The notes beneath the pieces are model-generated. The model did no database searches. It saw only the letters and a list, made by a program, of their open reading frames with translations, and was not told the DNA's origin. Of a stretch of 64,000 nucleotides of DNA, positions 1 to 64,000 are shown in pieces; within the stretch, counting starts at the first letter, position 1; the number at the start of each line of letters is the position of its first letter. The DNA is taken from positions 1 through 64,000 of the forward strand of contig CACCPA010000003.1 in assembly GCA_902547755.1 (NCBI GenBank), in the 5' to 3' direction. Made by a program: the position numbers and the translations under genes. This DNA comes from Halieaceae bacterium (GTDB taxonomy: Bacteria; Pseudomonadota; Gammaproteobacteria; Pseudomonadales; Halieaceae).

Positions 1-594
1 GAGACGCCGCAAGGGCGATTAATCAATCAGGCGGTGGAGATTCTCCAGTCTGGCGGCGTTATTGCTTACCCAACCGACTCTGCTTATGCCCTTGGCTGTC
101 TTCTCGATAACAAGTCGGGTGCAGAACGCATCAAGCAAATTCGTAAGCTGGAAGATGACCACAACTTTACACTGGTATGCCAGGACCTATCGGAGCTGTC
201 GCGTTACGCGCGGGTCGATAATGCGGCATACCGGCAAATAAAGCATTCAACGCCCGGGCCTTACACCTTTGTTTTCGAGGCCAGCAAGGAAGTGCCGCGC
301 CGTTTGATGAATCCAAAGCGCAAAACCATTGGTTTGCGTGTTCCGGATAATACGATTGCCCAAGCGCTTCTAAGGGAGCTGGGCCAGCCCCTCATGTCCG
401 CGACGCTCTTGCTGCCCGGAGATGACTATCCGCTCAGCGATCCGTACGATATACGCACGACACTCGAGCGTGACGTTGATTTGGTGATTGATGGCGGTTA
501 CTGCGGTTTAGACCCTACGTCGGTGATCGATATGAGTGGCGACGAGACACAAGTTCTGAGACAGGGCTTGGGTGATACGACAGACTTTGATTAG
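1..594 (+). CDS. yciO: YciO/Sua5/YrdC-family protein, 5' end missing
   Basis: The protein belongs to the YrdC-like (TsaC/Sua5) fold, whose better-known members make threonylcarbamoyl-AMP for the t6A modification of tRNA. It resembles the YciO branch, whose own role is less certain. The frame is open from base 1: the residues before the first possible start (GTG at 34) read ETPQGRLINQA and continue the YciO N-terminus, so the true start lies upstream of the window. Visible family motifs are YPTDSAYALGC, HNFTLVC, TPGPYTF and KRKTIGLRVP, the last giving the basic nucleotide-binding segment. The gene lies 14 bp upstream of scpA in the same direction, so it is probably the first part of a yciO-scpA-scpB-rluB operon. 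YciO is preferred to TsaC because of the segments listed. Confidence 0.9.
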   Translation, partial: ETPQGRLINQAVEILQSGGVIAYPTDSAYALGCLLDNKSGAERIKQIRKLEDDHNFTLVCQDLSELSRYARVDNAAYRQIKHSTPGPYTFVFEASKEVPRRLMNPKRKTIGLRVPDNTIAQALLRELGQPLMSATLLLPGDDYPLSDPYDIRTTLERDVDLVIDGGYCGLDPTSVIDMSGDETQVLRQGLGDTTDFD

Positions 595-608
595 GTCCTA
601 GGATTGAC

Positions 609-1526
609 GTGACAGATACGAACGACAACATGACTCAGGACGCGGTTTATCCCCAACAAGGTTCCGACAGTAGCGCCAGTGAAGGCGCGCCTGAGGCTTT
701 GTTGCGCGTCTCCTCGGCCGTTGAAAAGCGTATGGGTCAACCGCAGCAGGGGGAAATGCCGTTTGCCGTTGTGCAAGGAGAGGCAGTCACCGAGTTGCCA
801 AAGGACTTGTACATTCCGCCTCGGGCACTCGAGGTCTTTCTCGAGGCCTTTGAGGGGCCGCTCGATTTGCTGCTGTATCTAATTCGCCGCCAAAACCTCG
901 ATATCTTAGATATCGGTGTCGCGGTAATTACCGAGCAGTACATGCAGTACGTCGAACTGATGGATGCCATGCAGTTTGAACTGGTGGCGGAATATCTCCT
1001 GATGGCTGCCATGCTCGCCGAGATCAAGTCACGTATGCTCTTGCCGCGCTCCAATGAAGCGGATGATGATGAGGAAGATCCGCGCGCCACCTTAGTGCGT
1101 CGGCTGCAGGAATACGAGCGCTTCAAAAAGGCGGCAGAGGACATGTCAACGCTACCGCGCGTTGAGCGCGATACTTGGGTCGGATCGGCCGAGCCCCCGG
1201 TCATGGAGCGCACCAAACCATTGCCCGAGGTGAATCTCCAGGACCTGGTTATTGCGTTTTCAGAGGTCCTAAAGCGCGCAGATCTCTATGAGAGCCATCA
1301 AATTAAACGTGAATCCTTATCAACGCGTGAGCGCATGGCTGATGTGTTACAGGCTCTTCAAGAGCAAGAATTTTGTTCCTTTGACTCACTGTTCAAGGTG
1401 GAAGAGGGCAGGCTGGGTGTAGTGGTGACCTTCCTGGCCATATTGGAATTAATCAAAGAATCTTTGGTGGATATTGTGCAATCAGATGAGTTGGCACCCA
1501 TCCACATCAAGGCGAGAAGCGAGTAA
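609..1526 (+). CDS. scpA: Segregation and condensation protein A
   Basis: ScpA is the kleisin subunit of the Smc-ScpA-ScpB condensin-like complex that compacts and segregates chromosomes. The 305-residue protein has a variable acidic N-terminus of about 75 residues, then the kleisin core starting near LEAFEGPLDLLLYLIRRQ and containing the MAAMLAEIKSRMLLP helix. The C-terminal winged-helix region (FDSLF...VVTFLAILELIK) contacts the Smc head. The start is GTG at 609, with another possible start at ATG 630. scpB begins 9 bp after its stop, as expected for subunits of one complex. Confidence 0.95.
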   Translation: MTDTNDNMTQDAVYPQQGSDSSASEGAPEALLRVSSAVEKRMGQPQQGEMPFAVVQGEAVTELPKDLYIPPRALEVFLEAFEGPLDLLLYLIRRQNLDILDIGVAVITEQYMQYVELMDAMQFELVAEYLLMAAMLAEIKSRMLLPRSNEADDDEEDPRATLVRRLQEYERFKKAAEDMSTLPRVERDTWVGSAEPPVMERTKPLPEVNLQDLVIAFSEVLKRADLYESHQIKRESLSTRERMADVLQALQEQEFCSFDSLFKVEEGRLGVVVTFLAILELIKESLVDIVQSDELAPIHIKARSE

Positions 1527-1534
1527 AGCGGACT

Positions 1535-2194
1535 ATGGGTGATCACGATTTAGTTGAAATTATCGAAGGCGCGTTGCTGGCAGCCGGAGAGCCTTTGTCC
1601 AAGAAGCAGTTGGCGCAACTTTTTGATGAACTCGATCGACCGTCGACTCCGGATATCACGGCGGCGCTTGCTGAAGTGGCTGAGCGATGCGATGGGCGTG
1701 GCTTTGAACTGGCTGAGGTAGCCAGTGGTTTTCGTTTCCAGGTGCGACAAAACCTGTCGCCATGGGTCAGCAAACTGTGGGTAGAGCGTCCTGTTCGTTA
1801 CTCGCGCGCTTTGCTCGAGACCTTGTCATTGATTGCTTACCGTCAGCCAATCACACGGGGTGAAATTGAGGACATCCGTGGTGTTGCGGTATCGAGCAAT
1901 ATTATGAAGAGCTTGCTTGAGCGCCAGTGGGTGAAAGTGGTGGGCCACCGCGACGTGCCGGGCAAGCCAGCGATGTATGCCACAACACGAGAGTTTTTGG
2001 ATTACTTCAATCTAAAGTCGCTGGACCAATTGCCGCCTTTGGCGGATGTTAAAGATCTTGAAACCATGACGAGTGCACTGCCTCTTGAGGAGTTTCATGA
2101 CTCGCGCGGCGAAGAGAATGAACCTCAAGTCGCTGAACCTCAGGGTATTGCGATCGATTCTGTGCAGGACGAAGAGGCCGTTGATTCAGAATGA
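1535..2194 (+). CDS. scpB: Segregation and condensation protein B
   Basis: ScpB dimers bind the ScpA kleisin and regulate the Smc complex. The 219-residue protein has the two winged-helix domains of the family: the N-terminal one covers about residues 5-80 (EGALLAAGEPLSKKQLA), and the second carries the signature LSLIAYRQPITRGEIEDIRG followed by RDVPGKPAMYATT. The last 45 residues are acidic and probably disordered. Its stop overlaps the rluB start by 4 bp (ATGA), which suggests translational coupling. The scpA-scpB-rluB order is common in gammaproteobacteria. Confidence 0.95.
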   Translation: MGDHDLVEIIEGALLAAGEPLSKKQLAQLFDELDRPSTPDITAALAEVAERCDGRGFELAEVASGFRFQVRQNLSPWVSKLWVERPVRYSRALLETLSLIAYRQPITRGEIEDIRGVAVSSNIMKSLLERQWVKVVGHRDVPGKPAMYATTREFLDYFNLKSLDQLPPLADVKDLETMTSALPLEEFHDSRGEENEPQVAEPQGIAIDSVQDEEAVDSE

Positions 2195-3099
2195 GCAAGT
2201 CAGACACACAGACCGAAAAATTGATCGTGGGTGACGTGGCGGTCAAGCCCGATGGCGAGAAACTTCAGAAGGTACTCGCGCGCATGGGGCTTGGGTCGCG
2301 GAGAAAACTCGAGGAGAGCATTCAGGCCGGCGACGTTACGGTGAACGGTAAGACCGCAAAGCTGGGTGATCGGGTCGTCGCGGGCGACAAAATCAAGTTC
2401 AAAGGACGCCCCGTCGCTAATGATCAGCTCTTGGACAACCGAATTTTGCTTTATCACAAGCCGGTGGGAGAGGTCTGCTCGCGTAAGGACCCGGAGGGGC
2501 GAGCAACGGTCTTCGACGGTTTGCCTCGCTTAAAATCCGGGCGTTGGGTGTCTGTGGGGCGTCTCGATTACAACACCTCTGGGCTCTTGCTAATGACAAC
2601 CGATGGTGAGCTGGCCAATGCGCTGATGCACCCGTCGAATCGTGTCGAGCGAGAGTACCTTATTCGTGTCATGGGTCGCGTTGATGACGCGATGCTGGAT
2701 CGCTTGAAGTCGGGCGTTGAGTTGGATGACGGTCCGGCACGTTTTACCGATATTCAAGAGGGTGGTAGTGACAGTGAGGGCATCAACCGCTTCTTTTACG
2801 TCGTGTTATCGGAAGGACGTAATCGCGAGGTACGTCGCCTCTGGGAGTCGCAAGGGACAACTGTATCTCGGCTCAAGCGTGTTCGCTACGGCGATGTTTT
2901 TATTCCCTCGAAGCTCAAAAAAGGGCAGTGGATGGAGTTAAAGCAGCGCGATGCTGACGTGGTATACACCATGGCCCAAATGGAGCCTAAGCCCGTCTAC
3001 CAACCCTCAAAGAAGTTGGCTGACAAGCGTGAGCGTCAATCGAAGAAAAGTGGTAAGCACATCGCTAAGAGACATAACAAAGAGCGTAAATCGCACTAA
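2191..3099 (+). CDS. rluB: 23S rRNA pseudouridine synthase, RluB type
   Basis: RluB converts uridine 2605 (E. coli numbering) of 23S rRNA to pseudouridine. The 302-residue protein has an S4 RNA-binding domain at about residues 22-75 (EKLQKVLARMGLGSRR) and an RsuA-family catalytic domain with GRLDYNTSGLLL, in which Asp126 is the predicted nucleophile. The C-terminal 40 residues are rich in Lys and Arg and probably bind RNA. The start overlaps scpB by 4 bp. RluB is preferred to RluE or RluF from the scpAB context and the basic tail; confirming the target uridine would need an rRNA modification map. Confidence 0.9.
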   Translation: MSKSDTQTEKLIVGDVAVKPDGEKLQKVLARMGLGSRRKLEESIQAGDVTVNGKTAKLGDRVVAGDKIKFKGRPVANDQLLDNRILLYHKPVGEVCSRKDPEGRATVFDGLPRLKSGRWVSVGRLDYNTSGLLLMTTDGELANALMHPSNRVEREYLIRVMGRVDDAMLDRLKSGVELDDGPARFTDIQEGGSDSEGINRFFYVVLSEGRNREVRRLWESQGTTVSRLKRVRYGDVFIPSKLKKGQWMELKQRDADVVYTMAQMEPKPVYQPSKKLADKRERQSKKSGKHIAKRHNKERKSH

Positions 3100-3205
3100 G
3101 AATGTGCAATGGGCGGGTGCTGATGCGTGCTACTCGCAAATAGGTGCTATTGATCGTTAGCACACGCAGATCTGAATAAAACCGTACTCTTTACCTGAGG
3201 AGAGG

Positions 3206-3958
3206 CTACTGAGCACTCATCGCTTCCCCGTTTAGCTGCGCACTTGCATCACTCATGAGGTACACCCACTCATGGATAATATCTTCTGGACTAGGGTTGG
3301 TTGTCGGTGGCTCAGCGGGATAAGCAGAGCGCCGCATGGCAGTGTTGACGGCGCCAGGGTTAAGGCTGTTAACGCGGATGGTTGATGTGGCACCAAGCTC
3401 ATCAGCAAGGACTTGCATCAAGCCTTCCGTTGCAAACTTCGATACGGCGTAGCTTCCCCAGTAAGCTCGTCCGGTTCTACCGACACCTGAGCTGGTGAAA
3501 ACAATGGATGCTGAAGGCGCTTGATCGAGGAGAGGTAGCAGGGTCTGTGTGAGCATGAAGCCTGCGTTAACATTCACCTGCATCACATCGTGCCACGTGG
3601 CAGCTCGGGTCTGGGCAATGGGTTTTCGATCGCCGAGCAGACTGGCGTTATGCAGCAAACCATCCAATTTAGGTAACGCCTCGCTCAGAGAGCCCGCGAG
3701 CGCAACAAAGTCGTCGTGGGTCGCTTTAGCTAGATCCATGGGGAGTATTGCAGGCTCAGGCGCACCCAGGGCCACAATCTCGTCGTAAAGGGCTTCCAAT
3801 CGTTCCTCGTTGCGACTGAGGAGCAGCACTTCCGCGCCGTGGCCCGCGTAGGCAAGACTGGCGGCACGGCCGATACCCTCTGACGCACCGGTGACCAAAA
3901 TGGTTTTTCCCGATAACTCGGATTGCGAGGGAGACCATTCACTGGGAGCGGTAGGCAT
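3206..3958 (-). CDS. yciK: YciK-like short-chain dehydrogenase
   Basis: This is a 250-residue SDR oxidoreductase with the Rossmann dinucleotide motif TGASEGIG (residues 24-31), the NAS-type motif LLHNASLLG and the catalytic Y-x-x-x-K in SYAVSKF. The substrate is unknown. I place the start at ATG 3958 because it overlaps the mupP stop as TAATG and because family members begin close to this point; a longer frame reaches 4024. It is the last gene of ubiG-mupP-yciK on the minus strand, the order known from Pseudomonas. Confidence 0.85.
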   Translation of the reverse strand: MPTAPSEWSPSQSELSGKTILVTGASEGIGRAASLAYAGHGAEVLLLSRNEERLEALYDEIVALGAPEPAILPMDLAKATHDDFVALAGSLSEALPKLDGLLHNASLLGDRKPIAQTRAATWHDVMQVNVNAGFMLTQTLLPLLDQAPSASIVFTSSGVGRTGRAYWGSYAVSKFATEGLMQVLADELGATSTIRVNSLNPGAVNTAMRRSAYPAEPPTTNPSPEDIIHEWVYLMSDASAQLNGEAMSAQ

Positions 3959-4629
3959 TAAAGTTGATTCCTTATCCATTGGCAGAGCGCTTGTGGCGAA
4001 TCGACACAGAGGTCGGCTCCCCACTGCTCTGGATTATCGTGATCTTCGATGTAGCCGTATTTCACCGCGACGGTGAAGCACCCTGCAGCATTACCTGATT
4101 CGATATCCCGAATATGATCACCAACATAGACCATCGCCTCGGGCGACACATTCAGCTGGGATGCAGCGAGCAGCACCGGTTCTGGATGGGGCTTGGCATG
4201 GGTGACATCGCAGGGAGTAACCAGTACGCCTGCCGTCGGCTCGAACGGCATCACATTCATTAATGGCTCGGCAAAGCGACGAAATTTGTTTGTCACTACA
4301 CCCCATTTCTTACCCGCGCGATGAGCCGCTTTTAAAACCGCCACCAATCCATCGTAGGGTTGGGCAGTTGAGCCCAGAAGTTCCTCGTACCAATCGAGGT
4401 ATTGTTGGCGATACGGCTCCCATCGAGGGTCACCTTCCTCTATACCTGTCGCTTCTGTGACCAGACGCCCTGAACCGTGGGAGATTAATTTCCGTGCATC
4501 ATCGAAGGGCTTTTCGCCGCCGCCTAGCTCTACACAGAGTTTCTGATAGGCCGCGATGAGCTCGCTGGCTGTATCGACCAGTGTCCCATCTAGATCGAAA
4601 ACGAAGGCGTCGAAGACGCGCTGACTCAC
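3958..4629 (-). CDS. mupP: HAD phosphatase, probable N-acetylmuramic acid 6-phosphate phosphatase MupP
   Basis: A HAD-superfamily hydrolase of 223 residues with motif I DLDGTLVDT (nucleophile Asp12, acid/base Asp14), motif II in VVTNK and the C-terminal VGDHIRDIESG. It resembles phosphoglycolate phosphatases. The position between ubiG and yciK and the C-terminal WGADLCVD segment fit MupP of pseudomonads. MupP dephosphorylates MurNAc-6-phosphate in the cell-wall recycling route that feeds AmgK and MurU. The start is GTG at 4629, overlapping the ubiG stop by 3 bp. A phosphoglycolate phosphatase cannot be excluded from sequence alone. Confidence 0.8.
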   Translation of the reverse strand: MSQRVFDAFVFDLDGTLVDTASELIAAYQKLCVELGGGEKPFDDARKLISHGSGRLVTEATGIEEGDPRWEPYRQQYLDWYEELLGSTAQPYDGLVAVLKAAHRAGKKWGVVTNKFRRFAEPLMNVMPFEPTAGVLVTPCDVTHAKPHPEPVLLAASQLNVSPEAMVYVGDHIRDIESGNAAGCFTVAVKYGYIEDHDNPEQWGADLCVDSPQALCQWIRNQL

Positions 4630-5333
4630 GCTGGCTTACTCGCTCGAATCATGTAATTCACGGATACGTCACCCTCGACGAGTCGGTAATGTTTGGTGAT
4701 GGGGTTGTAGGTCAGCCCAATCATCGCCTCGACGGTTAGCCCAGCAGCGCGCGCCCACCGAGCAAGCTCCGATGGTTTGATGAGCTTGTCGTATTCATGG
4801 GTGCCTTTGGGAAGCAAATTGAGTACGTACTCCGCCCCCACAATGGCGAACAACCACGCCTTTGGGTTGCGATTGATGGTCGAAAAGTACAGATCGGCAC
4901 CGGGCTTAGACATGTCAGCGCAGGCCTGAATGACTTTTGACGGGTCAGGCACATGCTCGAGCATTTCAAGACAGGTCACCACGTCGTAGGTGGCAGTGCG
5001 TTCCTCGGCAATGGTTTCAGCCGTGGTCTGGCGGTAGTCAATGTCGAGCTTTGACTCGAGCAAATGGATTTTTGCGACAGAGAGTGGCGCCTCGCCCATA
5101 TCAATGCCGGTAACGGTTGCACCGCGATGTGCCATAGCCTCGCACAGTAATCCGCCACCACAGCCCACATCGATCAGCTTCTTACCCCGCACTTCACTGA
5201 ACTGATCGATCCAGCTGGCTCGTAGCGGGTTGATGTCGTGCAATGGTTTGAATTCGCTATTTTCATCCCACCATCGAGACGCCAGCGCCTCAAATTTTGC
5301 AATTTCGTCTGGGTCTACATTGCTGTAATTCAT
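4626..5333 (-). CDS. ubiG: Ubiquinone biosynthesis O-methyltransferase
   Basis: UbiG performs both SAM-dependent O-methylations in ubiquinone synthesis. The 235-residue protein has the family N-terminus (FEALASRWWDENSEFKPLHDINP), SAM-binding motif I DVGCGGG at residues 55-61 and the LEMLEHVPDP segment. The C-terminal part (TYNPITKHYRL) lies near the membrane-interacting region. It is the first gene of the ubiG-mupP-yciK operon. An aerobic quinone pathway agrees with the alternative oxidase and AcsF found elsewhere in the window. Confidence 0.95.
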   Translation of the reverse strand: MNYSNVDPDEIAKFEALASRWWDENSEFKPLHDINPLRASWIDQFSEVRGKKLIDVGCGGGLLCEAMAHRGATVTGIDMGEAPLSVAKIHLLESKLDIDYRQTTAETIAEERTATYDVVTCLEMLEHVPDPSKVIQACADMSKPGADLYFSTINRNPKAWLFAIVGAEYVLNLLPKGTHEYDKLIKPSELARWARAAGLTVEAMIGLTYNPITKHYRLVEGDVSVNYMIRASKPA

Positions 5334-5378
5334 GATTTAGTCATCTCAATGAGGCGGCTGCCTGCACATACGTCAGGA

Positions 5379-6689
5379 TTAGGCGCAGAGTTTAGCGCGC
5401 CAGTCGGCGGCTTTGTGCCTTAATGCATCGCTGTCTAGGCTTTGCAATTGTCTGTTTTTCACTGCGTTTTTGCCAGCGATCCAACTATGAGTGACTTCGT
5501 TTCCAGAAGCAGCGTAGACAATGTTGGATTCAATCTGGTGGTTGGGCGCCATGTGAACGTCACTCATATCGACGGCAATAAAGTCAGCGGATTTACCCAC
5601 CTCGAGACTACCTGTGACATGATCCAGCCCAAGGGCGCGCGCGCCGTCGAGCGTAGCCATTCGTAGAGCCTCACTGGCCGAGAGTGCTGTCGGGTCGCCG
5701 CTCTCTAATTTTGCCAGCAAGGCTGCTGCCTGCATCTCTGCGAGGCCATTTTGTCTATTGTTACTGGCTGCACCATCCGTGCCCAGCGCGATGTTGATAC
5801 CCGCATCTCGCAGTTTCGAGACAGGGCAGGCGCCCGACGCGAGTTTCATGTTGGAGCGCGGGCAGTGCACGACGTGTGCACCGTGGGCCGCCATGGTCTC
5901 GATATCCTGTGACCCGAGAGCTGTCATATGGACGCACTGTGTTCGCGGCCCCAATAAACCGATGCGCGCTAACAAATCGATGGGGCGTTCGCCTGTTGCC
6001 TCAACATGTGCCAGCACCTCGGCCGCTGTCTCGTGAAGATGGATTTGGATGGCAGCATCAAGCTCGTTGGCCAGCATGGCCGTTCGTGAGAGCAGCGACT
6101 CATCGACGGTGTAGGTCGAGTGAGGGCCAAAGCCAACGTCCACAAGATCGTCATTTCTGAAGTAATCCCGGAGCGCCAACCCCTTTTCGAAATACTCCTC
6201 GGGGTTTTTTGCCCAGGCGGTCTCAATATTCATGACTGGAAACACGAGCTGTGTTCGCATGCCGGCAGCGCGCAGGCTCTGGGCCGCGATATCAGGGAAG
6301 AAATACATATCACTGGTCGTTGTGATGCCGCTGAGTAACATTTCTGCTGCCGCAATGTCCGTGCCGTCGCGAACGAATTCGGGAGACACCCAGCGGGCTT
6401 CCAGTGGCCATATTTTATCGTTCAACCACGATGCCAGCGACAAGTCATCGGCATAGCCGCGCAGTAACGTCATGCCCGCATGGCCGTGCGCGTTCACAAG
6501 GCCTGGCATGATCACATGACCCGAAAGTTCGACATGATCTATATCCGTCAGAGCACGCGCCTGCGAATGCGGCATTAACGCGTCGATCAGTCCCTGCTTC
6601 ACAACGATGCTATGAGATTTCAGGACATTTTCGGGCCCCGAGACGGTGATGATTGCGTCTGCGTGAACCGCAAAATTAGCTGATGTCAT
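5379..6689 (-). CDS. mtaD: TRZ/ATZ-family amidohydrolase, probable methylthioadenosine/S-adenosylhomocysteine deaminase
   Basis: A cytosine-deaminase-type amidohydrolase of 436 residues. It has the metal site NAHGHAGM, the HLHETAAEV histidines, HCPRSNMKL and the metal Asp in LGTDGAASNN. The family deaminates MTA, SAH or adenosine to the inosine form. The start is taken at ATG 6689; a GTG nine codons upstream is possible. It faces away from gyrA, as its relative does in Pseudomonas, but the mtnA gene usually found between them there is absent. Other TRZ/ATZ substrates are possible. Confidence 0.82.
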   Translation of the reverse strand: MTSANFAVHADAIITVSGPENVLKSHSIVVKQGLIDALMPHSQARALTDIDHVELSGHVIMPGLVNAHGHAGMTLLRGYADDLSLASWLNDKIWPLEARWVSPEFVRDGTDIAAAEMLLSGITTTSDMYFFPDIAAQSLRAAGMRTQLVFPVMNIETAWAKNPEEYFEKGLALRDYFRNDDLVDVGFGPHSTYTVDESLLSRTAMLANELDAAIQIHLHETAAEVLAHVEATGERPIDLLARIGLLGPRTQCVHMTALGSQDIETMAAHGAHVVHCPRSNMKLASGACPVSKLRDAGINIALGTDGAASNNRQNGLAEMQAAALLAKLESGDPTALSASEALRMATLDGARALGLDHVTGSLEVGKSADFIAVDMSDVHMAPNHQIESNIVYAASGNEVTHSWIAGKNAVKNRQLQSLDSDALRHKAADWRAKLCA

Positions 6690-6815
6690 AAATCGTAAGT
6701 TTCCACTTTTCTGCACTGTTAAAAGTAGCCTTAACAGGCTGAATTTGATAGTATTTACAGCTTACAAACTGCAGGATTTTGGCGGCGCGCCCGTCGATAA
6801 AAAAAAGATCACCGG

Positions 6816-9431
6816 ATGTCAGATCAGCAGCAAGATTTAGCGCAAGAAGTGCTCCCCATAAATATCGAGGACGAGCTCAAGCAATCCTACATGGATTACG
6901 CGATGAGCGTTATTGTCGGACGCGCATTGCCCGATGTCCGAGATGGCTTGAAGCCCGTTCACCGTCGCGTCTTGTTCGCCATGAATGAACTGAATAACGA
7001 TTGGAACAAGGCGTATAAGAAGTCCGCTCGCGTCGTTGGTGACGTGATCGGTAAGTACCACCCGCACGGTGATTCTGCGGTTTACGACACCATCGTTCGT
7101 ATGGCGCAAACATTCTCCCTTCGTTATCCGCTTGTAGACGGCCAGGGAAATTTTGGTTCCATCGATGGCGACTCTGCTGCAGCGATGCGGTACACCGAGA
7201 TCAGAATGACCAAGCTGGCGCACTCGCTGCTGGCCGACCTTGAAAAAGAAACCGTTGATTTTGCGGAAAACTATGACGGCACTGAGCACATCCCTGTCGT
7301 CTTGCCAACGCGAGTTCCCAGCCTTCTGATCAACGGCTCTGCGGGTATTGCGGTTGGGATGGCGACTAACATCCCACCCCACAACATGCGCGAGGTCGTG
7401 GCTGGTTGTTTGGCCTTGCTCGACAACTCCGAGATCAGTATCGACGAGCTGATTCGCTATATTCCGGGACCCGATTTCCCAACAGGGGCCATCATTACGG
7501 GCCGCGCCGGCATTATTCAGGCGTATCGGACGGGTCGAGGGCGCATTTACGTCCGTGCTAAAGCAGAGGTGGTAACGGATGAATCTAAGGGCAAGGACAC
7601 GATTATCATCCACGAGATCCCTTACCAGCTGAACAAAGCGCGTTTGCTCGAGCGCATTGCCGAGCTGGTCAAAGAGAAGAAGATCGAGGGCATTACCGAA
7701 CTTCGCGATGAATCCGACAAAGACGGATTGCGGGTTGTTATCGAGTTGCGCCGAGGGGAAGTTGGCGACGTTGTACTGAATAACCTGTACGCACAGACGC
7801 AGTTGCAGTCCGTGGTTGGCATCAACATGGTGGCTTTGGTCGACGGGCAGCCCAAGGTTCTCAATATCAAGGAGATCATTGAGTCCTTCATTCGTCACCG
7901 ACGTGAGGTTGTTACACGCCGTACACTGTTCCTGCTCCGCAAGGCGCGCGAGCGAGGCCATGTGCTGGAAGGCTTGGCTGTTGCGCTTGCGAATATCGAT
8001 GAAATCATTGAGCTGATAAAAACATCGCCGACCGCAGCGGATGCGCGGGACCGATTGGTGTCTGCTGCCTGGCTGCCAGGCGATGTCACCGCCATGCTGG
8101 AGCGTGCGGGTGATTCGGCGTGTCGACCGGATGACCTTGAGGGTGATTACGGTCTGATCGATGGGAAATATCACCTATCACCCGCGCAGGCGCAGGCTAT
8201 TCTTGAGTTGCGACTCAATAGGCTCACAGGACTTGAGCACGAAAAACTACTTCAAGAGTACGCGGATAAGGTTGCCGAAATCGCGGATCTTATCGACATC
8301 CTGGGTGACCCCGATCGATTGAGAGCGGTCATTCGCGAGGAGCTCGAGGAGATAGTGGAAGACTTTGGTGATGATCGACTGACCGAGATCACCGACTCCG
8401 CGCACGATCTGACCGTTGAAGACTTGATTACCGAAGAAGATCGTGTCGTAACCATCTCGCATCAAGGGTACGCAAAAACACAGTCCCTGACCGACTATCA
8501 GGCGCAACGCCGTGGTGGTACTGGTCGAAGCGCGACTGCGGTGAAAGATGAGGACTTCGTCGAGCACTTGTTGATTGCCAGCACTCACGCGACGGTTCTG
8601 TGTTTCTCGAACCTTGGTAAGGTGTATTGGCTAAAAGTGTTCCATATCCCGCTGGCCAGTCGAAACTCGCGAGGTCGCCCTATGGTGAACTTGCTGCCGC
8701 TCGACGAAGAAGAGCGAATCACGTCTATCTTGCCCATCGATGGGTATGACGAGAATCAGTTCATCTTTATGGCGACGTCGAATGGCACCGTAAAGAAAAC
8801 GGCGGCCACACAGTTCTCCCGTCAGCGAAGTGTTGGCTTGCGAGCGATTGAGCTGGACGAAGATGACGTGCTGGTCGGCACAGCCATCACGGACGGTAAC
8901 AGCGATATCATGCTGTTCTCGACCGAAGGTAAGGCCACGCGTTTCAATGAAGGCCAGGTCAGGGCCATGGGTCGTACCGCGAGAGGTGTCCGGGGCATCA
9001 ACCTTGCCGCTGGTCACAAACTTATCTCGCTCATTGTGCCAAAAGAGGGTGGTCGTATTCTGACTGTCACAGAAAATGGCTACGGTAAGCGGACCGAGAA
9101 CGCGGAATTTCCCGCAAAGGGCCGCGGTGGTAAAGGTGTCATTGCCATGTCCACATCAGAACGCAATGGTTCGCTTGTGGGTGCGGTTCAAGTTTGGGAC
9201 GGCGACGAAATGATGCTGATCTCCAATCAGGGCACAGCCGTTCGAACACGTGTCGATGAAGTGAGTCTCCTAGGCCGAAACACGCAGGGTGTCAGAGTCA
9301 TACGAACCCGGGACGGTGAAGCGCTGGTGAGCGTGAGCCGAATCGCTGAGGACGATGACGCAGCAGAACCTGCTCAACCCGTCGTGACAGACGAAGACTC
9401 GAATAGCGGTAGCAACGAGACAGAAGAGTGA
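6816..9431 (+). CDS. gyrA: DNA gyrase subunit A
   Basis: GyrA cuts and rejoins DNA in the A2B2 gyrase that introduces negative supercoils. The 871-residue protein has the breakage-reunion domain with catalytic Tyr126 ([10 protein letters not shown]) and a C-terminal beta-pinwheel carrying the GyrA box QRRGGTG. The quinolone-resistance region reads [12 protein letters not shown]: Ser87 and Asp91 match E. coli Ser83 and Asp87, so the usual resistance substitutions are absent. The C-terminus ends in an acidic tail. The stop overlaps the serC GTG start (GTGA). Confidence 0.98.
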
Positions 9432-10507
9432 CCAGAGCCCATAATTTTTGCGCGGGGCCTGCGGCGCTTCCCGCCGAGGTACTTCAGCGCGTCCAAACTG
9501 AGCTGCTTGATTGGCAGGGCGTCGGCGCGTCAATCATGGAGTTAAGCCATCGAAGCTCCGAGTTTGTCGGTGTCGCCGAGCGAGCAGAGCAGTCGCTCCG
9601 CCGATTGCTCGATATTGGTGAGGACTATGCAGTCTTGTTTCAGCAGGGTGGGGCATCGCAGCAGTTTGCATCCGTCCCACTAAACCTCTCATGCGCGAAC
9701 GACACGGTGGATCAGATTGTCACGGGCCAGTGGTCGAAGAAAGCGCTGGCTGAGGGCAGACGACTCGTCAATGTGAACGTTGCCTCAACATCCGAAGATT
9801 CGAATTTCTCGACCATACAGGCCGAATCTGACTGGGAGTTGACTGAAGGCGCGGCTTACCTGCACTACTGCCCCAACGAGACGATTGGTGGACTCGAGTT
9901 CGATTTCGTTCCACACACGTTCGCTCCGGTTGTCGCTGATATGTCATCGACCATCCTGTCGAGACCCATCGACGTGGATCGTTTTGGTGTGATCTATGCG
10001 GGTGCCCAAAAGAACATCGGTCCAGCGGGCTTGTGCCTGGTTATCGTGAAGCGAGATTTGCTGGATCGCGCACGGTCAGATATTCCCGCCATGCTCAGCT
10101 GGAAAATCGCGGCCGACAATGACTCTATGTACAACACGCCTCCGACCTTTGCGCTGTACCTGTCAGGGCTCGTCTTTGAGTGGATAGAAGCCAAAGGCGG
10201 TCTCAGGGCAATGCAGGCGCTGAATGAAAAAAAGGCGTCCAGGCTTTATTCCACCATTGATAACAGCGGTTTTTATAACAATCCGGTGGACGTTCGATAC
10301 CGTTCATTGATGAACGTGCCTTTCACCTTGGCTGATGCATCGCTCGATAAGCGGTTCCTGGAGGAAGCAGAGACTGAGCAGTTGCTCAACTTGAAGGGGC
10401 ACCGCTCGGTTGGTGGTATGCGAGCCAGTATCTACAACGCGGTCGAGCAATCGTCCGTTGATGCTTTGTGCGATTTCATGCATCGTTTCGAAACAAAGTA
10501 CGGATAG
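9428..10507 (+). CDS. serC: Phosphoserine aminotransferase
   Basis: SerC, a PLP enzyme, transaminates 3-phosphohydroxypyruvate in serine synthesis and 4-phosphohydroxythreonine in pyridoxal phosphate synthesis. The 359-residue protein begins with the family signature [11 protein letters not shown], has [10 protein letters not shown] around the phosphate-binding site and the PLP lysine in [13 protein letters not shown], and ends with [14 protein letters not shown]. Length is standard. The start is GTG at 9428, overlapping the gyrA stop. The gyrA-serC-pheA order is the Pseudomonas arrangement. Confidence 0.97.
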
Positions 10508-10519
10508 AGACGATAGATC

Positions 10520-11614
10520 ATGGCGTCTGATGATCAATTAGCTGAAATTCGAGCGGATATCGATTCCATCGATAAGCAGTTGCTTGCGTTGATTAACGCG
10601 CGGGCTGAGTGCGCGCGTCGTGTCGCCGAAATTAAGCTCGCCGGCAGCCAAGATGGGGATGTGCTGTTCTATCGCCCCGAGCGGGAGGCGCAGATTTTAC
10701 GTGCAATCCAAGAGCGTAATCCGGGGCCTTTACCTGCCGATCAGGCAGCCCGCATTTTCCGTGAAATTATGTCTAGCTGTCTGGCCTTGGAGCGCCCCTT
10801 AACTGTTGGTTTTTTAGGTCCCGTAGGCACTTATTCTCAGGCGGCCGCTCTAAAACACTTCGGGCAGTCGGCCATTCTTGAACCCCAGCCCACCATTAGA
10901 GATGTCTTTCGATTGGCAGAAGATCGCGGCTGCGATATGGCCGTGGTGCCGGTTGAGAACTCAACCGAGGGCATGGTGGGCCAGACTCTCGATTGCTTCC
11001 TAGAGTCGCCGCTTCAGATAATCGGTGAGGTCGAGCTGCCCGTCATCCATCACCTGATCGCGGGCGCTTCACAGGACTTATCTGACATATCCGTTGTTTG
11101 TGGGCATGAGCAGGCGCTTGGCCAGTGTCGGGATTGGCTAGATGCCAAGTTGCCCGGTGTTCCCCGAGATGTCTGCCGCAGTAATGGCGAGGCCGCACAG
11201 CGCGCGCAGAGCGAGCCTGGTGTTGCGGCCATTGCTGGCGACCTGGCTGTAGAAACTTACCAGCTCATGAAGCTGGCTGAGGCGATTCAGGATATTGCGC
11301 ACAATACAACGCGCTTTTTTGTCATTGGTCGCGAGACAGTGCCCTCGAGCGGTGCTGATAAAACATCCATTCTGATTGCAAGTCGAAACCGGCCGGGCGC
11401 ACTTCTAAACTTGTTACGCCCCTTCGAGGAGCGTGGCATTAGTTTGACCCGCATTGATTCCAGACCTTCGAAAACCGAGAAGTGGACGTACATGTTCTTC
11501 ATTGAGTTTGAAGGGCACCTGTCTGACGATGTTGTCCGCGAGGTAATGGCAGCACTAGAGGAAAACTCTATTCTGCTAAAGCCATTGGGTTCTTATCCTA
11601 AAGCGCCCATCTGA
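10520..11614 (+). CDS. pheA: Bifunctional chorismate mutase / prephenate dehydratase
   Basis: PheA turns chorismate into prephenate and then phenylpyruvate for phenylalanine synthesis. Of its 364 residues, about 1-90 form an AroQ-type mutase (IRADIDSIDKQLLALINAR), 95-275 the dehydratase (GFLGPVGTYSQAAA, with the catalytic NTTRFFVIG) and the rest an ACT domain. The ACT domain carries RPGALLNLL and DSRPSK, matching the GALV and ESRP motifs that bind Phe, so feedback inhibition is likely. It ends on the first base of the tyrA start codon. Confidence 0.97.
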   Translation: MASDDQLAEIRADIDSIDKQLLALINARAECARRVAEIKLAGSQDGDVLFYRPEREAQILRAIQERNPGPLPADQAARIFREIMSSCLALERPLTVGFLGPVGTYSQAAALKHFGQSAILEPQPTIRDVFRLAEDRGCDMAVVPVENSTEGMVGQTLDCFLESPLQIIGEVELPVIHHLIAGASQDLSDISVVCGHEQALGQCRDWLDAKLPGVPRDVCRSNGEAAQRAQSEPGVAAIAGDLAVETYQLMKLAEAIQDIAHNTTRFFVIGRETVPSSGADKTSILIASRNRPGALLNLLRPFEERGISLTRIDSRPSKTEKWTYMFFIEFEGHLSDDVVREVMAALEENSILLKPLGSYPKAPI

Positions 11615-12516
11615 TGACACAATTTCAATCTCGCACCGTTGCGTTTATTGGGCTAGGCCTCATTTCGGGCTCGCTCGCTCGCGCCTTGAGAGGGAGTTCC
11701 TGGAACGGGTTTCTGTCGGCGTGGGGTCCCGGAGAGGCCAGTTTGCGGCGTGGACTCGAGCTAGGTGTGATCGATCACTATTCGTTGGAACTATCTGAGG
11801 TTCTCACTACGGCTGACATGGTTGTTGTGGGAGCGCCGCCTGCCGCGACGGGAGATATCCTAAAGTCTATCGTTAATGAGTTGAGCCGGTTGAATCGCAA
11901 TCCCGTGGTTACCGACCTTGCGAGCATTAAAGGTCACGTTATTGACTCCATGGCCTGTGATTATGCGAATTTTGTTCCGGGTCATCCTATTGCGGGCTCA
12001 GAGCACAGCGGCGTCGCGTTTTCTGACGGCGCTTTATTTCGTGGTCGTGAGGTGATACTGACACCGCTACCGCACACCGCTGCCGATGCGACTGAACAGG
12101 TTGAGGCTATGTGGGATCTGACGGGTGCGTACATTCGACAAATGGGTGTTGAAGAGCACGATGCGCTCCTCGCGGCGAGCTCGCATATGCCGCACATCGT
12201 CGCGTATGCGCTGACCAGAGCTCTGGAGAGAGATGCGTCTGATCCCATGGTACACGGCGGTGGTGCCTTGCGTGACATGACGCGAATTGCAGGCTCAGAC
12301 CCATTGATGTGGACCGATATTTCGGTCACTAATCAGACGGCCCTCCTGAACGCAATCGATAGGTTTCAAGACGAGATGACCTCACTTCGGGACTTAATTG
12401 CATCGGGCGATGCGGCTCCGCTTCGCGACTACTTTGCGATTTGTCGCGCTCATCGGCGCGCACATGATGACATTCTTAACCCCTTGCCCTCGCATGATTC
12501 AGAGGAAACAGCATGA
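11614..12516 (+). CDS. tyrA: Prephenate/arogenate dehydrogenase
   Basis: TyrA oxidatively decarboxylates prephenate (or arogenate) in tyrosine synthesis. The 300-residue protein has an N-terminal Rossmann domain with GLGLISGSLARAL and an alpha-helical C-terminal domain with the substrate-binding HPIAGSEHSG and SSHMPHIVAYAL. The start overlaps the pheA stop by 1 bp and its own stop overlaps aroA by 4 bp. In Pseudomonas the corresponding tyrA and aroA are fused into one polypeptide; here they are separate, and hisC2, which lies between pheA and tyrA in Pseudomonas, is missing. There is no ACT domain. Confidence 0.93.
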   Translation: MTQFQSRTVAFIGLGLISGSLARALRGSSWNGFLSAWGPGEASLRRGLELGVIDHYSLELSEVLTTADMVVVGAPPAATGDILKSIVNELSRLNRNPVVTDLASIKGHVIDSMACDYANFVPGHPIAGSEHSGVAFSDGALFRGREVILTPLPHTAADATEQVEAMWDLTGAYIRQMGVEEHDALLAASSHMPHIVAYALTRALERDASDPMVHGGGALRDMTRIAGSDPLMWTDISVTNQTALLNAIDRFQDEMTSLRDLIASGDAAPLRDYFAICRAHRRAHDDILNPLPSHDSEETA

Positions 12517-13811
12517 AGTTTTTGGTTGAGCCCGGAGGTTCGATGACGGGTTCGTTGCGGGTGCCCGGTGATAAGTCAATGTCGCACCGAACCGTCATGT
12601 TTGGCGCGTTGGCTGAGGGTACAACCACAGCGACAGGATTTCTGGAAGGCCAGGATGCACTGTGTACGGTTCAGGCCTTTAAAGACATGGGTGTCGTGAT
12701 TCGTGGCGCGGAGCAAGGGCGAATTGAAATCGATGGGGTCGGTATGCACGGCCTGAAGGCGCCCGAGAATGTCCTCGATATGGGGAATTCAGGAACAAGT
12801 ATACGACTGCTGAGTGGTTTGCTAGCGCCTCAAGCCTTCGATTCAGTCATGACAGGCGATGTTTCCTTACAGAAGCGCCCGATGGGACGTGTAACGACTC
12901 CGCTCGCGCTGATGGGTGCCGTGATAGAGAGCGAGGAGGGCAAGCCACCGCTCGCCATCAAAGGCGGTCAGCGCCTCAAAGGTATTCACTACGAGATGCC
13001 AATGGCCAGCGCGCAGGTCAAATCCTGCGTCTTGCTCGCGGGAATGTACGCAGAGGGACGCACATCGATAAGTGAGCCAGCCACTACGCGAGATCATACG
13101 GAGCGCATGCTCCGTGGCTTTGGTTGCGAGGTGGAGTGCGAGAACGATGTCATAAGCCTTCAGGGTGGTGGCACGTTGAAAGCAACATCCCTCGATATTC
13201 CAGCCGATATTTCATCTGCAGCATTCTTTCTGGTTGCGGCGTCGATTGCTGAAGGCTCGGACTTGACCCTCGAGCACGTGGGAATGAACCCCACACGCGC
13301 CGGCGTGATTACGATTCTTGCACTCATGGGTGCCGACATTGAAGTGCTCAATGAGCGTGAGGTAGGTGGAGAGCCAGTGGCCGATTTGCGCGTTCGGTCA
13401 GCACCTTTGACCGGTATCGAAATTCCGGAAGACCTTGTACCACTGGCGATCGATGAGTTCCCCGTACTCTTTATTGCAGCCGCCTGCGCGTCAGGCAAGA
13501 CAGTTCTATCGGGTGCAGAGGAGCTCCGCGTAAAGGAGAGTGATCGTATAGCGTCGATGGCAGAGGGTTTGACACGCCTTGGAATTGAAAATGACGTTCG
13601 CGAGGACGGTATTGCCATCACAGGCGGGCAAATTACGGGTGGAGAAGTCGATACCTTCCACGACCACCGTATTGCCATGTCTTTCTCCGTTGCTGCGCTT
13701 CGCGCATCAGGACCTATCCACGTCAACGACTGTGATCACGTCGCCACTTCATTTCCCGGTTTTGCCACGCTCGCGCGCGGCGTCGGATTGAACATAAAAG
13801 AAGTGAACTGA
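12513..13811 (+). CDS. aroA: 3-phosphoshikimate 1-carboxyvinyltransferase (EPSP synthase), class II motifs
   Basis: AroA joins PEP to shikimate-3-phosphate, the sixth step of the shikimate pathway and the target of glyphosate. The 432-residue protein shows PGDKSMSHR, GNSGTSIRLL, SAQVKS, RDHTERML, NPTRAG and the DEFPVLFIAAA and KESDRI catalytic segments. GDK-S, SAQ-x-K, R-x-H-x-E and N-x-T-R are the motifs used to define class II enzymes. The glycine in GNSGTS aligns with E. coli Gly96, where the resistant CP4 enzyme has Ala, so tolerance cannot be assumed. It is translationally coupled to tyrA and lies 6 bp before cmk. Confidence 0.97.
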   Translation: MKFLVEPGGSMTGSLRVPGDKSMSHRTVMFGALAEGTTTATGFLEGQDALCTVQAFKDMGVVIRGAEQGRIEIDGVGMHGLKAPENVLDMGNSGTSIRLLSGLLAPQAFDSVMTGDVSLQKRPMGRVTTPLALMGAVIESEEGKPPLAIKGGQRLKGIHYEMPMASAQVKSCVLLAGMYAEGRTSISEPATTRDHTERMLRGFGCEVECENDVISLQGGGTLKATSLDIPADISSAAFFLVAASIAEGSDLTLEHVGMNPTRAGVITILALMGADIEVLNEREVGGEPVADLRVRSAPLTGIEIPEDLVPLAIDEFPVLFIAAACASGKTVLSGAEELRVKESDRIASMAEGLTRLGIENDVREDGIAITGGQITGGEVDTFHDHRIAMSFSVAALRASGPIHVNDCDHVATSFPGFATLARGVGLNIKEVN

Positions 13812-13817
13812 GGTCTT

Positions 13818-14501
13818 ATGGTTCCGGTTATCTGTGTTGACGGTCCAAGCGGCTCAGGTAAGGGAACGCTGGCTCAGCGGCTTGCGAGTCATTTGGGTTT
13901 CCACTTACTGGATAGCGGCGCGCTGTACCGAATTGTGGGATTTGCTGCCTTGGATCAGGGGGTCGCCTGGGATGATGAGGCGTCGGTTACGCAGATTGCT
14001 CGCGATTTAGATGTGTCGTTTGTCACCACCGATCTCGGTGTTCGCGTTATTTATTGCGGCAGAGATGTCACTGAATCCGTGCGTTCCGTGCGCGGGGGGG
14101 AGGGCGCCTCTGCTGTTGCGGCCATACCCACTGTTCGAGAGGCCCTGCTCGCTCGTCAACGCGAGTTGGCAGTGGCGCCCGGTCTCATTGCTGATGGGCG
14201 AGACATGGGGACTGTTGTATTTCCCGATGCGCCCGTGAAGATATTCCTCGAAGCCTCAGCTATGGCGCGCGCGCAGCGACGACAAAGTCAGTTGCAGCTG
14301 CAGGGCGAGGATGTTAGGCTGCCGCGCCTTTTGGAGGCCATTGAGGCTCGCGATACAAAGGATCGAACACGATCAGTATCGCCACTTGTCCCAGCGGAGG
14401 ACGCCGTCATCGTCGACAGTACCGACCTGACTGCAGATGCCGTGTTTGAACGAGTGCTGTCTCATGCGGTTGCTAAAGGGATAGTGCACTTGGTCGATTA
14501 A
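13818..14501 (+). CDS. cmk: Cytidylate kinase
   Basis: Cmk phosphorylates CMP and dCMP to the diphosphates. The 227-residue protein begins with a P-loop GPSGSGKGTLAQ, followed by the DSGALYRIV nucleotide-binding segment, and contains the conserved LIADGRDMGTVVFPDA and RDTKDRTRSVSPL. Length is typical. It is the last gene of the overlapping serC-pheA-tyrA-aroA-cmk run; the cmk-rpsA-ihfB order is widely conserved in gammaproteobacteria. Confidence 0.97.
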   Translation: MVPVICVDGPSGSGKGTLAQRLASHLGFHLLDSGALYRIVGFAALDQGVAWDDEASVTQIARDLDVSFVTTDLGVRVIYCGRDVTESVRSVRGGEGASAVAAIPTVREALLARQRELAVAPGLIADGRDMGTVVFPDAPVKIFLEASAMARAQRRQSQLQLQGEDVRLPRLLEAIEARDTKDRTRSVSPLVPAEDAVIVDSTDLTADAVFERVLSHAVAKGIVHLVD

Positions 14502-14597
14502 AGGCCTTACCCCCCGACTCAGTGCGTTTATAAATCGATCCAGCCGGGTAAGACGGTTGGTGCTGCGATGTTTGCAGCGATAAAATAGGTATGTTCA
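14502..14597 (+). promoter_or_regulatory. rpsA leader region
   Basis: A 96-bp gap between cmk and rpsA. It holds a small inverted repeat (GCTGC, 7-nt loop, GCAGC) about 14 bp before the rpsA start and an AT-rich stretch (TTTATAAATC). S1 represses its own translation through a structured leader in E. coli, so the repeat is a plausible element, but I see no clear Shine-Dalgarno sequence and cannot identify the promoter. Confidence 0.35.
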
Positions 14598-16271
14598 ATG
14601 AGCGAATCATTCGCCGAGTTATTCGAAGAAAGTCTCAAGACCGTTGATATGGAACCCGGTTCAATCGTTACCGGCGTAGTCATAGATATCGACAACGAGT
14701 GGGTTACGGTCCACGCAGGTCTCAAATCTGAGGGTGTCATCCCTCGTGATCAATTTACAAACGCTAGTGGTGAGTGCACCTTAAATATTGGTGACGAAGT
14801 CCAGGTGGCACTGGAGACTGTCGAAGACGGTTTTGGTGAAACCAAGCTCTCGCGCGAGAAGGCAAAACGCGCAGAAGCATGGAAGACGCTTGAAGCGGCT
14901 CACGTCGCTCAAGAGGTGGTCACTGGTGTTATCAACGGAAAGGTCAAAGGCGGTTTCACAGTCGATGTTGATTCTATCCGTGCCTTCCTGCCTGGTTCAT
15001 TGATTGACGTACGTCCAATCCGTGAAACCGCGCATCTCGAGGGCAAAGAGCTTGAATTCAAGGTGATCAAGCTCGATCAGAAGCGTAACAATGTCGTCGT
15101 TTCTCGACGTGCGGTTATGGAAGCGGCCAACAGCGCCGAGCGTGACGAACTGCTGCAAAACCTCCAGGAAGGTCAAAGCGTTAAAGGTGTGGTCAAGAAT
15201 CTCACTGACTACGGCGCGTTCGTTGATCTTGGTGGTGTTGACGGTCTGTTACACATCACTGATATGGCGTGGAAGCGTATTAAGCATCCAAGCGAAGTTG
15301 TTGAAGTCGGCCAGGAAATGGACGTCAAGGTTCTCAAGTTCGACCGAGAGCGTAACCGTGTGTCCTTGGGTCTGAAGCAGTTGGGAGAAGATCCATGGGT
15401 AGAGATTACTAATCGTTATCCAGAGGGCAGTCGCGTCAACGCGCGTATCACCAATCTCACTGATTACGGTTGTTTTGCGGAAATCGAAGAGGGTGTCGAA
15501 GGTCTGGTACACGTCTCTGAAATGGACTGGACAAACAAGAACGTTCACCCATCGAAGATTGTTCAGCTTGGCGATGAAGTCGAAGTGATGGTTCTTGATA
15601 TCGATCAGGAGCGTCGTCGTATCTCGCTTGGTATCAAGCAATGTCAGCAAAACCCCTGGGATGCCTTTGCTTCGCAGCACGCGACTGGCGACAAGATCTC
15701 TGGATCGATCAAGTCAATCACCGACTTCGGTATCTTTATTGGCCTTGCAGGCAATATTGACGGCCTAGTGCATCTTAGCGATATCAGCTGGAATGAAACC
15801 GGTGAAGAAGCGGTTCGCAACTACAAGAAGGGCGATGAGATCGAGACTGTGATCTTGAGCATTGACCCTGAGCGTGAGCGCATCTCACTGGGCATCAAGC
15901 AGCTCGAGGAAGATTCCTTCTCAATCTTCTTGGGTGAAGCCGAGAAAGGCAGCATCGTTACGGGTGAAGTGACTGATGTCGATGCGAAAGGTGCGGTCAT
16001 CAAACTTAACGAAGAAGTTGATGGCTACATCAAGGTAGCTGATCTCAGTCGCGATCGCGTTGAAGACGCACGCTCAGTCCTCAGCGTCGGCGATAAAATC
16101 GATGCCAAGATTGTCGCTGTCGATCGTAAGAGCCGTTCAATCGGGCTGTCTATCAAAGCGAAAGACATGGATGACGAGAAAGACGCGGTTGCCACGCTCA
16201 AGGAGCAAGATAGCGCCGCTTCACCCGGAACCATCGGCGATCTCATCAAGGCGCAAATGGACGGGAAATAA
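14598..16271 (+). CDS. rpsA: 30S ribosomal protein S1
   Basis: S1 binds mRNA and delivers it to the 30S subunit. The 557-residue protein has six S1 (OB-fold) repeats. Repeats 3-6 are recognisable from recurring segments such as [20 protein letters not shown] and [10 protein letters not shown], and the SLGLKQ/SLGIKQ endings. The N-terminal repeats ([13 protein letters not shown] onward) match the ribosome-binding part through which S1 attaches to S2. Length equals the E. coli protein. A strong terminator follows 27 bp downstream. Confidence 0.98.
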
Positions 16272-16298
16272 ATCTCAGATTTCCGCTCGAAATGTGAT

Positions 16299-16325
16299 AA
16301 AAAGCCGGTTTTGCCGGCTTTTTTT
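16299..16325 (+). terminator. Rho-independent terminator after rpsA
   Basis: A perfect 10-bp stem AAAAAGCCGG / CCGGCTTTTT with a 5-nt loop, ending in a run of seven T. It closes the gyrA-to-rpsA transcription block. Confidence 0.9.
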
Positions 16326-16329
16326 GATA

Positions 16330-16347
16330 TTTTGACATCCGTCAAAA
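16330..16347. repeat. Perfect inverted repeat TTTTGAC-ATCC-GTCAAAA
   Basis: Seven-base arms with a 4-base spacer, five bases after the rpsA terminator and 20 bp before the small ORF at 16367. It has no T-run after it, so it is more like an operator or a secondary hairpin than a terminator. Binding protein unknown. Confidence 0.45.
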
Positions 16348-16366
16348 AACTAACGAATTGAGTGCA

Positions 16367-16543
16367 ATGACGAATAAAAATATGGCGGTTGTGTGCGCCC
16401 TGAGTGCCTCGTCGGTGCTCAGCGTTGGAGCAGCTAACGCGGGTAGTGATTCAGTGAAGGAGTCCGAGGCTGCAGGGTTTGAGGGGGTGCTTACCAAGCC
16501 GCTGGATCTGCAGGTGCTAAAGAAGTTCCTATCATCGCTTTAA
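16367..16543 (+). CDS. Small ORF: signal-peptide-like N-terminus joined to the tail of a receiver domain
   Basis: A 58-residue ORF. Residues 1-28 resemble a Sec signal peptide (hydrophobic AVVCALSASSVLSVG, then AANAG). Residues 35-58 (AAGFEGVLTKPLDLQVLKKF) look like the end of a response-regulator receiver domain, including the conserved Lys-Pro before the last helix. The phospho-acceptor part of the domain is absent. There is no good ribosome-binding site; a TTG three codons earlier is possible. It may be the relic of a deleted receiver gene, or a chance reading frame. It is not known to be expressed. Confidence 0.35.
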   Translation: MTNKNMAVVCALSASSVLSVGAANAGSDSVKESEAAGFEGVLTKPLDLQVLKKFLSSL

Positions 16544-16650
16544 GGCGGCTAAGTTACATCCTCGTACTCGAGTGACTCGCATATTGATTCGTGTCAGGTG
16601 CTTGTGCGGACGCTATGGTACGTGGACAATGTCGTCAGAAGGTGGGGATT

Positions 16651-16947
16651 ATGACGCGAAGCGAACTCATTGAGCTAATGGCATCACAGCAAAATCAGCT
16701 GACGACGAAAGACGTCGAGTTGGCTGTAAAGCTGATGATAGATCATATGGCGGAGTCGCTGGCTTCAGGAGAGCGCATCGAGATTCGCGGCTTTGGTAGC
16801 TTCTCACTGCACTACCGAGAACCCCGCAAGGGTCGAAATCCCAAGACCGGTGATGCCGTTGAGCTGGAAGCCAAGCATGTCCCTCACTTTAAGCCAGGCA
16901 AAGAATTGAGGGAACGCGTTAATCGTTCGATCAAGGCGGTATTCTAA
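16651..16947 (+). CDS. ihfB: Integration host factor subunit beta
   Basis: IHF-beta pairs with IHF-alpha (encoded at 45995 in this window) to bend DNA sharply in replication, recombination and transcription. The 98-residue protein has the HU/IHF fold with [27 protein letters not shown], including the Pro at the tip of the DNA-intercalating arm. The start is ATG 16651, preceded by AAGGTGGGG; the frame extends further upstream but lacks homology there. The stop overlaps the lapA start (TAATG). Confidence 0.96.
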
Positions 16948-17240
16948 TGCTCCGCTGGCTCCGTGCCGCTTTGACTCTGACGCTATTGTGCCTCTCCGTC
17001 TTCCTAGGCGCCGTCTTTGCAACGCAGAATACTAAGTCCGTGCCGTTGACCCTGGGCCCATGGGCACTCGGTGAGCAGCCGGTGGCCGTTTGGCTCCTTT
17101 CGTTCCTAATTGTTGGTGTCTTGCTGGGCAGTCTTATGAGCTCCGCATTAGTGATGCGGCAGCGAGCGGCGAGCGCCTCGTTGAAGCGCCAGAACGCGCG
17201 ATTGAGTCAGCGGCTGAACAAGGATGCAAAAAGTGGCTGA
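16947..17240 (+). CDS. lapA: Lipopolysaccharide assembly protein A domain protein
   Basis: A small inner-membrane protein of 97 residues with two predicted transmembrane helices (about residues 5-26 and 43-66) and a basic, coiled-coil-like C-terminal tail (RQRAASASLKRQNARLSQRL). This is the LapA/YciS architecture. In E. coli LapA acts with LapB to control LPS synthesis through LpxC stability. The start overlaps the ihfB stop and the 3' end overlaps lapB by 17 bp. Confidence 0.85.
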   Translation: MLRWLRAALTLTLLCLSVFLGAVFATQNTKSVPLTLGPWALGEQPVAVWLLSFLIVGVLLGSLMSSALVMRQRAASASLKRQNARLSQRLNKDAKSG

Positions 17241-18408
17241 GCCTAATACGCTGCTACTGGTCTTATTGTTTTTGGCTGTTGCCGCTGGTTGGGTACTCGG
17301 TAGAGGTGCCGCAAGCCGTGATGTGCCAGAAGAGACGGCGCCTCCATCGCAGTATTATCTCGGACTGAATTTTCTTCTGGATGGCGAGCAGGAGTCAGCG
17401 CTGAAAGCATTCAGCGAGGCACTGGCGGTCAACGCGGAGACCTTTGAGACTCACATCACCTTCGGCAGTCTGCTGAGAAAGCGTGGTGAGGTGGACAACG
17501 CAATCAAAATTCACCAGTCGCTTCTGTCGAGAAGTCGTCTCCCTGACGTTCAGAAAAATCAAGCACATCTGGAGCTTGCGAAAGACTTCATAGCTGCGGG
17601 TCTTCTGGATCGTGCTGAGCAGTTACTGAAAGATTTACTTGAGTTATCTGAAGAGCACCAATTAGAAGCCAAAACCCTTCTCATCCAGGTATTTGAGGCG
17701 AGCCGTGATTGGGATCAGGCGCGTGAGCTAACGGAGTCTCAATTGGGTGAGGTTAGAGAGGATGATCCTCATCAAATTTCGGCCGCTATCAAGGCGCGTG
17801 CAAAGTTAAGTCACTACTGTTGTGAGGCTGCAGAAGATAAAGAGTCTGCAGATGACTTCAAGGCGGCACGTGAGCTTGCAGAGCGCGCCTTGGATTGGAC
17901 TGAAGAATCGGTCTGGCCCCACATAATCCTCGCGCGTTTGGACCAACAACAAGATCGGCCCGGACGTGCGTATGACCGTCTAGTAAGGGCGGCGAACATG
18001 TCACCCGAGCGGCTGCCAGAGTTCGCTGCAGAGCTTATTGCAATCAGTGAGGGTGTTAACTGTCGCGATGATCTAACCCCTCTCATCGCCACCTTATTGA
18101 CCCAGCGAGAAGACCCTCAGTTGCGCGTTATCTTGGCCGATGAACACAGGGCGCGAGGGGATGACGTAAAAGCTTTGGAGATCATTAAGCAAGGCTTGAA
18201 TAAAAAGCCGAGCTCGCGGCTTCTTATGCAGGCCCTCACGTTGCTAGGTGAAGAGGTGGCGACTCCGGAAATTATAGAAGGGGCCCAAAAGCTGGCATCA
18301 CGTCAGTCGGCATATCTCTGTGGTGTGTGCGGTTTTCATGGCCCAAGTTTCTACTGGCAATGTCCTAGCTGTAAGAGCTGGGATACACTCCATCGGCCGG
18401 TGCGCTGA
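17224..18408 (+). CDS. lapB: Lipopolysaccharide assembly protein B (TPR and rubredoxin-like)
   Basis: LapB (YciM) sits on the cytoplasmic face of the inner membrane and couples LpxC to FtsH proteolysis, coordinating LPS synthesis. The 394-residue protein has one N-terminal membrane helix (LLLVLLFLAVAAGWVLG), TPR repeats over about residues 40-350 (YYLGLNFLLDGEQESALKAF; RAEQLLKDLLEL) and a rubredoxin-type C-terminal knuckle CGVC...CPSC. The start at ATG 17224 lies inside lapA; GTG at 17233 has better spacing from AAGGA and is an alternative. Confidence 0.92.
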   Translation: MQKVAEPNTLLLVLLFLAVAAGWVLGRGAASRDVPEETAPPSQYYLGLNFLLDGEQESALKAFSEALAVNAETFETHITFGSLLRKRGEVDNAIKIHQSLLSRSRLPDVQKNQAHLELAKDFIAAGLLDRAEQLLKDLLELSEEHQLEAKTLLIQVFEASRDWDQARELTESQLGEVREDDPHQISAAIKARAKLSHYCCEAAEDKESADDFKAARELAERALDWTEESVWPHIILARLDQQQDRPGRAYDRLVRAANMSPERLPEFAAELIAISEGVNCRDDLTPLIATLLTQREDPQLRVILADEHRARGDDVKALEIIKQGLNKKPSSRLLMQALTLLGEEVATPEIIEGAQKLASRQSAYLCGVCGFHGPSFYWQCPSCKSWDTLHRPVR

Positions 18409-18468
18409 TCCATTCATTGAGAAGAGATGCCTGGAAAAAGGCGTTTAAAGGACGGTTAAGAAAACGAT

Positions 18469-19170
18469 ATGTTGAGCCCTCTCATTATTGCGCTTGATTA
18501 CCCATCGCTCGATGAGGCTCTGGTCTGCGCACAAAAACTGGACCCAAGAAAAGTTCGGCTGAAGGTGGGTAAACAGCTTTTCACTAGCGAAGGTCCTCGA
18601 GTATTGGATGCGCTGCATGGGCTTGGCTTCGAAGTATTTCTAGATTTGAAGTTTCATGACATTCCAAACACCGTAGCCGGTGCGGTTGGCGCGGCGGCAG
18701 ACCTCGGTGTCTGGATGGTCAATGTCCACGCGTCGGGTGGCCGTCGCATGATGGAGGCTGCAGCTGAGGCCGTTGCTCAGCGAGCGAAAATACGCACGCA
18801 ACTCATTGCGGTTACGGTGCTTACCAGCATGGATGAAACAGATTTACTCGAATTGGGAATTTCCGAGACGCCGGCTAAGCGCGTTGGTCGGCTCGCTGCC
18901 TTAGCCCAATCCAGTGGCTTAGATGGTGTTGTTTGCTCTGCACAAGAAGCGGCAATGCTATCGAGACAATACGGGCCAGAGTTCGCCTTGATCACTCCTG
19001 GGATTCGCCTCCCTGAGGACTCTGCGGATGATCAGCGACGTGTGGTGACCCCATGTGACGCGATGGCAGGCGGCTCGACGTATCTTGTGATGGGCCGATC
19101 GATTACTGGAGCCGCCAACCCTGCGGCCATGGTGGATGGCATCATAGAAAAGCTTTCCTCGCCGAATTAG
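18469..19170 (+). CDS. pyrF: Orotidine 5'-phosphate decarboxylase
   Basis: PyrF decarboxylates OMP to UMP, the final step of pyrimidine synthesis. The 233-residue TIM barrel has the substrate Asp in IALDYPS, the catalytic Lys-Asp array in FLDLKFHDIPNTV, TVLTSMDE, LITPGIR and the phosphate-binding LVMGRSIT. It lies 60 bp after lapB, the neighbourhood it also has in E. coli. A 7-bp inverted repeat (19193-19208, CACTGAT/ATCAGTG) follows the gene but has no T-run. Confidence 0.97.
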   Translation: MLSPLIIALDYPSLDEALVCAQKLDPRKVRLKVGKQLFTSEGPRVLDALHGLGFEVFLDLKFHDIPNTVAGAVGAAADLGVWMVNVHASGGRRMMEAAAEAVAQRAKIRTQLIAVTVLTSMDETDLLELGISETPAKRVGRLAALAQSSGLDGVVCSAQEAAMLSRQYGPEFALITPGIRLPEDSADDQRRVVTPCDAMAGGSTYLVMGRSITGAANPAAMVDGIIEKLSSPN

Positions 19171-19269
19171 ATTAATCCGGTGTTTCAAAGGGCACTGATG
19201 AATCAGTGGAACAGCGCTTCTTCTAGGCTGATATCGAGTCGATAAGACTCATGTCATAGGAGAAGAAAC

Positions 19270-19572
19270 ATGCATTCATTCACTGGTAGCTCCCTAAAGA
19301 GTTTTCCATTCATTGGCCATTTGCTGGCCGCATTCATCATTACTTATGGGTCCATAACGGTTGCTTACGCGGCAGATACGGTCAATATCAACACAGCAAG
19401 TATCCAGGTTCTTGCCCAGGAGTTGGTTGGCGTTGGCCTCGAGCTGGCGAAACGAATTGTTGATTTCAGAGAGCGCTACGGCGAGTTCAAGTCGATAGAG
19501 GCTTTAGGTGATGTTCGTGGTATTGGTCAGAGTTTGCTTGCCAAGAACGAAGAAAAAATCGTAATTGAGTAG
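19270..19572 (+). CDS. ComEA-like helix-hairpin-helix DNA-binding protein
   Basis: A 100-residue protein with an N-terminal hydrophobic segment that could be a signal peptide (GHLLAAFIITYGSITVAYA) and a ComEA-type HhH domain. The domain starts VNINTASIQVLAQEL and runs through AKRIVDFRERYGEFKSIEALGDVRGIG. ComEA proteins bind incoming DNA in the periplasm during natural transformation; many gammaproteobacteria have such short forms. AGGAG lies 9 bp before ATG 19270. No other competence gene lies next to it. Confidence 0.85.
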   Translation: MHSFTGSSLKSFPFIGHLLAAFIITYGSITVAYAADTVNINTASIQVLAQELVGVGLELAKRIVDFRERYGEFKSIEALGDVRGIGQSLLAKNEEKIVIE

Positions 19573-19657
19573 GATTTGTCTGCAGGCAGAACGTCCGAAG
19601 GTAACTTTGTGTCACTAATCTGCTAGCATTCGCTCCGCCGATTTGGGGGACGATGGC

Positions 19658-20611
19658 ATGGACTACGACGTATTCAACGGCGATGCTGATGGCATCTGTG
19701 CGCTCATACAGTTGAGGCTTGTTGAGCCGAGACCCGATGCGACACTCGTGACCGGTGTGAAGCGCGATATTCAACTCCTTGGACGTATTCCGGATGAGGG
19801 CGTCGATCGTGTGACGGCCCTCGATATTTCTTTTGATAAAAACCGTGACGATGTTGATCGACTGTTGGCCGCGGGTGCCGATCTGTTTTTTTGTGATCAT
19901 CACTTCTCGGGGGATATTCCTGAGGCGGAAACACTGGATGCGTTGATCAGTCCCGCGCCCGAAGTGTGTACCAGTGCATTGGTCGACGGTCGCTTGCGCA
20001 GTGCCGTTACCGAGTGGGCAGTCGTGGGGTGTTTTGGCGATAACCTCGACACCACAGCCGACACCCTGATAGGTAATTTATCGTTATCGGTCGATCGCGA
20101 TGCACTCAAACAGTTGGGTATCTGCGTAAACTACAATGCCTATGGATCGCAGCCCGCTGATCTCCATTTTCACCCGGCTGATCTTTACCGACGTATGCAG
20201 CGCCATGCGTCACCCACGGCACTGTTACAGGATGATCGAGACTTATTCGAGACACTGGTTGTTGCTTATGAGACAGATATGAGCACGGCCCAGTCGGCAC
20301 CTAGGGCCGTAAATGACAACGATATCGCGGTAGTGTCACTCCCTGACGAGGCTTGGGCACGGCGGGTAAGTGGAGTGTACGGCAATGATCTGGCCAACCA
20401 GTCACCGGACAAAGCGCACGCAGTACTGACGGATATCGATGGTGGTTATTTGGTAAGCGTCAGAGCGCCTCTGAATAACCGAACAGGTGCGGATACCGTA
20501 TGCCGTCAATTTGAGACAGGGGGTGGTCGGGCCGCTGCCGCAGGCATTAATCGGCTGCCGCAAGATCAGCTCGGTCGCTTTATCGATGCTTTACGGGCGC
20601 AATATGCCTGA
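19658..20611 (+). CDS. DHH-family phosphoesterase
   Basis: A 317-residue protein of the DHH superfamily (RecJ, exopolyphosphatase and nanoRNase relatives). It has an Asp-rich N-terminal metal motif (FNGDADGICAL), ALDISFDKN, the name-giving DHH in FFCDHHF, and a C-terminal DHHA1-like segment GGGRAAAAGINRL. The start is ATG 19658 with GGGGGA 7 bp before it; the frame reaches back to a TTG at 19643. The substrate is not known: oligoribonucleotides, cyclic dinucleotide products or polyphosphate are family options. It converges with the TetR gene 12 bp away. Confidence 0.8.
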   Translation: MDYDVFNGDADGICALIQLRLVEPRPDATLVTGVKRDIQLLGRIPDEGVDRVTALDISFDKNRDDVDRLLAAGADLFFCDHHFSGDIPEAETLDALISPAPEVCTSALVDGRLRSAVTEWAVVGCFGDNLDTTADTLIGNLSLSVDRDALKQLGICVNYNAYGSQPADLHFHPADLYRRMQRHASPTALLQDDRDLFETLVVAYETDMSTAQSAPRAVNDNDIAVVSLPDEAWARRVSGVYGNDLANQSPDKAHAVLTDIDGGYLVSVRAPLNNRTGADTVCRQFETGGGRAAAAGINRLPQDQLGRFIDALRAQYA

Positions 20612-20623
20612 AGTTCTCCACCA

Positions 20624-21295
20624 CTAGGACTGAGAGAGTTTCGTTTCAATGCGGGACAGCGCCTGCATGATCTCGGAGGCGTCCAGTCCGCTCGGGTTGT
20701 CAGCCTGCGATGAAGGGCGGTACTGCTCGAAGAGTCGCATCAGATGATCAATGACCGATGGATCGAAGCCTTGATCTCTTAGCACCAGGGTTCGGGCGGA
20801 GTGTTCCAGTGTTCCATAGAACACATCTCGAATTTGCCAGATTGCCGTGTCGGCACTGAACTCCCTTAGATCGATACCGCGTTGCATGATGGCGTCGAAA
20901 ACCCGCACATATTCCCGGATTTGAGGTAGCTGACGGCCGGGCTCCCCATGGCGCATTCGGGCGCGCGAGGTAATCTCAACGATCTTGAAGTCATCGATCA
21001 ACGATTGCAGGTGATAACTGGCTAACTCATGAAGCTGTTGGCTGACACTAGCACCTTCCGATATGGCTGCAATTGCACCCTTGGTCAACTCTCGCCAAAA
21101 ACGATCCACGACGGCCTCGAGAAGCTCGTGTTTATTTTTGTAGTAAAGGTAGACCGTGCCTTCAGCGACGTCTGCACGTCGCGCAATCTCAGCCATGCGT
21201 GCACCATCGACACCTGATTCACTGAAGACAGTGGTTGCTGCGGCCAAGATGGCGTCTTCTCGTGCTTCCAATCGTTGTCGTTGCGTATCTGCCAT
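20624..21295 (-). CDS. TetR/AcrR-family transcriptional regulator
   Basis: A 223-residue TetR regulator. The N-terminal helix-turn-helix reads ILAAATTVFSESGVDGARMAEIARRADVAEGTVYLYY; the C-terminal two thirds is the ligand-binding and dimerisation domain. It is transcribed away from the AtuA-led operon, and palindromic DNA overlaps the presumed transcription start of that operon. The likely role is repression relieved by an acyl-CoA or a branched substrate, by analogy with regulators of fatty-acid and terpene catabolism. The ligand is not known. Confidence 0.88.
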   Translation of the reverse strand: MADTQRQRLEAREDAILAAATTVFSESGVDGARMAEIARRADVAEGTVYLYYKNKHELLEAVVDRFWRELTKGAIAAISEGASVSQQLHELASYHLQSLIDDFKIVEITSRARMRHGEPGRQLPQIREYVRVFDAIMQRGIDLREFSADTAIWQIRDVFYGTLEHSARTLVLRDQGFDPSVIDHLMRLFEQYRPSSQADNPSGLDASEIMQALSRIETKLSQS

Positions 21296-21346
21296 GTTCT
21301 CTCTGGTACCCGATGCTCATCCGATGCGATTTAACGAGCTTATGTC

Positions 21347-21375
21347 TTGAAGCCATTTTTTGTTGCGCCTATAGT
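21347..21375 (+). promoter_or_regulatory. Sigma70-type promoter of the AtuA operon
   Basis: TTGAAG (21347-21352), a 17-bp spacer and TATAGT (21370-21375). Transcription would begin near 21382, inside the palindromic operator-like DNA. This leaves only about 15 nt before ATG 21397 and about 66 nt before the preferred GTG 21448. Confidence 0.6.
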
Positions 21376-21376
21376 C

Positions 21377-21401
21377 ATGAGTGTGCCTCATTATAAATGA
21401 G
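21377..21401. promoter_or_regulatory. Overlapping palindromes, probable TetR operator
   Basis: Two inverted repeats share an arm: ATGAG-N5-CTCAT (21377-21391) and CTCATT-ATA-AATGAG (21387-21401). They lie just downstream of the -10 box in the divergent region between the TetR gene and the AtuA-family gene, the expected place for a repressor site. Confidence 0.6.
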
Positions 21402-21447
21402 TCGTAATCATTTTTATGCCAGTCATGTTGATGAAAAGGGCGCTACG

Positions 21448-23241
21448 GTGAATAACAAAACAATCAAGATAGGTGGGGCCACGGGTTTCTGGGGTGAGAC
21501 TGACATGGCTATGTCCCAGTTCTTCGCCGAGGGCGACCTCGACTACATTGTCTTTGATTATCTGGCCGAGATAACCATGTCGATTTTAGCTAGGGCGCGT
21601 GCCTCTGACCCGACCCTCGGTTATGCCACTGATTTTGTATCAGCGATGGTCAAACCGAACTTACAGCGGATCGCCGACTCGGGAGTGAAGTTAATCAGCA
21701 ACGCCGGTGGCGTTAATCCGGAGGCCTGTGGCAGCGCGCTACGAGAAGCCATTGCGGCTGAGGGTCTCGAGTTAAAAGTGGTAGTTGTGACGGGTGACGA
21801 TGTACTAGGTCAACTCGATGGTATCAAAGCATCAGGTGGTGCCGAGATGTTCTCGGGCGAGGTATTTCCACCAATAGACAAGGTGGCCAGCGCGAACGCC
21901 TACATTGGCGCCTTTCCTATCGCAGCAGCGCTTACCGCTGGCGCCGACATCGTTGTAACGGGTCGATGTGTGGACAGCGCGGTTACACTCGGCGCCTGTA
22001 TCTACGAGTTTGGTTGGTCGGCTGATGAGCTGGATAAGTTATCGGCTGGTTCAGCCATAGGCCACTTGATCGAATGCGGCCCGCAAGCGACCGGCGGCAA
22101 CTTTACTGACTGGGAAGTGGTGGCGGATTCGCTTCACAACGTGGGCTACCCCATTGCCGAGGTCTCGCCTGACGGGTCCTGTGATATCTACAAGCCTAAA
22201 GACACGGGTGGCATTGTTAATCGTGGCACTGTGGCAGAGCAGCTTCTCTATGAGATCGGTGATCCTGCGGCCTACATATTGCCTGATGTTGTCTGTGACT
22301 TTACGCAAATTAATCTCGAGGAAGTGGCAGATAACCGTGTGCGCGTATCGGGCGCCCGTGGACGCGGTGTTCCTTCGACTTATAAGACGAGCATGACCTG
22401 GGCGGATGGCTGGCGCGCAGGCACAACCTTCTGGTGCATTGGTCGCCGTGCCGCGGATAAAGCCCGCATTTTTGCGGAAGAGGCACTCATGCGGACGCGC
22501 AAGAAGATTCGCGCTATGGGTGGACAGGACTTCGATGACGTTGCCATCGACATTATTGGTGAGGAGAGCTTCTGGGGTTCACATGCATCTTCGGGCAGTA
22601 GTCGTGAAGTTACTTTGAAAGTGGCATGCCGCCATCAGGATGCCCGTGCTGTAGGCCTGCTCCTTCGAGAGCTATCGGGCGTGGCGCTCGGAGCACCGGC
22701 GGGAATGGCGTTTTTTGCGGGTGCGCGTGCCAAACCGTCGCCCGTCATTCGTCTGTTTTCTGTTTTGGTCGACAAGTCGACGCTGGATTTGGAACTCGTT
22801 GATGAGTCTGGGGCACAAGCGTTTCAACCGCCAACCACGAACGATGAGATCGCGGCATTTGAAGAACCCGCAATTCCCGAGGCAGATCCGGAATTGGGAG
22901 CGCTTATCGAAGTACCGCTTGAGGAGCTGGCCTGGGGACGCTCTGGCGATAAGGGCGATAAGGCCAACATAGGTATTATTGCACGGAAGCCCGAGTACTT
23001 GCCGTGGATAGCCGCGAAATTAACAGCTGATTACGTCGGTGATCGATTTGCGCACTTTATGACGTCGCGAGGCATTGACCGTTACTACATGCCCGGTTTG
23101 CCGGCGTTAAATTTTCTACTTCACAATGCATTGGGTGGTGGCGGCATAGCGAGTCTGAGAAATGACCCTCAGGCAAAAGCGTATGCCCAGGTCCTGCTCG
23201 ATACCCCGATTGCGATTCCACAACAACTTTTGGAGGCCTGA
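21448..23241 (+). CDS. Acyclic terpene utilization AtuA-family protein
   Basis: A 597-residue AtuA-family protein. The long N-terminal domain contains KIGGATGFWGE, YLAEITMSIL and SNAGGVNPEACG. A short C-terminal AtuA-like ferredoxin-fold domain follows, from about LAWGRSGDKGDKANIGII to the end. AtuA is needed for growth on citronellol-type terpenes in Pseudomonas, but its reaction has not been established to my knowledge. I prefer GTG 21448 because AAGGG lies 7 bp before it and the family starts just before KTIKIGG; ATG 21397 is an alternative. It leads the operon to about 30335. Confidence 0.85.
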   Translation: MNNKTIKIGGATGFWGETDMAMSQFFAEGDLDYIVFDYLAEITMSILARARASDPTLGYATDFVSAMVKPNLQRIADSGVKLISNAGGVNPEACGSALREAIAAEGLELKVVVVTGDDVLGQLDGIKASGGAEMFSGEVFPPIDKVASANAYIGAFPIAAALTAGADIVVTGRCVDSAVTLGACIYEFGWSADELDKLSAGSAIGHLIECGPQATGGNFTDWEVVADSLHNVGYPIAEVSPDGSCDIYKPKDTGGIVNRGTVAEQLLYEIGDPAAYILPDVVCDFTQINLEEVADNRVRVSGARGRGVPSTYKTSMTWADGWRAGTTFWCIGRRAADKARIFAEEALMRTRKKIRAMGGQDFDDVAIDIIGEESFWGSHASSGSSREVTLKVACRHQDARAVGLLLRELSGVALGAPAGMAFFAGARAKPSPVIRLFSVLVDKSTLDLELVDESGAQAFQPPTTNDEIAAFEEPAIPEADPELGALIEVPLEELAWGRSGDKGDKANIGIIARKPEYLPWIAAKLTADYVGDRFAHFMTSRGIDRYYMPGLPALNFLLHNALGGGGIASLRNDPQAKAYAQVLLDTPIAIPQQLLEA

Positions 23242-23242
23242 T

Positions 23243-24865
23243 ATGGCAGTGCTTTCGTCGACTGTTCAGCCCGCAAGCGACAGTTTCACGGAAAACAGAT
23301 CCAGTATGTTCGAGCTCATCGACCATTGGCGATCTCTCGAGCAACGCACCATTGATGCGTCGAATAAGCGCCTGAAAACCTTTAGGGCAAGGGGGCAATT
23401 GTCACCTCGCGAGCGCTTGGAGCGGTTGTTGGATCCGGGCATGCCATTCCTGCAGATGCATTCCATGGCGAACTACTGCGTTGAGAATCCTGATCGTGAA
23501 ACAAGTGTCCCGGGCGCTTCGGTCATTGTGGGGGTTGGGTTTGTTGAGGGTGTTCGGTGCATGATCTGGGTCGATGATTCGGGTATCTCGGCGGGTGCCG
23601 CGACCGAATCGACCGGATTCGTATCGACGTCCATTCTTGAGATGTGCATGCGTCAGAAACTTCCGGTCATCCACTTAGTGGAGTCCGCTGGCGCCAACTT
23701 GCTGAAGTACAAGGTGGAGTTGTGGTCGCGCTTCGGCAACGTATTTCGCGATCTCGCGCGATTGTCCGCAGCTGGCATTCCTACCATGGTCGTGCTGCAC
23801 GGCGGTTCAACAGCGGGCGGAGCGTATATGCCCGGCATGTCCGACTACGTTATTGGCGTAAAGGAAAACGGCATGGCTGCGCTGGGTGGGGCCGCGCTCG
23901 TAAAGGCCGCGACGGGTGAAGAAGCGGACGATCGCGAGTTAGGCGGTACCGAAATGCACTCGAGTGTCTCGGGCGTTGTCGAATACCTGGTTGAGGATGA
24001 CGCACACGGCATTCTCAAAGCGCGTGAGGTCATGAAGAGCATCGACTGGAATAAGCGAGTTACCACGGTGGTCCGACGACCTTATGAGCGCCCACGTTTC
24101 CCAGCCGAAGAACTCGCGGGCGCTATCCCCGTCGATCCAAAAGTGCCCTATGACTTCCGTGAAGTGTTGGCGCGCATTGTCGATGATTCCTCGGTCGAAG
24201 AGTTCAAGTCACGCTACGGTGTCTCTACCGTTTGCGGCTATGCATCCATCACCGGCATCAGCTTTGGCTTCATTGGTAACAACGGTCCCATTGATCCCAA
24301 TGGTGCCACGAAGGCGGCGCAATTTATCCAGCTCTGTGATGCTGCAGATATGCCTATCCTGTTTTTCAACAACACCACCGGATACATGGTGGGCACAGAG
24401 TACGAGCAAGCGGGCATGATCAAGCACGGCTCGAAGATGATTCAGGCAGTATCTAATGCCCGTGTCCCCAAGATTTCGCTCTACATCGGTGCCAGTTTTG
24501 GCGCCGGTAACTACGGCATGTGCGGCTGGTCCTATCAGCCGGATTTCCTGTTTGCTTGGCCCAATGCGCGCACAGGTGTCATGGCAGGGCAAAGCGCCGC
24601 AGACACCATGTCGGAGGTGGCGCGTGTCGGTGCTGCGAGAAAAGGTCAGGAGGTGCCCGAGGAGATGCTCGAGCAGCAAGCGGCGGCCATCAGAGCCCAC
24701 TTTGACGCGCAGGAAGACGCCTTCTACACCTCAGGCCGCGTCCTCGATCACGGCATTATTGATCCGCGCGATACGCGAAAAGTCTTGGCTTTCTGTCTCG
24801 AGACCGCACTAGAGGCTCGTCTGCGTGAAACACGGCCGAATGCATTCGGCGTAGCGAGGATGTAA
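23243..24865 (+). CDS. Acyl-CoA carboxylase, carboxyltransferase (beta) subunit
   Basis: A 540-residue carboxyltransferase of the propionyl/methylcrotonyl/geranyl-CoA carboxylase family; it moves CO2 from biotin to an acyl-CoA. Visible are the N-terminal RARGQLSPRERLERLLDPG, VESAGANL, the oxyanion segments GGSTAGGAYMPGMSDY and NNTTGYMVG, and GNYGMCGWSY. The gene begins 1 bp after the AtuA stop with TTTGGAGG as ribosome-binding site. With the alpha subunit at 25674 it makes a full enzyme. Methylcrotonyl-CoA (LiuB-like) or geranyl-CoA (AtuC-like) specificity cannot be decided by eye; the AtuA neighbour favours a branched enoyl-CoA. Confidence 0.9.
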   Translation: MAVLSSTVQPASDSFTENRSSMFELIDHWRSLEQRTIDASNKRLKTFRARGQLSPRERLERLLDPGMPFLQMHSMANYCVENPDRETSVPGASVIVGVGFVEGVRCMIWVDDSGISAGAATESTGFVSTSILEMCMRQKLPVIHLVESAGANLLKYKVELWSRFGNVFRDLARLSAAGIPTMVVLHGGSTAGGAYMPGMSDYVIGVKENGMAALGGAALVKAATGEEADDRELGGTEMHSSVSGVVEYLVEDDAHGILKAREVMKSIDWNKRVTTVVRRPYERPRFPAEELAGAIPVDPKVPYDFREVLARIVDDSSVEEFKSRYGVSTVCGYASITGISFGFIGNNGPIDPNGATKAAQFIQLCDAADMPILFFNNTTGYMVGTEYEQAGMIKHGSKMIQAVSNARVPKISLYIGASFGAGNYGMCGWSYQPDFLFAWPNARTGVMAGQSAADTMSEVARVGAARKGQEVPEEMLEQQAAAIRAHFDAQEDAFYTSGRVLDHGIIDPRDTRKVLAFCLETALEARLRETRPNAFGVARM

Positions 24866-24867
24866 GT

Positions 24868-25671
24868 ATGGCGACACTACCTGAAACAAAGACACTGGCC
24901 CTAGATCTAGAGCAAGGCTGGCTAACGGTTTGGTTCAATCAGCCCGAGCGTCGCAACCCGTTGACGGATAAAGCCGTAGAGGACTTGGCATTGGTCATCG
25001 ATACCATCAAGGACCAGCGCGATATTCGCGGTATGACGATTCGTGGCAAAGGTGGGTTCTTTTGTGCCGGCGGTGACTTAAAGGGTTTTAATGCCATGGC
25101 CAGCGGTGCGACCGAGGAATCGATGCGGATGAGCCGTCGCATCGGGCACGTCCTTGCGGAGCTCAATGCGCTGCCCCAGGTCACGGTTGCCGTGATCGAA
25201 GGTGCGGCGATGGCTGGTGGTTTGGGCGTTGCCTGTTGTTGCGACGTCACTATCGGCATGAGCGACGCGAAGTTTGGTTTCTCAGAGACACGTATCGGTA
25301 TCACGCCGGCGCAAATTGCGTGTTACGTGTTGCAGAAGTGCGGGTATTCAACCGGTCGTCGCTTAATGGTGACGGCTGCTCGCTTTAAGGGTGATGAAGC
25401 AGCCCGATTTGGGGTTCTTGATTTTGTGGCAGAGGACGCCGACGCCTTGGCGAACCTTGAGACCAAAGTGAAACGCGATGTATTGGAGTGTGCTCCCGGC
25501 GCAGTGGCGGCCTGTAAAGCGCTGATTATTGGTATGCCTGCGACACCCGATAGCGAAAAGGTGGAGTTTGCCGCCGTGAACTTCAGCGGTTGTCTTCAAG
25601 GTGAAGAGGGGAAGGAAGGCGTTGCCTCCTTTGTCGAGAAACGCAAACCCAACTGGCACACGGAGATTTAA
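24868..25671 (+). CDS. Enoyl-CoA hydratase/isomerase (AtuE/LiuC-like position)
   Basis: A 267-residue crotonase-fold enzyme. The first oxyanion-hole segment is GKGGFFCAGGDLKGF, the second IEGAAMAGGLGVACCCDV, followed by FGFSETRIGITPAQIA. It sits between the two carboxylase subunits, exactly where atuE and liuC sit. The expected role is hydration of a glutaconyl-CoA product of the carboxylase, for example isohexenyl-glutaconyl-CoA or methylglutaconyl-CoA. The substrate is inferred from position only. Confidence 0.88.
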   Translation: MATLPETKTLALDLEQGWLTVWFNQPERRNPLTDKAVEDLALVIDTIKDQRDIRGMTIRGKGGFFCAGGDLKGFNAMASGATEESMRMSRRIGHVLAELNALPQVTVAVIEGAAMAGGLGVACCCDVTIGMSDAKFGFSETRIGITPAQIACYVLQKCGYSTGRRLMVTAARFKGDEAARFGVLDFVAEDADALANLETKVKRDVLECAPGAVAACKALIIGMPATPDSEKVEFAAVNFSGCLQGEEGKEGVASFVEKRKPNWHTEI

Positions 25672-25673
25672 GT

Positions 25674-27662
25674 ATGAAGGCACTAACGACGTTATTAGTG
25701 GCTAATCGCGGTGAAATTGCCGTTCGGGTGATACGTACGGCCAAGGCTATGGGTCTAAAAACGGTGGCTGTCTACTCTGAAGCGGATGCCAATGCACAGC
25801 ACATAAGGGAGGCTGATCAGTCGGTCTGCATTGGGCCAGCTCCCGTGGCAGATTCCTATTTGCAGTTGGACGCCATTCTGGATGCGGCAGAGCGCACGGG
25901 TGCTGATTGTATTCACCCCGGTTACGGTTTTCTCTCTGAAAACCAAGCCTTTGCTTCGGCTTGCGAAGCCAAAGGTATTGAATTTATCGGCCCGCCCAAC
26001 GCCGCCATCGAAGTCATGGGAGACAAAGCCAGGGCTAAGCGCGCCATGATCGAGGCCGGTGTTCCCTGTGTCCCCGGGTATCAGGGCGACGACCAGAAGG
26101 TGAACACCCTTGTGGCCGAGGCTGAAAAAATTGGACTGCCGGTCATGGTTAAAGCGGCAGCTGGCGGTGGCGGTCGCGGTATGCGTCTTGTCCACGAGGT
26201 GAGCGAACTCGAAACCGCCATCGATATGGCGCAATCCGAAGCCAAGAACGCCTTTGGTTCGAGCGAGCTGATTATTGAAAAGGCGGTCATGCGACCGCGG
26301 CACGTCGAGATTCAGGTGTTTGCTGATAAGGCGGGTAATACGGTCTATCTGGGTGAGCGAGATTGCTCTATCCAGCGCCGGCATCAGAAGGTGGTCGAGG
26401 AAGCGCCATGCCCCGTCATGACGCCTGAACTGCGTGAGGCAATGGGTAAGTCAGCAGTCGAGGCCGCCAAGGCCGTGAATTATGTCGGCGCAGGCACGGT
26501 CGAATTCTTACTGGACGAAGCAGGAGAATTTTATTTCCTCGAAATGAACACGCGGCTTCAGGTTGAACACCCTGTGACCGAAATGGTGACAGGATACGAT
26601 CTTGTTGAGTGGCAGATTCGGGTTGCGCGAGGGGAAGACCTGCCCGCAGAGCAGGAAGACATTGAACTATTTGGACACGCCATTGAGGTTCGTTTGTACG
26701 CGGAAGATCCGGCGTCAGGATTTTTACCCAGTACCGGTGCTATTAAGTTATTTACACAGCCGAAGGGAGCAGGCATCAGAGTGGATGCTGGCGTGGAGAC
26801 GGGAGATGAAGTCACCCCGTTTTACGATGCGATGGTGGCCAAATTGATTACCTTTGGCGATACGCGAGAGGACGCGCGCCTGAAAATGAAGAGTGCGCTC
26901 CAGGGCACGGCTTTATTTGGTCCGGAAAACAATCGAGACTTTTTGATTGATGTGATGGACAGAGATGAATTCATTTCTGGTGCGGCAACCACGGCGTTTA
27001 TTGCCGATAACTACGGTGATGCGTTTACACCGGCTGAGGTGAGTAGCGCTGATCTGGCGAGCGCAGGTGCGATACAGCATGTCTTGGCCATGGAAACCCA
27101 TCACAGCCAGTCGGCTTCGGTAAACGAGGAGTTGCTCGACTGGGTTTCAATGGGGCGCGTGACAGATACGAAGTCATACGACGTGGTCGAGGACGCTTGC
27201 GAGGTGCTCGTCGTACCACTCAATGCAGGTGAGTACGAGGTGTCCGTTGGCGCTGATGGTCATCATCTGGTGGTGACAGATATTGATGACAACGCAATGA
27301 CTTTAGAGGTTGACGGACTCTCCAAACGCTATCACTACCACCCGGAGGCTCCCGCGACGCTTTATCTCGCTTCCGACTCACTTTCAATGATGCTCGCGGA
27401 CAACACGCGTATTCCGCCTGAGGCAGAAGAGGCGGCCGGTGGCGGTACGATCACGGCGCCGATGCACGGGCAGCTGTTATCAATCGATGTGGCAGCGGGT
27501 GATGCGGTCACAAAAGGCCAGCGCATTGCGGTTCTCGAAGCTATGAAAATGCAACATGAGCTCATTGCACCCGGCGACGGCGCTGTCGTAGATGTGATGG
27601 CGGTGGCCGGTAAGCAGATAGGTGCAGGTGACCTCATCATGATGTTGGAGCTAGAGGAATGA
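25674..27662 (+). CDS. Acyl-CoA carboxylase, biotin carboxylase / carrier (alpha) subunit
   Basis: A 662-residue protein with a biotin carboxylase N-terminal domain (ANRGEIAVRVIRTAKAMG), ATP-grasp (KAAAGGGGRGMRLV; EMNTRLQVEHPVTE) and a C-terminal carrier domain. The carrier carries the biotinylated lysine in LEAMKMQHEL, about 35 residues from the end. This is the LiuD/AtuF/MccA layout. It begins 2 bp after the hydratase gene and overlaps the next gene by 4 bp (ATGA). Confidence 0.93.
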   Translation: MKALTTLLVANRGEIAVRVIRTAKAMGLKTVAVYSEADANAQHIREADQSVCIGPAPVADSYLQLDAILDAAERTGADCIHPGYGFLSENQAFASACEAKGIEFIGPPNAAIEVMGDKARAKRAMIEAGVPCVPGYQGDDQKVNTLVAEAEKIGLPVMVKAAAGGGGRGMRLVHEVSELETAIDMAQSEAKNAFGSSELIIEKAVMRPRHVEIQVFADKAGNTVYLGERDCSIQRRHQKVVEEAPCPVMTPELREAMGKSAVEAAKAVNYVGAGTVEFLLDEAGEFYFLEMNTRLQVEHPVTEMVTGYDLVEWQIRVARGEDLPAEQEDIELFGHAIEVRLYAEDPASGFLPSTGAIKLFTQPKGAGIRVDAGVETGDEVTPFYDAMVAKLITFGDTREDARLKMKSALQGTALFGPENNRDFLIDVMDRDEFISGAATTAFIADNYGDAFTPAEVSSADLASAGAIQHVLAMETHHSQSASVNEELLDWVSMGRVTDTKSYDVVEDACEVLVVPLNAGEYEVSVGADGHHLVVTDIDDNAMTLEVDGLSKRYHYHPEAPATLYLASDSLSMMLADNTRIPPEAEEAAGGGTITAPMHGQLLSIDVAAGDAVTKGQRIAVLEAMKMQHELIAPGDGAVVDVMAVAGKQIGAGDLIMMLELEE

Positions 27663-28822
27663 AGCCGTCATTAACCGAGACGTTCGATATTGAGTTTCCG
27701 CTATTCGCGTTTAGTCATTGTCGCGACGTAGTCGCCGCCGTCTCGCGTAACGGCGGTTTCGGGGTGTTGGGAGCGGTGGAACTGACGCGTGAGGAGTTGC
27801 GCGTCGAGCTTGACTGGATTGCCGCCCATACCAATGGACGATCGTTTGGTCTCGACCTCATCGTGCCTAATGCAGCAATTGGTAAAGACGAATCCATCAG
27901 TGATGCTGATCTGGTGAATATGGTCCCGGACAGGCACATCGAGTTCGCAGATTCCATTCTCGAGTCACAAGGTATCGACACATCGGATCTCGCCGCCGAT
28001 CGAGATTACGATCTGACCTTCACGCATAACATTCAAGGTCAAAAAACGAATGCCATGCTCGAAGTCGCTGCCGAGTATCCGGTTGCGCTGTTAGTCAACG
28101 CGCTCGGTGTTCCACCCCCCAACATGTTCGAATTTGCTCGCGCACACGGCATTAAAGTGGGTGCGCTCGTGGGTACGGTTAATCATGCGCTGAATCAGGC
28201 GAGAGCAGGTGTTGATGTCCTAATCGCCGCGGGCGGAGAGGCCGGAGGACACTGTGGTGCGGTCAGTACCATGGTGTTGGTCCCCGAGGTTTGTCGGGCT
28301 TTGAAACAACATAACCTTTCTGTGCCGGTGCTTGCGGCGGGCGGTATTGCTACCGGTGAGCAAATGGCGGCGGCCATGACAATGGGGGCAGAGGGAGCAT
28401 GGTGTGGGAGCGTTTGGCTTACTACTGTTGAGGCGGAGACCACACCCACCGTGAAGCGCAAGATGATAGCGGCCACAGCTAGCGATACGGTGAGATCAAA
28501 ATCAAGAACGGGTAAGCCGTCACGACAGTTGCGATCAGCGTGGACCGATGCATGGGGAAGCACAAGCGCTCCGGAACCACTGCCCATGCCGCTCCAGTCA
28601 TTGGTCTCCGAGCCCGCTTTGAGAAAGGTCGATAAATTAGCCGAGGGTGGACATGGTGGTGCTGAAGCGCTGGCGACGTATTGGGTTGGACAGGCGGTTG
28701 GCCTGATGAATGCCGAGCAGTCGGTCGCTGATGTCATGCTGGGTCTCAAGACCGACGTCATTGAGGCTCATGGCCGGATATCCGCATTCATTGAGGGAGT
28801 GAACTATGCAGCAAGCGAGTGA
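27659..28822 (+). CDS. Nitronate monooxygenase-family flavoprotein
   Basis: A 387-residue FMN-dependent TIM-barrel protein of the nitronate monooxygenase (2-nitropropane dioxygenase) family. It has FPLFAFSHCRDVVAAVSRNGGFGVLG near the start, the FMN-binding GGEAGGHCG and VLAAGGIATGEQ. Many members near acyl-CoA genes act as enoyl reductases or on unknown substrates; detoxifying a nitronate is only one option. It is coupled to the alpha subunit by a 4-bp overlap and overlaps the next gene by 17 bp, so it clearly belongs to the operon. Confidence 0.82.
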   Translation: MKPSLTETFDIEFPLFAFSHCRDVVAAVSRNGGFGVLGAVELTREELRVELDWIAAHTNGRSFGLDLIVPNAAIGKDESISDADLVNMVPDRHIEFADSILESQGIDTSDLAADRDYDLTFTHNIQGQKTNAMLEVAAEYPVALLVNALGVPPPNMFEFARAHGIKVGALVGTVNHALNQARAGVDVLIAAGGEAGGHCGAVSTMVLVPEVCRALKQHNLSVPVLAAGGIATGEQMAAAMTMGAEGAWCGSVWLTTVEAETTPTVKRKMIAATASDTVRSKSRTGKPSRQLRSAWTDAWGSTSAPEPLPMPLQSLVSEPALRKVDKLAEGGHGGAEALATYWVGQAVGLMNAEQSVADVMLGLKTDVIEAHGRISAFIEGVNYAASE

Positions 28823-29603
28823 TTTTAGAGAGGAAAGTTTGACGCTTAAGACCTTGATCGCCGATCTGGATGATGCGGCCTTTGAGGAAACGACACAGTT
28901 CAAGTCGTGGACGATTAACGATGTGTTCCGCCATCTCCATTTCTGGAACAAGGCTGTTATGGTCGCGACCGAGGGTGATGAGGCTTTCGCCGCATTTTTT
29001 GAAGGTGTTGGCGCGCACATGATAAAAGGCGGTTCGTTGCCCGAGTACGAAAAAGCGTATTTGGACGGTCTCAGCGGTGGGGCGCTGCGTGAGGCTTGGG
29101 CGTCATTGGTTGACGAGACGGCGGATGCTTACGCCGCGCTCGATCCCAGTTCAAGAGTGCCTTGGGCAGGCCCCAGCATGAGCGCGCGATCTGCTATATC
29201 GGCACGCCAAATGGAGACCTGGGCGCATGGGCAGGAGGTCTTCGACGTGCTGGGTGCAGATCGTGAGGAGCACGATCGTATACGCAACATTGTTGTCTTG
29301 GGGATTAATACCTTTGGCTGGACATTCAAGGTGAGAGGCGAAACGCCGCCTGAGCCTATGCCATTCGTGAGCTTGGTCTCTCCAAGCGGAGAAGTTTGGA
29401 CCTATGGTGAGTCACAGCAGAGTAACTTTATTCAAGGGGATGCGGTCGAATTTGCTCAGGTGGTGACTCAAACGAGGAATATTGGTGACACCAGTCTCAC
29501 TGTGGTTGGTGATCCGGCGAGTGACTGGATGTCCAAGGCACAGTGCTTTGCTGGCGGTGCTAATCCACCACCGGAAAAAGGTTCTCGCTTTAAAGCCGGT
29601 TAA
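28806..29603 (+). CDS. DinB/maleylpyruvate-isomerase-like metal-binding protein
   Basis: A 265-residue protein like the TIGR03084-type metal-binding family, related to DinB and mycothiol-dependent maleylpyruvate isomerase folds. The N-terminal helix bundle has likely metal ligands in VFRHLHFWNKA and in ARQMETWAHGQEV; a C-terminal domain of about 90 residues follows. The molecular function of this family is unknown to me. ATG 28806 lies inside the previous gene, with GAGGGAG 7 bp before it. Co-transcription with the carboxylase genes is clear from the overlap. Confidence 0.75.
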   Translation: MQQASDFREESLTLKTLIADLDDAAFEETTQFKSWTINDVFRHLHFWNKAVMVATEGDEAFAAFFEGVGAHMIKGGSLPEYEKAYLDGLSGGALREAWASLVDETADAYAALDPSSRVPWAGPSMSARSAISARQMETWAHGQEVFDVLGADREEHDRIRNIVVLGINTFGWTFKVRGETPPEPMPFVSLVSPSGEVWTYGESQQSNFIQGDAVEFAQVVTQTRNIGDTSLTVVGDPASDWMSKAQCFAGGANPPPEKGSRFKAG

Positions 29604-30335
29604 TTGCATTTGAAGACTGTTGTCATTCAGTCCGCCCCCGACAGTCGACCCCGGTGGGTAACGGATTGTTTGCTGGGTGTTGAGGCCTGGTCGAAAGACC
29701 ACGTTTTTACTTACCAATTTTTTGATGACAGCTTTTTCAATGTACTTCCCGATTGGTATCGGCGGAAGTTATCGGGAAGAGGGCCCATACTCGCTGATTT
29801 AGCGCGCCTACTTCATATCAAAGCTACCCTGGAAGCGGGTGCCGATCGCGTCATCTGGTGTGATGCCGATACACTGATCATTGATGGGAGTTGGCAGCCA
29901 TCTACAACGACGCATTCACGTTTTGGTGAAGAGCACTGGTTGCAGCGGGATAGGTCGGGCCGGTTAGAAATTCGTCGCCAGCCACACAATGCCTTTATGA
30001 TTTTTTTGAAGGCATCGCCGCTACTCAATTTTTTAATCCACACCACCGAGTCGATGATCGCGCGCGTTGATCCAGATCATATTGCACCTCAAATGGTAGG
30101 CCCTAAGCTACTCAAAGCGCTCCACAACCTCGCTCATTTTGATCGAGAGCCTGAAGCAGGCGCCATGAGTCCACTGTTGCTGAAGGCGATACGCCAGAGC
30201 GACAGAGAGGTCGTTGAGTTTTTCGTCGAGCGGAGTGCCCAAGCACCCAAGTGCCTGAACCTATGCGCCAGTCTGATTGATGAGTCTGCCCTCGATATTG
30301 AAAGGATCCGCCAACAAGTAGCCGTACTGCTGTGA
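29604..30335 (+). CDS. Uncharacterised protein with a DxD motif, possibly glycosyltransferase-like
   Basis: A 243-residue protein I do not firmly recognise. ADRVIWCDADTLIID near residue 95 is a D-x-D after a beta strand, typical of GT-A glycosyltransferases that bind a nucleotide sugar through a metal. No signal peptide or membrane helix is seen. The start is a TTG (29604 or 29610) directly after the stop of the previous gene, with no clear ribosome-binding site, so translation is probably coupled. A glycosyltransferase would be an unusual end to an acyl-CoA operon. Confidence 0.55.
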   Translation: MHLKTVVIQSAPDSRPRWVTDCLLGVEAWSKDHVFTYQFFDDSFFNVLPDWYRRKLSGRGPILADLARLLHIKATLEAGADRVIWCDADTLIIDGSWQPSTTTHSRFGEEHWLQRDRSGRLEIRRQPHNAFMIFLKASPLLNFLIHTTESMIARVDPDHIAPQMVGPKLLKALHNLAHFDREPEAGAMSPLLLKAIRQSDREVVEFFVERSAQAPKCLNLCASLIDESALDIERIRQQVAVLL

Positions 30336-30432
30336 GGTAATGGCGTGGAGTAGGGCATGTCTTACGACCGCTGATCTGGCATAGTTAGTGCAAATAACAA
30401 TAACGTTCACCCACAATAAATAGAGAAAGCCA

Positions 30433-31224
30433 ATGACAGACCACACCGTCAAAGTGAGTATTGACGACGATATTGCGTCGATCATTCTTGACCGAGCTGA
30501 GGTTAGAAACGCACTGAATCGCGATACCATCGTGCAACTTAGAGATGCGGCGCTGGCGGTTTCGGATAAAGATCAGGTGCGTGCTGTGATCATCCGAGCC
30601 GAGGGAACGGACTTTTCCGTTGGCGCAGATTTGAAAGAAGTCTCTGCCATGGAGCCAGGCGGTTCACTATTGAGAGCCCGCCGCGATGCCGAGTTAGGTC
30701 AGAAGTTATTAACGGCTATTCGCGAGATTCACCAGCCGACGATTTGTGCTGTGCAAGGAATAGCCACCGGCGGCGGTGCCTGTGTTGCGGCTGCCTGCGA
30801 TTTTCGGATTGCGACAACGGATGCGCGTTTGGGTTTGGGCGAAGTCAAGGTAGGCATGAATCTCATGTGGAATGCCGTCCCGTTATTTGTGGAATTGGTA
30901 GGTTTATCCCGCGCGAAACAGCTGATTATATCTGGAGATCTCTACGCCGCAGATCGACTTGAGAGCTGGGGCTTGATTGATGACATATGTGCGGGTGAAG
31001 ACCTACGGGCTGTGGCGCAGAGGTGGGCGCGACATTACGCTGATCTCCCGCCGGTGGCGGTGCAGATGATTAAGCGGAGCGTGAATCAATACGCGCTGGC
31101 CTTAAGTGAATCCATTATGCATATGGATCAGGATCAGTGGATCCTGGCGGCTCGCAGCGACGACTTCCAAGAGTGTATTTCGGCATTCGTCGAGAAACGC
31201 TCAGCAAAGACGACAGGCCACTAG
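30433..31224 (+). CDS. Enoyl-CoA hydratase/isomerase family protein
   Basis: A 263-residue crotonase-fold protein with VRNALNRDTIV, the oxyanion-hole segments GTDFSVGADLKEV and GIATGGGACVAAACDFRIA, and the LGLGEVKVGMNL helix. Where hydratases have Glu at the first catalytic position, the sequence of the second segment differs from strict hydratases, so an isomerase or another crotonase reaction is possible. A 97-bp gap separates it from the AtuA operon, so it may have its own promoter. A serine hydrolase gene follows 30 bp later. Confidence 0.82.
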   Translation: MTDHTVKVSIDDDIASIILDRAEVRNALNRDTIVQLRDAALAVSDKDQVRAVIIRAEGTDFSVGADLKEVSAMEPGGSLLRARRDAELGQKLLTAIREIHQPTICAVQGIATGGGACVAAACDFRIATTDARLGLGEVKVGMNLMWNAVPLFVELVGLSRAKQLIISGDLYAADRLESWGLIDDICAGEDLRAVAQRWARHYADLPPVAVQMIKRSVNQYALALSESIMHMDQDQWILAARSDDFQECISAFVEKRSAKTTGH

Positions 31225-31254
31225 TCGCCATCAATAGGGTGCGAGGAGTAAAGA

Positions 31255-32481
31255 GTGAGTGATTTTTTTGTCGCGGGCTATTGCGACCCTCGATTTCACA
31301 CTGTTCGTGATCAATTTTCTCAAGCACTTGCGAGCGGATTCGACACCGGCGCCTCGATAGCGGTGGAGCATCAGGGCGAGATGGTTGTCAATCTCTGGGG
31401 TGGTTATAAAGACAGAGAAAAAACGGATCCCTGGTCTGATGACACGCTCATCAATGTGTTCTCGACAACGAAAGCCATCACGGCAACATGTCTTCTTCAG
31501 TTGATCGAGCGAGGTCAGGTCAATCTCAATGCGCTCGTGGGCGATTACTGGCCCGAATACGCCTGCAATGGCAAAGAAAAAACCCGCGTAAGCGATTTCG
31601 TGTGTCATCGAGCGGCAATGCATGGATTTCAGGGGGGGGTACCCCAATTCGATTATCGTGAGTGGGATAAGTGGACTGACGCGCTCGCACAACAGCAACC
31701 CTTTAGAGAGCCGGGAACCACGCAGGGTTATCACGCACTGACCTATGGTTGGTTGGTCGGAGAGTTGATTCGGCGCATTGATGGTCGCAGCGTCGGACAG
31801 TATTTCCGCGAGGAAATAGCCGAACCCTTTGGTCTGGATTTCAAAATTGGTCTTAAAGACGAAGATATTCAGCGCTGTGGCGATATTCTTGTCGACCCCC
31901 AGCCGATACCCTGGGCCCTGATGGTCATTGCAATAGCGCCCGATTTTGTCTTGCCAAAATCACTACGTTCGCTGAAGTCGTTTTTGAGAATGGGTGATTT
32001 GAAAGTAGCTTTCGCCTCTAAAACCGCGCAGTTAGGAGACACCAATACGAGAGAGATGAACACACGAGAGTGGCGAAAGGCCGAGATACCCTCAGCCAAT
32101 GGACATGGTACAGCCGAGTCCCTCGCCAAACTCTTCGGTATTTTAAGCACCGGCGGTGAACGAGATGGAAAGCGGATTATCACCTCTGAGACATTGAAAC
32201 TAGCGCTCACACCACTTTCGGAGGGGCCAGATACCGTTATTTTAGGCGCGCCTATCCGCTTTGGTGTGGGTTACGACCTGGGGCTGGGTATTACGACAAT
32301 TAGAGGGACACCACATCCCAGTCGTATTTTTGGTCACTGTGGTGTCGGAGGAACAGTTGCCTTTGGCGACCCTGAAACGGGTCTGGGTTACGGCTTTCTC
32401 TGCAATCGGATGCACAAATTAAAGGATCTCTATCAGACGTCAAACCGATTGACTCGTACGGTACTTGATATCGTCAGTTAA
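31255..32481 (+). CDS. Serine hydrolase, beta-lactamase/EstB family
   Basis: A 408-residue class C beta-lactamase-fold hydrolase. Ser70 in FSTTKAIT is the predicted nucleophile, with Lys73 beside it (S-x-x-K). The tyrosine of the usual Y-x-N motif probably lies in GYHALTYGW, and a late GHCGVGG segment corresponds to the KTG/HxG box. Most relatives are carboxylesterases (EstB) or lovastatin-esterase-like enzymes rather than antibiotic-resistance enzymes, and no signal peptide is seen. The start is GTG 31255 with GAGGAG 8 bp before it. An unusual run of eight G occurs at 31632-31639. Confidence 0.85.
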   Translation: MSDFFVAGYCDPRFHTVRDQFSQALASGFDTGASIAVEHQGEMVVNLWGGYKDREKTDPWSDDTLINVFSTTKAITATCLLQLIERGQVNLNALVGDYWPEYACNGKEKTRVSDFVCHRAAMHGFQGGVPQFDYREWDKWTDALAQQQPFREPGTTQGYHALTYGWLVGELIRRIDGRSVGQYFREEIAEPFGLDFKIGLKDEDIQRCGDILVDPQPIPWALMVIAIAPDFVLPKSLRSLKSFLRMGDLKVAFASKTAQLGDTNTREMNTREWRKAEIPSANGHGTAESLAKLFGILSTGGERDGKRIITSETLKLALTPLSEGPDTVILGAPIRFGVGYDLGLGITTIRGTPHPSRIFGHCGVGGTVAFGDPETGLGYGFLCNRMHKLKDLYQTSNRLTRTVLDIVS

Positions 32482-32495
32482 CGTTACCCACGCCG

Positions 32496-33302
32496 CTAAC
32501 TGACATCGCGAAAATTGGGTTTTCGCTTTTCAATAAAGGCGCGAATACCCTCGCTGACGTGCGGAAAGTCAAAGAGCATTCGCTGGGTGTCTTTTTCATA
32601 CTCGAGTTGCTCGCTCAAGGTGTTAGAGAACGCTCGGTCATGCGCTTTAACCACCGCTTTCAACCCTGCTGTGGGGCCATCAGCCAATCTGCCTGCGAGA
32701 CTCTGAGCTGCCGCCATTAGGTTTTCATGGGGCACACAGTCCCAGATCAATCCCCATGTTTTTGCGTCCGAGGCCGGTAGGTTGTCGCCAAGCAGTGCGA
32801 GGCCGTTAGCGCGTGCACGACCAACGAGATTCGGTAAGAACCAGGAGGCACCCATATCGGGAATGATGCCGAGATTGGGGCCGAACACGAGTTTGAATTT
32901 GGCACTCTCCGCCGCAATCGCAATGTCCCCTGCGAGTGCCAACCCGACGCCGCCTCCGGCTGCAATGCCATTGATGGCAGTCACGACAGGCTTTGCAGAT
33001 TGAGCAACCGCCTTAACCAGAGGGTTAAAGCCTCGCTCCATATTCGCTGCGGTGGCCTCGCCCGCGGAGACGCCTTTGACGGCTGGCCAGCTTCGCGCAT
33101 TGAGATCGGCACCCGCGCAAAAGGCACGACCGGCACCGGTGATCACAACAGCCCTAACCGCGCTATCAGTTTTGGCCTCATGCATTGCATCAACTAGGCC
33201 GAGTGTCAGCGATTCATCCAGTGAGTTGAGAACCTCAGGTCGGTTCAGTGTGATTGTGAGTACGCCGTTGCCGGCAAGATCTGTGAGAACAGGTGCGCTC
33301 AT
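32496..33302 (-). CDS. Enoyl-CoA hydratase/isomerase, PaaG-like
   Basis: A 268-residue crotonase-fold enzyme with LNRPEVLNSLDESL, GAGRAFCAGADLNAR, GIAAGGGVGLALAGDIAIAAES and the PNLGIIPDMGASWFLP segment. The latter resembles PaaG (ring-1,2-epoxyphenylacetyl-CoA isomerase) and 2-cyclohexenylcarbonyl-type isomerases. No other paa gene is in the window, so a phenylacetate role is not supported by context. The start ATG 33302 has GAGG before it. It converges with the serine hydrolase gene, 14 bp apart. Confidence 0.82.
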   Translation of the reverse strand: MSAPVLTDLAGNGVLTITLNRPEVLNSLDESLTLGLVDAMHEAKTDSAVRAVVITGAGRAFCAGADLNARSWPAVKGVSAGEATAANMERGFNPLVKAVAQSAKPVVTAINGIAAGGGVGLALAGDIAIAAESAKFKLVFGPNLGIIPDMGASWFLPNLVGRARANGLALLGDNLPASDAKTWGLIWDCVPHENLMAAAQSLAGRLADGPTAGLKAVVKAHDRAFSNTLSEQLEYEKDTQRMLFDFPHVSEGIRAFIEKRKPNFRDVS

Positions 33303-33446
33303 ACGAAGCCTCGATTTTTGTTGTTTTAACGTGACGATACTTTACGGCTGCTGACGGTCGGGTACCAGTGGGCGTATGCAGGCCCTTCTTGGGGACCACT
33401 GGTTATGGAGCGTGACTGAGCTTAGGAGTCACTGGGTGTAACACAC

Positions 33447-33665
33447 CTAGCGTGAGGGTAGGCGAAATAGGTCCTCTACCGTGCAATCAAGCGTGTCAGC
33501 AATCTTCAGTGCAAGAACCGTAGAGGGTACATACATACCGTTCTCTATGGCGTTAATACTTTTGCGTGACACGCCTGCAAACTTACTGAGCTGCGCTTGG
33601 GTCAGTCCCGCTTGGCGTCGAATGGCCTCGAGATTATTGAGAAGCTTTGGATGGTGTTTCCCCAT
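33447..33665 (-). CDS. Small XRE-family transcriptional regulator
   Basis: A 72-residue protein that is almost only a helix-turn-helix: LEAIRRQAGLTQAQLSKFAGVSRKSINAIENG, followed by the LALKIADTLDCTVEDLF segment. This is the short Cro/YgzD-like type that often regulates itself or a neighbour. The small membrane protein gene lies 88 bp upstream on the same strand, so the two may form an operon, and palindromes stand before it. Confidence 0.85.
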   Translation of the reverse strand: MGKHHPKLLNNLEAIRRQAGLTQAQLSKFAGVSRKSINAIENGMYVPSTVLALKIADTLDCTVEDLFRLPSR

Positions 33666-33753
33666 GGTAATAACTATCTATTTTTTATCACGCTACAGCG
33701 CTCGAGGATTAGGGGGCTAGGTGACCGGAAGTTTCGCATATTCGGCGCCAGAA

Positions 33754-34143
33754 TTACCGCTTCTCAAATTCTTCGACGGCCTGATTGAGTTCATTACTGG
33801 TAGGTGGATACAGGTACCCCGCGATAATAATACCGAGACCGATCAAGCCGATGAGCAAACCCAATCCCGCGAACAACGAACCCATAGCGACTTTGCCTAA
33901 TGCAACTATACCGATACCGACAAAGAGGGTAATGACACCACCGCGCCGGATATCTGTAGGCTCACTTTTCTTTTCATCGAGCACCGACATCAATTCATCG
34001 AGCCTGTCGGGGTCATCGATGGTCTTGGAAATTTCTAAAATCGTTGCGCGCCGTTCTTTACCCTCGAGGTATTGCCAAAAAAACGCAGCGAGGGGAATGG
34101 CGATACCGGTCAGCATGCCAAAAATGGGAATCATTTCACTCAT
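33754..34143 (-). CDS. Small membrane protein with a cytoplasmic linker
   Basis: A 129-residue protein with an N-terminal membrane helix (about 4-24), a charged middle (KTIDDPDRLDELMSVLDEKK) and one or two C-terminal hydrophobic helices (GGVITLFVGIGIVALG; LLIGLIGLGIIIAGYL). It resembles small DUF6249-type membrane proteins, but I am not certain and no function is known. The start ATG 34143 has GAGGA 7 bp before it. The XRE gene follows, and this arrangement resembles a membrane partner plus a small regulator. Confidence 0.65.
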   Translation of the reverse strand: MSEMIPIFGMLTGIAIPLAAFFWQYLEGKERRATILEISKTIDDPDRLDELMSVLDEKKSEPTDIRRGGVITLFVGIGIVALGKVAMGSLFAGLGLLIGLIGLGIIIAGYLYPPTSNELNQAVEEFEKR

Positions 34144-34157
34144 TGAGTAGTCCTCGA

Positions 34158-34216
34158 TTGGTAAGAATGTAACGTAAACTTACCAATATTCGATTGAGAA
34201 GTAAACGTTACATTCT
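34158..34216. repeat. Nested palindromes upstream of the small membrane protein gene
   Basis: Two perfect inverted repeats interlock. TTGGTAAG (34158-34165) pairs with CTTACCAA (34179-34186), and AGAATGTAACGT (34164-34175) pairs with ACGTTACATTCT (34205-34216). They lie 15-73 bp upstream of the membrane protein start, where an operator or an alternative RNA structure could act. Confidence 0.6.
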
Positions 34217-34362
34217 GCCAAATAACCGACACGCGGGTAGTACACTTTTGTGTCCCGCAGTGGAGCCAAAAAGTGGTAATGCGTCCTATCTCAAACAGAG
34301 TCTCACCCGCAAGGCGCGGCAGTTTGTTATGGTCTCGCGACTCAACACGCTAGCGGCGATTC

Positions 34363-35757
34363 ATGAGCTCTCCTAATTTCACATCACTACCCATCGGCCG
34401 CGAACAGCTCCAGGTCCTGCAAGGTCTGGGTTTTACTGCAATGACACCGGTGCAGGCTGAGAGCCTGCCGCTTATTCTTAAGCGTCGGGATGTCATAATT
34501 CAGGCTAAGACGGGTAGCGGCAAAACGGTGGCCTTTGGCATTGGCTTACTGCATCACTTGAATCCGCGCTTTTTCGGTGTCCAGGCACTGGTTGTGTGCC
34601 CGACCCGCGAACTAGCAGAGCAAGTGGCTCAGTCCATTCGGCAATTGGCAAGTCGAATGGCAAATGTCAAAACAGTACTGCTGTGCGGAGGGAAACCTTT
34701 CGGACCCCAGCTAGACTCACTGCGGCACGGCGCTCATATCGTCGTCGGAACGCCCGGTCGTATCGATGATCATCTCCAGCGAGGCAACCTGGAACTGAAA
34801 GGGGTGAAAACCTTTGTACTGGACGAGGCTGATCGTATGCTGGACATGGGTTTTGCTGACGTCATGGCGAGTATTACCCAACGTTTACCCAAATCCAGAC
34901 AAACCATTTTGATGTCGGCCACCTTTCCCGATGACATTAAGCGAATCAGTTCGTCGATACAAAACCAGCCGGTTCAGATAGCCATCGATGAGGGGCTTAC
35001 ACACGACGAGCTTGTGCTCGAGCAGCTATTTTTCGAAATTGGCAAACATGAGCGCGAGCTCACGCTGCTGGCCTTGTTCGAGCATCATCGACCTCGGAAC
35101 GCGATGGTGTTTTGCAATACAAAAAAACAGTGCTCCGATATCGCCGCTTATCTATCCGAGCACGATATCGACGCTGCTGCAATTCACGGAGATTTGGACC
35201 AGCGCGAACGTGATCACGTGCTCCTACAGTTCGCAAATGGCTCCTGTCCCGTATTAGTAGCCAGTGATGTCGCTGCTAGAGGCCTGGATATTCCGGCACT
35301 TGAAATGGTGGTTAACCACGAGTTACCGAGGGATGCCGACACGTACGTGCATCGAATTGGTCGTACTGGCCGTGCAGGCGAGAAAGGGAAAGCCTTTAGC
35401 CTAGTAACGCCTGCCGACACGCATCGTCTGCGCGTCATTGAGGATCATCTCGAGACCCCGTGTATTTGCGATGTACTCGCATCATTAGATCGAGATCCTA
35501 ATTATGTCCTCAGGGGCGACTGTGTAACGGTGCAACTCGATGCCGGTCGGAGGCAAAAAGTCCGCCCGGGAGATATATTGGGAGCTCTAACTGGAGACGC
35601 GGGTTTACCGGGCGATCAGATTGGGAAAATCACAATTCTCGATAACAACAGTTTTGTTGCAATCCAAAGGCCCTCGCTTCGACAGGCGATGAACTACCTC
35701 ACCAATGGCAAAGTAAAGGGCCGCAAAATCAAGGCTCGCCCATTACCGTTTAAGTAG
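34363..35757 (+). CDS. dbpA: ATP-dependent RNA helicase DbpA
   Basis: DbpA is a DEAD-box helicase that acts in late 50S ribosome assembly and is targeted to 23S rRNA hairpin 92. The 464-residue protein shows the Q motif (GFTAMTPVQ), Walker A AKTGSGKT, PTRELAEQV, DEAD in VLDEADRMLDMG, SATF, and motif VI HRIGRTGRAG. The C-terminal 75 residues form the RNA-binding (RRM-like) domain with KVRPGDILGALTGDAGL. The start ATG 34363 has no obvious ribosome-binding site. Confidence 0.93.
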   Translation: MSSPNFTSLPIGREQLQVLQGLGFTAMTPVQAESLPLILKRRDVIIQAKTGSGKTVAFGIGLLHHLNPRFFGVQALVVCPTRELAEQVAQSIRQLASRMANVKTVLLCGGKPFGPQLDSLRHGAHIVVGTPGRIDDHLQRGNLELKGVKTFVLDEADRMLDMGFADVMASITQRLPKSRQTILMSATFPDDIKRISSSIQNQPVQIAIDEGLTHDELVLEQLFFEIGKHERELTLLALFEHHRPRNAMVFCNTKKQCSDIAAYLSEHDIDAAAIHGDLDQRERDHVLLQFANGSCPVLVASDVAARGLDIPALEMVVNHELPRDADTYVHRIGRTGRAGEKGKAFSLVTPADTHRLRVIEDHLETPCICDVLASLDRDPNYVLRGDCVTVQLDAGRRQKVRPGDILGALTGDAGLPGDQIGKITILDNNSFVAIQRPSLRQAMNYLTNGKVKGRKIKARPLPFK

Positions 35758-35804
35758 TCTGCGTGTTCATATGCCTGCGATGGATTTAAAACTAGATCGG
35801 ATAT

Positions 35805-35832
35805 AAAAAAGGCAGCGCACGCTGCCTTTTTT
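35805..35832. terminator. Bidirectional Rho-independent terminator between dbpA and tRNA-Asn
   Basis: A 12-bp stem AAAAAAGGCAGC / GCTGCCTTTTTT with the loop GCAC. The arms give a T-run on both strands, so it can end dbpA (plus) and the tRNA-Asn transcript (minus), which finishes 7 bp away. Confidence 0.9.
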
Positions 35833-35838
35833 ATAAAT

Positions 35839-35914
35839 TGGCTCCGGCTGCTGGGCTCGAACCAGCGACCCAATGATTAACAGTCATTTGCTCTACCAAC
35901 TGAGCTAAGCCGGA
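35839..35914 (-). tRNA. tRNA-Asn (GTT)
   Basis: A 76-nt tRNA on the minus strand. The acceptor stem TCCGGCT pairs with AGCCGGA, followed by discriminator G and an encoded CCA. The D-arm has AGCTCAGTTGGTAGAGC, the anticodon loop reads CTGTTAA with anticodon GTT, and the T-arm has GGTTCGAGCC. It has its own strong promoter and terminator. Confidence 0.97.
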
Positions 35915-35937
35915 ATAGTCTCCAAAGAGGACGCGGA

Positions 35938-35966
35938 CTATACACTTCCGGATTTTCTTGCGTCAA
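35938..35966 (-). promoter_or_regulatory. Strong sigma70 promoter of tRNA-Asn
   Basis: On the minus strand, TTGACG (35966-35961), a 17-bp spacer and TATAGT (35943-35938), followed by a GC-rich discriminator (CCGCGTCC). Such a discriminator is usual in stable-RNA promoters under stringent control. The start would be near 35931, about 17 nt before the mature tRNA. Confidence 0.75.
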
Positions 35967-36041
35967 GAAGAACAGAAAATACGAGTCCTAAAGATAATTC
36001 CGTTAAGCTATCCGGCCAAGAACTTTGGACGTATCAAGGCC

Positions 36042-38066
36042 GTGGCAAAGCAATTCGAACTGCAATCCAGTTACAAACCCGCCGGTGATCAACCGGGGGC
36101 CATCGAGCAGCTGGTAACTGGTATCGCGGCTGGCCTGGCTTCCCAGACCTTGCTGGGGGTCACGGGTAGCGGCAAGACCTTTACCATGGCTAATGTTATT
36201 CAAAAGCTCCAACGTCCCACGATTGTGATGGCCCACAACAAGACACTGGCAGCACAGCTCTATGGAGAGTTTAAGGAGTTCTTTCCTAAGAACGCCGTTG
36301 AGTACTTTGTCTCTTACTATGATTATTACCAGCCAGAGGCTTACGTACCTTCGTCCGATACCTATATCGAGAAAGATGCGCAGGTGAATGATCACATTGA
36401 GCAAATGCGCTTGTCGGCGACCAAGGCCTTACTCGAGCGGCCAGATTGTTTAGTGGTCTCCACGGTTTCCTCGATTTATGGACTTGGTGATCCTGAGTCC
36501 TACTTCAAAATGGTGATGCACCTCTCGCGCGGTGAAATCATCAACCAACGAGGTATCTTGCGTCAGCTGGCAGAGTTGCAATACACCCGCAACGATCTCG
36601 ACTTTAAGCGCGGCACCTACCGCGTTCGCGGTGATGTCATCGACATCTTTCCAGCAGACTCAGACGAGCTAGCAATTCGCGTCGAGCTTTTTGACGAGGA
36701 AATTGAAAATATTTGCAGTTTTGACCCGCTGACAGGTGCCGTTGTTGAGAAACTGCCACGCATTACCATTTTCCCCAAAACACACTATGTCGCGTCGCGT
36801 GACACGATGTTGGGCGCAGTCGACCTTATTGAAGAAGAGCTCGAGATGCGGGTGAAACAGCTGAAAGAATCCCAGAAACTTTTGGAGGCGCAGCGGTTGG
36901 CACAAAGAACCCGTTACGACATCGAAATGATACGGGAGCTGGGCTATTGCCAAGGTATTGAGAACTACTCACGCTATCTGTCGGGTAGGGCGCCGGGAGA
37001 GCCTCCACCCACGTTATTTGAATATTTGCCAGACAACGCGTTGCTCGTTGTTGATGAGTCGCACGTCACCGTCCCGCAAATAGGAGCGATGTACAAGGGT
37101 GACCGCTCCCGAAAAGAGACATTGGTGGAGTATGGCTTCCGGCTCCCGTCGGCGCTTGATAACCGCCCCATGAAGTTCGAGGAGTGGGAGCTGATGTCTC
37201 CGCAGGCAATCTATGTCTCAGCGACGCCTGGCGCTTATGAAAATGATCATGCAGGAGCGACGGTAGAGCAGGTGGTCCGACCCACAGGACTGGTCGATCC
37301 GGTTGTGGAAGTAAGACCTGCGAGCACCCAGGTTGATGATTTACTTGCAGAGATTCGTGAGACAACTGTTAAAGGCGATCGGGTCTTGGTGACAACGCTG
37401 ACCAAGCGTATGTCTGAAGACTTAACCGAATACCTAAATGAGCACGATGTACGGGTGCGATATTTACATTCAGATATTGATACGGTCGAGCGGGTTGAGA
37501 TCATTCGAGATTTACGGCTGGGGCATTTCGATGTTCTTGTTGGCATCAACCTGTTGAGAGAGGGGTTGGATATGCCTGAAGTATCGCTGGTCGCGATATT
37601 GGATGCGGATAAAGAAGGATTTTTGCGAAGTGATCGTTCATTGATTCAGACCATCGGTCGTGCAGCCCGAAACCTCAACGGGCGGGCTATTTTGTACGCT
37701 GATGTCATGACCGGTTCCATGGAGCGCGCTATTAATGAAACCCAGCGACGCCGAGACAAGCAGCTGGCGTTCAATGAAGCGAACGGCGTAGTTCCTAAAG
37801 GCATCGAAAAATCAGTACGCGATATTCTCGAGGGTGCGCGACGTATGCCAACCAAGGCTCGCGGTGCGCGTGACACTAAAGTCACAAATGATGGAATTTC
37901 ATTTGCTAAGGATGTGATGAGCATGACTCCCGCGGCGTTGTCGCGTAAGTTGACAGACTTAGAAAACACTATGGCTGAGCATGCGAAAAACTTGGAGTTC
38001 GAAGAAGCGGCCGCTGTCCGCGATCAAATAGCAGAGCTCAGGCAAGTCGCGTTCGTGGGCGCGTAG
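36042..38066 (+). CDS. uvrB: Excinuclease ABC subunit B
   Basis: UvrB is the damage-verifying helicase-like subunit of nucleotide excision repair. It has the P-loop [12 protein letters not shown], the beta-hairpin [12 protein letters not shown] that clamps [11 protein letters not shown], the helicase motifs [15 protein letters not shown], and a C-terminal UVR domain ([13 protein letters not shown]) that contacts UvrC. The frame is open to 35958, but homology begins at [17 protein letters not shown], so I use GTG 36042, giving 674 residues. No clear ribosome-binding site and no CTGT-N8-ACAG LexA box are seen upstream. Confidence 0.95.
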
Positions 38067-38110
38067 TATGGTGCCCGAGGGCAGTCAGTTGTGATCAGGG
38101 GGAATGTGAT

Positions 38111-38362
38111 ATGAAAAACGTCTGGGTTTTGATCGCTTTATCTCTGTGCCTAGGAGTCTGCACCTTCACGACCGACTAGGGCTACATACGCTGTTTGCAA
38201 GGCTTTAACGATACGGGATCAGGTATCAAAGTGTCCCCGGGCGCTGCCGCCACAATAATAGGTGCCGGTACAGCACTTGCTCGGTCTGGATTGGTAACAT
38301 TCATAATCGCAACTATTCAAGAAAACACTAGCGTCACCATGCGCGATAGATTTTTGTTATAA
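38111..38362 (+). pseudogene. Small lipoprotein-like ORF interrupted by a TAG codon
   Basis: AGGGGGA (38097-38103) precedes ATG 38111. The first 22 residues, MKNVWVLIALSLCLGVCTFT and TD, look like a lipoprotein signal with lipobox LGVC, then a TAG stop occurs at 38177. The same frame continues for 60 more codons with a Gly/Ala-rich hydrophobic stretch (AAATIIGAGTALA) and ends at TAA 38360-38362. TAG differs from TGG (Trp) by one base, so a recent nonsense mutation would explain the pattern. It fills most of the 364-bp gap between uvrB and the oxidase gene. Homology is not recognised. Confidence 0.4.
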
Positions 38363-38363
38363 T
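38355..38363 (+). promoter_or_regulatory. Extended -10 promoter of the alternative oxidase gene
   Basis: TGTTATAAT: a perfect TATAAT (38358-38363) with the TGn extension. No matching -35 box is seen, which is usual for extended -10 promoters or promoters that need an activator. The leader to ATG 38431 would be about 60 nt. Confidence 0.55.
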
Positions 38364-38430
38364 GGATACGCTGAGGCGTGCCGCGCTACGCATGCCAGTT
38401 CCGTACACACATTCATGTGAGGATTAGATA

Positions 38431-39081
38431 ATGGACTTGTCTGACAAGTTTGCACGTGGACAAACTATGTTTTTTAGATTTTTTGCGGACGCATTTTTTT
38501 CCAAGCGCTATGGGCATCGAGCTGTGGTTCTTGAAACCGTTGCGGGGGTCCCGGGTATGGTCGCGGGTATGTGGATCCATCTCAAAAGTCTTCGCCAGAT
38601 GAAAACTGGGTACGGACCGATTATTCGTGAGCTCTTAGCGGAAGCTGAAAACGAGCGAATGCATCTTATGTTTTTTATTGAGATCGCAAAGCCAAATTGG
38701 CTAGAGCGTGCTTTGATTCTTAGCGCACAGGCAATTTTCTGGAACTACTATTTCATATTTTATGTGTTTTTTCCTAAAACGGCTCATAAGATGGTGCATT
38801 ACTTCGAGGAGGAGGCGGTCAGCAGCTACACCAATTATTTAGAGTTAATTGAGGAGGGTCGGATTGAAGATGTGCCTGCGCCTCAACTAGCGATCGAGTA
38901 CTACAATCTCTCGTCTGAGTCCAAATTGAGCGATATGATCAAATGTGTGAGGGCTGACGAGCAGCATCATGCCGATGTCAATCTCCGCATGGCGGGTGGT
39001 CACACGAAGGGAGAGCCAAAGATCTCGACAGATGCAAGCCAAGCAACGGGCGACCCCAATGCTAACGGGGTCCAAGCTTAA
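38431..39081 (+). CDS. aox: Alternative oxidase (ubiquinol:oxygen oxidoreductase)
   Basis: AOX is a di-iron, membrane-bound quinol oxidase that reduces O2 to water without pumping protons and resists cyanide and NO. The 216-residue protein has all four ligand motifs: LETVAG (Glu35), NERMH (Glu75, His78), EEEAV (126-130) and ADEQHH (Glu177, His180). Between them lies the hydrophobic AIFWNYYFIFYVFFP, which would rest in one membrane leaflet. The N-terminus lacks the long plant-type presequence and the last 25 residues are polar. It stands alone between uvrB and thrS; GAGG precedes the ATG. Confidence 0.92.
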   Translation: MDLSDKFARGQTMFFRFFADAFFSKRYGHRAVVLETVAGVPGMVAGMWIHLKSLRQMKTGYGPIIRELLAEAENERMHLMFFIEIAKPNWLERALILSAQAIFWNYYFIFYVFFPKTAHKMVHYFEEEAVSSYTNYLELIEEGRIEDVPAPQLAIEYYNLSSESKLSDMIKCVRADEQHHADVNLRMAGGHTKGEPKISTDASQATGDPNANGVQA

Positions 39082-39222
39082 AAAAATGGATTCACCGCGT
39101 TAACATTGACGCATATTTAGGTAGTAGACAGAATTAGTTGAAGTGCGCCTAATGTGCATTGAGGTGGTCTTCAAATAAACAAGCAGTGCACCGTAGGTAC
39201 TGCCACTGATTAAGGAATGTAT

Positions 39223-41154
39223 ATGCCGGTTATTACCCTTCCCGACGGATCCTCTCGTCAATTTGATAATGCAATCACGGTTTACGATGTCGCGGCAGAC
39301 ATTGGTGCGGGGCTTGCCAAAGCAACCTTGGCGGGCGTCTTGGACGGTCGTGAGGTCGATGCTAGCTATTCCATTGATAGCGACGCCGAGCTGCGAATCA
39401 TCACCAGTCGCGATGATCAGGCGCTTGAGATTTTGCGGCACTCAACCGCACACTTACTGGCGCAAGCAGTGCAACAGCTATTTCCCGGCACTCAAGTCAC
39501 CATTGGGCCGACTGTGGAAGACGGCTTCTATTACGACTTCGCATCTGACCACAGCTTTTCGCTCGAAGATTTAGAAAAAATTGAATCGAAAATGCAGGCC
39601 TTGGTGGCCGATGACCTCCCGGTATCGCGTCTTGTCTACTCTCGCGAGCAAGCCGTAGAAATGTTTCGAGAGATGGGTGAGCACTACAAGGTAGAAATCA
39701 TCGAGGAATTGCCTGAGGGCGAGGAGATCTCGGTGTATCAGCAGGGCGACTGGATGGACTTGTGTCGCGGGCCTCATGTGCCGAGTACCGGTAAGTTAGG
39801 TGCTTTTAAGTTAACGAAAGTAGCCGGTGCCTACTGGCGGGGCGATGCCAACAATCAGCAGTTGCAGCGGATTTACGGCACTGCTTGGTCCTCACCTAAA
39901 GAACTCAAGGCGTATTTGAATCGTATCGCTGAGGCAGAGAAACGCGATCACCGAAAAATTGGCCGAAAATTGGGCTTGTTCCATTTTGCCGACGACGCAC
40001 CCGGCTCCGTATTTTGGCATCCAAAGGGTTGGACGCTGTTTCGCGAGCTTCTGGAGTACATGCGCGGCCGACAGGACGCGGCGGACTATGTTGAGGTGAA
40101 TACACCAGATGTCATGGATCGTAGCCTGTGGGAGACATCCGGGCACTGGTTTAACTACCGAGAGAATATGTTCTCAACTCAAACCGAGGACGAGCGCATT
40201 TTTGCGTTAAAGCCGATGAACTGCCCAGGCTCTGTGTCGATGTTTGCGCAGGGTTTGAAGAGTTATCGGGATCTGCCGCTGCGCATGGCTGAGTTCGGGA
40301 AAGTGCACCGGTATGAGCCATCGGGAGCCTTGCACGGGCTGATGCGTGTGCGTCATTTCACTCAGGACGATGCGCACATCTACTGCACTGAGACGCAGAT
40401 GGAGCAGGAGTGCATCGATGTCGTCGCGCTTGTCCTGGATATCTACAAGGACTTTGGCTTTGATGATGTTGTCATTAAGCTATCTACGCGACCTGAAAAT
40501 CGTATTGGCTCAGATCAGGTCTGGGACAAGCTCGAGGGAGCGCTCAGTAATGCGCTCGATGTGATGGGTTTGGATTACGTATTGTTTCCTGGAGAGGGCG
40601 CATTTTACGGTCCCAAACTGGAGTTTGTTCTTCGCGATGCCATCGGGCGTGACTGGCAATGCGGCACCTTGCAGGTCGACATGAACTTGCCCGAGCGCTT
40701 CGACATCACTTACGTTGATGAGGACGGTAACAGGGATAAGCGTCCTGTGATGTTGCACCGAGCTCTCTTTGGTTCGTTGGAGCGCTTTATTGGGATTCTG
40801 ATCGAGCACTTCGAAGGCAATTTTCCTGTATGGCTAGCGCCGCAGCAAGCGGTGGTGGTCACCATTACCGATAAGCAGAGGGACTACGCCGAAGATATAG
40901 TGAGCATGTTAAAGGCGGGCGGTTTCCGGGTTGCGACAGATCTCAGGAATGAGAAAGTAGGCTTTAAGATTCGAGAAGCCGAGCTCTCTAAGATGCCTTT
41001 CGTCTTGGTTGTGGGCGAGAAGGAGCGCAAGGCGGGCACGGTCGCGGTTCGAGGTCGTCACGGTGCTGACCTCGGTGTCATGTCGATTGCCGACTTCGCC
41101 GCACATTTGCAGACCGAAATCGCTAATAAATCAGTCGTTAACAAGACCCCTTGA
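39223..41154 (+). CDS. thrS: Threonine-tRNA ligase
   Basis: ThrS charges tRNA-Thr. The 643-residue protein has an N-terminal TGS domain ([13 protein letters not shown]), the zinc editing domain with [10 protein letters not shown], the class II catalytic core with MNCPGSV and a C-terminal anticodon-binding domain ([12 protein letters not shown]). I use ATG 39223 because AAGGA lies 6 bp before it; ATG 39217 is too close to that site. It begins the thrS-infC-rpmI-rplT-pheS-pheT-ihfA block. Confidence 0.97.
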
Positions 41155-41303
41155 TTGGCATAAATACAAGGCATTAGCACCGCCTAGTGCCTTGTTATCC
41201 CGCGCTGTTCACTATAAAATCGCCGCCCTATTTTGGGTGGTGAGTGCGTCTTTACTGATTTCTTAAGCCGCGAAGCCGATACCCGTGTGTGGAGAGAGTC
41301 AGT

Positions 41304-41831
41304 ATCAAGAACGATAGCAAGAGCAAAAGAGCTCTGACGAATGAGCAGATCGAAGCACCTATGGTGCGATTGATCGACGCCGATGGCAGCCAGGTCGGTA
41401 TTGTCTCAAATGCGGAGGCAATGGAAAAAGCCGACGCGGCGGGCATGGATCTCGTGATGATGGCAGACGGTGAAACACCTGTTTGCAAGATCATGGATTA
41501 CGGCAAGCACATTTTTGAAGCAAAGAAGCAAAAAGCGGCTCAGAAGAAGAAGGCCAAGCGCACACAGATTAAAGAAATGAAGTTTCGTCCGGGAACGGAC
41601 GAAGGCGATTACCAGGTCAAACTCCGTAATTTGGTCCGGTTTTTAGAAAACGGTGATAAAGCCAAGGTCACGTTGCGTTACCGTGGTCGTGAGATGGCTC
41701 ACCAAGAGCTCGGTATGGAAATTCTCAAGCGAGTTGAGAGTGACCTCGGCGAGTTGGGTGCTGTTGAACAGTTTCCAAAAATGGAAGGTCGTCAGCTGAC
41801 GATGGTGATAGCGCCCAAGAAACGAGGATAG
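41304..41831 (+). CDS. infC: Translation initiation factor IF-3, probable AUC start
   Basis: IF-3 keeps 30S subunits free and checks start codons. The N-domain (residues about 5-75) and C-domain with [21 protein letters not shown] and [10 protein letters not shown] are complete. No ATG stands near the beginning. GTG 41289 has no ribosome-binding site, whereas ATC 41304 has GGAGAG about 7-9 bp upstream. IF-3 rejects non-canonical starts and represses its own AUU start in E. coli, so an AUC start fits the family. If GTG is used the protein gains 5 residues. Confidence 0.93.
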
Positions 41832-41867
41832 TGGCCCGTGAATGCCCTATTGCTCGGTTGATGAAAC

Positions 41868-41892
41868 GCTCTTACAGGAGACTGGAAAGAGC
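41868..41892 (+). promoter_or_regulatory. Hairpin between infC and rpmI, possible L20 operator element
   Basis: GCTCTT pairs with AAGAGC across a 13-nt loop, 20 bp before the rpmI start. In E. coli L20 binds the rpmI leader and represses rpmI and rplT. The location fits, but I cannot show the rRNA-like fold. Confidence 0.35.
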
Positions 41893-41912
41893 CTTAAGCA
41901 GGAGTATCTAAG

Positions 41913-42107
41913 ATGCCAAAAGCCAAAATTCACAGTGGTGCCGCTAAGCGGTTCAAGAAGACGGCCAGTGGTTATAAGCGCAAGAGTGCTTATAAGAGCC
42001 ACATCCTGACGAAAATGACGACTAAGCGTAAGCGTCAGCTTCGAGGCACATCAATGATTCATAAGTCCGACGTGGTGCTTGTGGATCGTATGTTGCGCGC
42101 CAAGTAA
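41913..42107 (+). CDS. rpmI: 50S ribosomal protein L35
   Basis: A 64-residue, very basic protein with the L35 signature [20 protein letters not shown] and [17 protein letters not shown]. It is a small structural component of the large subunit. It lies between infC and rplT as usual; AGGAG precedes the ATG. Confidence 0.97.
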
Positions 42108-42133
42108 TCGTTAAGTTCTTTAGGAGATAAGAC

Positions 42134-42493
42134 ATGCCTCGTGTAAAACGTGGTGTCACGGCTCACCGTCGACACAAGAAAATTCTCAAGCAAGCAAAGG
42201 GTTACTACGGCGCGCGTTCACGTGTGTTCCGTGTGGCCAAGCAGGCCGTCACTAAAGCGGGGCAGTACGCTTATCGTGACCGCCGCCAGCGCAAGCGTCA
42301 GTTCCGCGCGCTCTGGATTACGCGTATTAATGCGCAGTCACGTGCAAACGGTATGACCTACAGCAAGTTCATCAATGGTCTCAAGCGAGCTGAGATTACT
42401 CTCGATCGTCGCGTCCTCGCTGATCTCGCTGTCCACGATAAGCCAGCATTTGCTGCAGTGGTGGAGCGTGCTAAAGCTGCACTCGCAGCTTAA
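42134..42493 (+). CDS. rplT: 50S ribosomal protein L20
   Basis: A 119-residue basic protein: [20 protein letters not shown] with the [18 protein letters not shown] helix and [12 protein letters not shown]20 is needed early in 50S assembly and acts as translational repressor of its own operon in E. coli. AGGAGAT precedes the ATG. Confidence 0.98.
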
Positions 42494-42564
42494 TTGCAGT
42501 TTACGGGCTACCGACTGCAATAGTGCAGAGCGATAATCAGAAGGAGGCTACGGCCTCCTTTTTT
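42493..42564 (+). terminator. Hairpin and terminator between rplT and pheS (possible attenuator)
   Basis: Two structures follow rplT. ATTGCAGT (42493-42500) pairs with ACTGCAAT (42514-42521), and AAGGAGGC (42541-42548) pairs with GCCTCCTT (42553-42560) with a TACG loop and a T-run. The second is a good intrinsic terminator. In E. coli an attenuator with the pheM leader peptide lies here; no convincing Phe-rich leader is seen, so it may be a simple partial terminator. Confidence 0.75.
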
Positions 42565-42588
42565 GAATGAGTGGAGCGTGAGTAATAA

Positions 42589-43608
<1,020 letters not shown>

Positions 43609-43617
43609 GTTAGCACG

Positions 43618-45987
43618 ATGATTATTTCGGAACAGTGGCTTCGTACCTGGGTTAGTCCTCAGGTTACGACAGACGCTCTGAGCCACAAGCTGACCATGAT
43701 TGGCCTCGAGGTCGACAGTGTCGCGGGGGCGGCTGAGGCGTTCTCGGGTGTTGTCGTGGCACAGATTATTTCGGCTGAGCAACATCCTGATGCCGACAAG
43801 CTGCGGGTCTGTACAGTCAATGCTGGCGACGAGACCGTGCAGATTGTGTGCGGTGCACCGAATGCCCGTGCAGGCCTCGTGGCACCACTCGCCAAGGTGG
43901 GGGCAGTGCTGCCCGGCAACTTCAAGATCAAGAAAGCCGAACTCCGCGGTGTGGAGTCTCAAGGCATGCTCTGCGCGGGCGCTGAGCTGACTATTTCTGA
44001 AGATAACGATGGTCTGATGGAGCTTCCCGCTGACGCGCCCATTGGTGCCGACATTCGGGAGTATCTTTCGCTTGACGATCAGGTCATTGAGCTAGGTCTC
44101 ACACCGAATCGAGCCGACTGTCTTAGCATTCGCGGCGTTGCCCGCGACGTGGCGGTTGCTTTTGATGAAGACTTACATGAGCCTGCGATACCGCCCGTTG
44201 AAAGTACGATTGCCGACACCCTCCCAGTCACTATTGACGCCACGGCGAAATGCCCAAGATATCTGGGTCGTGTCATCAAAAACGTTGACCTATCGCGTCC
44301 CACACCGGACTACATGCGTGAGCGCCTAGAGCGGGCTGGGTTGCGGTCGATTGACGCGGCAGTCGACGTCACTAACTACGTTTTACTGGAACTAGGTCAA
44401 CCCCTTCACGCCTTCGATCTTGATCGGCTAACTGGCGGGATTGTTGTCCGCGAATGTAAGCCAGGCGAGGTCTTAACGCTCCTCGATGGTACTGAGCAGA
44501 CGTTACAGCCTGGGACCTTGGTAATTGCTGATCACGCTAAACCGTTGGCTCTTGCAGGTATTATGGGTGGTGCGGACAGTGGTGTGGCCGAGTCTACAAC
44601 CAATCTATTCCTTGAGAGTGCCTTCTTCACGCCGCAACTGATGGCGGGAAGAGCACGGTCGTACGGATTGCACACAGATGCATCTCATCGTTACGAGCGC
44701 GGTGTCGACTTTCAGCTGCAGCGCGACGCGATGGAGCGCTCGACACAGTTATTCATTGACGCCGTGGGTGGTGAAGCAGGCCCCGTGACAGAGGTGGGCT
44801 CCGATGCCGATCTTCCGGTGAACGAAGCTGTCCTTTTGAGAGAAACGCAAATTGAAAAGCTTCTGGGCATTAGCGTGGATCGTGTGGAGATAGAGCGCAT
44901 CCTAGAAGGCCTTGGCTTCTGGGTTGTTGGGCATGAGCGAGGTTGGTTGTGTACTGCCCCCAGTTGGCGGTTCGATATGGGTCTTGAAGTGGACCTTATT
45001 GAGGAGATCGCCCGTATCGTTGGCTTTGATGCGATCCCAGCGCAGCCGATAAAGGCGAGTCTTATTCCAGTTGGAGTTCCCGAGACACGCCGTGCGCTTC
45101 GTATGGCGAAGAATGACCTTGTTGCAAGGGGTTACTTCGAAGCTGTGACTTTCAGCTTTGTTGCGCCGGAGGTGCAGGCTTATTTTGATCCCGAGCTTTC
45201 ACCCATCCCCTTGAAGAATCCTATATCAGCTGATCTTGCGGTGATGCGCACCAGTCTCATTCCCGGCTTGTTGAAGGCGATCGCGCACAATGCCAGTCGA
45301 CAGCAGAGCCGTGTTCGGTTGTTTGAGACGGGCCTCAAATTTATCCCGAGCGAGGGCGATGCTGAGCAGATTCCAATGCTGGCACTCGCGGTTTCGGGAT
45401 TGCGAGACACTGAAGGCTGGTCAACGGAGAAGGTGGTGGCTGACTTTTTTGATGTGAAGGGAACCGTTGAGGGTTTGCTCGCGAATCTGGGTGATCGACT
45501 GACCTTTGAGGCGTCTGTTTTCCCCGGGCTTCACGACGGGCAAAGTGCTGCGATCTTGGTAGACGGTAAACCCGTTGGACGTATCGGTGCAGTGCATCCG
45601 AGCGTGCGTAAAGCCATCGGCATTCCGGCTAACACGGTTGTTGCTGAGGTACTTCAATCGGTTGTGACTGAGGTCGCCATGCCTGCATACGACGATATTT
45701 CCAAATATCCCGAGACCCGTAGAGATCTTGCATTGGTGGCTGATAAGGGTATTGCCTCGACGGAGGTGCTCTCGACTATTCGCATCGCTGCTGGAACCTT
45801 GCTTACCAAATTAGATCTTTTTGACGTCTATGAGGGAACTGGCTTGGCAGAAGGGAAGAAAAGTCTGGCCATCGGTTTGACATTCCAAGATCAAAGTCGC
45901 ACTCTCGACGAGTCCGAAGTATCAAGTGCCATAGACCAAGTGCTTGATTCATTGAGAGAAAACTTGGGTATCGAATTGCGAAGCTAA
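43618..45987 (+). CDS. pheT: Phenylalanine-tRNA ligase beta subunit
   Basis: PheT, 789 residues, supplies structural, editing and anticodon-binding domains. Visible are the N-terminal tRNA-binding OB domain ([21 protein letters not shown]), the B3/B4 editing core ([19 protein letters not shown]), the B5 region and a C-terminal ferredoxin-type anticodon-binding domain beginning near [15 protein letters not shown]. The ATG lies 9 bp after pheS, and ihfA follows after 7 bp. Confidence 0.97.
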
Positions 45988-45994
45988 TAACAAC

Positions 45995-46294
45995 ATGTCC
46001 GCATTAACGAAATCAGAGATGGCCGATAAGCTCTTTGAGGAGTTGGGTCTTAACAAGCGCGAAGCGAAAGAACTAGTGGAGCAGTTTTTTGAAGAGATTC
46101 GCATCTGTCTCGAAAATAACGAACAGGTGAAACTCTCCGGCTTCGGCAACTTTGATCTTCGTGATAAAGGCTCGCGTCCCGGTCGTAACCCTAAGACGGG
46201 TGAAGAGATCCCCATTTCCGCTCGACGTGTTGTTACCTTCAAGCCCGGACAAAAGCTCAAAGCCCGGGTAGAGAAGATGCAAAACGATGCTTGA
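45995..46294 (+). CDS. ihfA: Integration host factor subunit alpha
   Basis: IHF-alpha forms the DNA-bending heterodimer with the IhfB at 16651. The 99-residue protein shows [44 protein letters not shown] and [15 protein letters not shown]. It is joined to pheT as in enterobacteria and Pseudomonas. The 3' end overlaps the next gene by 8 bp. Confidence 0.96.
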
Positions 46295-46646
46295 GCCCAC
46301 GCACAACAACGAACTACCACCTATCCCAGGAAAGCGCTATTTCACCATTGGTGAAGTCAGCACTTTGTGTGCCGTGAAGCCGCACGTGCTTCGCTACTGG
46401 GAAGCCGAGTTTCCACAGTTAAAGCCGGTCAAACGCCGTGGTAACCGACGTTATTATCAACGGGGTGACGTAGAGCTAGTTCGGGCCATCCGCGGTCTGC
46501 TCTATGAAGAGGGTTATACCATCGGTGGTGCGCGCCAGCGTTTGACCAGTGAAGACGGCCCTAACCCGGTGGAGGTCATGTCAGCGGTGAGCGATAGCCT
46601 TAAAGATTTGCAAGCGGCAAAGTCCGTGCTTCAACTCGACGACTAA
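46287..46646 (+). CDS. MerR-family transcriptional regulator
   Basis: A 119-residue MerR-type protein: winged helix-turn-helix [28 protein letters not shown], wing [16 protein letters not shown], then a short helical tail without metal-binding cysteines. An orthologue follows ihfA in Pseudomonas and other gammaproteobacteria, directly before tRNA-Pro as here. Its targets are not known to me. ATG 46287 overlaps ihfA, so it is co-translated. Confidence 0.9.
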
Positions 46647-46671
46647 GATTCCCTAACGCCACTAATACCCG

Positions 46672-46677
46672 TATACT
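46672..46677 (+). promoter_or_regulatory. -10 element of tRNA-Pro
   Basis: TATACT followed by a GC-rich stretch (TCGCGGCC) 11 bp before the mature tRNA. The -35 region (TTCCCT at 46649-46654) is poor, so part of the transcription may come from the operon upstream. Confidence 0.45.
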
Positions 46678-46687
46678 TCGCGGCCTT

Positions 46688-46764
46688 CGGGGCGTAGCGC
46701 AGTCTGGTAGCGCACCACACTGGGGGTGTGGTGGTCGCAGGTTCAAATCCTGCCGTCCCGACCA
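46688..46764 (+). tRNA. tRNA-Pro (GGG)
   Basis: A 77-nt tRNA with acceptor CGGGGCG/CGTCCCG (one G-T wobble), D-arm GCGCAGTCTGGTAGCGC, anticodon stem CCACA/TGTGG around a loop with anticodon GGG, T-arm GGTTCAAATCC and an encoded CCA. A run of six T follows. It lies 41 bp after the MerR gene, as in Pseudomonas. Confidence 0.97.
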
Positions 46765-46899
46765 TTTTTTCTACGCTCACAAGGCAGCCTGTTTTGATCT
46801 GGATTGCTCTACTCTAGCTCCCAAAGTTGAAGCGCTCAGCTAAGTTCGTGGACAGGTAATTCGTTACTGCTATGTGCTAACTGCCTTTGGATTTCCTAG

Positions 46900-47319
46900 T
46901 TACTCAGAAGGCTGGTGCTGTAGCGTCTCTACCATATTGCACTTAGGGAGGAGCTCGCCAGCGAATAGCAATGTTGTATCACTCTTCCTGTATTTTGCGG
47001 ATAGCTGACCTTGAATGCTCTTGTAGTAAATCGCCTCAGGGGACTCACTTTTCGTCGCAGTGTAGTTTCTGGCCCAGGGGTCATTTTTTGCGAATTGCCA
47101 ATATCTTGGATGTTTATCGGCTCGATAATCGTCCTTATCCGCGACAAAAATCTCCACATAGTTGAAATTCGAGTTTTCAAAGATGGCCACTAGTGGCGTT
47201 TTTTTCTCGTCAGCTGTGCACAACATATATTTTTCATTTGCCTGATTTGCGAGCCCGGGCGAGCTGATTGTTTGTACACAAAAACACGCTAATAGTGTGA
47301 TTACAGTTCTCTTACACAT
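46900..47319 (-). CDS. Secreted protein of unknown function
   Basis: A 139-residue protein with a Sec signal peptide (basic MCKR, hydrophobic VITLLACFCV, cleavage near GLA-NQ). The mature part of about 115 residues has two cysteines (MLCTADEKK and LPKCNMVE) that could form a disulfide and is rich in Tyr and Trp. I do not recognise the family. It is AT-richer by eye than its neighbours and lies 135 bp beyond a tRNA gene, which may hint at transfer. The start is weakly supported. Confidence 0.6.
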   Translation of the reverse strand: MCKRTVITLLACFCVQTISSPGLANQANEKYMLCTADEKKTPLVAIFENSNFNYVEIFVADKDDYRADKHPRYWQFAKNDPWARNYTATKSESPEAIYYKSIQGQLSAKYRKSDTTLLFAGELLPKCNMVETLQHQPSE

Positions 47320-47604
47320 CGTAAAGCTCGTAGTTAACCTTGTAACAAATTAGGCTTCCCGTAAGATTAAGCTCGAAAAAGCGTTCGTAGACTCGAGGTG
47401 CCATATCACCATGGCGCTCGGCAGAAAGCTCGAGCGAGTCTGTAATAAGGGCGATCTCGTTCGCGGTGTCGGTCATCAAGGGCTAGTACCGAGGGGTGCT
47501 GTAGGGTGTCCGTTGACGCGCTTTATGGCGCGCAGTGTCCCCATGCTCAACTTGGTGATGCGAGGGCAGTCACATCGGTATAAAGGCACCACAGTTTGCT
47601 CTGG

Positions 47605-49023
47605 TTAACCCAGTTTCGCGATGACATCTCCGAATAGCTCTTTGTCACTTGGGAGCGTCTTCGCTTGCGCGAGCGGCTTTGAGACCCAAGTAATGTTCAC
47701 CAGATGTTTCCAGTTAATGTTCTCATTGGTGGAATTGCCGCCCCAGCTGCCACACCCGAGTGAGAATGTTTGGCGCATGCCATTCCACAAATTGCCACTG
47801 TTGGATGGTGCCTGAGGCTGATTCACCATCACGCGAGAGGTTTTGGTGCCACTTGCTAGCGTGATGATGTTGTCATCGCTGTTGGAGTAGATGCCGCAGG
47901 AATGACCCATACCCTGGTATTCCTGAATCGCGTTAGTCAGTGCAACCGCCTCGTGAATATCGGTGACTTTATAAAACGCCATCACCGCCGAGAGCTTTTC
48001 GCCAGAGAAGGGGTGATCCGGTCCCACGCCCTCATAAGGCACGATAATAAATTTCCGGTCCTCTGGAATAGAGAAACCTGACATCTCAGCGAGTACCTGC
48101 GGTTGCTTGACGACCGCTGCTGTATTGAGCGCACCGTCATGCCATAGGACCGCTGCAATCTTGTCAGCCTCTTCCTGTGATGCGACATAGCCACCCTCGG
48201 CGATCAGGTTCCTCAGCAATTCGTCATAAACGGTTTCAAGGACAATGACGGAGTTGTCGGCCGAGCAGGATGCAGCCAGATCGAGTGTCTTAGAAATGCG
48301 TATTTTTTCTGCCGTGTCTAAAAGGTCAGCCGTGTCATCCACCGTGATGACTGCGTTGCCGGCGCCCACGCCCAACGCGGGTGTGCCGCTTGAGTAAGCG
48401 GCTTTCACCATGCCAGGCCCGCCAGTAGCGAGGATGAAGTCACATTGCTTCATTAGCTCTTCGGTCTTGCCGAGTGATGGTTGCGCCATGGTTTGTACAA
48501 GGTCAGCAGGAGCCCCCATCTTTTCGAGTGCGCCGCGCATTTTCTCGACAATTGTCATGTTGATGAACTTAGCGCGTGGGTGTGGTGCAATGACAATAGC
48601 GTTTCGGCCCTTAACGGCGTTGATGCTTTTAATCACCGGTGTTGCCTCGGGATTCGTCGAGGGCGATAAAGCTCCAATCACGCCAACTGGCTTGCAGATT
48701 TTGACGATATTGCGCTCGAGGTCCTCCTCGATCACACCGACTGATTTGTCGGGCAGGATATCCATGAGCGCCGCTCGGGTTTTCACTGATATTTTTGCGA
48801 ATTTACCGTTGTAGTCGCCGAGCTGAGTTTCATTGAGGGTTTGTTGCGCTAGTTCCTCGGCCACACCTGGTTGTGCACAGGACCAGACCATCGCTTTAAT
48901 AAGGTCGTCGACTTTCTCTTGCGTGTAGTCGGCTATCGCGGCTTGAGCAACGCGTGCGCGTTCTATCAGCGCTGCAACTTCAGCTGCTTCCTCAGGCAGT
49001 ACGATCGTTTCTGGTGTGCCCAT
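47605..49023 (-). CDS. Acylating (CoA-dependent) aldehyde dehydrogenase, sulfoacetaldehyde/acetaldehyde type
   Basis: A 472-residue aldehyde dehydrogenase of the acylating branch (EutE, AdhE N-terminus, SauS). The catalytic Cys lies in DLAASCSADNSVI; ALSPSTNPEATP and GVGAGNAVI belong to the NAD and CoA sites. The length and the C-terminal NLWNGMRQTFSLGCGSWGG favour the sulfoacetaldehyde dehydrogenase (SauS)-like group, which forms sulfoacetyl-CoA. No sulfonate transporter, SauT or regulator lies nearby, so an acetaldehyde-type substrate is equally possible. TGAGGGGAAC precedes the ATG. Confidence 0.78.
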   Translation of the reverse strand: MGTPETIVLPEEAAEVAALIERARVAQAAIADYTQEKVDDLIKAMVWSCAQPGVAEELAQQTLNETQLGDYNGKFAKISVKTRAALMDILPDKSVGVIEEDLERNIVKICKPVGVIGALSPSTNPEATPVIKSINAVKGRNAIVIAPHPRAKFINMTIVEKMRGALEKMGAPADLVQTMAQPSLGKTEELMKQCDFILATGGPGMVKAAYSSGTPALGVGAGNAVITVDDTADLLDTAEKIRISKTLDLAASCSADNSVIVLETVYDELLRNLIAEGGYVASQEEADKIAAVLWHDGALNTAAVVKQPQVLAEMSGFSIPEDRKFIIVPYEGVGPDHPFSGEKLSAVMAFYKVTDIHEAVALTNAIQEYQGMGHSCGIYSNSDDNIITLASGTKTSRVMVNQPQAPSNSGNLWNGMRQTFSLGCGSWGGNSTNENINWKHLVNITWVSKPLAQAKTLPSDKELFGDVIAKLG

Positions 49024-49316
49024 GATGTTCCCCTCACGTTCTTATGTTGCGAATCATACGTCCTAATACGGTGGCGTGCGATGGTCATAGTGCGGACCTA
49101 GTCCTTCGACAGTCTCTAAACTTAATGTTTAACGTAGTGTTTAAAAAGACGAGCCAATGCGCACGACAATCCCTAACTGAGTTTTCGCAGCGCGAGTTTG
49201 CGTTCGAATGCGCGCCCCTGATATTTTGTGCCATCACGATGACCTCTTAGGGTGAGATACGTTATTTTTTGGTAGCTTATCGTCATGACATTGTGAGTAC
49301 GACGAGGGGTTTATCG

Positions 49317-49958
49317 ATGCGATACGCGATGGTTTTAATAAGCTTGCTGGTGACAATAACGACCTCCGCAGACGATACGTCGTCTGTAGACAGCATCGTC
49401 AACGCCTACTACGAGGTCGTGTCAGGACCCGAAGGGTTTATCTACGATGCGGACAGAGATGCCAGCATTCACGCTGACGGTGCCTTGATCACCAAGGTAT
49501 TTCCCGACGGGAGGTTCCAGAGACATGATCTGAGCGCTGAGCAGGCCATGATATCAGTGCCCTACGACCAAGCTTTCTTTGAATCTGAAGTTAATAGACG
49601 TGTCGAGCGATACGGGAACATTGCGCATGTCTGGAGTGAGTTTGAGATGCGAACCTCTCCTGAGGCTGAGCCGTACAACGGCGGATTCAACAGCATTTCC
49701 CTCTACTTTAGAGATGATCGGTGGTGGATCTCATCCTGGTCGACGCAATACAAAGATCCGTCTCTCAAGCCTTCAAAAGCGCCTGCGGCGGAGAAGCTGA
49801 CGGATCTCGATACAGAGCAGTTCGCGGATGTTGTGAAAAGTATTGTGCAAGATACGCTTCAAGCCTGTGAGGTGCAGGGAGGCATGCAGGGGCGTGCAAA
49901 AATGAACCTCGCCGTTGTGGGTGAGGTCAACGCCAAGCTAGTGTGTTCACAGGAATGA
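49317..49958 (+). CDS. Secreted SnoaL/NTF2-like protein
   Basis: A 213-residue protein with a signal peptide (MRYAMVLISLLVTITTSADD). The first half resembles an NTF2-like cone: VDSIVNAYYEVVSG at the start, FPDGRFQRHD and IAHVWSEFEMRTSP, then DDRWWISSWSTQY. The last 60 residues form an additional helical tail with two cysteines. Function is unknown; NTF2-like proteins include enzymes and binding proteins. I use ATG 49317 because it starts the signal peptide; the frame extends to 49269. Confidence 0.7.
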   Translation: MRYAMVLISLLVTITTSADDTSSVDSIVNAYYEVVSGPEGFIYDADRDASIHADGALITKVFPDGRFQRHDLSAEQAMISVPYDQAFFESEVNRRVERYGNIAHVWSEFEMRTSPEAEPYNGGFNSISLYFRDDRWWISSWSTQYKDPSLKPSKAPAAEKLTDLDTEQFADVVKSIVQDTLQACEVQGGMQGRAKMNLAVVGEVNAKLVCSQE

Positions 49959-50143
49959 GTTCGCAGTGAACGAAGTGAGAGGCCATTATCTTGACTCGGC
50001 TTCAGTGGCTAACATCGCCAGCAGATTTAGCCAGTCGGTGTTAAGTGCACTTAAATGCGAGGCTGCGATTGAACCCGCCGCTATCCGTTTGTCCCTTACT
50101 TGCGTATGGTTCATAGCAATTCTGATGAACGGAACAACGGCTT

Positions 50144-51544
50144 ATGGCAGCGCCACTCCCCAATCATCCGCAACTGCGCGGTAATTATGGCCCTATCAAT
50201 TTTGAAGCGTCTTATGACGATCTTGTCATTGAGGGCACCATACCCCCTGATTTGTCAGGGTCGCTGTATCGGATAGGTCCAAACCCCAAGTTTGTCGAGG
50301 GGACTTATCACTGGTTTTTTGGTGCCGGCATGGTTCACGCGTTTCACGTGGATCAGGGGAAAGTAGGTTATGTGAATCGCTGGGTAAGAACGCCAAAGTT
50401 TGAAAAAGAAATCGAGCTAGGGCGAGGCCTCAGTCTCGACATCAATATCAATTCAGAAACCGGCCATATCGAGAGCAATCGCCGTAATGGAGTCGCTAAC
50501 ACGCACATTCTGGGGCATGGTGACCATTTGGTGGCGCTTGAAGAGGGAAGTCACCCCTTCAGTATGGACCCTCAGACATTGGGGTCAGAAGGCTACGGTC
50601 ATTACGCCGATGGCATCAAAGGCGCCATGACAGCGCACCCGAAAATTGATCCGGAAACGGGCGAGCTTCATGGTTTCGGTTACATGACCAATCATTTTGG
50701 CAGTAACACCATGACCTACCATGTCATCGATCGAAACGGTCGGATGCTCCGGTCGGATGTTTTCGAAGCCCCCTATGCGGCGATGGTTCACGATTTCATG
50801 ATTACTCGTGACTATGTGATTTTCCCTTTGTTCCCTTTGACCTGCGACTTGGATCGCGTTGCCCAGTTTGGTTTTCCTTTTGCCTTCGATCGAAGTGTTG
50901 GCGCGTATATAGGTGTGCTGAAACGTGGCGCTCCCGCGTCAAGCATTCGCTGGTTGGACGCACCTGTCTGCTATGTCTTCCATTACTTGAACGCGTGGAA
51001 CGAGGGTTCAAAAGTGACCTTCGATTCAGTCGATTTTCCTGTCGCCCCGAACTTCCCCAATGCGGATGGCAGTATTCCCGCGCACGCGGACGCGCAGGGT
51101 AAGCTGACGCGATGGACGCTAGATGTCGACACCGGCGCGATAGATCGTCACCAGACGCTGGATGTGGCTTCTGAATTTCCACGCATTGATGATCGATTTG
51201 CTGCCTCTCGCCATCGTCATGGTTACATTGCAGCCGCTTCACAACGTGCAAAAGGTGACGGTGGCTTATTCCACGAGATTACCCATATCGATTGTGATAC
51301 GGGCCACGTTAGCTCTTGGGACGCTGGTTTTGGAAACGGTGTTTCTGAACCTGTCTTCATTGAGAAAAACGCGAGCTCAAAAGAAGGCGAGGGCTGGTTG
51401 TTGGCGACTATTTATGACAGCAGGGCCAGCACGTCTTCTATGGTGATTCTTGACGCCCAAGCGGTCAGTGATGGACCCGTGGCCGTGGCAAAGCTAGATC
51501 ATCGTATCCCCTATGGCTTCCACGGGAGCTGGCGCAATAACTGA
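50144..51544 (+). CDS. Carotenoid oxygenase (carotenoid cleavage dioxygenase family)
   Basis: A 466-residue member of the RPE65/apocarotenoid oxygenase/lignostilbene dioxygenase family, a seven-bladed propeller with Fe(II) bound by four His. The four lie in TAHPKID, VHDFMITR, VFHYLNAW and GFHGSW. The N-terminal SGSLYRIGPNPKF and HWFFGAGMVHAF are also typical. The substrate may be a carotenoid, an apocarotenal or a stilbene. No signal peptide is seen. The gene stands alone; it could touch the carotenoid pool if this organism makes photosynthetic carotenoids. Confidence 0.9.
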   Translation: MAAPLPNHPQLRGNYGPINFEASYDDLVIEGTIPPDLSGSLYRIGPNPKFVEGTYHWFFGAGMVHAFHVDQGKVGYVNRWVRTPKFEKEIELGRGLSLDININSETGHIESNRRNGVANTHILGHGDHLVALEEGSHPFSMDPQTLGSEGYGHYADGIKGAMTAHPKIDPETGELHGFGYMTNHFGSNTMTYHVIDRNGRMLRSDVFEAPYAAMVHDFMITRDYVIFPLFPLTCDLDRVAQFGFPFAFDRSVGAYIGVLKRGAPASSIRWLDAPVCYVFHYLNAWNEGSKVTFDSVDFPVAPNFPNADGSIPAHADAQGKLTRWTLDVDTGAIDRHQTLDVASEFPRIDDRFAASRHRHGYIAAASQRAKGDGGLFHEITHIDCDTGHVSSWDAGFGNGVSEPVFIEKNASSKEGEGWLLATIYDSRASTSSMVILDAQAVSDGPVAVAKLDHRIPYGFHGSWRNN

Positions 51545-51799
51545 AGTTAATGAGCATCCCCGTGCTGCACCGGCGGATGCGATTTGATTGATGTCATGTG
51601 TCCGCGCTTATTGGCCGTATCTGCGCCGGAAGTGCACAAATGTCTGCGGTGTCATCGCTCTATGCAGAGCTATTTCCCTGCTCTCTGAGCAACACAAAAA
51701 ACCGCCTCTTTTTGTCTTGATTTTGTCCGGATATTGGTTTCCGATAGCAGGAAATAGGTGCTCGTAGTCTCTAAGGAAAACCATGCGGGATACCATTCG

Positions 51800-52876
51800 A
51801 TGAACGCCGAGGCACTCGGTAACGTTCAGGTCACATGGCCTGATGGTGAATGTATAAATGTTCCCACGTTGTGGCTACGCGACGTCTGTCCTTGCGAGGA
51901 ATGTAGGATTGCTCAGACGCAGGAAAAGCGATTCCACCTTGCCACGTTAGACAGCGTCTCTATTGAAACTCTGATTGTCAGTGACGACCAGCTTTGCGTT
52001 ACTTGGGCTGGTGGTCACGAGAGTCAATACCTTAGAGCCTTCTTGTCAGGAGATCACGCGCGTGCAACGCCACGATGGGAGCCTTGGAGTGATGATTATT
52101 CGCCCGCTTACGTCGATTTCAAATCGTTTCAAGCGAACGATAGCTGTGCCGAGACCGCTATCGAGGAGTTTCTGAGATCGGGTGTTCTCATTCTTGAAAG
52201 CGCACCGACCGAGGAAGCGACCCTGGAGTTATTAGCCAAGCGACTTGGTCCTATCCGGGAAGTGCTGTTCGAGCGCATTCACAATGTGAAAGTGGACCCC
52301 AGCGGCTACAACGTCGCCCATACCAACTTAGGCCTACCACCGCACAACGACTTTGCAAGTTATTCCTGGCCACCTAGTGTTCAGGCACTTCATATGCTAG
52401 CAAACGAGGCGAGTGGCGGACGGTCAACCATTTTTGATGGCTGGGGACTGTTGGAAGAGTTCCGCTCTGATGAGCCTAAGGCGTTTGACGTCTTATGCCG
52501 GGTGGGAGTGCCCTTCAGAGAATTTGATAAAAGTAATGAGACTTACGCCTGCGAGCCAATTATTGGGCTCAACGCAAGAGGCGAGCTCGTTATTTTCCGC
52601 TATTCGAATCAGCTGATGCAGGTGATGAATCCCTCTGATCCCGATACAGCCGCGTTTTACGATGCCTATTACAAACTGAGTCGCCGCTTGTTTGATACCG
52701 ACAAAGTCCGGCGTTTCCGATTAGAGGGTGGGCAGATATTGATTGTCGCGAGCCATCGCATTCTTCATGGACGCGAAGCAATCGACGACGCCGGGTGCCG
52801 ACATTTACAGGATGCTTACTTCGAGCACGATAATGTCCGCAACATGCTTACTGTACTAGCGAGGTCGCATGACTGA
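51800..52876 (+). CDS. Gamma-butyrobetaine hydroxylase-like Fe(II)/2-oxoglutarate oxygenase (TmpA-like)
   Basis: A 358-residue TauD/TfdA-fold oxygenase with the extra N-terminal zinc domain of gamma-butyrobetaine hydroxylase (LWLRDVCPCEEC, Cys30, 32, 35). The iron ligands are His182-x-Asp184 (PPHNDFASY) and His323 in RILHGREA, where Arg325 would bind 2-oxoglutarate. Relatives hydroxylate gamma-butyrobetaine, trimethyllysine or, in TmpA, a trimethylammonium phosphonate. The next gene overlaps it by 8 bp and encodes an HD protein, the partner expected for TmpA. Carnitine synthesis is the alternative. The start is ATG 51800. Confidence 0.85.
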   Translation: MNAEALGNVQVTWPDGECINVPTLWLRDVCPCEECRIAQTQEKRFHLATLDSVSIETLIVSDDQLCVTWAGGHESQYLRAFLSGDHARATPRWEPWSDDYSPAYVDFKSFQANDSCAETAIEEFLRSGVLILESAPTEEATLELLAKRLGPIREVLFERIHNVKVDPSGYNVAHTNLGLPPHNDFASYSWPPSVQALHMLANEASGGRSTIFDGWGLLEEFRSDEPKAFDVLCRVGVPFREFDKSNETYACEPIIGLNARGELVIFRYSNQLMQVMNPSDPDTAAFYDAYYKLSRRLFDTDKVRRFRLEGGQILIVASHRILHGREAIDDAGCRHLQDAYFEHDNVRNMLTVLARSHD

Positions 52877-53417
52877 AGTTTCATTTACGCAAATGAAAGA
52901 TGGCACCCAAGCCGATTATGAGTTTTTGGAGCAGTTGGAAGACGACCATATCAAGGGCTTGCCTGATCGCATCATGAAAGCTCTGGCAGGGCTATCTGAT
53001 GGGCTTGCTGGGTACAAGATCGATCGTCTGAAACACTCGCTACAGACCGCGACTCGCGCGGAGGATGAGGGTGCCAGTATTGATTGGATTGTAGCTGCCT
53101 TGGTCCATGATATTGGCGATGAGCTGGCGCCACTCAGTCACTCGGAATTCGCGGCGACGCTTCTCAAGCCCTTTGTCAGTGAAGAGATTGTCTGGGTGAT
53201 AGAGAAACACGGCTTATTTCAGGCCTACTACTACGCCCATCATGTAGGGGGTGATCGTCACGCTAGAGATAAGTACAAAGATCATCCGTTCTACGATCAA
53301 TGCGTGCACTTCTGCGAGGCTTGGGATCAAGCATCCTTCGATCCCAATTACCCGACGCGATCACTTAATTACTTCGAGCCCATGGTGAGAGAAGTTTTCT
53401 CGAGACGAGCTCACTGA
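52869..53417 (+). CDS. HD-domain protein, possible di-iron phosphonate-cleaving oxygenase (TmpB/PhnZ-like)
   Basis: A 182-residue HD-domain protein. The metal ligands His56 (RLKHSLQ), His80-Asp81 (LVHDIGD), His91, His114 and Asp153 (AWDQ) match a two-metal HD site. PhnZ and TmpB are HD proteins with a mixed-valence di-iron centre that cleave a 1-hydroxyphosphonate C-P bond with O2. Tyr49 lies 7 residues before His56, near the place where such enzymes carry a substrate-gated Tyr or Glu. A phosphohydrolase is the main alternative. ATG 52869 is inside the oxygenase gene. Confidence 0.8.
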   Translation: MTEVSFTQMKDGTQADYEFLEQLEDDHIKGLPDRIMKALAGLSDGLAGYKIDRLKHSLQTATRAEDEGASIDWIVAALVHDIGDELAPLSHSEFAATLLKPFVSEEIVWVIEKHGLFQAYYYAHHVGGDRHARDKYKDHPFYDQCVHFCEAWDQASFDPNYPTRSLNYFEPMVREVFSRRAH

Positions 53418-53517
53418 ACTGATCGTTATTTGAAGAGCTTGATTTGAAGAGCTTGGCTCGGTTGCTCTACAGGCGGCGCGACAGCACAATAGCGTCTCAC
53501 TGAGGGGCGTATTCAAC

Positions 53518-54786
53518 ATGATCAGCTTTGCGCAAGCACAAGATAATTTGCATCAGCTGTGCCGGACATGGGTGGCGACACATCCAGACGTGAGCGAGCC
53601 ATTAGCACTGTGTGAGTCGCTGGGACGCTATCTCAACGAGGATGTCATTGCCGCTCTAGAACTGCCTCGATCAGATATCTCCGCAATGGACGGCTACGCT
53701 ATTTGCTCTCAGGACCGTGAGGGTACCCTAACCTCACAAGTGTTCACGCTGAAAGGCGAGTCACGGGCGGGAGAACCCTACAGTGGCGATCCGTTAGCGC
53801 CAGGAGAGTGTGTCCGAATTTTCACAGGAGCGGTGGTTCCTGAGTCAGCTGACACGGTAGTTATTCAGGAAAATGTCGAGCGTGATAATACGTCTGTACG
53901 AATGCTGCAGGGCACATCGTTTGGTGCAAACATACGTCGTCGCGGTGAGGAAATTGCGGCTCATTCTGCCATTGCAATAGCCGGGCAATTGATAACCCCA
54001 AACATGATCCCGCTGCTTGCCAGTCAGGGCATCGCAGAGGTGACGGTTCGAGCAAAATTGCGGGTTGCATTTTTCGCTACGGGCGATGAGTTAAAAGCGG
54101 CGGGTGATAGTCTGGGGGAGGGCGACATCTATGAAAGCAATTTGGCCTCCATTGCCGCTGTGCTCGGACATTATCCCATTGACCTCATCGACTTGGGCGT
54201 GGTCGAGGATACCCCCGAGGCGATTAAGTCCTGCTTAGCCAAAGCCAGTGAAAAAGCAGATGTGGTTATCAGTAGCGGTGGCGTCTCGGTCGGAGACTAT
54301 GACTATGTGCGGCAGTGTGTTGATGCCATGGGCGTGGTATCCGACTACAAAGTGGCTATGAAACCGGGTAAACCCGTCTGTTTTGGGCATATTGATGATG
54401 CGGAGAATTGGAAGGCGCTGTTCTTCGGACTCCCCGGCAATGCCGTATCGTCGTTTGTTGTTCTGACCGAGCTATACCTCCCAGTGATGAAATATCTGCT
54501 CAACCGGGAGCGGGTTATCCCTAACACGCTGCTTGAAGCCATACTCGAGACGGACCTTTCACGTCGGGGTGGCCGGCTCGAATTTCAACGCGGTGTGTTG
54601 AGTCGGGATGAGGATGCGGGCGGGCGGACCTCGTTGCGGGTTTCTGCCATGGGGAGTCAAGATTCGCACCGCGTGCTTGGGCTGGCTCGGGCGAACTGCA
54701 CTATCAAGATAGCGGCGGATGTTGAGCACATTAGTGCGGGCTCCAAGGTCACGGTCTCTGTTTTTCCTTGGACCGACTTGCAGTGA
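53518..54786 (+). CDS. moeA: Molybdopterin molybdotransferase
   Basis: MoeA inserts molybdenum into adenylated molybdopterin. The 422-residue protein has the N-terminal SAMDGYAI, the RIFTGAVVPESADTVV segment, SSGGVSVGDYDYV and the MKPGKPVCFG...GLPGNAVSSFV signatures, in domain order I-IV. Molybdoenzyme assembly is implied, although no molybdoenzyme is in the window. The stop overlaps the mobA GTG start. Confidence 0.95.
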   Translation: MISFAQAQDNLHQLCRTWVATHPDVSEPLALCESLGRYLNEDVIAALELPRSDISAMDGYAICSQDREGTLTSQVFTLKGESRAGEPYSGDPLAPGECVRIFTGAVVPESADTVVIQENVERDNTSVRMLQGTSFGANIRRRGEEIAAHSAIAIAGQLITPNMIPLLASQGIAEVTVRAKLRVAFFATGDELKAAGDSLGEGDIYESNLASIAAVLGHYPIDLIDLGVVEDTPEAIKSCLAKASEKADVVISSGGVSVGDYDYVRQCVDAMGVVSDYKVAMKPGKPVCFGHIDDAENWKALFFGLPGNAVSSFVVLTELYLPVMKYLLNRERVIPNTLLEAILETDLSRRGGRLEFQRGVLSRDEDAGGRTSLRVSAMGSQDSHRVLGLARANCTIKIAADVEHISAGSKVTVSVFPWTDLQ

Positions 54787-55409
54787 ACGATGCATCGAGT
54801 GCTGTTATTGCGGCGGCAATTTTGGCGGGTGGTAACAGCCAGCGCATGGGGGAAGATAAAGCCGCTCTTGGAGATGGGGGCGCATCGCTAATCGAGCGGC
54901 AGGTGAAAGATCTGAGGGATCTATCTCAGTCCCTACCAATTTTCATCTGTTCGGGGTCTCGGCGCTATGAAGCGCTCAATACCTATGACGTTCAACATGT
55001 ACCGGATGCGCTAAATTCTGCCGGTCCGTTGGCAGGCGTGGCAAAGGCGCTCGAGACAGCGACAGCCGCAGGTCTAGAAGAGGGCTATGTGTTGGTGCTG
55101 CCCACTGACTCGCTTATTCCGCCCTCACATATATATGACCGCCTGACGGGTGCTATGTCAGGTGCCAGTGAGGTCGTCCTGTTAACAGGCGAACATTTAC
55201 ATCCTTTGCACGGTCTATTCTCGGTGTCAGTAACCTCCGGCATGAATGACTATGTTGAATCAGGGGGTCGATCGGTCACGGGGTTCCTCGATGACCGTTC
55301 TTGGTCCGCCGTGACTGTGCCCGGGGCCTGGGAACCCTGCTTGAATTTCAATACGCCCGAGGAATATGAGCGCGCTCTAGCTGCATTCGCAAAAATGACA
55401 TCTGTTTAG
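54783..55409 (+). CDS. mobA: Molybdenum cofactor guanylyltransferase
   Basis: MobA attaches GMP to molybdopterin to make the MGD cofactor. The 208-residue protein starts with AAILAGGNSQRMGEDKA, the nucleotidyltransferase P-loop, and continues with PLAGVAKALE, VLPTDSL and HPLHGLFSV. The start is GTG 54783, overlapping the moeA stop (GTGA); a TTG at 54768 extends the frame. Coupling with moeA supports a bis-MGD type enzyme elsewhere in the genome. Confidence 0.92.
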   Translation: MNDASSAVIAAAILAGGNSQRMGEDKAALGDGGASLIERQVKDLRDLSQSLPIFICSGSRRYEALNTYDVQHVPDALNSAGPLAGVAKALETATAAGLEEGYVLVLPTDSLIPPSHIYDRLTGAMSGASEVVLLTGEHLHPLHGLFSVSVTSGMNDYVESGGRSVTGFLDDRSWSAVTVPGAWEPCLNFNTPEEYERALAAFAKMTSV

Positions 55410-55504
55410 TGCACTTTAACGGGCGAAGCGCTTAAGCAGGCACAGTTCGTTGTGGGTGCATATAGTGATACCGTCTGTTTAATGATGTGAGCTGTGGGTG
55501 ATTA

Positions 55505-56608
55505 ATGATGAACCGACGACACTTTTTGTCAGCATTTGGGACTGCGGCGCTGGCGAGCTCTGCCATACCCGCATGGAGTCAGTACCTCATACCTGAGGGG
55601 CAGGTTCGACTGGTCTTTAATGAAAATCCCTATGGACCCAGTCCTAAGGCCATCGCCGAGGTTCAAAAGATTCTGTCACTGAGTGCGTATTATCCCGACT
55701 CGCCCTATGACTATCCGATTCGAGATGATTTGTTTGATGCTATAGCCGCCGATAATGAGCTGAGTCATGACAATCTATTCGTGTCGTCCGGCTCGAACGA
55801 GGGGCTTCAAGCGGCACTGATGGCCTATGGGCGAACGGGATCGGTTATGACGCCGGCGCTCACTTACGACGCACACTTGGGCTACGCGGAGGCCCTCGGC
55901 GTGACCGTATTGAGGGTGCCATTGCGGTCTGATTTGCAAGTCGACTTGGATGCGATGGAGGCAATGATTGATGAGTCCGTTGCCGTTGTTTATCTCGCTA
56001 ATCCCAATAATCCCACGGGCCTCCCAATTGATGCAGAGCGTCTCCGAGCTTTCTGTCGGTCCTTAGGTCCCAAGGCGCTGGTGATTGTCGATGAGGCCTA
56101 TAACGAACTCACAGATGACCCTGAGAGCGACACCATGGTTGATCTCGTGCGTGAGGGAGAGAATGTTTTGGTGACCCGAACGTTCTCGAAAATCTTCGGT
56201 ATGGCCGGCATGCGGGTGGGTTACGGCATGGCGAGACCTGACATTATTTCGAACACGTTCAAGCACATCATGGCGTGGCCTAACGGGGTGGGACTCACAG
56301 CGGCATATCACAGCTACATCGATCAAGACTTCATTAACTTCTCCCGCGATAAGGTCCGCGAGGGTCGAGCCATGGTTCAAAAGACACTCGCTGATGTCGG
56401 TCTGACGCCCGTGCCATCACAAACCAACTTTGTATTTGTAGACGCGGGTCGCGATGCGATGACTATCCGCCGGGCGATGGCGGAAGAGGGGGTGTTGATT
56501 AATGCCGGGTACGAGGGGTATCCCGACTACCTGCGTATTAGCATGGGCAAGCTTGAAGACCTCAAAACATTCGACCGTGTATTCAAGCGCGTTATGGCGC
56601 GCACCTGA
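55505..56608 (+). CDS. Tat-exported HisC-like aminotransferase
   Basis: A 367-residue fold-type I PLP aminotransferase similar to histidinol-phosphate aminotransferase. It has LVFNENPYGPSP, YLANPNNPTGLP, VIVDEAYNEL, the PLP lysine in TRTFSKIFGMAGMRVGYG and the NFVFVDAG end region. Unusually the N-terminus carries a twin-arginine signal (NRRHFLSAFG, then ALASSAIPAWSQ), so the folded holoenzyme is probably exported. The reaction is unknown; no his gene is nearby. Two adjacent ATG codons (55505, 55508) are possible starts. Confidence 0.85.
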   Translation: MMNRRHFLSAFGTAALASSAIPAWSQYLIPEGQVRLVFNENPYGPSPKAIAEVQKILSLSAYYPDSPYDYPIRDDLFDAIAADNELSHDNLFVSSGSNEGLQAALMAYGRTGSVMTPALTYDAHLGYAEALGVTVLRVPLRSDLQVDLDAMEAMIDESVAVVYLANPNNPTGLPIDAERLRAFCRSLGPKALVIVDEAYNELTDDPESDTMVDLVREGENVLVTRTFSKIFGMAGMRVGYGMARPDIISNTFKHIMAWPNGVGLTAAYHSYIDQDFINFSRDKVREGRAMVQKTLADVGLTPVPSQTNFVFVDAGRDAMTIRRAMAEEGVLINAGYEGYPDYLRISMGKLEDLKTFDRVFKRVMART

Positions 56609-56639
56609 ATAAGACAAGCTATCAGGTTCATTAGAGTTA

Positions 56640-56663
56640 TGGGCCTGCTTTTCAGTAGGCCCA
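56640..56663. terminator. Hairpin between convergent genes
   Basis: TGGGCCTGCT pairs with AGTAGGCCCA (10 bp, one G-U) around the loop TTTC, between the stops of the aminotransferase (plus) and the amidohydrolase (minus). No T-run follows on either strand, so termination strength is uncertain. Confidence 0.5.
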
Positions 56664-56670
56664 GCAACCG

Positions 56671-58392
56671 CTATTGCTCGTGTACGATTCGGCCGTTGAC
56701 CACGGTAACCGTGACCGAGGTCGCGTTGATGGTCTCGGGTGGTATATCGAACAGATTTTTCTCGAGCAACACTAAGTCAGCGAGCTTACCCAAAGTAATT
56801 GATCCCAGCGACTCCAGTTCACCCACCTGGATGGCGGTATTGCGTGTCATGGCAATAATGGCTTCAGCCAAAGAAACAGACTGATCGGGATTTCGAGGCG
56901 GCATGTCGGGTTCACCGGGTAAACGCCGTGTAACGGCCGCCTCAAGCAATTCCAACGGCTTATACGTGGATAGGTAGGCAGAGGCAGGCCAATCGGCTCC
57001 GAAGCTTTGGTTGGCGCCGGCGTCCATGATCGAGCGAACGGGATAGGCGTTCTCGACCTTATCCATGCCAACAAACGAGCCGATATTAAAATAGGAGGGA
57101 TCGCGCGCAGCCCATTGAATGGACGTCTGAGCAGTCACGTTCAGCGCTTTGAATCGCGGAATATCGTCAGGATGTACAAAGTCCATGTGCGCAATGGTGG
57201 CGCGCACTGAGTCGTTACCCGTCGAGCCTCTGGCACTCTCAATAGCATCGAGCGACATACGCACTGCCGCGCCGCCAATGGCGTGAATGTGAACGGGTAT
57301 ATCCTGACTGAAATAGGTGGTTACGTTGGCCGTAAGATTCGCCTTCGAAATCATCGGTTGCCCAAAATCCTCGTTTGTGGAGTCAACATAGGGCGTCAAT
57401 AAAAAGGCTGTATGTCCCTCGGGAACACCGTCAGCCGCCAGCTTGATGGCTTCGGGCCGGATGAGCCGGCTGCTGTAGGTTTGTTCGAAACGTTTAAACT
57501 GAGCGGCGACTCGATCTGCGGCATCATTCTCTCGAACCGAGCCAAAGACCCTAAGACTGAGATCGCCCGATTCACTCAGTGAATGCCAAATTTCATAAGC
57601 CTCTTCTTCACTTGGGGCTCCTGCCCAGGCGTCGAAAACCCCCGTGAGGCCAGAAGCTGAAGCGCGTGGAAGCCAGCTGACGAAACGCTCGCGGTACGCC
57701 GCTTTATCGCCAGGTATGAATTCGGACTCAATATGTCCACCCGCTTTCTCACGGCCTGTACCAAGTGGTTCATTGGTTAGTGGGTCGCGCTCAAAAAAGC
57801 TCACGCCCGGGTGCGGATCAGGGTAGTTAGCGTCGACACCGCCCTCGAGGAGTGCACGTGATGAAAACCACCGGGAATGACCATCAACTGAACCAAGAAT
57901 CACAATACGATCACCGAAAATCTCATCTAACTGTTGTGCCGTAGGGCCGGTCTTGGGGAAAAGGTGGTTCTGCCATCCTCGAGCGTAGACGGGCCCTGTA
58001 CCTGGATTGGCATCTCGTATTGCTTCTAGTGCTGCCTGTAATTTCTCACGGGTGTCGGCGAGACTAAGATTTACCCCAACATCAGAGAAGGACCCATTAA
58101 AGACGTGGGTGTGTGAATCCATAAGTCCCGATATGAGGAGTCCATCTCCAATATCGATTTTTCGGGTACCGGGGCCGATAAAAGACTCAATGCCGGCTTC
58201 ATCGCCAACGTAAACGATACGTTCTCCGCGAACCGCAACGGCCGAGGCATTGGGTTGTTCTGGGTCAGACGTGAATACGGCACCACCGGCAAAGATGAGG
58301 TCGGCTGGCTCGACTATGGGTTCGCTGTTGCAGCCTCCGATGATGGTTGTAGCGATAAGGGTCAAAGTAACGAGCATGATGCGCATAGTCAT
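56671..58392 (-). CDS. Amidohydrolase lipoprotein, YtcJ-like
   Basis: A 573-residue metal-dependent hydrolase of the amidohydrolase family 3 (YtcJ/N-substituted formamide deformylase-like). The lipobox IIGGC follows a hydrophobic leader, so it is probably membrane-anchored. The barrel has the metal site DSHTHVF, PVHIHAIGG, the HMDFVHP segment and SFGADWPAS, with the beta-sandwich closing at SLGSITLGKLADLVLLE. The substrate is not known; family members act on N-acyl, formamide or cyclic amide compounds. AAGGAAACG precedes ATG 58392. Confidence 0.85.
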   Translation of the reverse strand: MTMRIMLVTLTLIATTIIGGCNSEPIVEPADLIFAGGAVFTSDPEQPNASAVAVRGERIVYVGDEAGIESFIGPGTRKIDIGDGLLISGLMDSHTHVFNGSFSDVGVNLSLADTREKLQAALEAIRDANPGTGPVYARGWQNHLFPKTGPTAQQLDEIFGDRIVILGSVDGHSRWFSSRALLEGGVDANYPDPHPGVSFFERDPLTNEPLGTGREKAGGHIESEFIPGDKAAYRERFVSWLPRASASGLTGVFDAWAGAPSEEEAYEIWHSLSESGDLSLRVFGSVRENDAADRVAAQFKRFEQTYSSRLIRPEAIKLAADGVPEGHTAFLLTPYVDSTNEDFGQPMISKANLTANVTTYFSQDIPVHIHAIGGAAVRMSLDAIESARGSTGNDSVRATIAHMDFVHPDDIPRFKALNVTAQTSIQWAARDPSYFNIGSFVGMDKVENAYPVRSIMDAGANQSFGADWPASAYLSTYKPLELLEAAVTRRLPGEPDMPPRNPDQSVSLAEAIIAMTRNTAIQVGELESLGSITLGKLADLVLLEKNLFDIPPETINATSVTVTVVNGRIVHEQ

Positions 58393-58518
58393 CGTTTCCT
58401 TTTATCTCTTCTCATTGTGTTATTTCTTGTCATTGAGCCCAGTCGGTGCAGGCCAGTGGTTTTCCGTCTTCGATGGTACCTCAATTATTCAGTGCACGAT
58501 GATCAGCGTGATGGCCTG

Positions 58519-59187
58519 TTATTGATCGATCAGGATGTCGAAATACGTTCCAGGGTAAGGTTCATCGACCAGTGTAAAGTGCCACCACTCCGCGTAGTAA
58601 GGTCTGAATCCAGAAGCTGTCATTATCTCGCGGAGTAGGAACCGGTTATCACGGGCTCCCCGATCGACCTCATCGCTCTCCGTGTGAGACATTGGATCAA
58701 AAAAATCCCACGGCGTGCCCATATCAAGGGGTTGTCCAGTCGCACTATCGACTAATGTTAAATCAACCGTACTCGCTCGCGAATGTCCCGATTGACTGGC
58801 GATGTATCCCAGTTCTATTAGCGAGGAACGCTCGAGGCTGGGGTAATAGGCTGGTTTGGTTGATTCCGGGCCGGTACCGGAGACCCAATCCACGAAATCG
58901 TTCACGGCGCGCTGGGGTCGATAGCAGTCATACATTAACAGGCTCAGACCGTGGCTCTGGGCTCGCTCCTGAGCGCGACCGAGTGCCACTGAGGCGGCCT
59001 CGCTCAATAGACAGAGAGGGGCCTCGTAACCCTCTACAGGTCGTCCAATAAAGTTATTGCTACCTGCATATCGTATGTCCGTCAGTAAGCTCGGCGTCCT
59101 CACCTGTGCGTTTATTAAAAGACTTGGGTCACCGTGCGCGATGACGGGTGTGAGGGTGAGCAGCAATACTGTGAATAACTCGCGCAC
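58519..59187 (-). CDS. D-alanyl-D-alanine dipeptidase, VanX/DdpX family
   Basis: A 222-residue zinc dipeptidase that cuts D-Ala-D-Ala. The zinc ligands are in SGHSRASTVDLTL (His and Asp) and EWWHF (His, with the catalytic Glu); YDCYRPQRAV carries the conserved Arg. A signal peptide is predicted if the start is GTG 59187 (RELFTVLLLTLTPVIAHG), placing it in the periplasm like DdpX. The frame extends to a TTG at 59256 with poor support. It is divergent from an LdcA-like gene, which suggests joint use of murein peptides. Vancomycin resistance is not implied, because vanH/vanA are absent. Confidence 0.87.
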   Translation of the reverse strand: MRELFTVLLLTLTPVIAHGDPSLLINAQVRTPSLLTDIRYAGSNNFIGRPVEGYEAPLCLLSEAASVALGRAQERAQSHGLSLLMYDCYRPQRAVNDFVDWVSGTGPESTKPAYYPSLERSSLIELGYIASQSGHSRASTVDLTLVDSATGQPLDMGTPWDFFDPMSHTESDEVDRGARDNRFLLREIMTASGFRPYYAEWWHFTLVDEPYPGTYFDILIDQ

Positions 59188-59281
59188 GATGAATCTGACT
59201 CGTTCGCTGATCGATGCGTCTAGCTTGCCGCGAGAGAGTAGCTCTGCCAAGCTCAATTACAGTTATTGGGAAATGCACGCC

Positions 59282-60307
59282 ATGGATCGACGATCACTCC
59301 TTCAATTGAGTCTCGCAAGCACCCTGATGGGGGTCGCGCCCAGCTTTGCGTTTGCAGACGCGGTGAAACGACCGAAGCGTCTGCGTCCTGGCGATACCAT
59401 TGGGCTCGTTGCGCCAGCGTCTGTCACCTACGAGTCCTTGCACCTTCAGATAGCGCTTGAGGCTCTGGAGGCGATGGGACTGAAGGCGAAAGTCGGTTCG
59501 CATGTTATGGATCGGTTCGGCTATCTTGCCGGTGAGGACGAAGATCGTGCCTCGGATATCAATGCGGCGTTCGCCGATCCTGAAATCGACGCCGTATTCG
59601 CCTTGCGAGGTGGTTGGGGTGCGAGCCGGCTACTGCCGTTTTTAGACTTTGACCTCATAGCGAAGAATCCGAAGATCTTCCTTGGATATAGTGATATCAC
59701 CAGCTTACTCAACGCGATCTACGCGAAAGCCGGTGTCGTTACGTTTCACGGCCCAAATGTGATGTCACGCTGGAATGAGTTCACCTATGAGGGAATGCGT
59801 GAGGTGCTGTTTGACGCCAGATCAGCGGCCTACAGTAATCCTGAAGTCATTGATGATGATCTTGTGGCCCGAAAACACCGCATCCAGACCATCAACGCGG
59901 GGAAGGCTACAGGGCACCTTATTGGCGGCAACCTCACTTTGATGAGTGCCTTGGTTGGAACGCCGTATTTCCCGGATGCCAGAGGTGCGATCCTTTTTCT
60001 CGAAGACGTTGGAGAGGCGATTTACCGCGTCGATCGCATGATGACCCAGCTCAAGCTAAGCGGCGTGTTAGGTCAAGTTTCCGGCATTGTGTTTGGACAC
60101 TTTACGGGCGTAAAACCCAATCCTGGCCTTGGTAATTTCGCCTTGATGGATGTCCTCAGGCAGCACTGTGAACCCCTCGGTGTGCCTTGCTATTTTGGTG
60201 CCATGATTGGGCACGTAGAGCAGCAGAGCACGGTGCCTGTCGGGGCGATTGCTGAGATGGATGCCGGCGCGGGCGTACTGCGACTTCAGGAGTCGGCGGT
60301 TCGATAA
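59282..60307 (+). CDS. Tat-exported LD-carboxypeptidase (S66 family)
   Basis: A 341-residue serine LD-carboxypeptidase like LdcA, which removes the terminal D-Ala from murein tetrapeptides. It has the nucleophile elbow region FLGYSDITSLLNA, ALRGGWGASRLLPFLDF, and the Glu and His of the S66 triad in the C-terminal half (FLEDVGEAIYRVDRMM; GHVEQQSTVPVG). E. coli LdcA is cytoplasmic, but here the N-terminus MDRRSLLQLSLASTLMGVAP is a Tat-type signal. ATG 59282 has GGGA about 10 bp before it. Confidence 0.87.
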   Translation: MDRRSLLQLSLASTLMGVAPSFAFADAVKRPKRLRPGDTIGLVAPASVTYESLHLQIALEALEAMGLKAKVGSHVMDRFGYLAGEDEDRASDINAAFADPEIDAVFALRGGWGASRLLPFLDFDLIAKNPKIFLGYSDITSLLNAIYAKAGVVTFHGPNVMSRWNEFTYEGMREVLFDARSAAYSNPEVIDDDLVARKHRIQTINAGKATGHLIGGNLTLMSALVGTPYFPDARGAILFLEDVGEAIYRVDRMMTQLKLSGVLGQVSGIVFGHFTGVKPNPGLGNFALMDVLRQHCEPLGVPCYFGAMIGHVEQQSTVPVGAIAEMDAGAGVLRLQESAVR

Positions 60308-60369
60308 TGATTTTTCGGAGGGCGCTTTCGGGGTGCCGTAATAACCTCAACTAGCCTGAGGAGGGGAGT

Positions 60370-60975
60370 ATGAAAGGAGATCTTAATGAGATGACAAAGC
60401 CCAGAATTCCCAGCGTACCGCGAGACCAGCTGCCCGACTTCGAACCCATGTTTCAGCTGCTCGAAGGGAGCATGGGATATGTTCCCAATAATTTCCTTTC
60501 GATGGCCCATTGGCCTGAGTTACTGACGGCTTTTGGTGGCATCGGTGCGACCATACTACAAACCGGAGACGTTGACCGTGGGTTGAAGCAACTTGTGGCT
60601 ATGGTCGCGAGTGCAGCGAATGGTTGTCATTATTGCCAGGCACACACTTCACACTCTGCGCATAATTTGGGGGTGCCTCAGGAAAAAGTCGAGGCTGTTT
60701 TCGAGTTTGAATCCTCATCGCTGTTTAGCGATGCAGAGCGAGCCGCCCTGCGACTAGCATGGCACGCCGCACTTCAACCCAATGCGTCGAGTGATAGTGA
60801 TTTCGTAGCGTTGAAGGAGCATTACTCTGATCGAGAGATCGTTGAAATGGTCAGCGTCATTGCGCTGTTTGGATTTCTTAACCGATGGAGTGACACGATG
60901 GGCTCAGAGCTAGAGCCCTTACCGCAAGCCTTTGCGGAGTCGATCGATCTCAGTGCCCGTAAGCTCGGAAGCTGA
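60370..60975 (+). CDS. Carboxymuconolactone decarboxylase/AhpD-fold protein
   Basis: A 201-residue AhpD-like protein with the redox motif Cys86-x-x-Cys89-x-x-His92 in NGCHYCQAHTSH after an all-helical N-terminus. Such proteins act as peroxidase-associated disulfide reductases or as decarboxylases. The C-terminal helix bundle (DREIVEMVSVIALFGFLNRWSD) is typical of the longer, peroxidase-related type. GAGGAGGGGAG immediately before ATG 60370 is a strong ribosome-binding site. No AhpC is adjacent. Confidence 0.85.
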   Translation: MKGDLNEMTKPRIPSVPRDQLPDFEPMFQLLEGSMGYVPNNFLSMAHWPELLTAFGGIGATILQTGDVDRGLKQLVAMVASAANGCHYCQAHTSHSAHNLGVPQEKVEAVFEFESSSLFSDAERAALRLAWHAALQPNASSDSDFVALKEHYSDREIVEMVSVIALFGFLNRWSDTMGSELEPLPQAFAESIDLSARKLGS

Positions 60976-61076
60976 CAAATTACCCGTGGCGGCGAAGAGT
61001 GACATACGCCGCTGATAGCGGGATGAGAAGCTGATACAGTGCGCCACGATTTACCAACGAAGTGGTTCATAACCTT

Positions 61077-61451
61077 ATGCAACATCCCGGTTTTGCCGAA
61101 TTAGTCGGCTTTGAGGTCTTTCCAGAGAGCGACGGCACTGGAAAGGGACAACTAATAGTCTCGGAGCGTCATCTGAATCCCAATGGTGTGGTGCATGGCG
61201 GTGCTTTGTTTACCTTGGTCGATACAGCGATGGGTGCCTCGCTAATGCAGCGATTAGACGAAGGTGAAATTTGCGCCACACTCCAAATCTCCATGAATTT
61301 TTTGAGGCCTGTTGTCGGTGGCGTGGTTGAATGCGAAGCGCGAGTGGTGAACAAAGGTAGGCGCTTCGCTAATGTTCGCGGGGAGCTCTATGTCCAGGAG
61401 AAGCTTGTGGGGACTGCCGATGGCAACTTTGCCATCATGCAAGCCCCCTAA
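61077..61451 (+). CDS. PaaI-family hotdog thioesterase
   Basis: A 124-residue hotdog-fold thioesterase. HLNPNGVVHGGALFTLVDTAMG is the PaaI signature with the catalytic Asp. The C-terminal strands (VVNKGRRFANVRGELY) complete the fold. It would hydrolyse an acyl- or aryl-CoA, but the substrate is unknown. GTG 61062 gives five more residues and is an alternative start. It converges with the NfeD gene; the 27-bp gap has a palindrome (GCGTAATTACGC) at 61473-61484. Confidence 0.85.
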   Translation: MQHPGFAELVGFEVFPESDGTGKGQLIVSERHLNPNGVVHGGALFTLVDTAMGASLMQRLDEGEICATLQISMNFLRPVVGGVVECEARVVNKGRRFANVRGELYVQEKLVGTADGNFAIMQAP

Positions 61452-61478
61452 CTGATTTACGCAATAGCCGTCGCGTAA

Positions 61479-61958
61479 TTACGCCTGCGCTACGACCAGA
61501 ATTCCCGGATGGAGCGCGATAACACGAACGCGGTCGCCGCTTGCGAGTGATTTGTCGCCTTCCTCACGCGCCAGCTCAACGCGCCACGACACGCCAGAGT
61601 ATTGATGCGTGGACTGAGTCTCGCGATCTAAGATGCTCGATAGCGCAAACTCATAACCTACAAAGTCCGAACTCTGACCTGAGCGAGGAGGTTCAGCCGC
61701 CTGATATTGCATGAGCGGTTTCCATAGCAATACGCCCAAGATAAATGACAGCACGCCCATCACGGCGAACCCAGTTAACCAATCGTCCGGCACCATCCCT
61801 AGGTAAATGAGTAGGGCGGTAATGAGCGATCCGAGCCCGGCGAGGAAGAGTACGATAGTGCTCATACCGAGTACGACTAGCTCTATAACGAGCGCAAGTG
61901 CGCCTATTGCAAACCAGAAGCTCGCCGGGTTTTCACCGAAGTATTCAAGCAGTGCCAT
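61479..61958 (-). CDS. NfeD-family membrane protein
   Basis: A 159-residue short NfeD protein with three hydrophobic helices (WFAIGALALVIELVVLGMSTIVLFL; LGSLITALLIYLGM; VMGVLSFILGVLLW) and a C-terminal OB-fold of about 70 residues (YSGVSWRVELAREEGDKSLASGDRV). NfeD proteins accompany SPFH proteins and are thought to help in membrane-domain organisation. The gene overlaps the SPFH gene upstream by 14 bp, so the two are coupled. Confidence 0.9.
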   Translation of the reverse strand: MALLEYFGENPASFWFAIGALALVIELVVLGMSTIVLFLAGLGSLITALLIYLGMVPDDWLTGFAVMGVLSFILGVLLWKPLMQYQAAEPPRSGQSSDFVGYEFALSSILDRETQSTHQYSGVSWRVELAREEGDKSLASGDRVRVIALHPGILVVAQA

Positions 61959-62901
61959 TGGTCTTTCCTTGCACCTCGTTTAGTCGATTGACGATGGTCA
62001 TCGCCTCAGCCACCACATTGGAAGCATTCGTCTGCGTATCACTTAGCAGTACGACAGAGGAGTCGCGTGCAATTGCCTGCTTGGCTGTGATTGCCTGCTC
62101 TGCCAAGTCCAGTTGCACGGCCTTTTGACCATCTTCTGTGTTTGCCGCCGCACCGACTTTGTTCAGGGCCTCAGCTTTCGCTTCTGCGACCGCAATAATC
62201 GCGTTCGCTTCACCCTCAGCGTTCAAAATCTGCTCGGCTTTTTCAGCCTCAGCTGCGAGTACTCGGGCCTGCTTTTCTCCTTCGGCAACGTTGATTGACG
62301 ATTGACGTTCACCTTCGGACTCGAGGATGGCCGCGCGTTTTTCTCGCTCAGCCTTCATCTGCCGTTCCATGGCATCGAGTACGGTGCGTGGTGGTTCAAT
62401 ATCTTTGATTTCGTAACGGAGGACCATGACACCCCAGGGGCCTGCTGCCTCGTTAATTTGTGAGACGATATTGTTGTTCAGCGCCTCACGCTCTTCGAAA
62501 GTTTTATCGAGCTCGATTTTGCCGATCTCGCTTCGCATAGTGGTCTGCGCGAGCTGGGTAACGGCATAGACGTAGTCATCCACACCGTAAGATGCTTTGT
62601 AGGGATCGAGTACTTTTAAATACAGAACACCATCGACGATCAGTGAGATGTTGTCTCGCGTAATCGCGGCCTGTGATGGGACGTCAAACGCTTGTTCTTT
62701 AAGGGTTCTGTTATAAGCGACCCGATCAAAGAATGGATTTAGGAAATTAAGTCCGGCCTCAAGGGTGCGGGTGTACTTACCAAAACGTTCAACGACAAAG
62801 GCGCGGTTTTGTGGAACAAACTTGACCGCCTTGGTTAGAACGACAATCAGCACGATCGCAATCGCAACGGAACTTAACAAACCAAACGATAGAAACTGCA
62901 T
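61945..62901 (-). CDS. qmcA: SPFH/stomatin-like protein, QmcA type
   Basis: A 318-residue SPFH (band 7) protein. One N-terminal membrane helix (SSVAIAIVLIVVLTKAVKFVP) is followed by the SPFH domain (RAFVVERFGKYTRTLEAGLNF) and a C-terminal coiled-coil rich in Ala and Glu (EKRAAILESEGERQSSINVAEGE is typical). QmcA forms oligomers in membrane microdomains and interacts with FtsH quality control in E. coli. GAGGGGG precedes the ATG. It begins the qmcA-nfeD unit. Confidence 0.92.
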   Translation of the reverse strand: MQFLSFGLLSSVAIAIVLIVVLTKAVKFVPQNRAFVVERFGKYTRTLEAGLNFLNPFFDRVAYNRTLKEQAFDVPSQAAITRDNISLIVDGVLYLKVLDPYKASYGVDDYVYAVTQLAQTTMRSEIGKIELDKTFEEREALNNNIVSQINEAAGPWGVMVLRYEIKDIEPPRTVLDAMERQMKAEREKRAAILESEGERQSSINVAEGEKQARVLAAEAEKAEQILNAEGEANAIIAVAEAKAEALNKVGAAANTEDGQKAVQLDLAEQAITAKQAIARDSSVVLLSDTQTNASNVVAEAMTIVNRLNEVQGKTNGTA

Positions 62902-63006
62902 GACTACCCCCTCTTAATTTAGTGTGTACTAAACAAACTGGGGTCTCTGCTCCTGATATTCAAGTGTAGGAGCTGATTTCAGTGAGGCAAAGGTTTTTTC
63001 TTAGGG

Positions 63007-63447
63007 CTATTCCATAGACCGGAACATTAGCGCAAGACGCTTCCCGCGACTCAGATTCTCAAGGAAGTCCTTGGCATTATCCTCGCGCGATAAGAAGTCC
63101 GAGTACCCTTGCAATGTCTCAACGTCGGCGCCGTCGAGATTAAGGAAGCCCATCTGCCAGTCAGGAAACTCGCGCTCGTCAACTTCGCCTTCAAATAAGA
63201 CGTCGATAGCCGTATGTCGCTCGTCTTTTTCGATGCTGTCGAAGGTCTGCCGGACCGCGTCCTCTGCACCCTCAAGTACTTGGTAAAACGATCGATCCCG
63301 ATGGAGTAAAAGCCCGGTAATATCGCGCGATGTATTGATCCGCCTAGCCTCGGTGAGTAGCTGCACCATGTCAGCCGAGCGCAAATTTCCGGTCTCGGTG
63401 CTGACATAACCCAGATGAAAGATGCGATCACTGTTAGTTTTAGACAT
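63007..63447 (-). CDS. BLUF-domain blue-light sensor
   Basis: A 146-residue stand-alone BLUF protein that binds FAD and senses blue light. The photocycle residues are all present: Tyr14 (HLGYVST), Asn38 (RRINTSRDITG), Gln56 (FYQVLEG), Trp97 and Met99 (FPDWQMG). After the core of about 105 residues comes a 40-residue helical tail (DFLSREDNAKDFLENLSRG) that may contact an output partner. No GGDEF, EAL or DNA-binding domain is attached. It is divergent from acsF, 139 bp apart, suggesting light control of photosynthesis. Confidence 0.93.
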   Translation of the reverse strand: MSKTNSDRIFHLGYVSTETGNLRSADMVQLLTEARRINTSRDITGLLLHRDRSFYQVLEGAEDAVRQTFDSIEKDERHTAIDVLFEGEVDEREFPDWQMGFLNLDGADVETLQGYSDFLSREDNAKDFLENLSRGKRLALMFRSME

Positions 63448-63460
63448 GCGTATGGGTCTC

Positions 63461-63570
63461 TTGACAGCGGCTATGGTCCATTAACTTGATTGAACCGCCA
63501 AGGTAAAATAAAATTGACAGCTAAAATATCCAAATAGTTGGACCTTGACTTATTTTTTTATTACTCAAGG
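63461..63570. repeat. Direct and inverted repeats between the BLUF gene and acsF
   Basis: TTGACAGC occurs at 63461-63468 and again at 63514-63521 (53 bp apart), and a related TTGACTTA at 63545-63552. CCTTGA (63543-63548) pairs with TCAAGG (63565-63570). These are candidate -35 boxes or regulator sites in the divergent region. A complete promoter and a PpsR-type TGT-N12-ACA site are not seen. Confidence 0.4.
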
Positions 63571-63586
63571 TCTATACGGGGGAAAT

Positions 63587-64000
63587 ATGGCAGAAGATTC
63601 AACTGCAGTTGGTATGAATAACAGCACTAAACAAGCGCTCGAAAGCCGCGCTTTGGCACCGCGGTTTTACACGACCGATTGCGGAGAGATTGGACGCTAC
63701 GACATTGATCCGGTTCGTGAGGAATGGGACGCCATGATGGCGGCTTTTGAGTTGGATACGAATCGGGAGCACTTCAAACAGAATTATGAATTTGATCCCG
63801 AGACACTGGAGGCAGATCCTGAATTAAAAGCTGAGTTTCTCGATCTGCTGGTCAGTTCAATTACGGCCGAGTACTCAGGTTGTGTCTTGTATCAGGAAAT
63901 CGAGAGCAAAGTAGGGGATCCAGAGATTGCAAAGCTCTTCCGCTATATGGCTCGCGACGAGTCGCGACACGCAGGCTTCATAAATCGCGCACTGAAAAAA
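63587..64000 (+). CDS. acsF: Aerobic Mg-protoporphyrin IX monomethyl ester cyclase AcsF, 3' end beyond the window
   Basis: AcsF is the di-iron, O2-dependent cyclase that makes the fifth ring of (bacterio)chlorophyll (protochlorophyllide from Mg-protoporphyrin monomethyl ester). Only the first 138 residues are present and the frame runs off the end. It shows PRFYTTDCGEIGRYDIDPVREEWDAMM-like family sequence, SITAEYSGCVLYQEI and the metal-binding RYMARDESRHAGF; Glu95, Glu125 and His128 are likely ligands. GGGGGAAAT precedes ATG 63587. Puh, bch or hemA genes may follow outside the window. Confidence 0.93.
   Translation, partial: MAEDSTAVGMNNSTKQALESRALAPRFYTTDCGEIGRYDIDPVREEWDAMMAAFELDTNREHFKQNYEFDPETLEADPELKAEFLDLLVSSITAEYSGCVLYQEIESKVGDPEIAKLFRYMARDESRHAGFINRALKK

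Follow-up and report, generated by a model that had tools for sequence, protein, structure and literature searches.

The window analysed here is the whole stretch of 64,000 nucleotides that forms the first 64 kb of a 193-kb contig (G000:C3:1-64000), from a Halieaceae genome with a completeness score of 72%. At its far end lies an intact BLUF gene divergent from acsF, as had been observed in a preliminary description made from the letters alone. The 139-bp gap that it described as common to the two genes is confirmed. The features of the locus are as follows.

63007..63447, minus strand: BLUF gene, an open reading frame of 146 amino acids with a single BLUF domain.
BLUF protein, by residue: core 10-100, conserved C-terminal tail about 106-145.
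63448..63586: divergent intergenic region common to BLUF and acsF, 139 bp between start codons.
63486..63514, plus strand: putative sigma-70 promoter of acsF, TTGATT-N17-TAAAAT.
63502..63519: first half of a predicted PpsR-type tandem operator, GGTAAAATAAAATTGACA, matrix rank 9.
63527..63544: second, degenerate half-site of the predicted operator, TATCCAAATAGTTGGACC, 25 bp after the first.
63587..64000 in the window, plus strand: 5' part of acsF (aerobic Mg-protoporphyrin monomethyl ester cyclase), which ends at C3:64651.

The acsF gene opens with an ATG at 63587, and the window stops 414 bases into it. Its product matches TIGR02029 (AcsF) at 485 bits, against a cut-off of 192.5, and also NF010172. 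The pair had been placed at the edge of a photosynthesis region, a claim that would fail if no further photosynthesis gene followed; beyond position 64000 the contig does continue as a photosynthesis gene cluster. The first cluster genes identified there by models are bchP, bchG, ppsR, bchF, bchN, bchB and bchL, and others are bchM, puhA, puhB, pufC, pufM, pufL, bchZ, bchY and bchX. Note that ppsR (C3:68484-69860, minus strand; TIGR02040, 417.9 bits) is only about 5 kb from the BLUF gene. From gene order, we take the cluster presumably also to contain bchH, puhC, puhE, lhaA, idi, bchC, bchO, bchD, bchI, crt genes and a PucC-like gene. A hemN relative reached 270 bits, below the cut-off of 325. 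We rejected the reading of bchX as a broken gene, because TIGR02016 matches 92145-92984 within an open frame. Downstream of BLUF, a Band 7/SPFH protein gene (61945-62901) was also matched beside BLUF in close relatives of the window (L071-L076, L078-L081), and not in the loci of other clades.

With acsF as its divergent neighbour at the edge of the cluster, the gene belongs to the cluster BLUF genes of the NOR5/OM60 clade. A BLUF gene is usually found upstream of NOR5/OM60 clusters, with acsF (spelt ascF) nearby (PMC3176799). The genes of Congregibacter litoralis (KT71_19323) and HTCC2080 occupy the same place, and nothing essential differs in the window. C. litoralis KT71 has two BLUF genes, one of them near ppsR, and no appA-like gene was found in this strain; a single-domain BLUF protein was proposed to modulate PpsR by an unstated route (PMC2654016). 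In C. litoralis, blue light alone changed pigment significantly, lowering it (PMC2654016). It also lowers pigment in L. syltensis and P. rubra (PMC3666943, which repeats the BLUF-PpsR idea). Both the acsF-BLUF arrangement and the core PpsR hypothesis are therefore already known for this clade. The find is an ordinary one, and its added value is the operator evidence. One strain without pufLMC is marked BLUF-positive (PMC3679898, Table 3); having a BLUF gene therefore does not in itself imply phototrophy.

The predicted protein is a full-length member of the BLUF domain family. In a Pfam profile search, PF04940 matched residues 10-100 over profile positions 2-92 of 92 (100.3 bits, cut-off 25). 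The core residues that had been read from the translation (Tyr14, Asn38, Gln56, Trp97 and Met99) are all present, and we take the roles of the Tyr/Asn/Gln set and the Trp/Met pair in photoactivity over from AppA. Asn38, Gln56, Trp97 and Met99 are kept in 55 of 55 aligned sequences of the lineage, and Tyr14 in 54, with one gap. This alignment holds 55 of the 62 extracted proteins; the seven omitted were two contig-end fragments, one over-long frame, two BLUF proteins of other type and two duplicates. At least 90% conservation was found in 37 of 97 columns of the core (residues 9-105) and in 13 of 40 columns of the tail (106-145), including 8 of 15 in residues 129-143 (55 relatives). The tail thus appears roughly as constrained as the core. 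The suggestion that it is the contact surface fits this conservation, which is not proof of contact. C-terminal helices are common in short BLUF proteins.

The domain profile search found only BLUF in the 146-residue protein and no haem or cobalamin domain, in keeping with the earlier description of a short protein without such a C-terminal domain. The protein is thus not an antirepressor of the AppA type, in which BLUF is fused to a SCHIC or other haem domain. BlrB, like the window protein, has a single BLUF domain. The solved structures that the lineage resembles in sequence are light-activated cyclases, AppA, PixD-type proteins and BlrP1; the lineage profile matches AppA chains 2bun, 2iyg and 4hh1 and the PixD-type chains 2hfn and 1x0p. 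AppA of Rhodobacter sphaeroides (BLUF plus SCHIC, a PpsR antirepressor) resembles the present case in tying a BLUF sensor to PpsR and photosynthesis genes. It differs in having a haem-binding SCHIC part (PMC4844311), whereas the window protein ends 46 residues after the BLUF match. PixD and PapB each have a single BLUF domain like the window protein, but their reported roles are in phototaxis (PixD) and biofilm (PapB) and not at photosynthesis operators (PMC4844311). LdaP of Dinoroseobacter shibae is a flavin blue-light receptor reported to relieve PpsR repression in the dark (PMC10890935). It differs in being a LOV and not a BLUF protein, and its gene (Dshi_1135) is far from the cluster (Dshi_3501-3547); the role of LdaP has been tested, whereas that of the window's BLUF protein is a predicted one.

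We surveyed 140 genomes of the family. Some BLUF match occurs in 69 of them, 57 with the lineage of the window's gene and 12 with other BLUF genes only. The window's protein is 45-98% identical over most of its length to 55 other BLUF proteins of the lineage, to which the G077 fragment is added, and only 24-38% identical to the other BLUF matches of these genomes; it therefore belongs to an acsF-linked lineage. Note that lineage was assigned at 45-100% identity (or 89% for the G077 fragment), and that this sorting was done after the list was seen. A BLUF-EAL protein in G027 (E 3.8e-25, 38% identity) was grouped with the 12; its E-value falls within the lineage, and it is set apart by its build and identity. 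We found acsF in 58 of the 140 genomes, above the curated cut-off in 57 and below it in G073. The two genes occur together in 56 genomes, and every one of these pairs is divergent and adjacent, with less than 400 bp between match ends. These counts include G073 and G106 as having both genes, the adjacent acsF piece being a contig-end fragment below the model cut-off. Conversely, acsF occurs in 56 of the 57 genomes with the BLUF lineage, and the remaining one (G089) is cut by a contig end. The four discordant genomes comprise three with cut contigs (G089, G072 and G083) and G027 with its BLUF-EAL protein. In G072, acsF is accompanied at the contig end by the first 19 BLUF residues (79% identity), and the acsF piece of G083 is a fragment located at the end of its contig. 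On its own, co-occurrence could also arise if the whole cluster is lost and transferred as one unit.

PpsR is usual alongside the pair, with exceptions in these drafts. Full or partial PpsR matches of at least 132 bits were found in 62 genomes, six of which are without this BLUF lineage: G072 and G083, and four (G069, G074, G082 and G088) that are also without acsF. Those four are drafts, 62 to 95% complete, with ppsR under the cut-off in G088; either contigs are missing or their clusters are built without the acsF-BLUF pair. In G067, the pair is present and no PpsR match exceeded the cut-off. BLUF and ppsR lie no more than 20 kb apart in 29 of 58 genomes.

Among named relatives, divergent acsF-BLUF pairs occur in HTCC2080 (L104), L. 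syltensis (L111), P. rubra (L116) and C. halotolerans (L126). They also occur in MAGs titled Chromatiales (L108), Chromatiaceae (L112) and Gammaproteobacteria (L115, L122 and L124). The named-genome scan gave 57 loci, and C. litoralis is not among them. The Chromatiaceae MAG has a second PpsR (392.8 bits) between bchP and acsF. No cluster gene accompanies BLUF in the 8 kb of a Comamonadaceae locus (L127, 42% match).

The gap between the two genes contains a predicted tandem operator. Its first half-site, GGTAAAATAAAATTGACA, has two mismatches to the published PpsR consensus, TGTcaN8tgACA. The strict TGT-N12-ACA pattern is absent from the window gap and many others; because it missed many gaps, we used a matrix trained on seven other cluster sites, which we chose among hits with at most two mismatches at cluster gene edges. 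With this matrix, the site at 63502 ranks 9 among the 121,983 positions of C3:1-122000. The eight positions that outrank it are all within the cluster and include the seven training sites. Of these eight, six lie outside drawn open reading frames, one over the drawn 3' end of crtF and one over the drawn 5' end of bchI. The second half-site at 63527 is poor on its own (rank 457 over the same span), and most relatives have a better match at the equivalent place. As a tandem pair, 63502/63527 ranks 8th among the tandem pairs of C3:1-122000; its score was not reached by any of 100 shuffled versions of the window gap.

The signal recurs in relatives. All 57 homologous gaps carry a tandem PpsR-type operator by the matrix, and in each, none of 100 dinucleotide shuffles reached the tandem score; these 57 are not independent cases, as the window and close relatives are among them. 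For single sites, no more than 5 of 100 shuffles reached the score in 56 of the 57 gaps (7 in L011). Spacers giving periods of 24-27 were permitted for real and shuffled sequences alike. The gaps are 139-305 bp long by the start codons that our script chose, which in five cases (L042, L047, L048, L062 and L063) was a late BLUF start that lengthens the gap. The half-sites are 6-8 bp apart here; spacings of 7-8 bp for KT71 (PMC2654016) and 8-9 bp for Rubrivivax have been reported. With a tandem TGT-N12-ACA-type operator near a promoter, the locus has the marks of a PpsR regulon member, the window's own sites being degenerate but positionally conserved. We did not find an operator between acsF and BLUF in the literature searched; Figure S5 of PMC2654016, on the PpsR sites of KT71, may list it.

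The putative acsF promoter overlaps this operator, its -10 hexamer (63509-63514) falling within the first half-site. We located the first box in 55 of 57 gaps (it was missed in L038 and L047). At fixed distances, 51 of these 55 have a -35-like hexamer with at least 3/6 matches, and 48 have a -10-like hexamer inside the box with at least 4/6. The best promoter in the gap faces acsF, the best on the BLUF strand scoring 8/12; the operator may govern acsF alone or BLUF as well. The direction of the best promoter would suit a reading in which the operator serves acsF alone, and the BLUF protein signals elsewhere, for example to an EAL-type or other partner, and is kept in place by linkage. Known short BLUF proteins do act on biofilm (PapB) or phototaxis (PixD) (PMC4844311), and G027 combines a BLUF-EAL protein (38% match) with the lack of acsF. 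Nevertheless, the near-complete co-occurrence of acsF with the BLUF lineage argues against a gene kept by linkage only, and we consider this reading unlikely.

Two further loci bear on whether the operator follows BLUF. In a MAG (L121), a tandem pair scoring 32.7 lies upstream of a BLUF gene that does not adjoin acsF, which also speaks against an operator for acsF only, although its target in L121 could be the divergent haem oxygenase gene. G089, whose contig is cut, has a tandem operator in the 300 bases remaining upstream of BLUF. By comparison, no site above 5 bits was found upstream of four other BLUF genes: the second BLUF of the window's own genome (L067), the second BLUF of L115 (where 400 bases upstream of the match were scanned), Comamonadaceae L127 and the BLUF-EAL gene of G027. 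That second BLUF protein of L115 (MAG MO_167.B39; 16868-17422, 50% match) is encoded about 7 kb from the acsF-linked one.

The L121 locus has no acsF match within the 17 kb covered. Its row at 2323-7262 comprises PpsR (348.6 bits), a phytochrome (PHY, GAF and PAS domains, with no kinase domain match), a haem oxygenase and BLUF, and is followed by crtF and crtE matches. The row lies inside a photosynthesis cluster and is possibly an island of red and blue light control. That this BLUF gene belongs to a cluster with no acsF over the 17 kb covered is at odds with a role at the enzyme level, in which the BLUF protein would act on AcsF or the cyclase step, not on transcription. Such a role would explain why the two genes stay together. 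It would also suit L115, where BLUF is flanked by acsF and by bchE, the gene for the anaerobic cyclase (TIGR02026, 811 bits), and one clade in which a displaced unit consists of the pair plus a small membrane-protein gene. The shared operator accounts for the linkage without protein contact, and we know of no precedent for a BLUF protein acting on the cyclase enzyme, which likewise counts against this role. We regard it as very improbable.

In 22 of the 57 loci, the pair (or BLUF alone on cut contigs) is displaced among other genes. We scored a pair as having left the cluster if no cluster gene but acsF was within the locus (at most 10 kb each side) and ppsR was on another contig; four loci (L084, L086, L088 and L093) were assigned by the genes beside BLUF only. 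Within the reach of each contig, the acsF side carries an enoyl-CoA hydratase gene with purL beyond, and the BLUF side carries genes for a small membrane protein and an acyl-CoA dehydrogenase. Where found in these genomes, ppsR is on another contig. The displaced pair keeps the tandem operator. On a tree of 52 concatenated BLUF-AcsF rows, 20 of them displaced, one change of state suffices (support 98), and the displacement is therefore a single event, subsequently inherited. It counts as one event only. The tree is a quick one with SH-aLRT support only and covers 51 of the 57 loci plus the window; L086, L088, L099, L119, L121 and L127 were left out for a missing or short acsF match. The small membrane-protein gene that adjoins BLUF in the displaced pair (L068:7130-7741) matches UPF0093 weakly, at 23 bits, below the cut-off, and is also found beside BLUF, at 35-47% identity, in HTCC2080, L. 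syltensis and others.

We tentatively raise the possibility that acsF, BLUF and the operator make up a light switch that regulates itself and is relocated as a unit. PpsR would then use a single operator to repress both the oxygen-dependent cyclase and the light-dependent antirepressor of PpsR itself. If so, light input and the aerobic step of pigment synthesis would be adjusted jointly, also where the unit is no longer in the photosynthesis cluster.

Taken together, we conclude that the gene is the photosynthesis-cluster BLUF of the NOR5/OM60 (Halieaceae) clade and that it encodes a predicted blue-light sensor, which probably belongs to the PpsR regulon and in turn feeds into PpsR. This reading rests on features read from DNA: an intact BLUF core, a conserved tail, co-occurrence and divergence with acsF, a tandem PpsR-type operator and a likely acsF -10 hexamer inside it. 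It gains support from the adjoining cluster with ppsR, the 56 of 56 divergent pairs, the operator kept in the displaced pair, L121 and G089. The preliminary description had proposed that the short BLUF protein may act on photosynthesis genes through a partner other than PpsR. The tie of the lineage to acsF and the cluster supports the link to photosynthesis genes; a different partner is less well supported than PpsR, which is the simplest candidate because ppsR is 5 kb away, the operator is of PpsR type, and PpsR was proposed before (PMC2654016).

In the mechanism that we infer, PpsR would bind the operator in the gap and repress acsF and perhaps BLUF, and the BLUF protein would contact PpsR. 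In its dark state, BLUF would weaken this repression, and blue light would end the effect; alternatively, lit BLUF would strengthen repression by PpsR. Either route would lead to pigment repression by blue light as reported for relatives. Since this operator also precedes the BLUF gene, the circuit would regulate itself. Photo-oxidative stress or redox acting on PpsR could instead produce the blue-light effect, leaving BLUF a minor role: in L. syltensis and P. rubra, pigment is repressed by green light as well, and the authors name oxidative stress as an alternative (PMC3666943). Retention of the BLUF core residues across 55 relatives weighs against a minor role, and we hold this explanation to be improbable.

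The PF02310 matches in G000, G058 and G060 are unlike AerR/PpaA by frame length and, in G000 and G058, by the neighbours of the shortest match, and we therefore set aside a free antirepressor of this B12 type as the light input; for G000, this exclusion applies to a genome only 72% complete. AerR would presumably match PF02310. In G000 and G058 the matches are a 231-residue protein, located beside methyltransferase-like genes (L128 and L129), and a frame of about 722-729 residues; we take the former to be a corrinoid protein, and the latter presumably fits methylmalonyl-CoA mutase by length. The frames in G060, judged by length alone, are 236, 724 and 1249 residues.

NOR5/OM60 bacteria are widespread marine phototrophs, and the proposal on how they sense blue light in the absence of AppA dates from 2009 and is still open (PMC2654016). 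In two near-complete genomes of a single contig each (G058 and G060), the cluster BLUF is the sole BLUF match. Such genomes, the conserved operator in fixed register with a promoter, and the displaced pair make the proposal directly testable, with PpsR at the acsF-BLUF gap as the place to look. The window's own genome encodes a second BLUF protein (L067:4787-5236; 149 residues, 84 bits) next to a gene resembling enoyl-CoA hydratase. In G027, where no acsF match exceeds the cut-off, the BLUF-EAL gene and a short BLUF-like open reading frame adjoin on opposite strands (L064:4486-6452).
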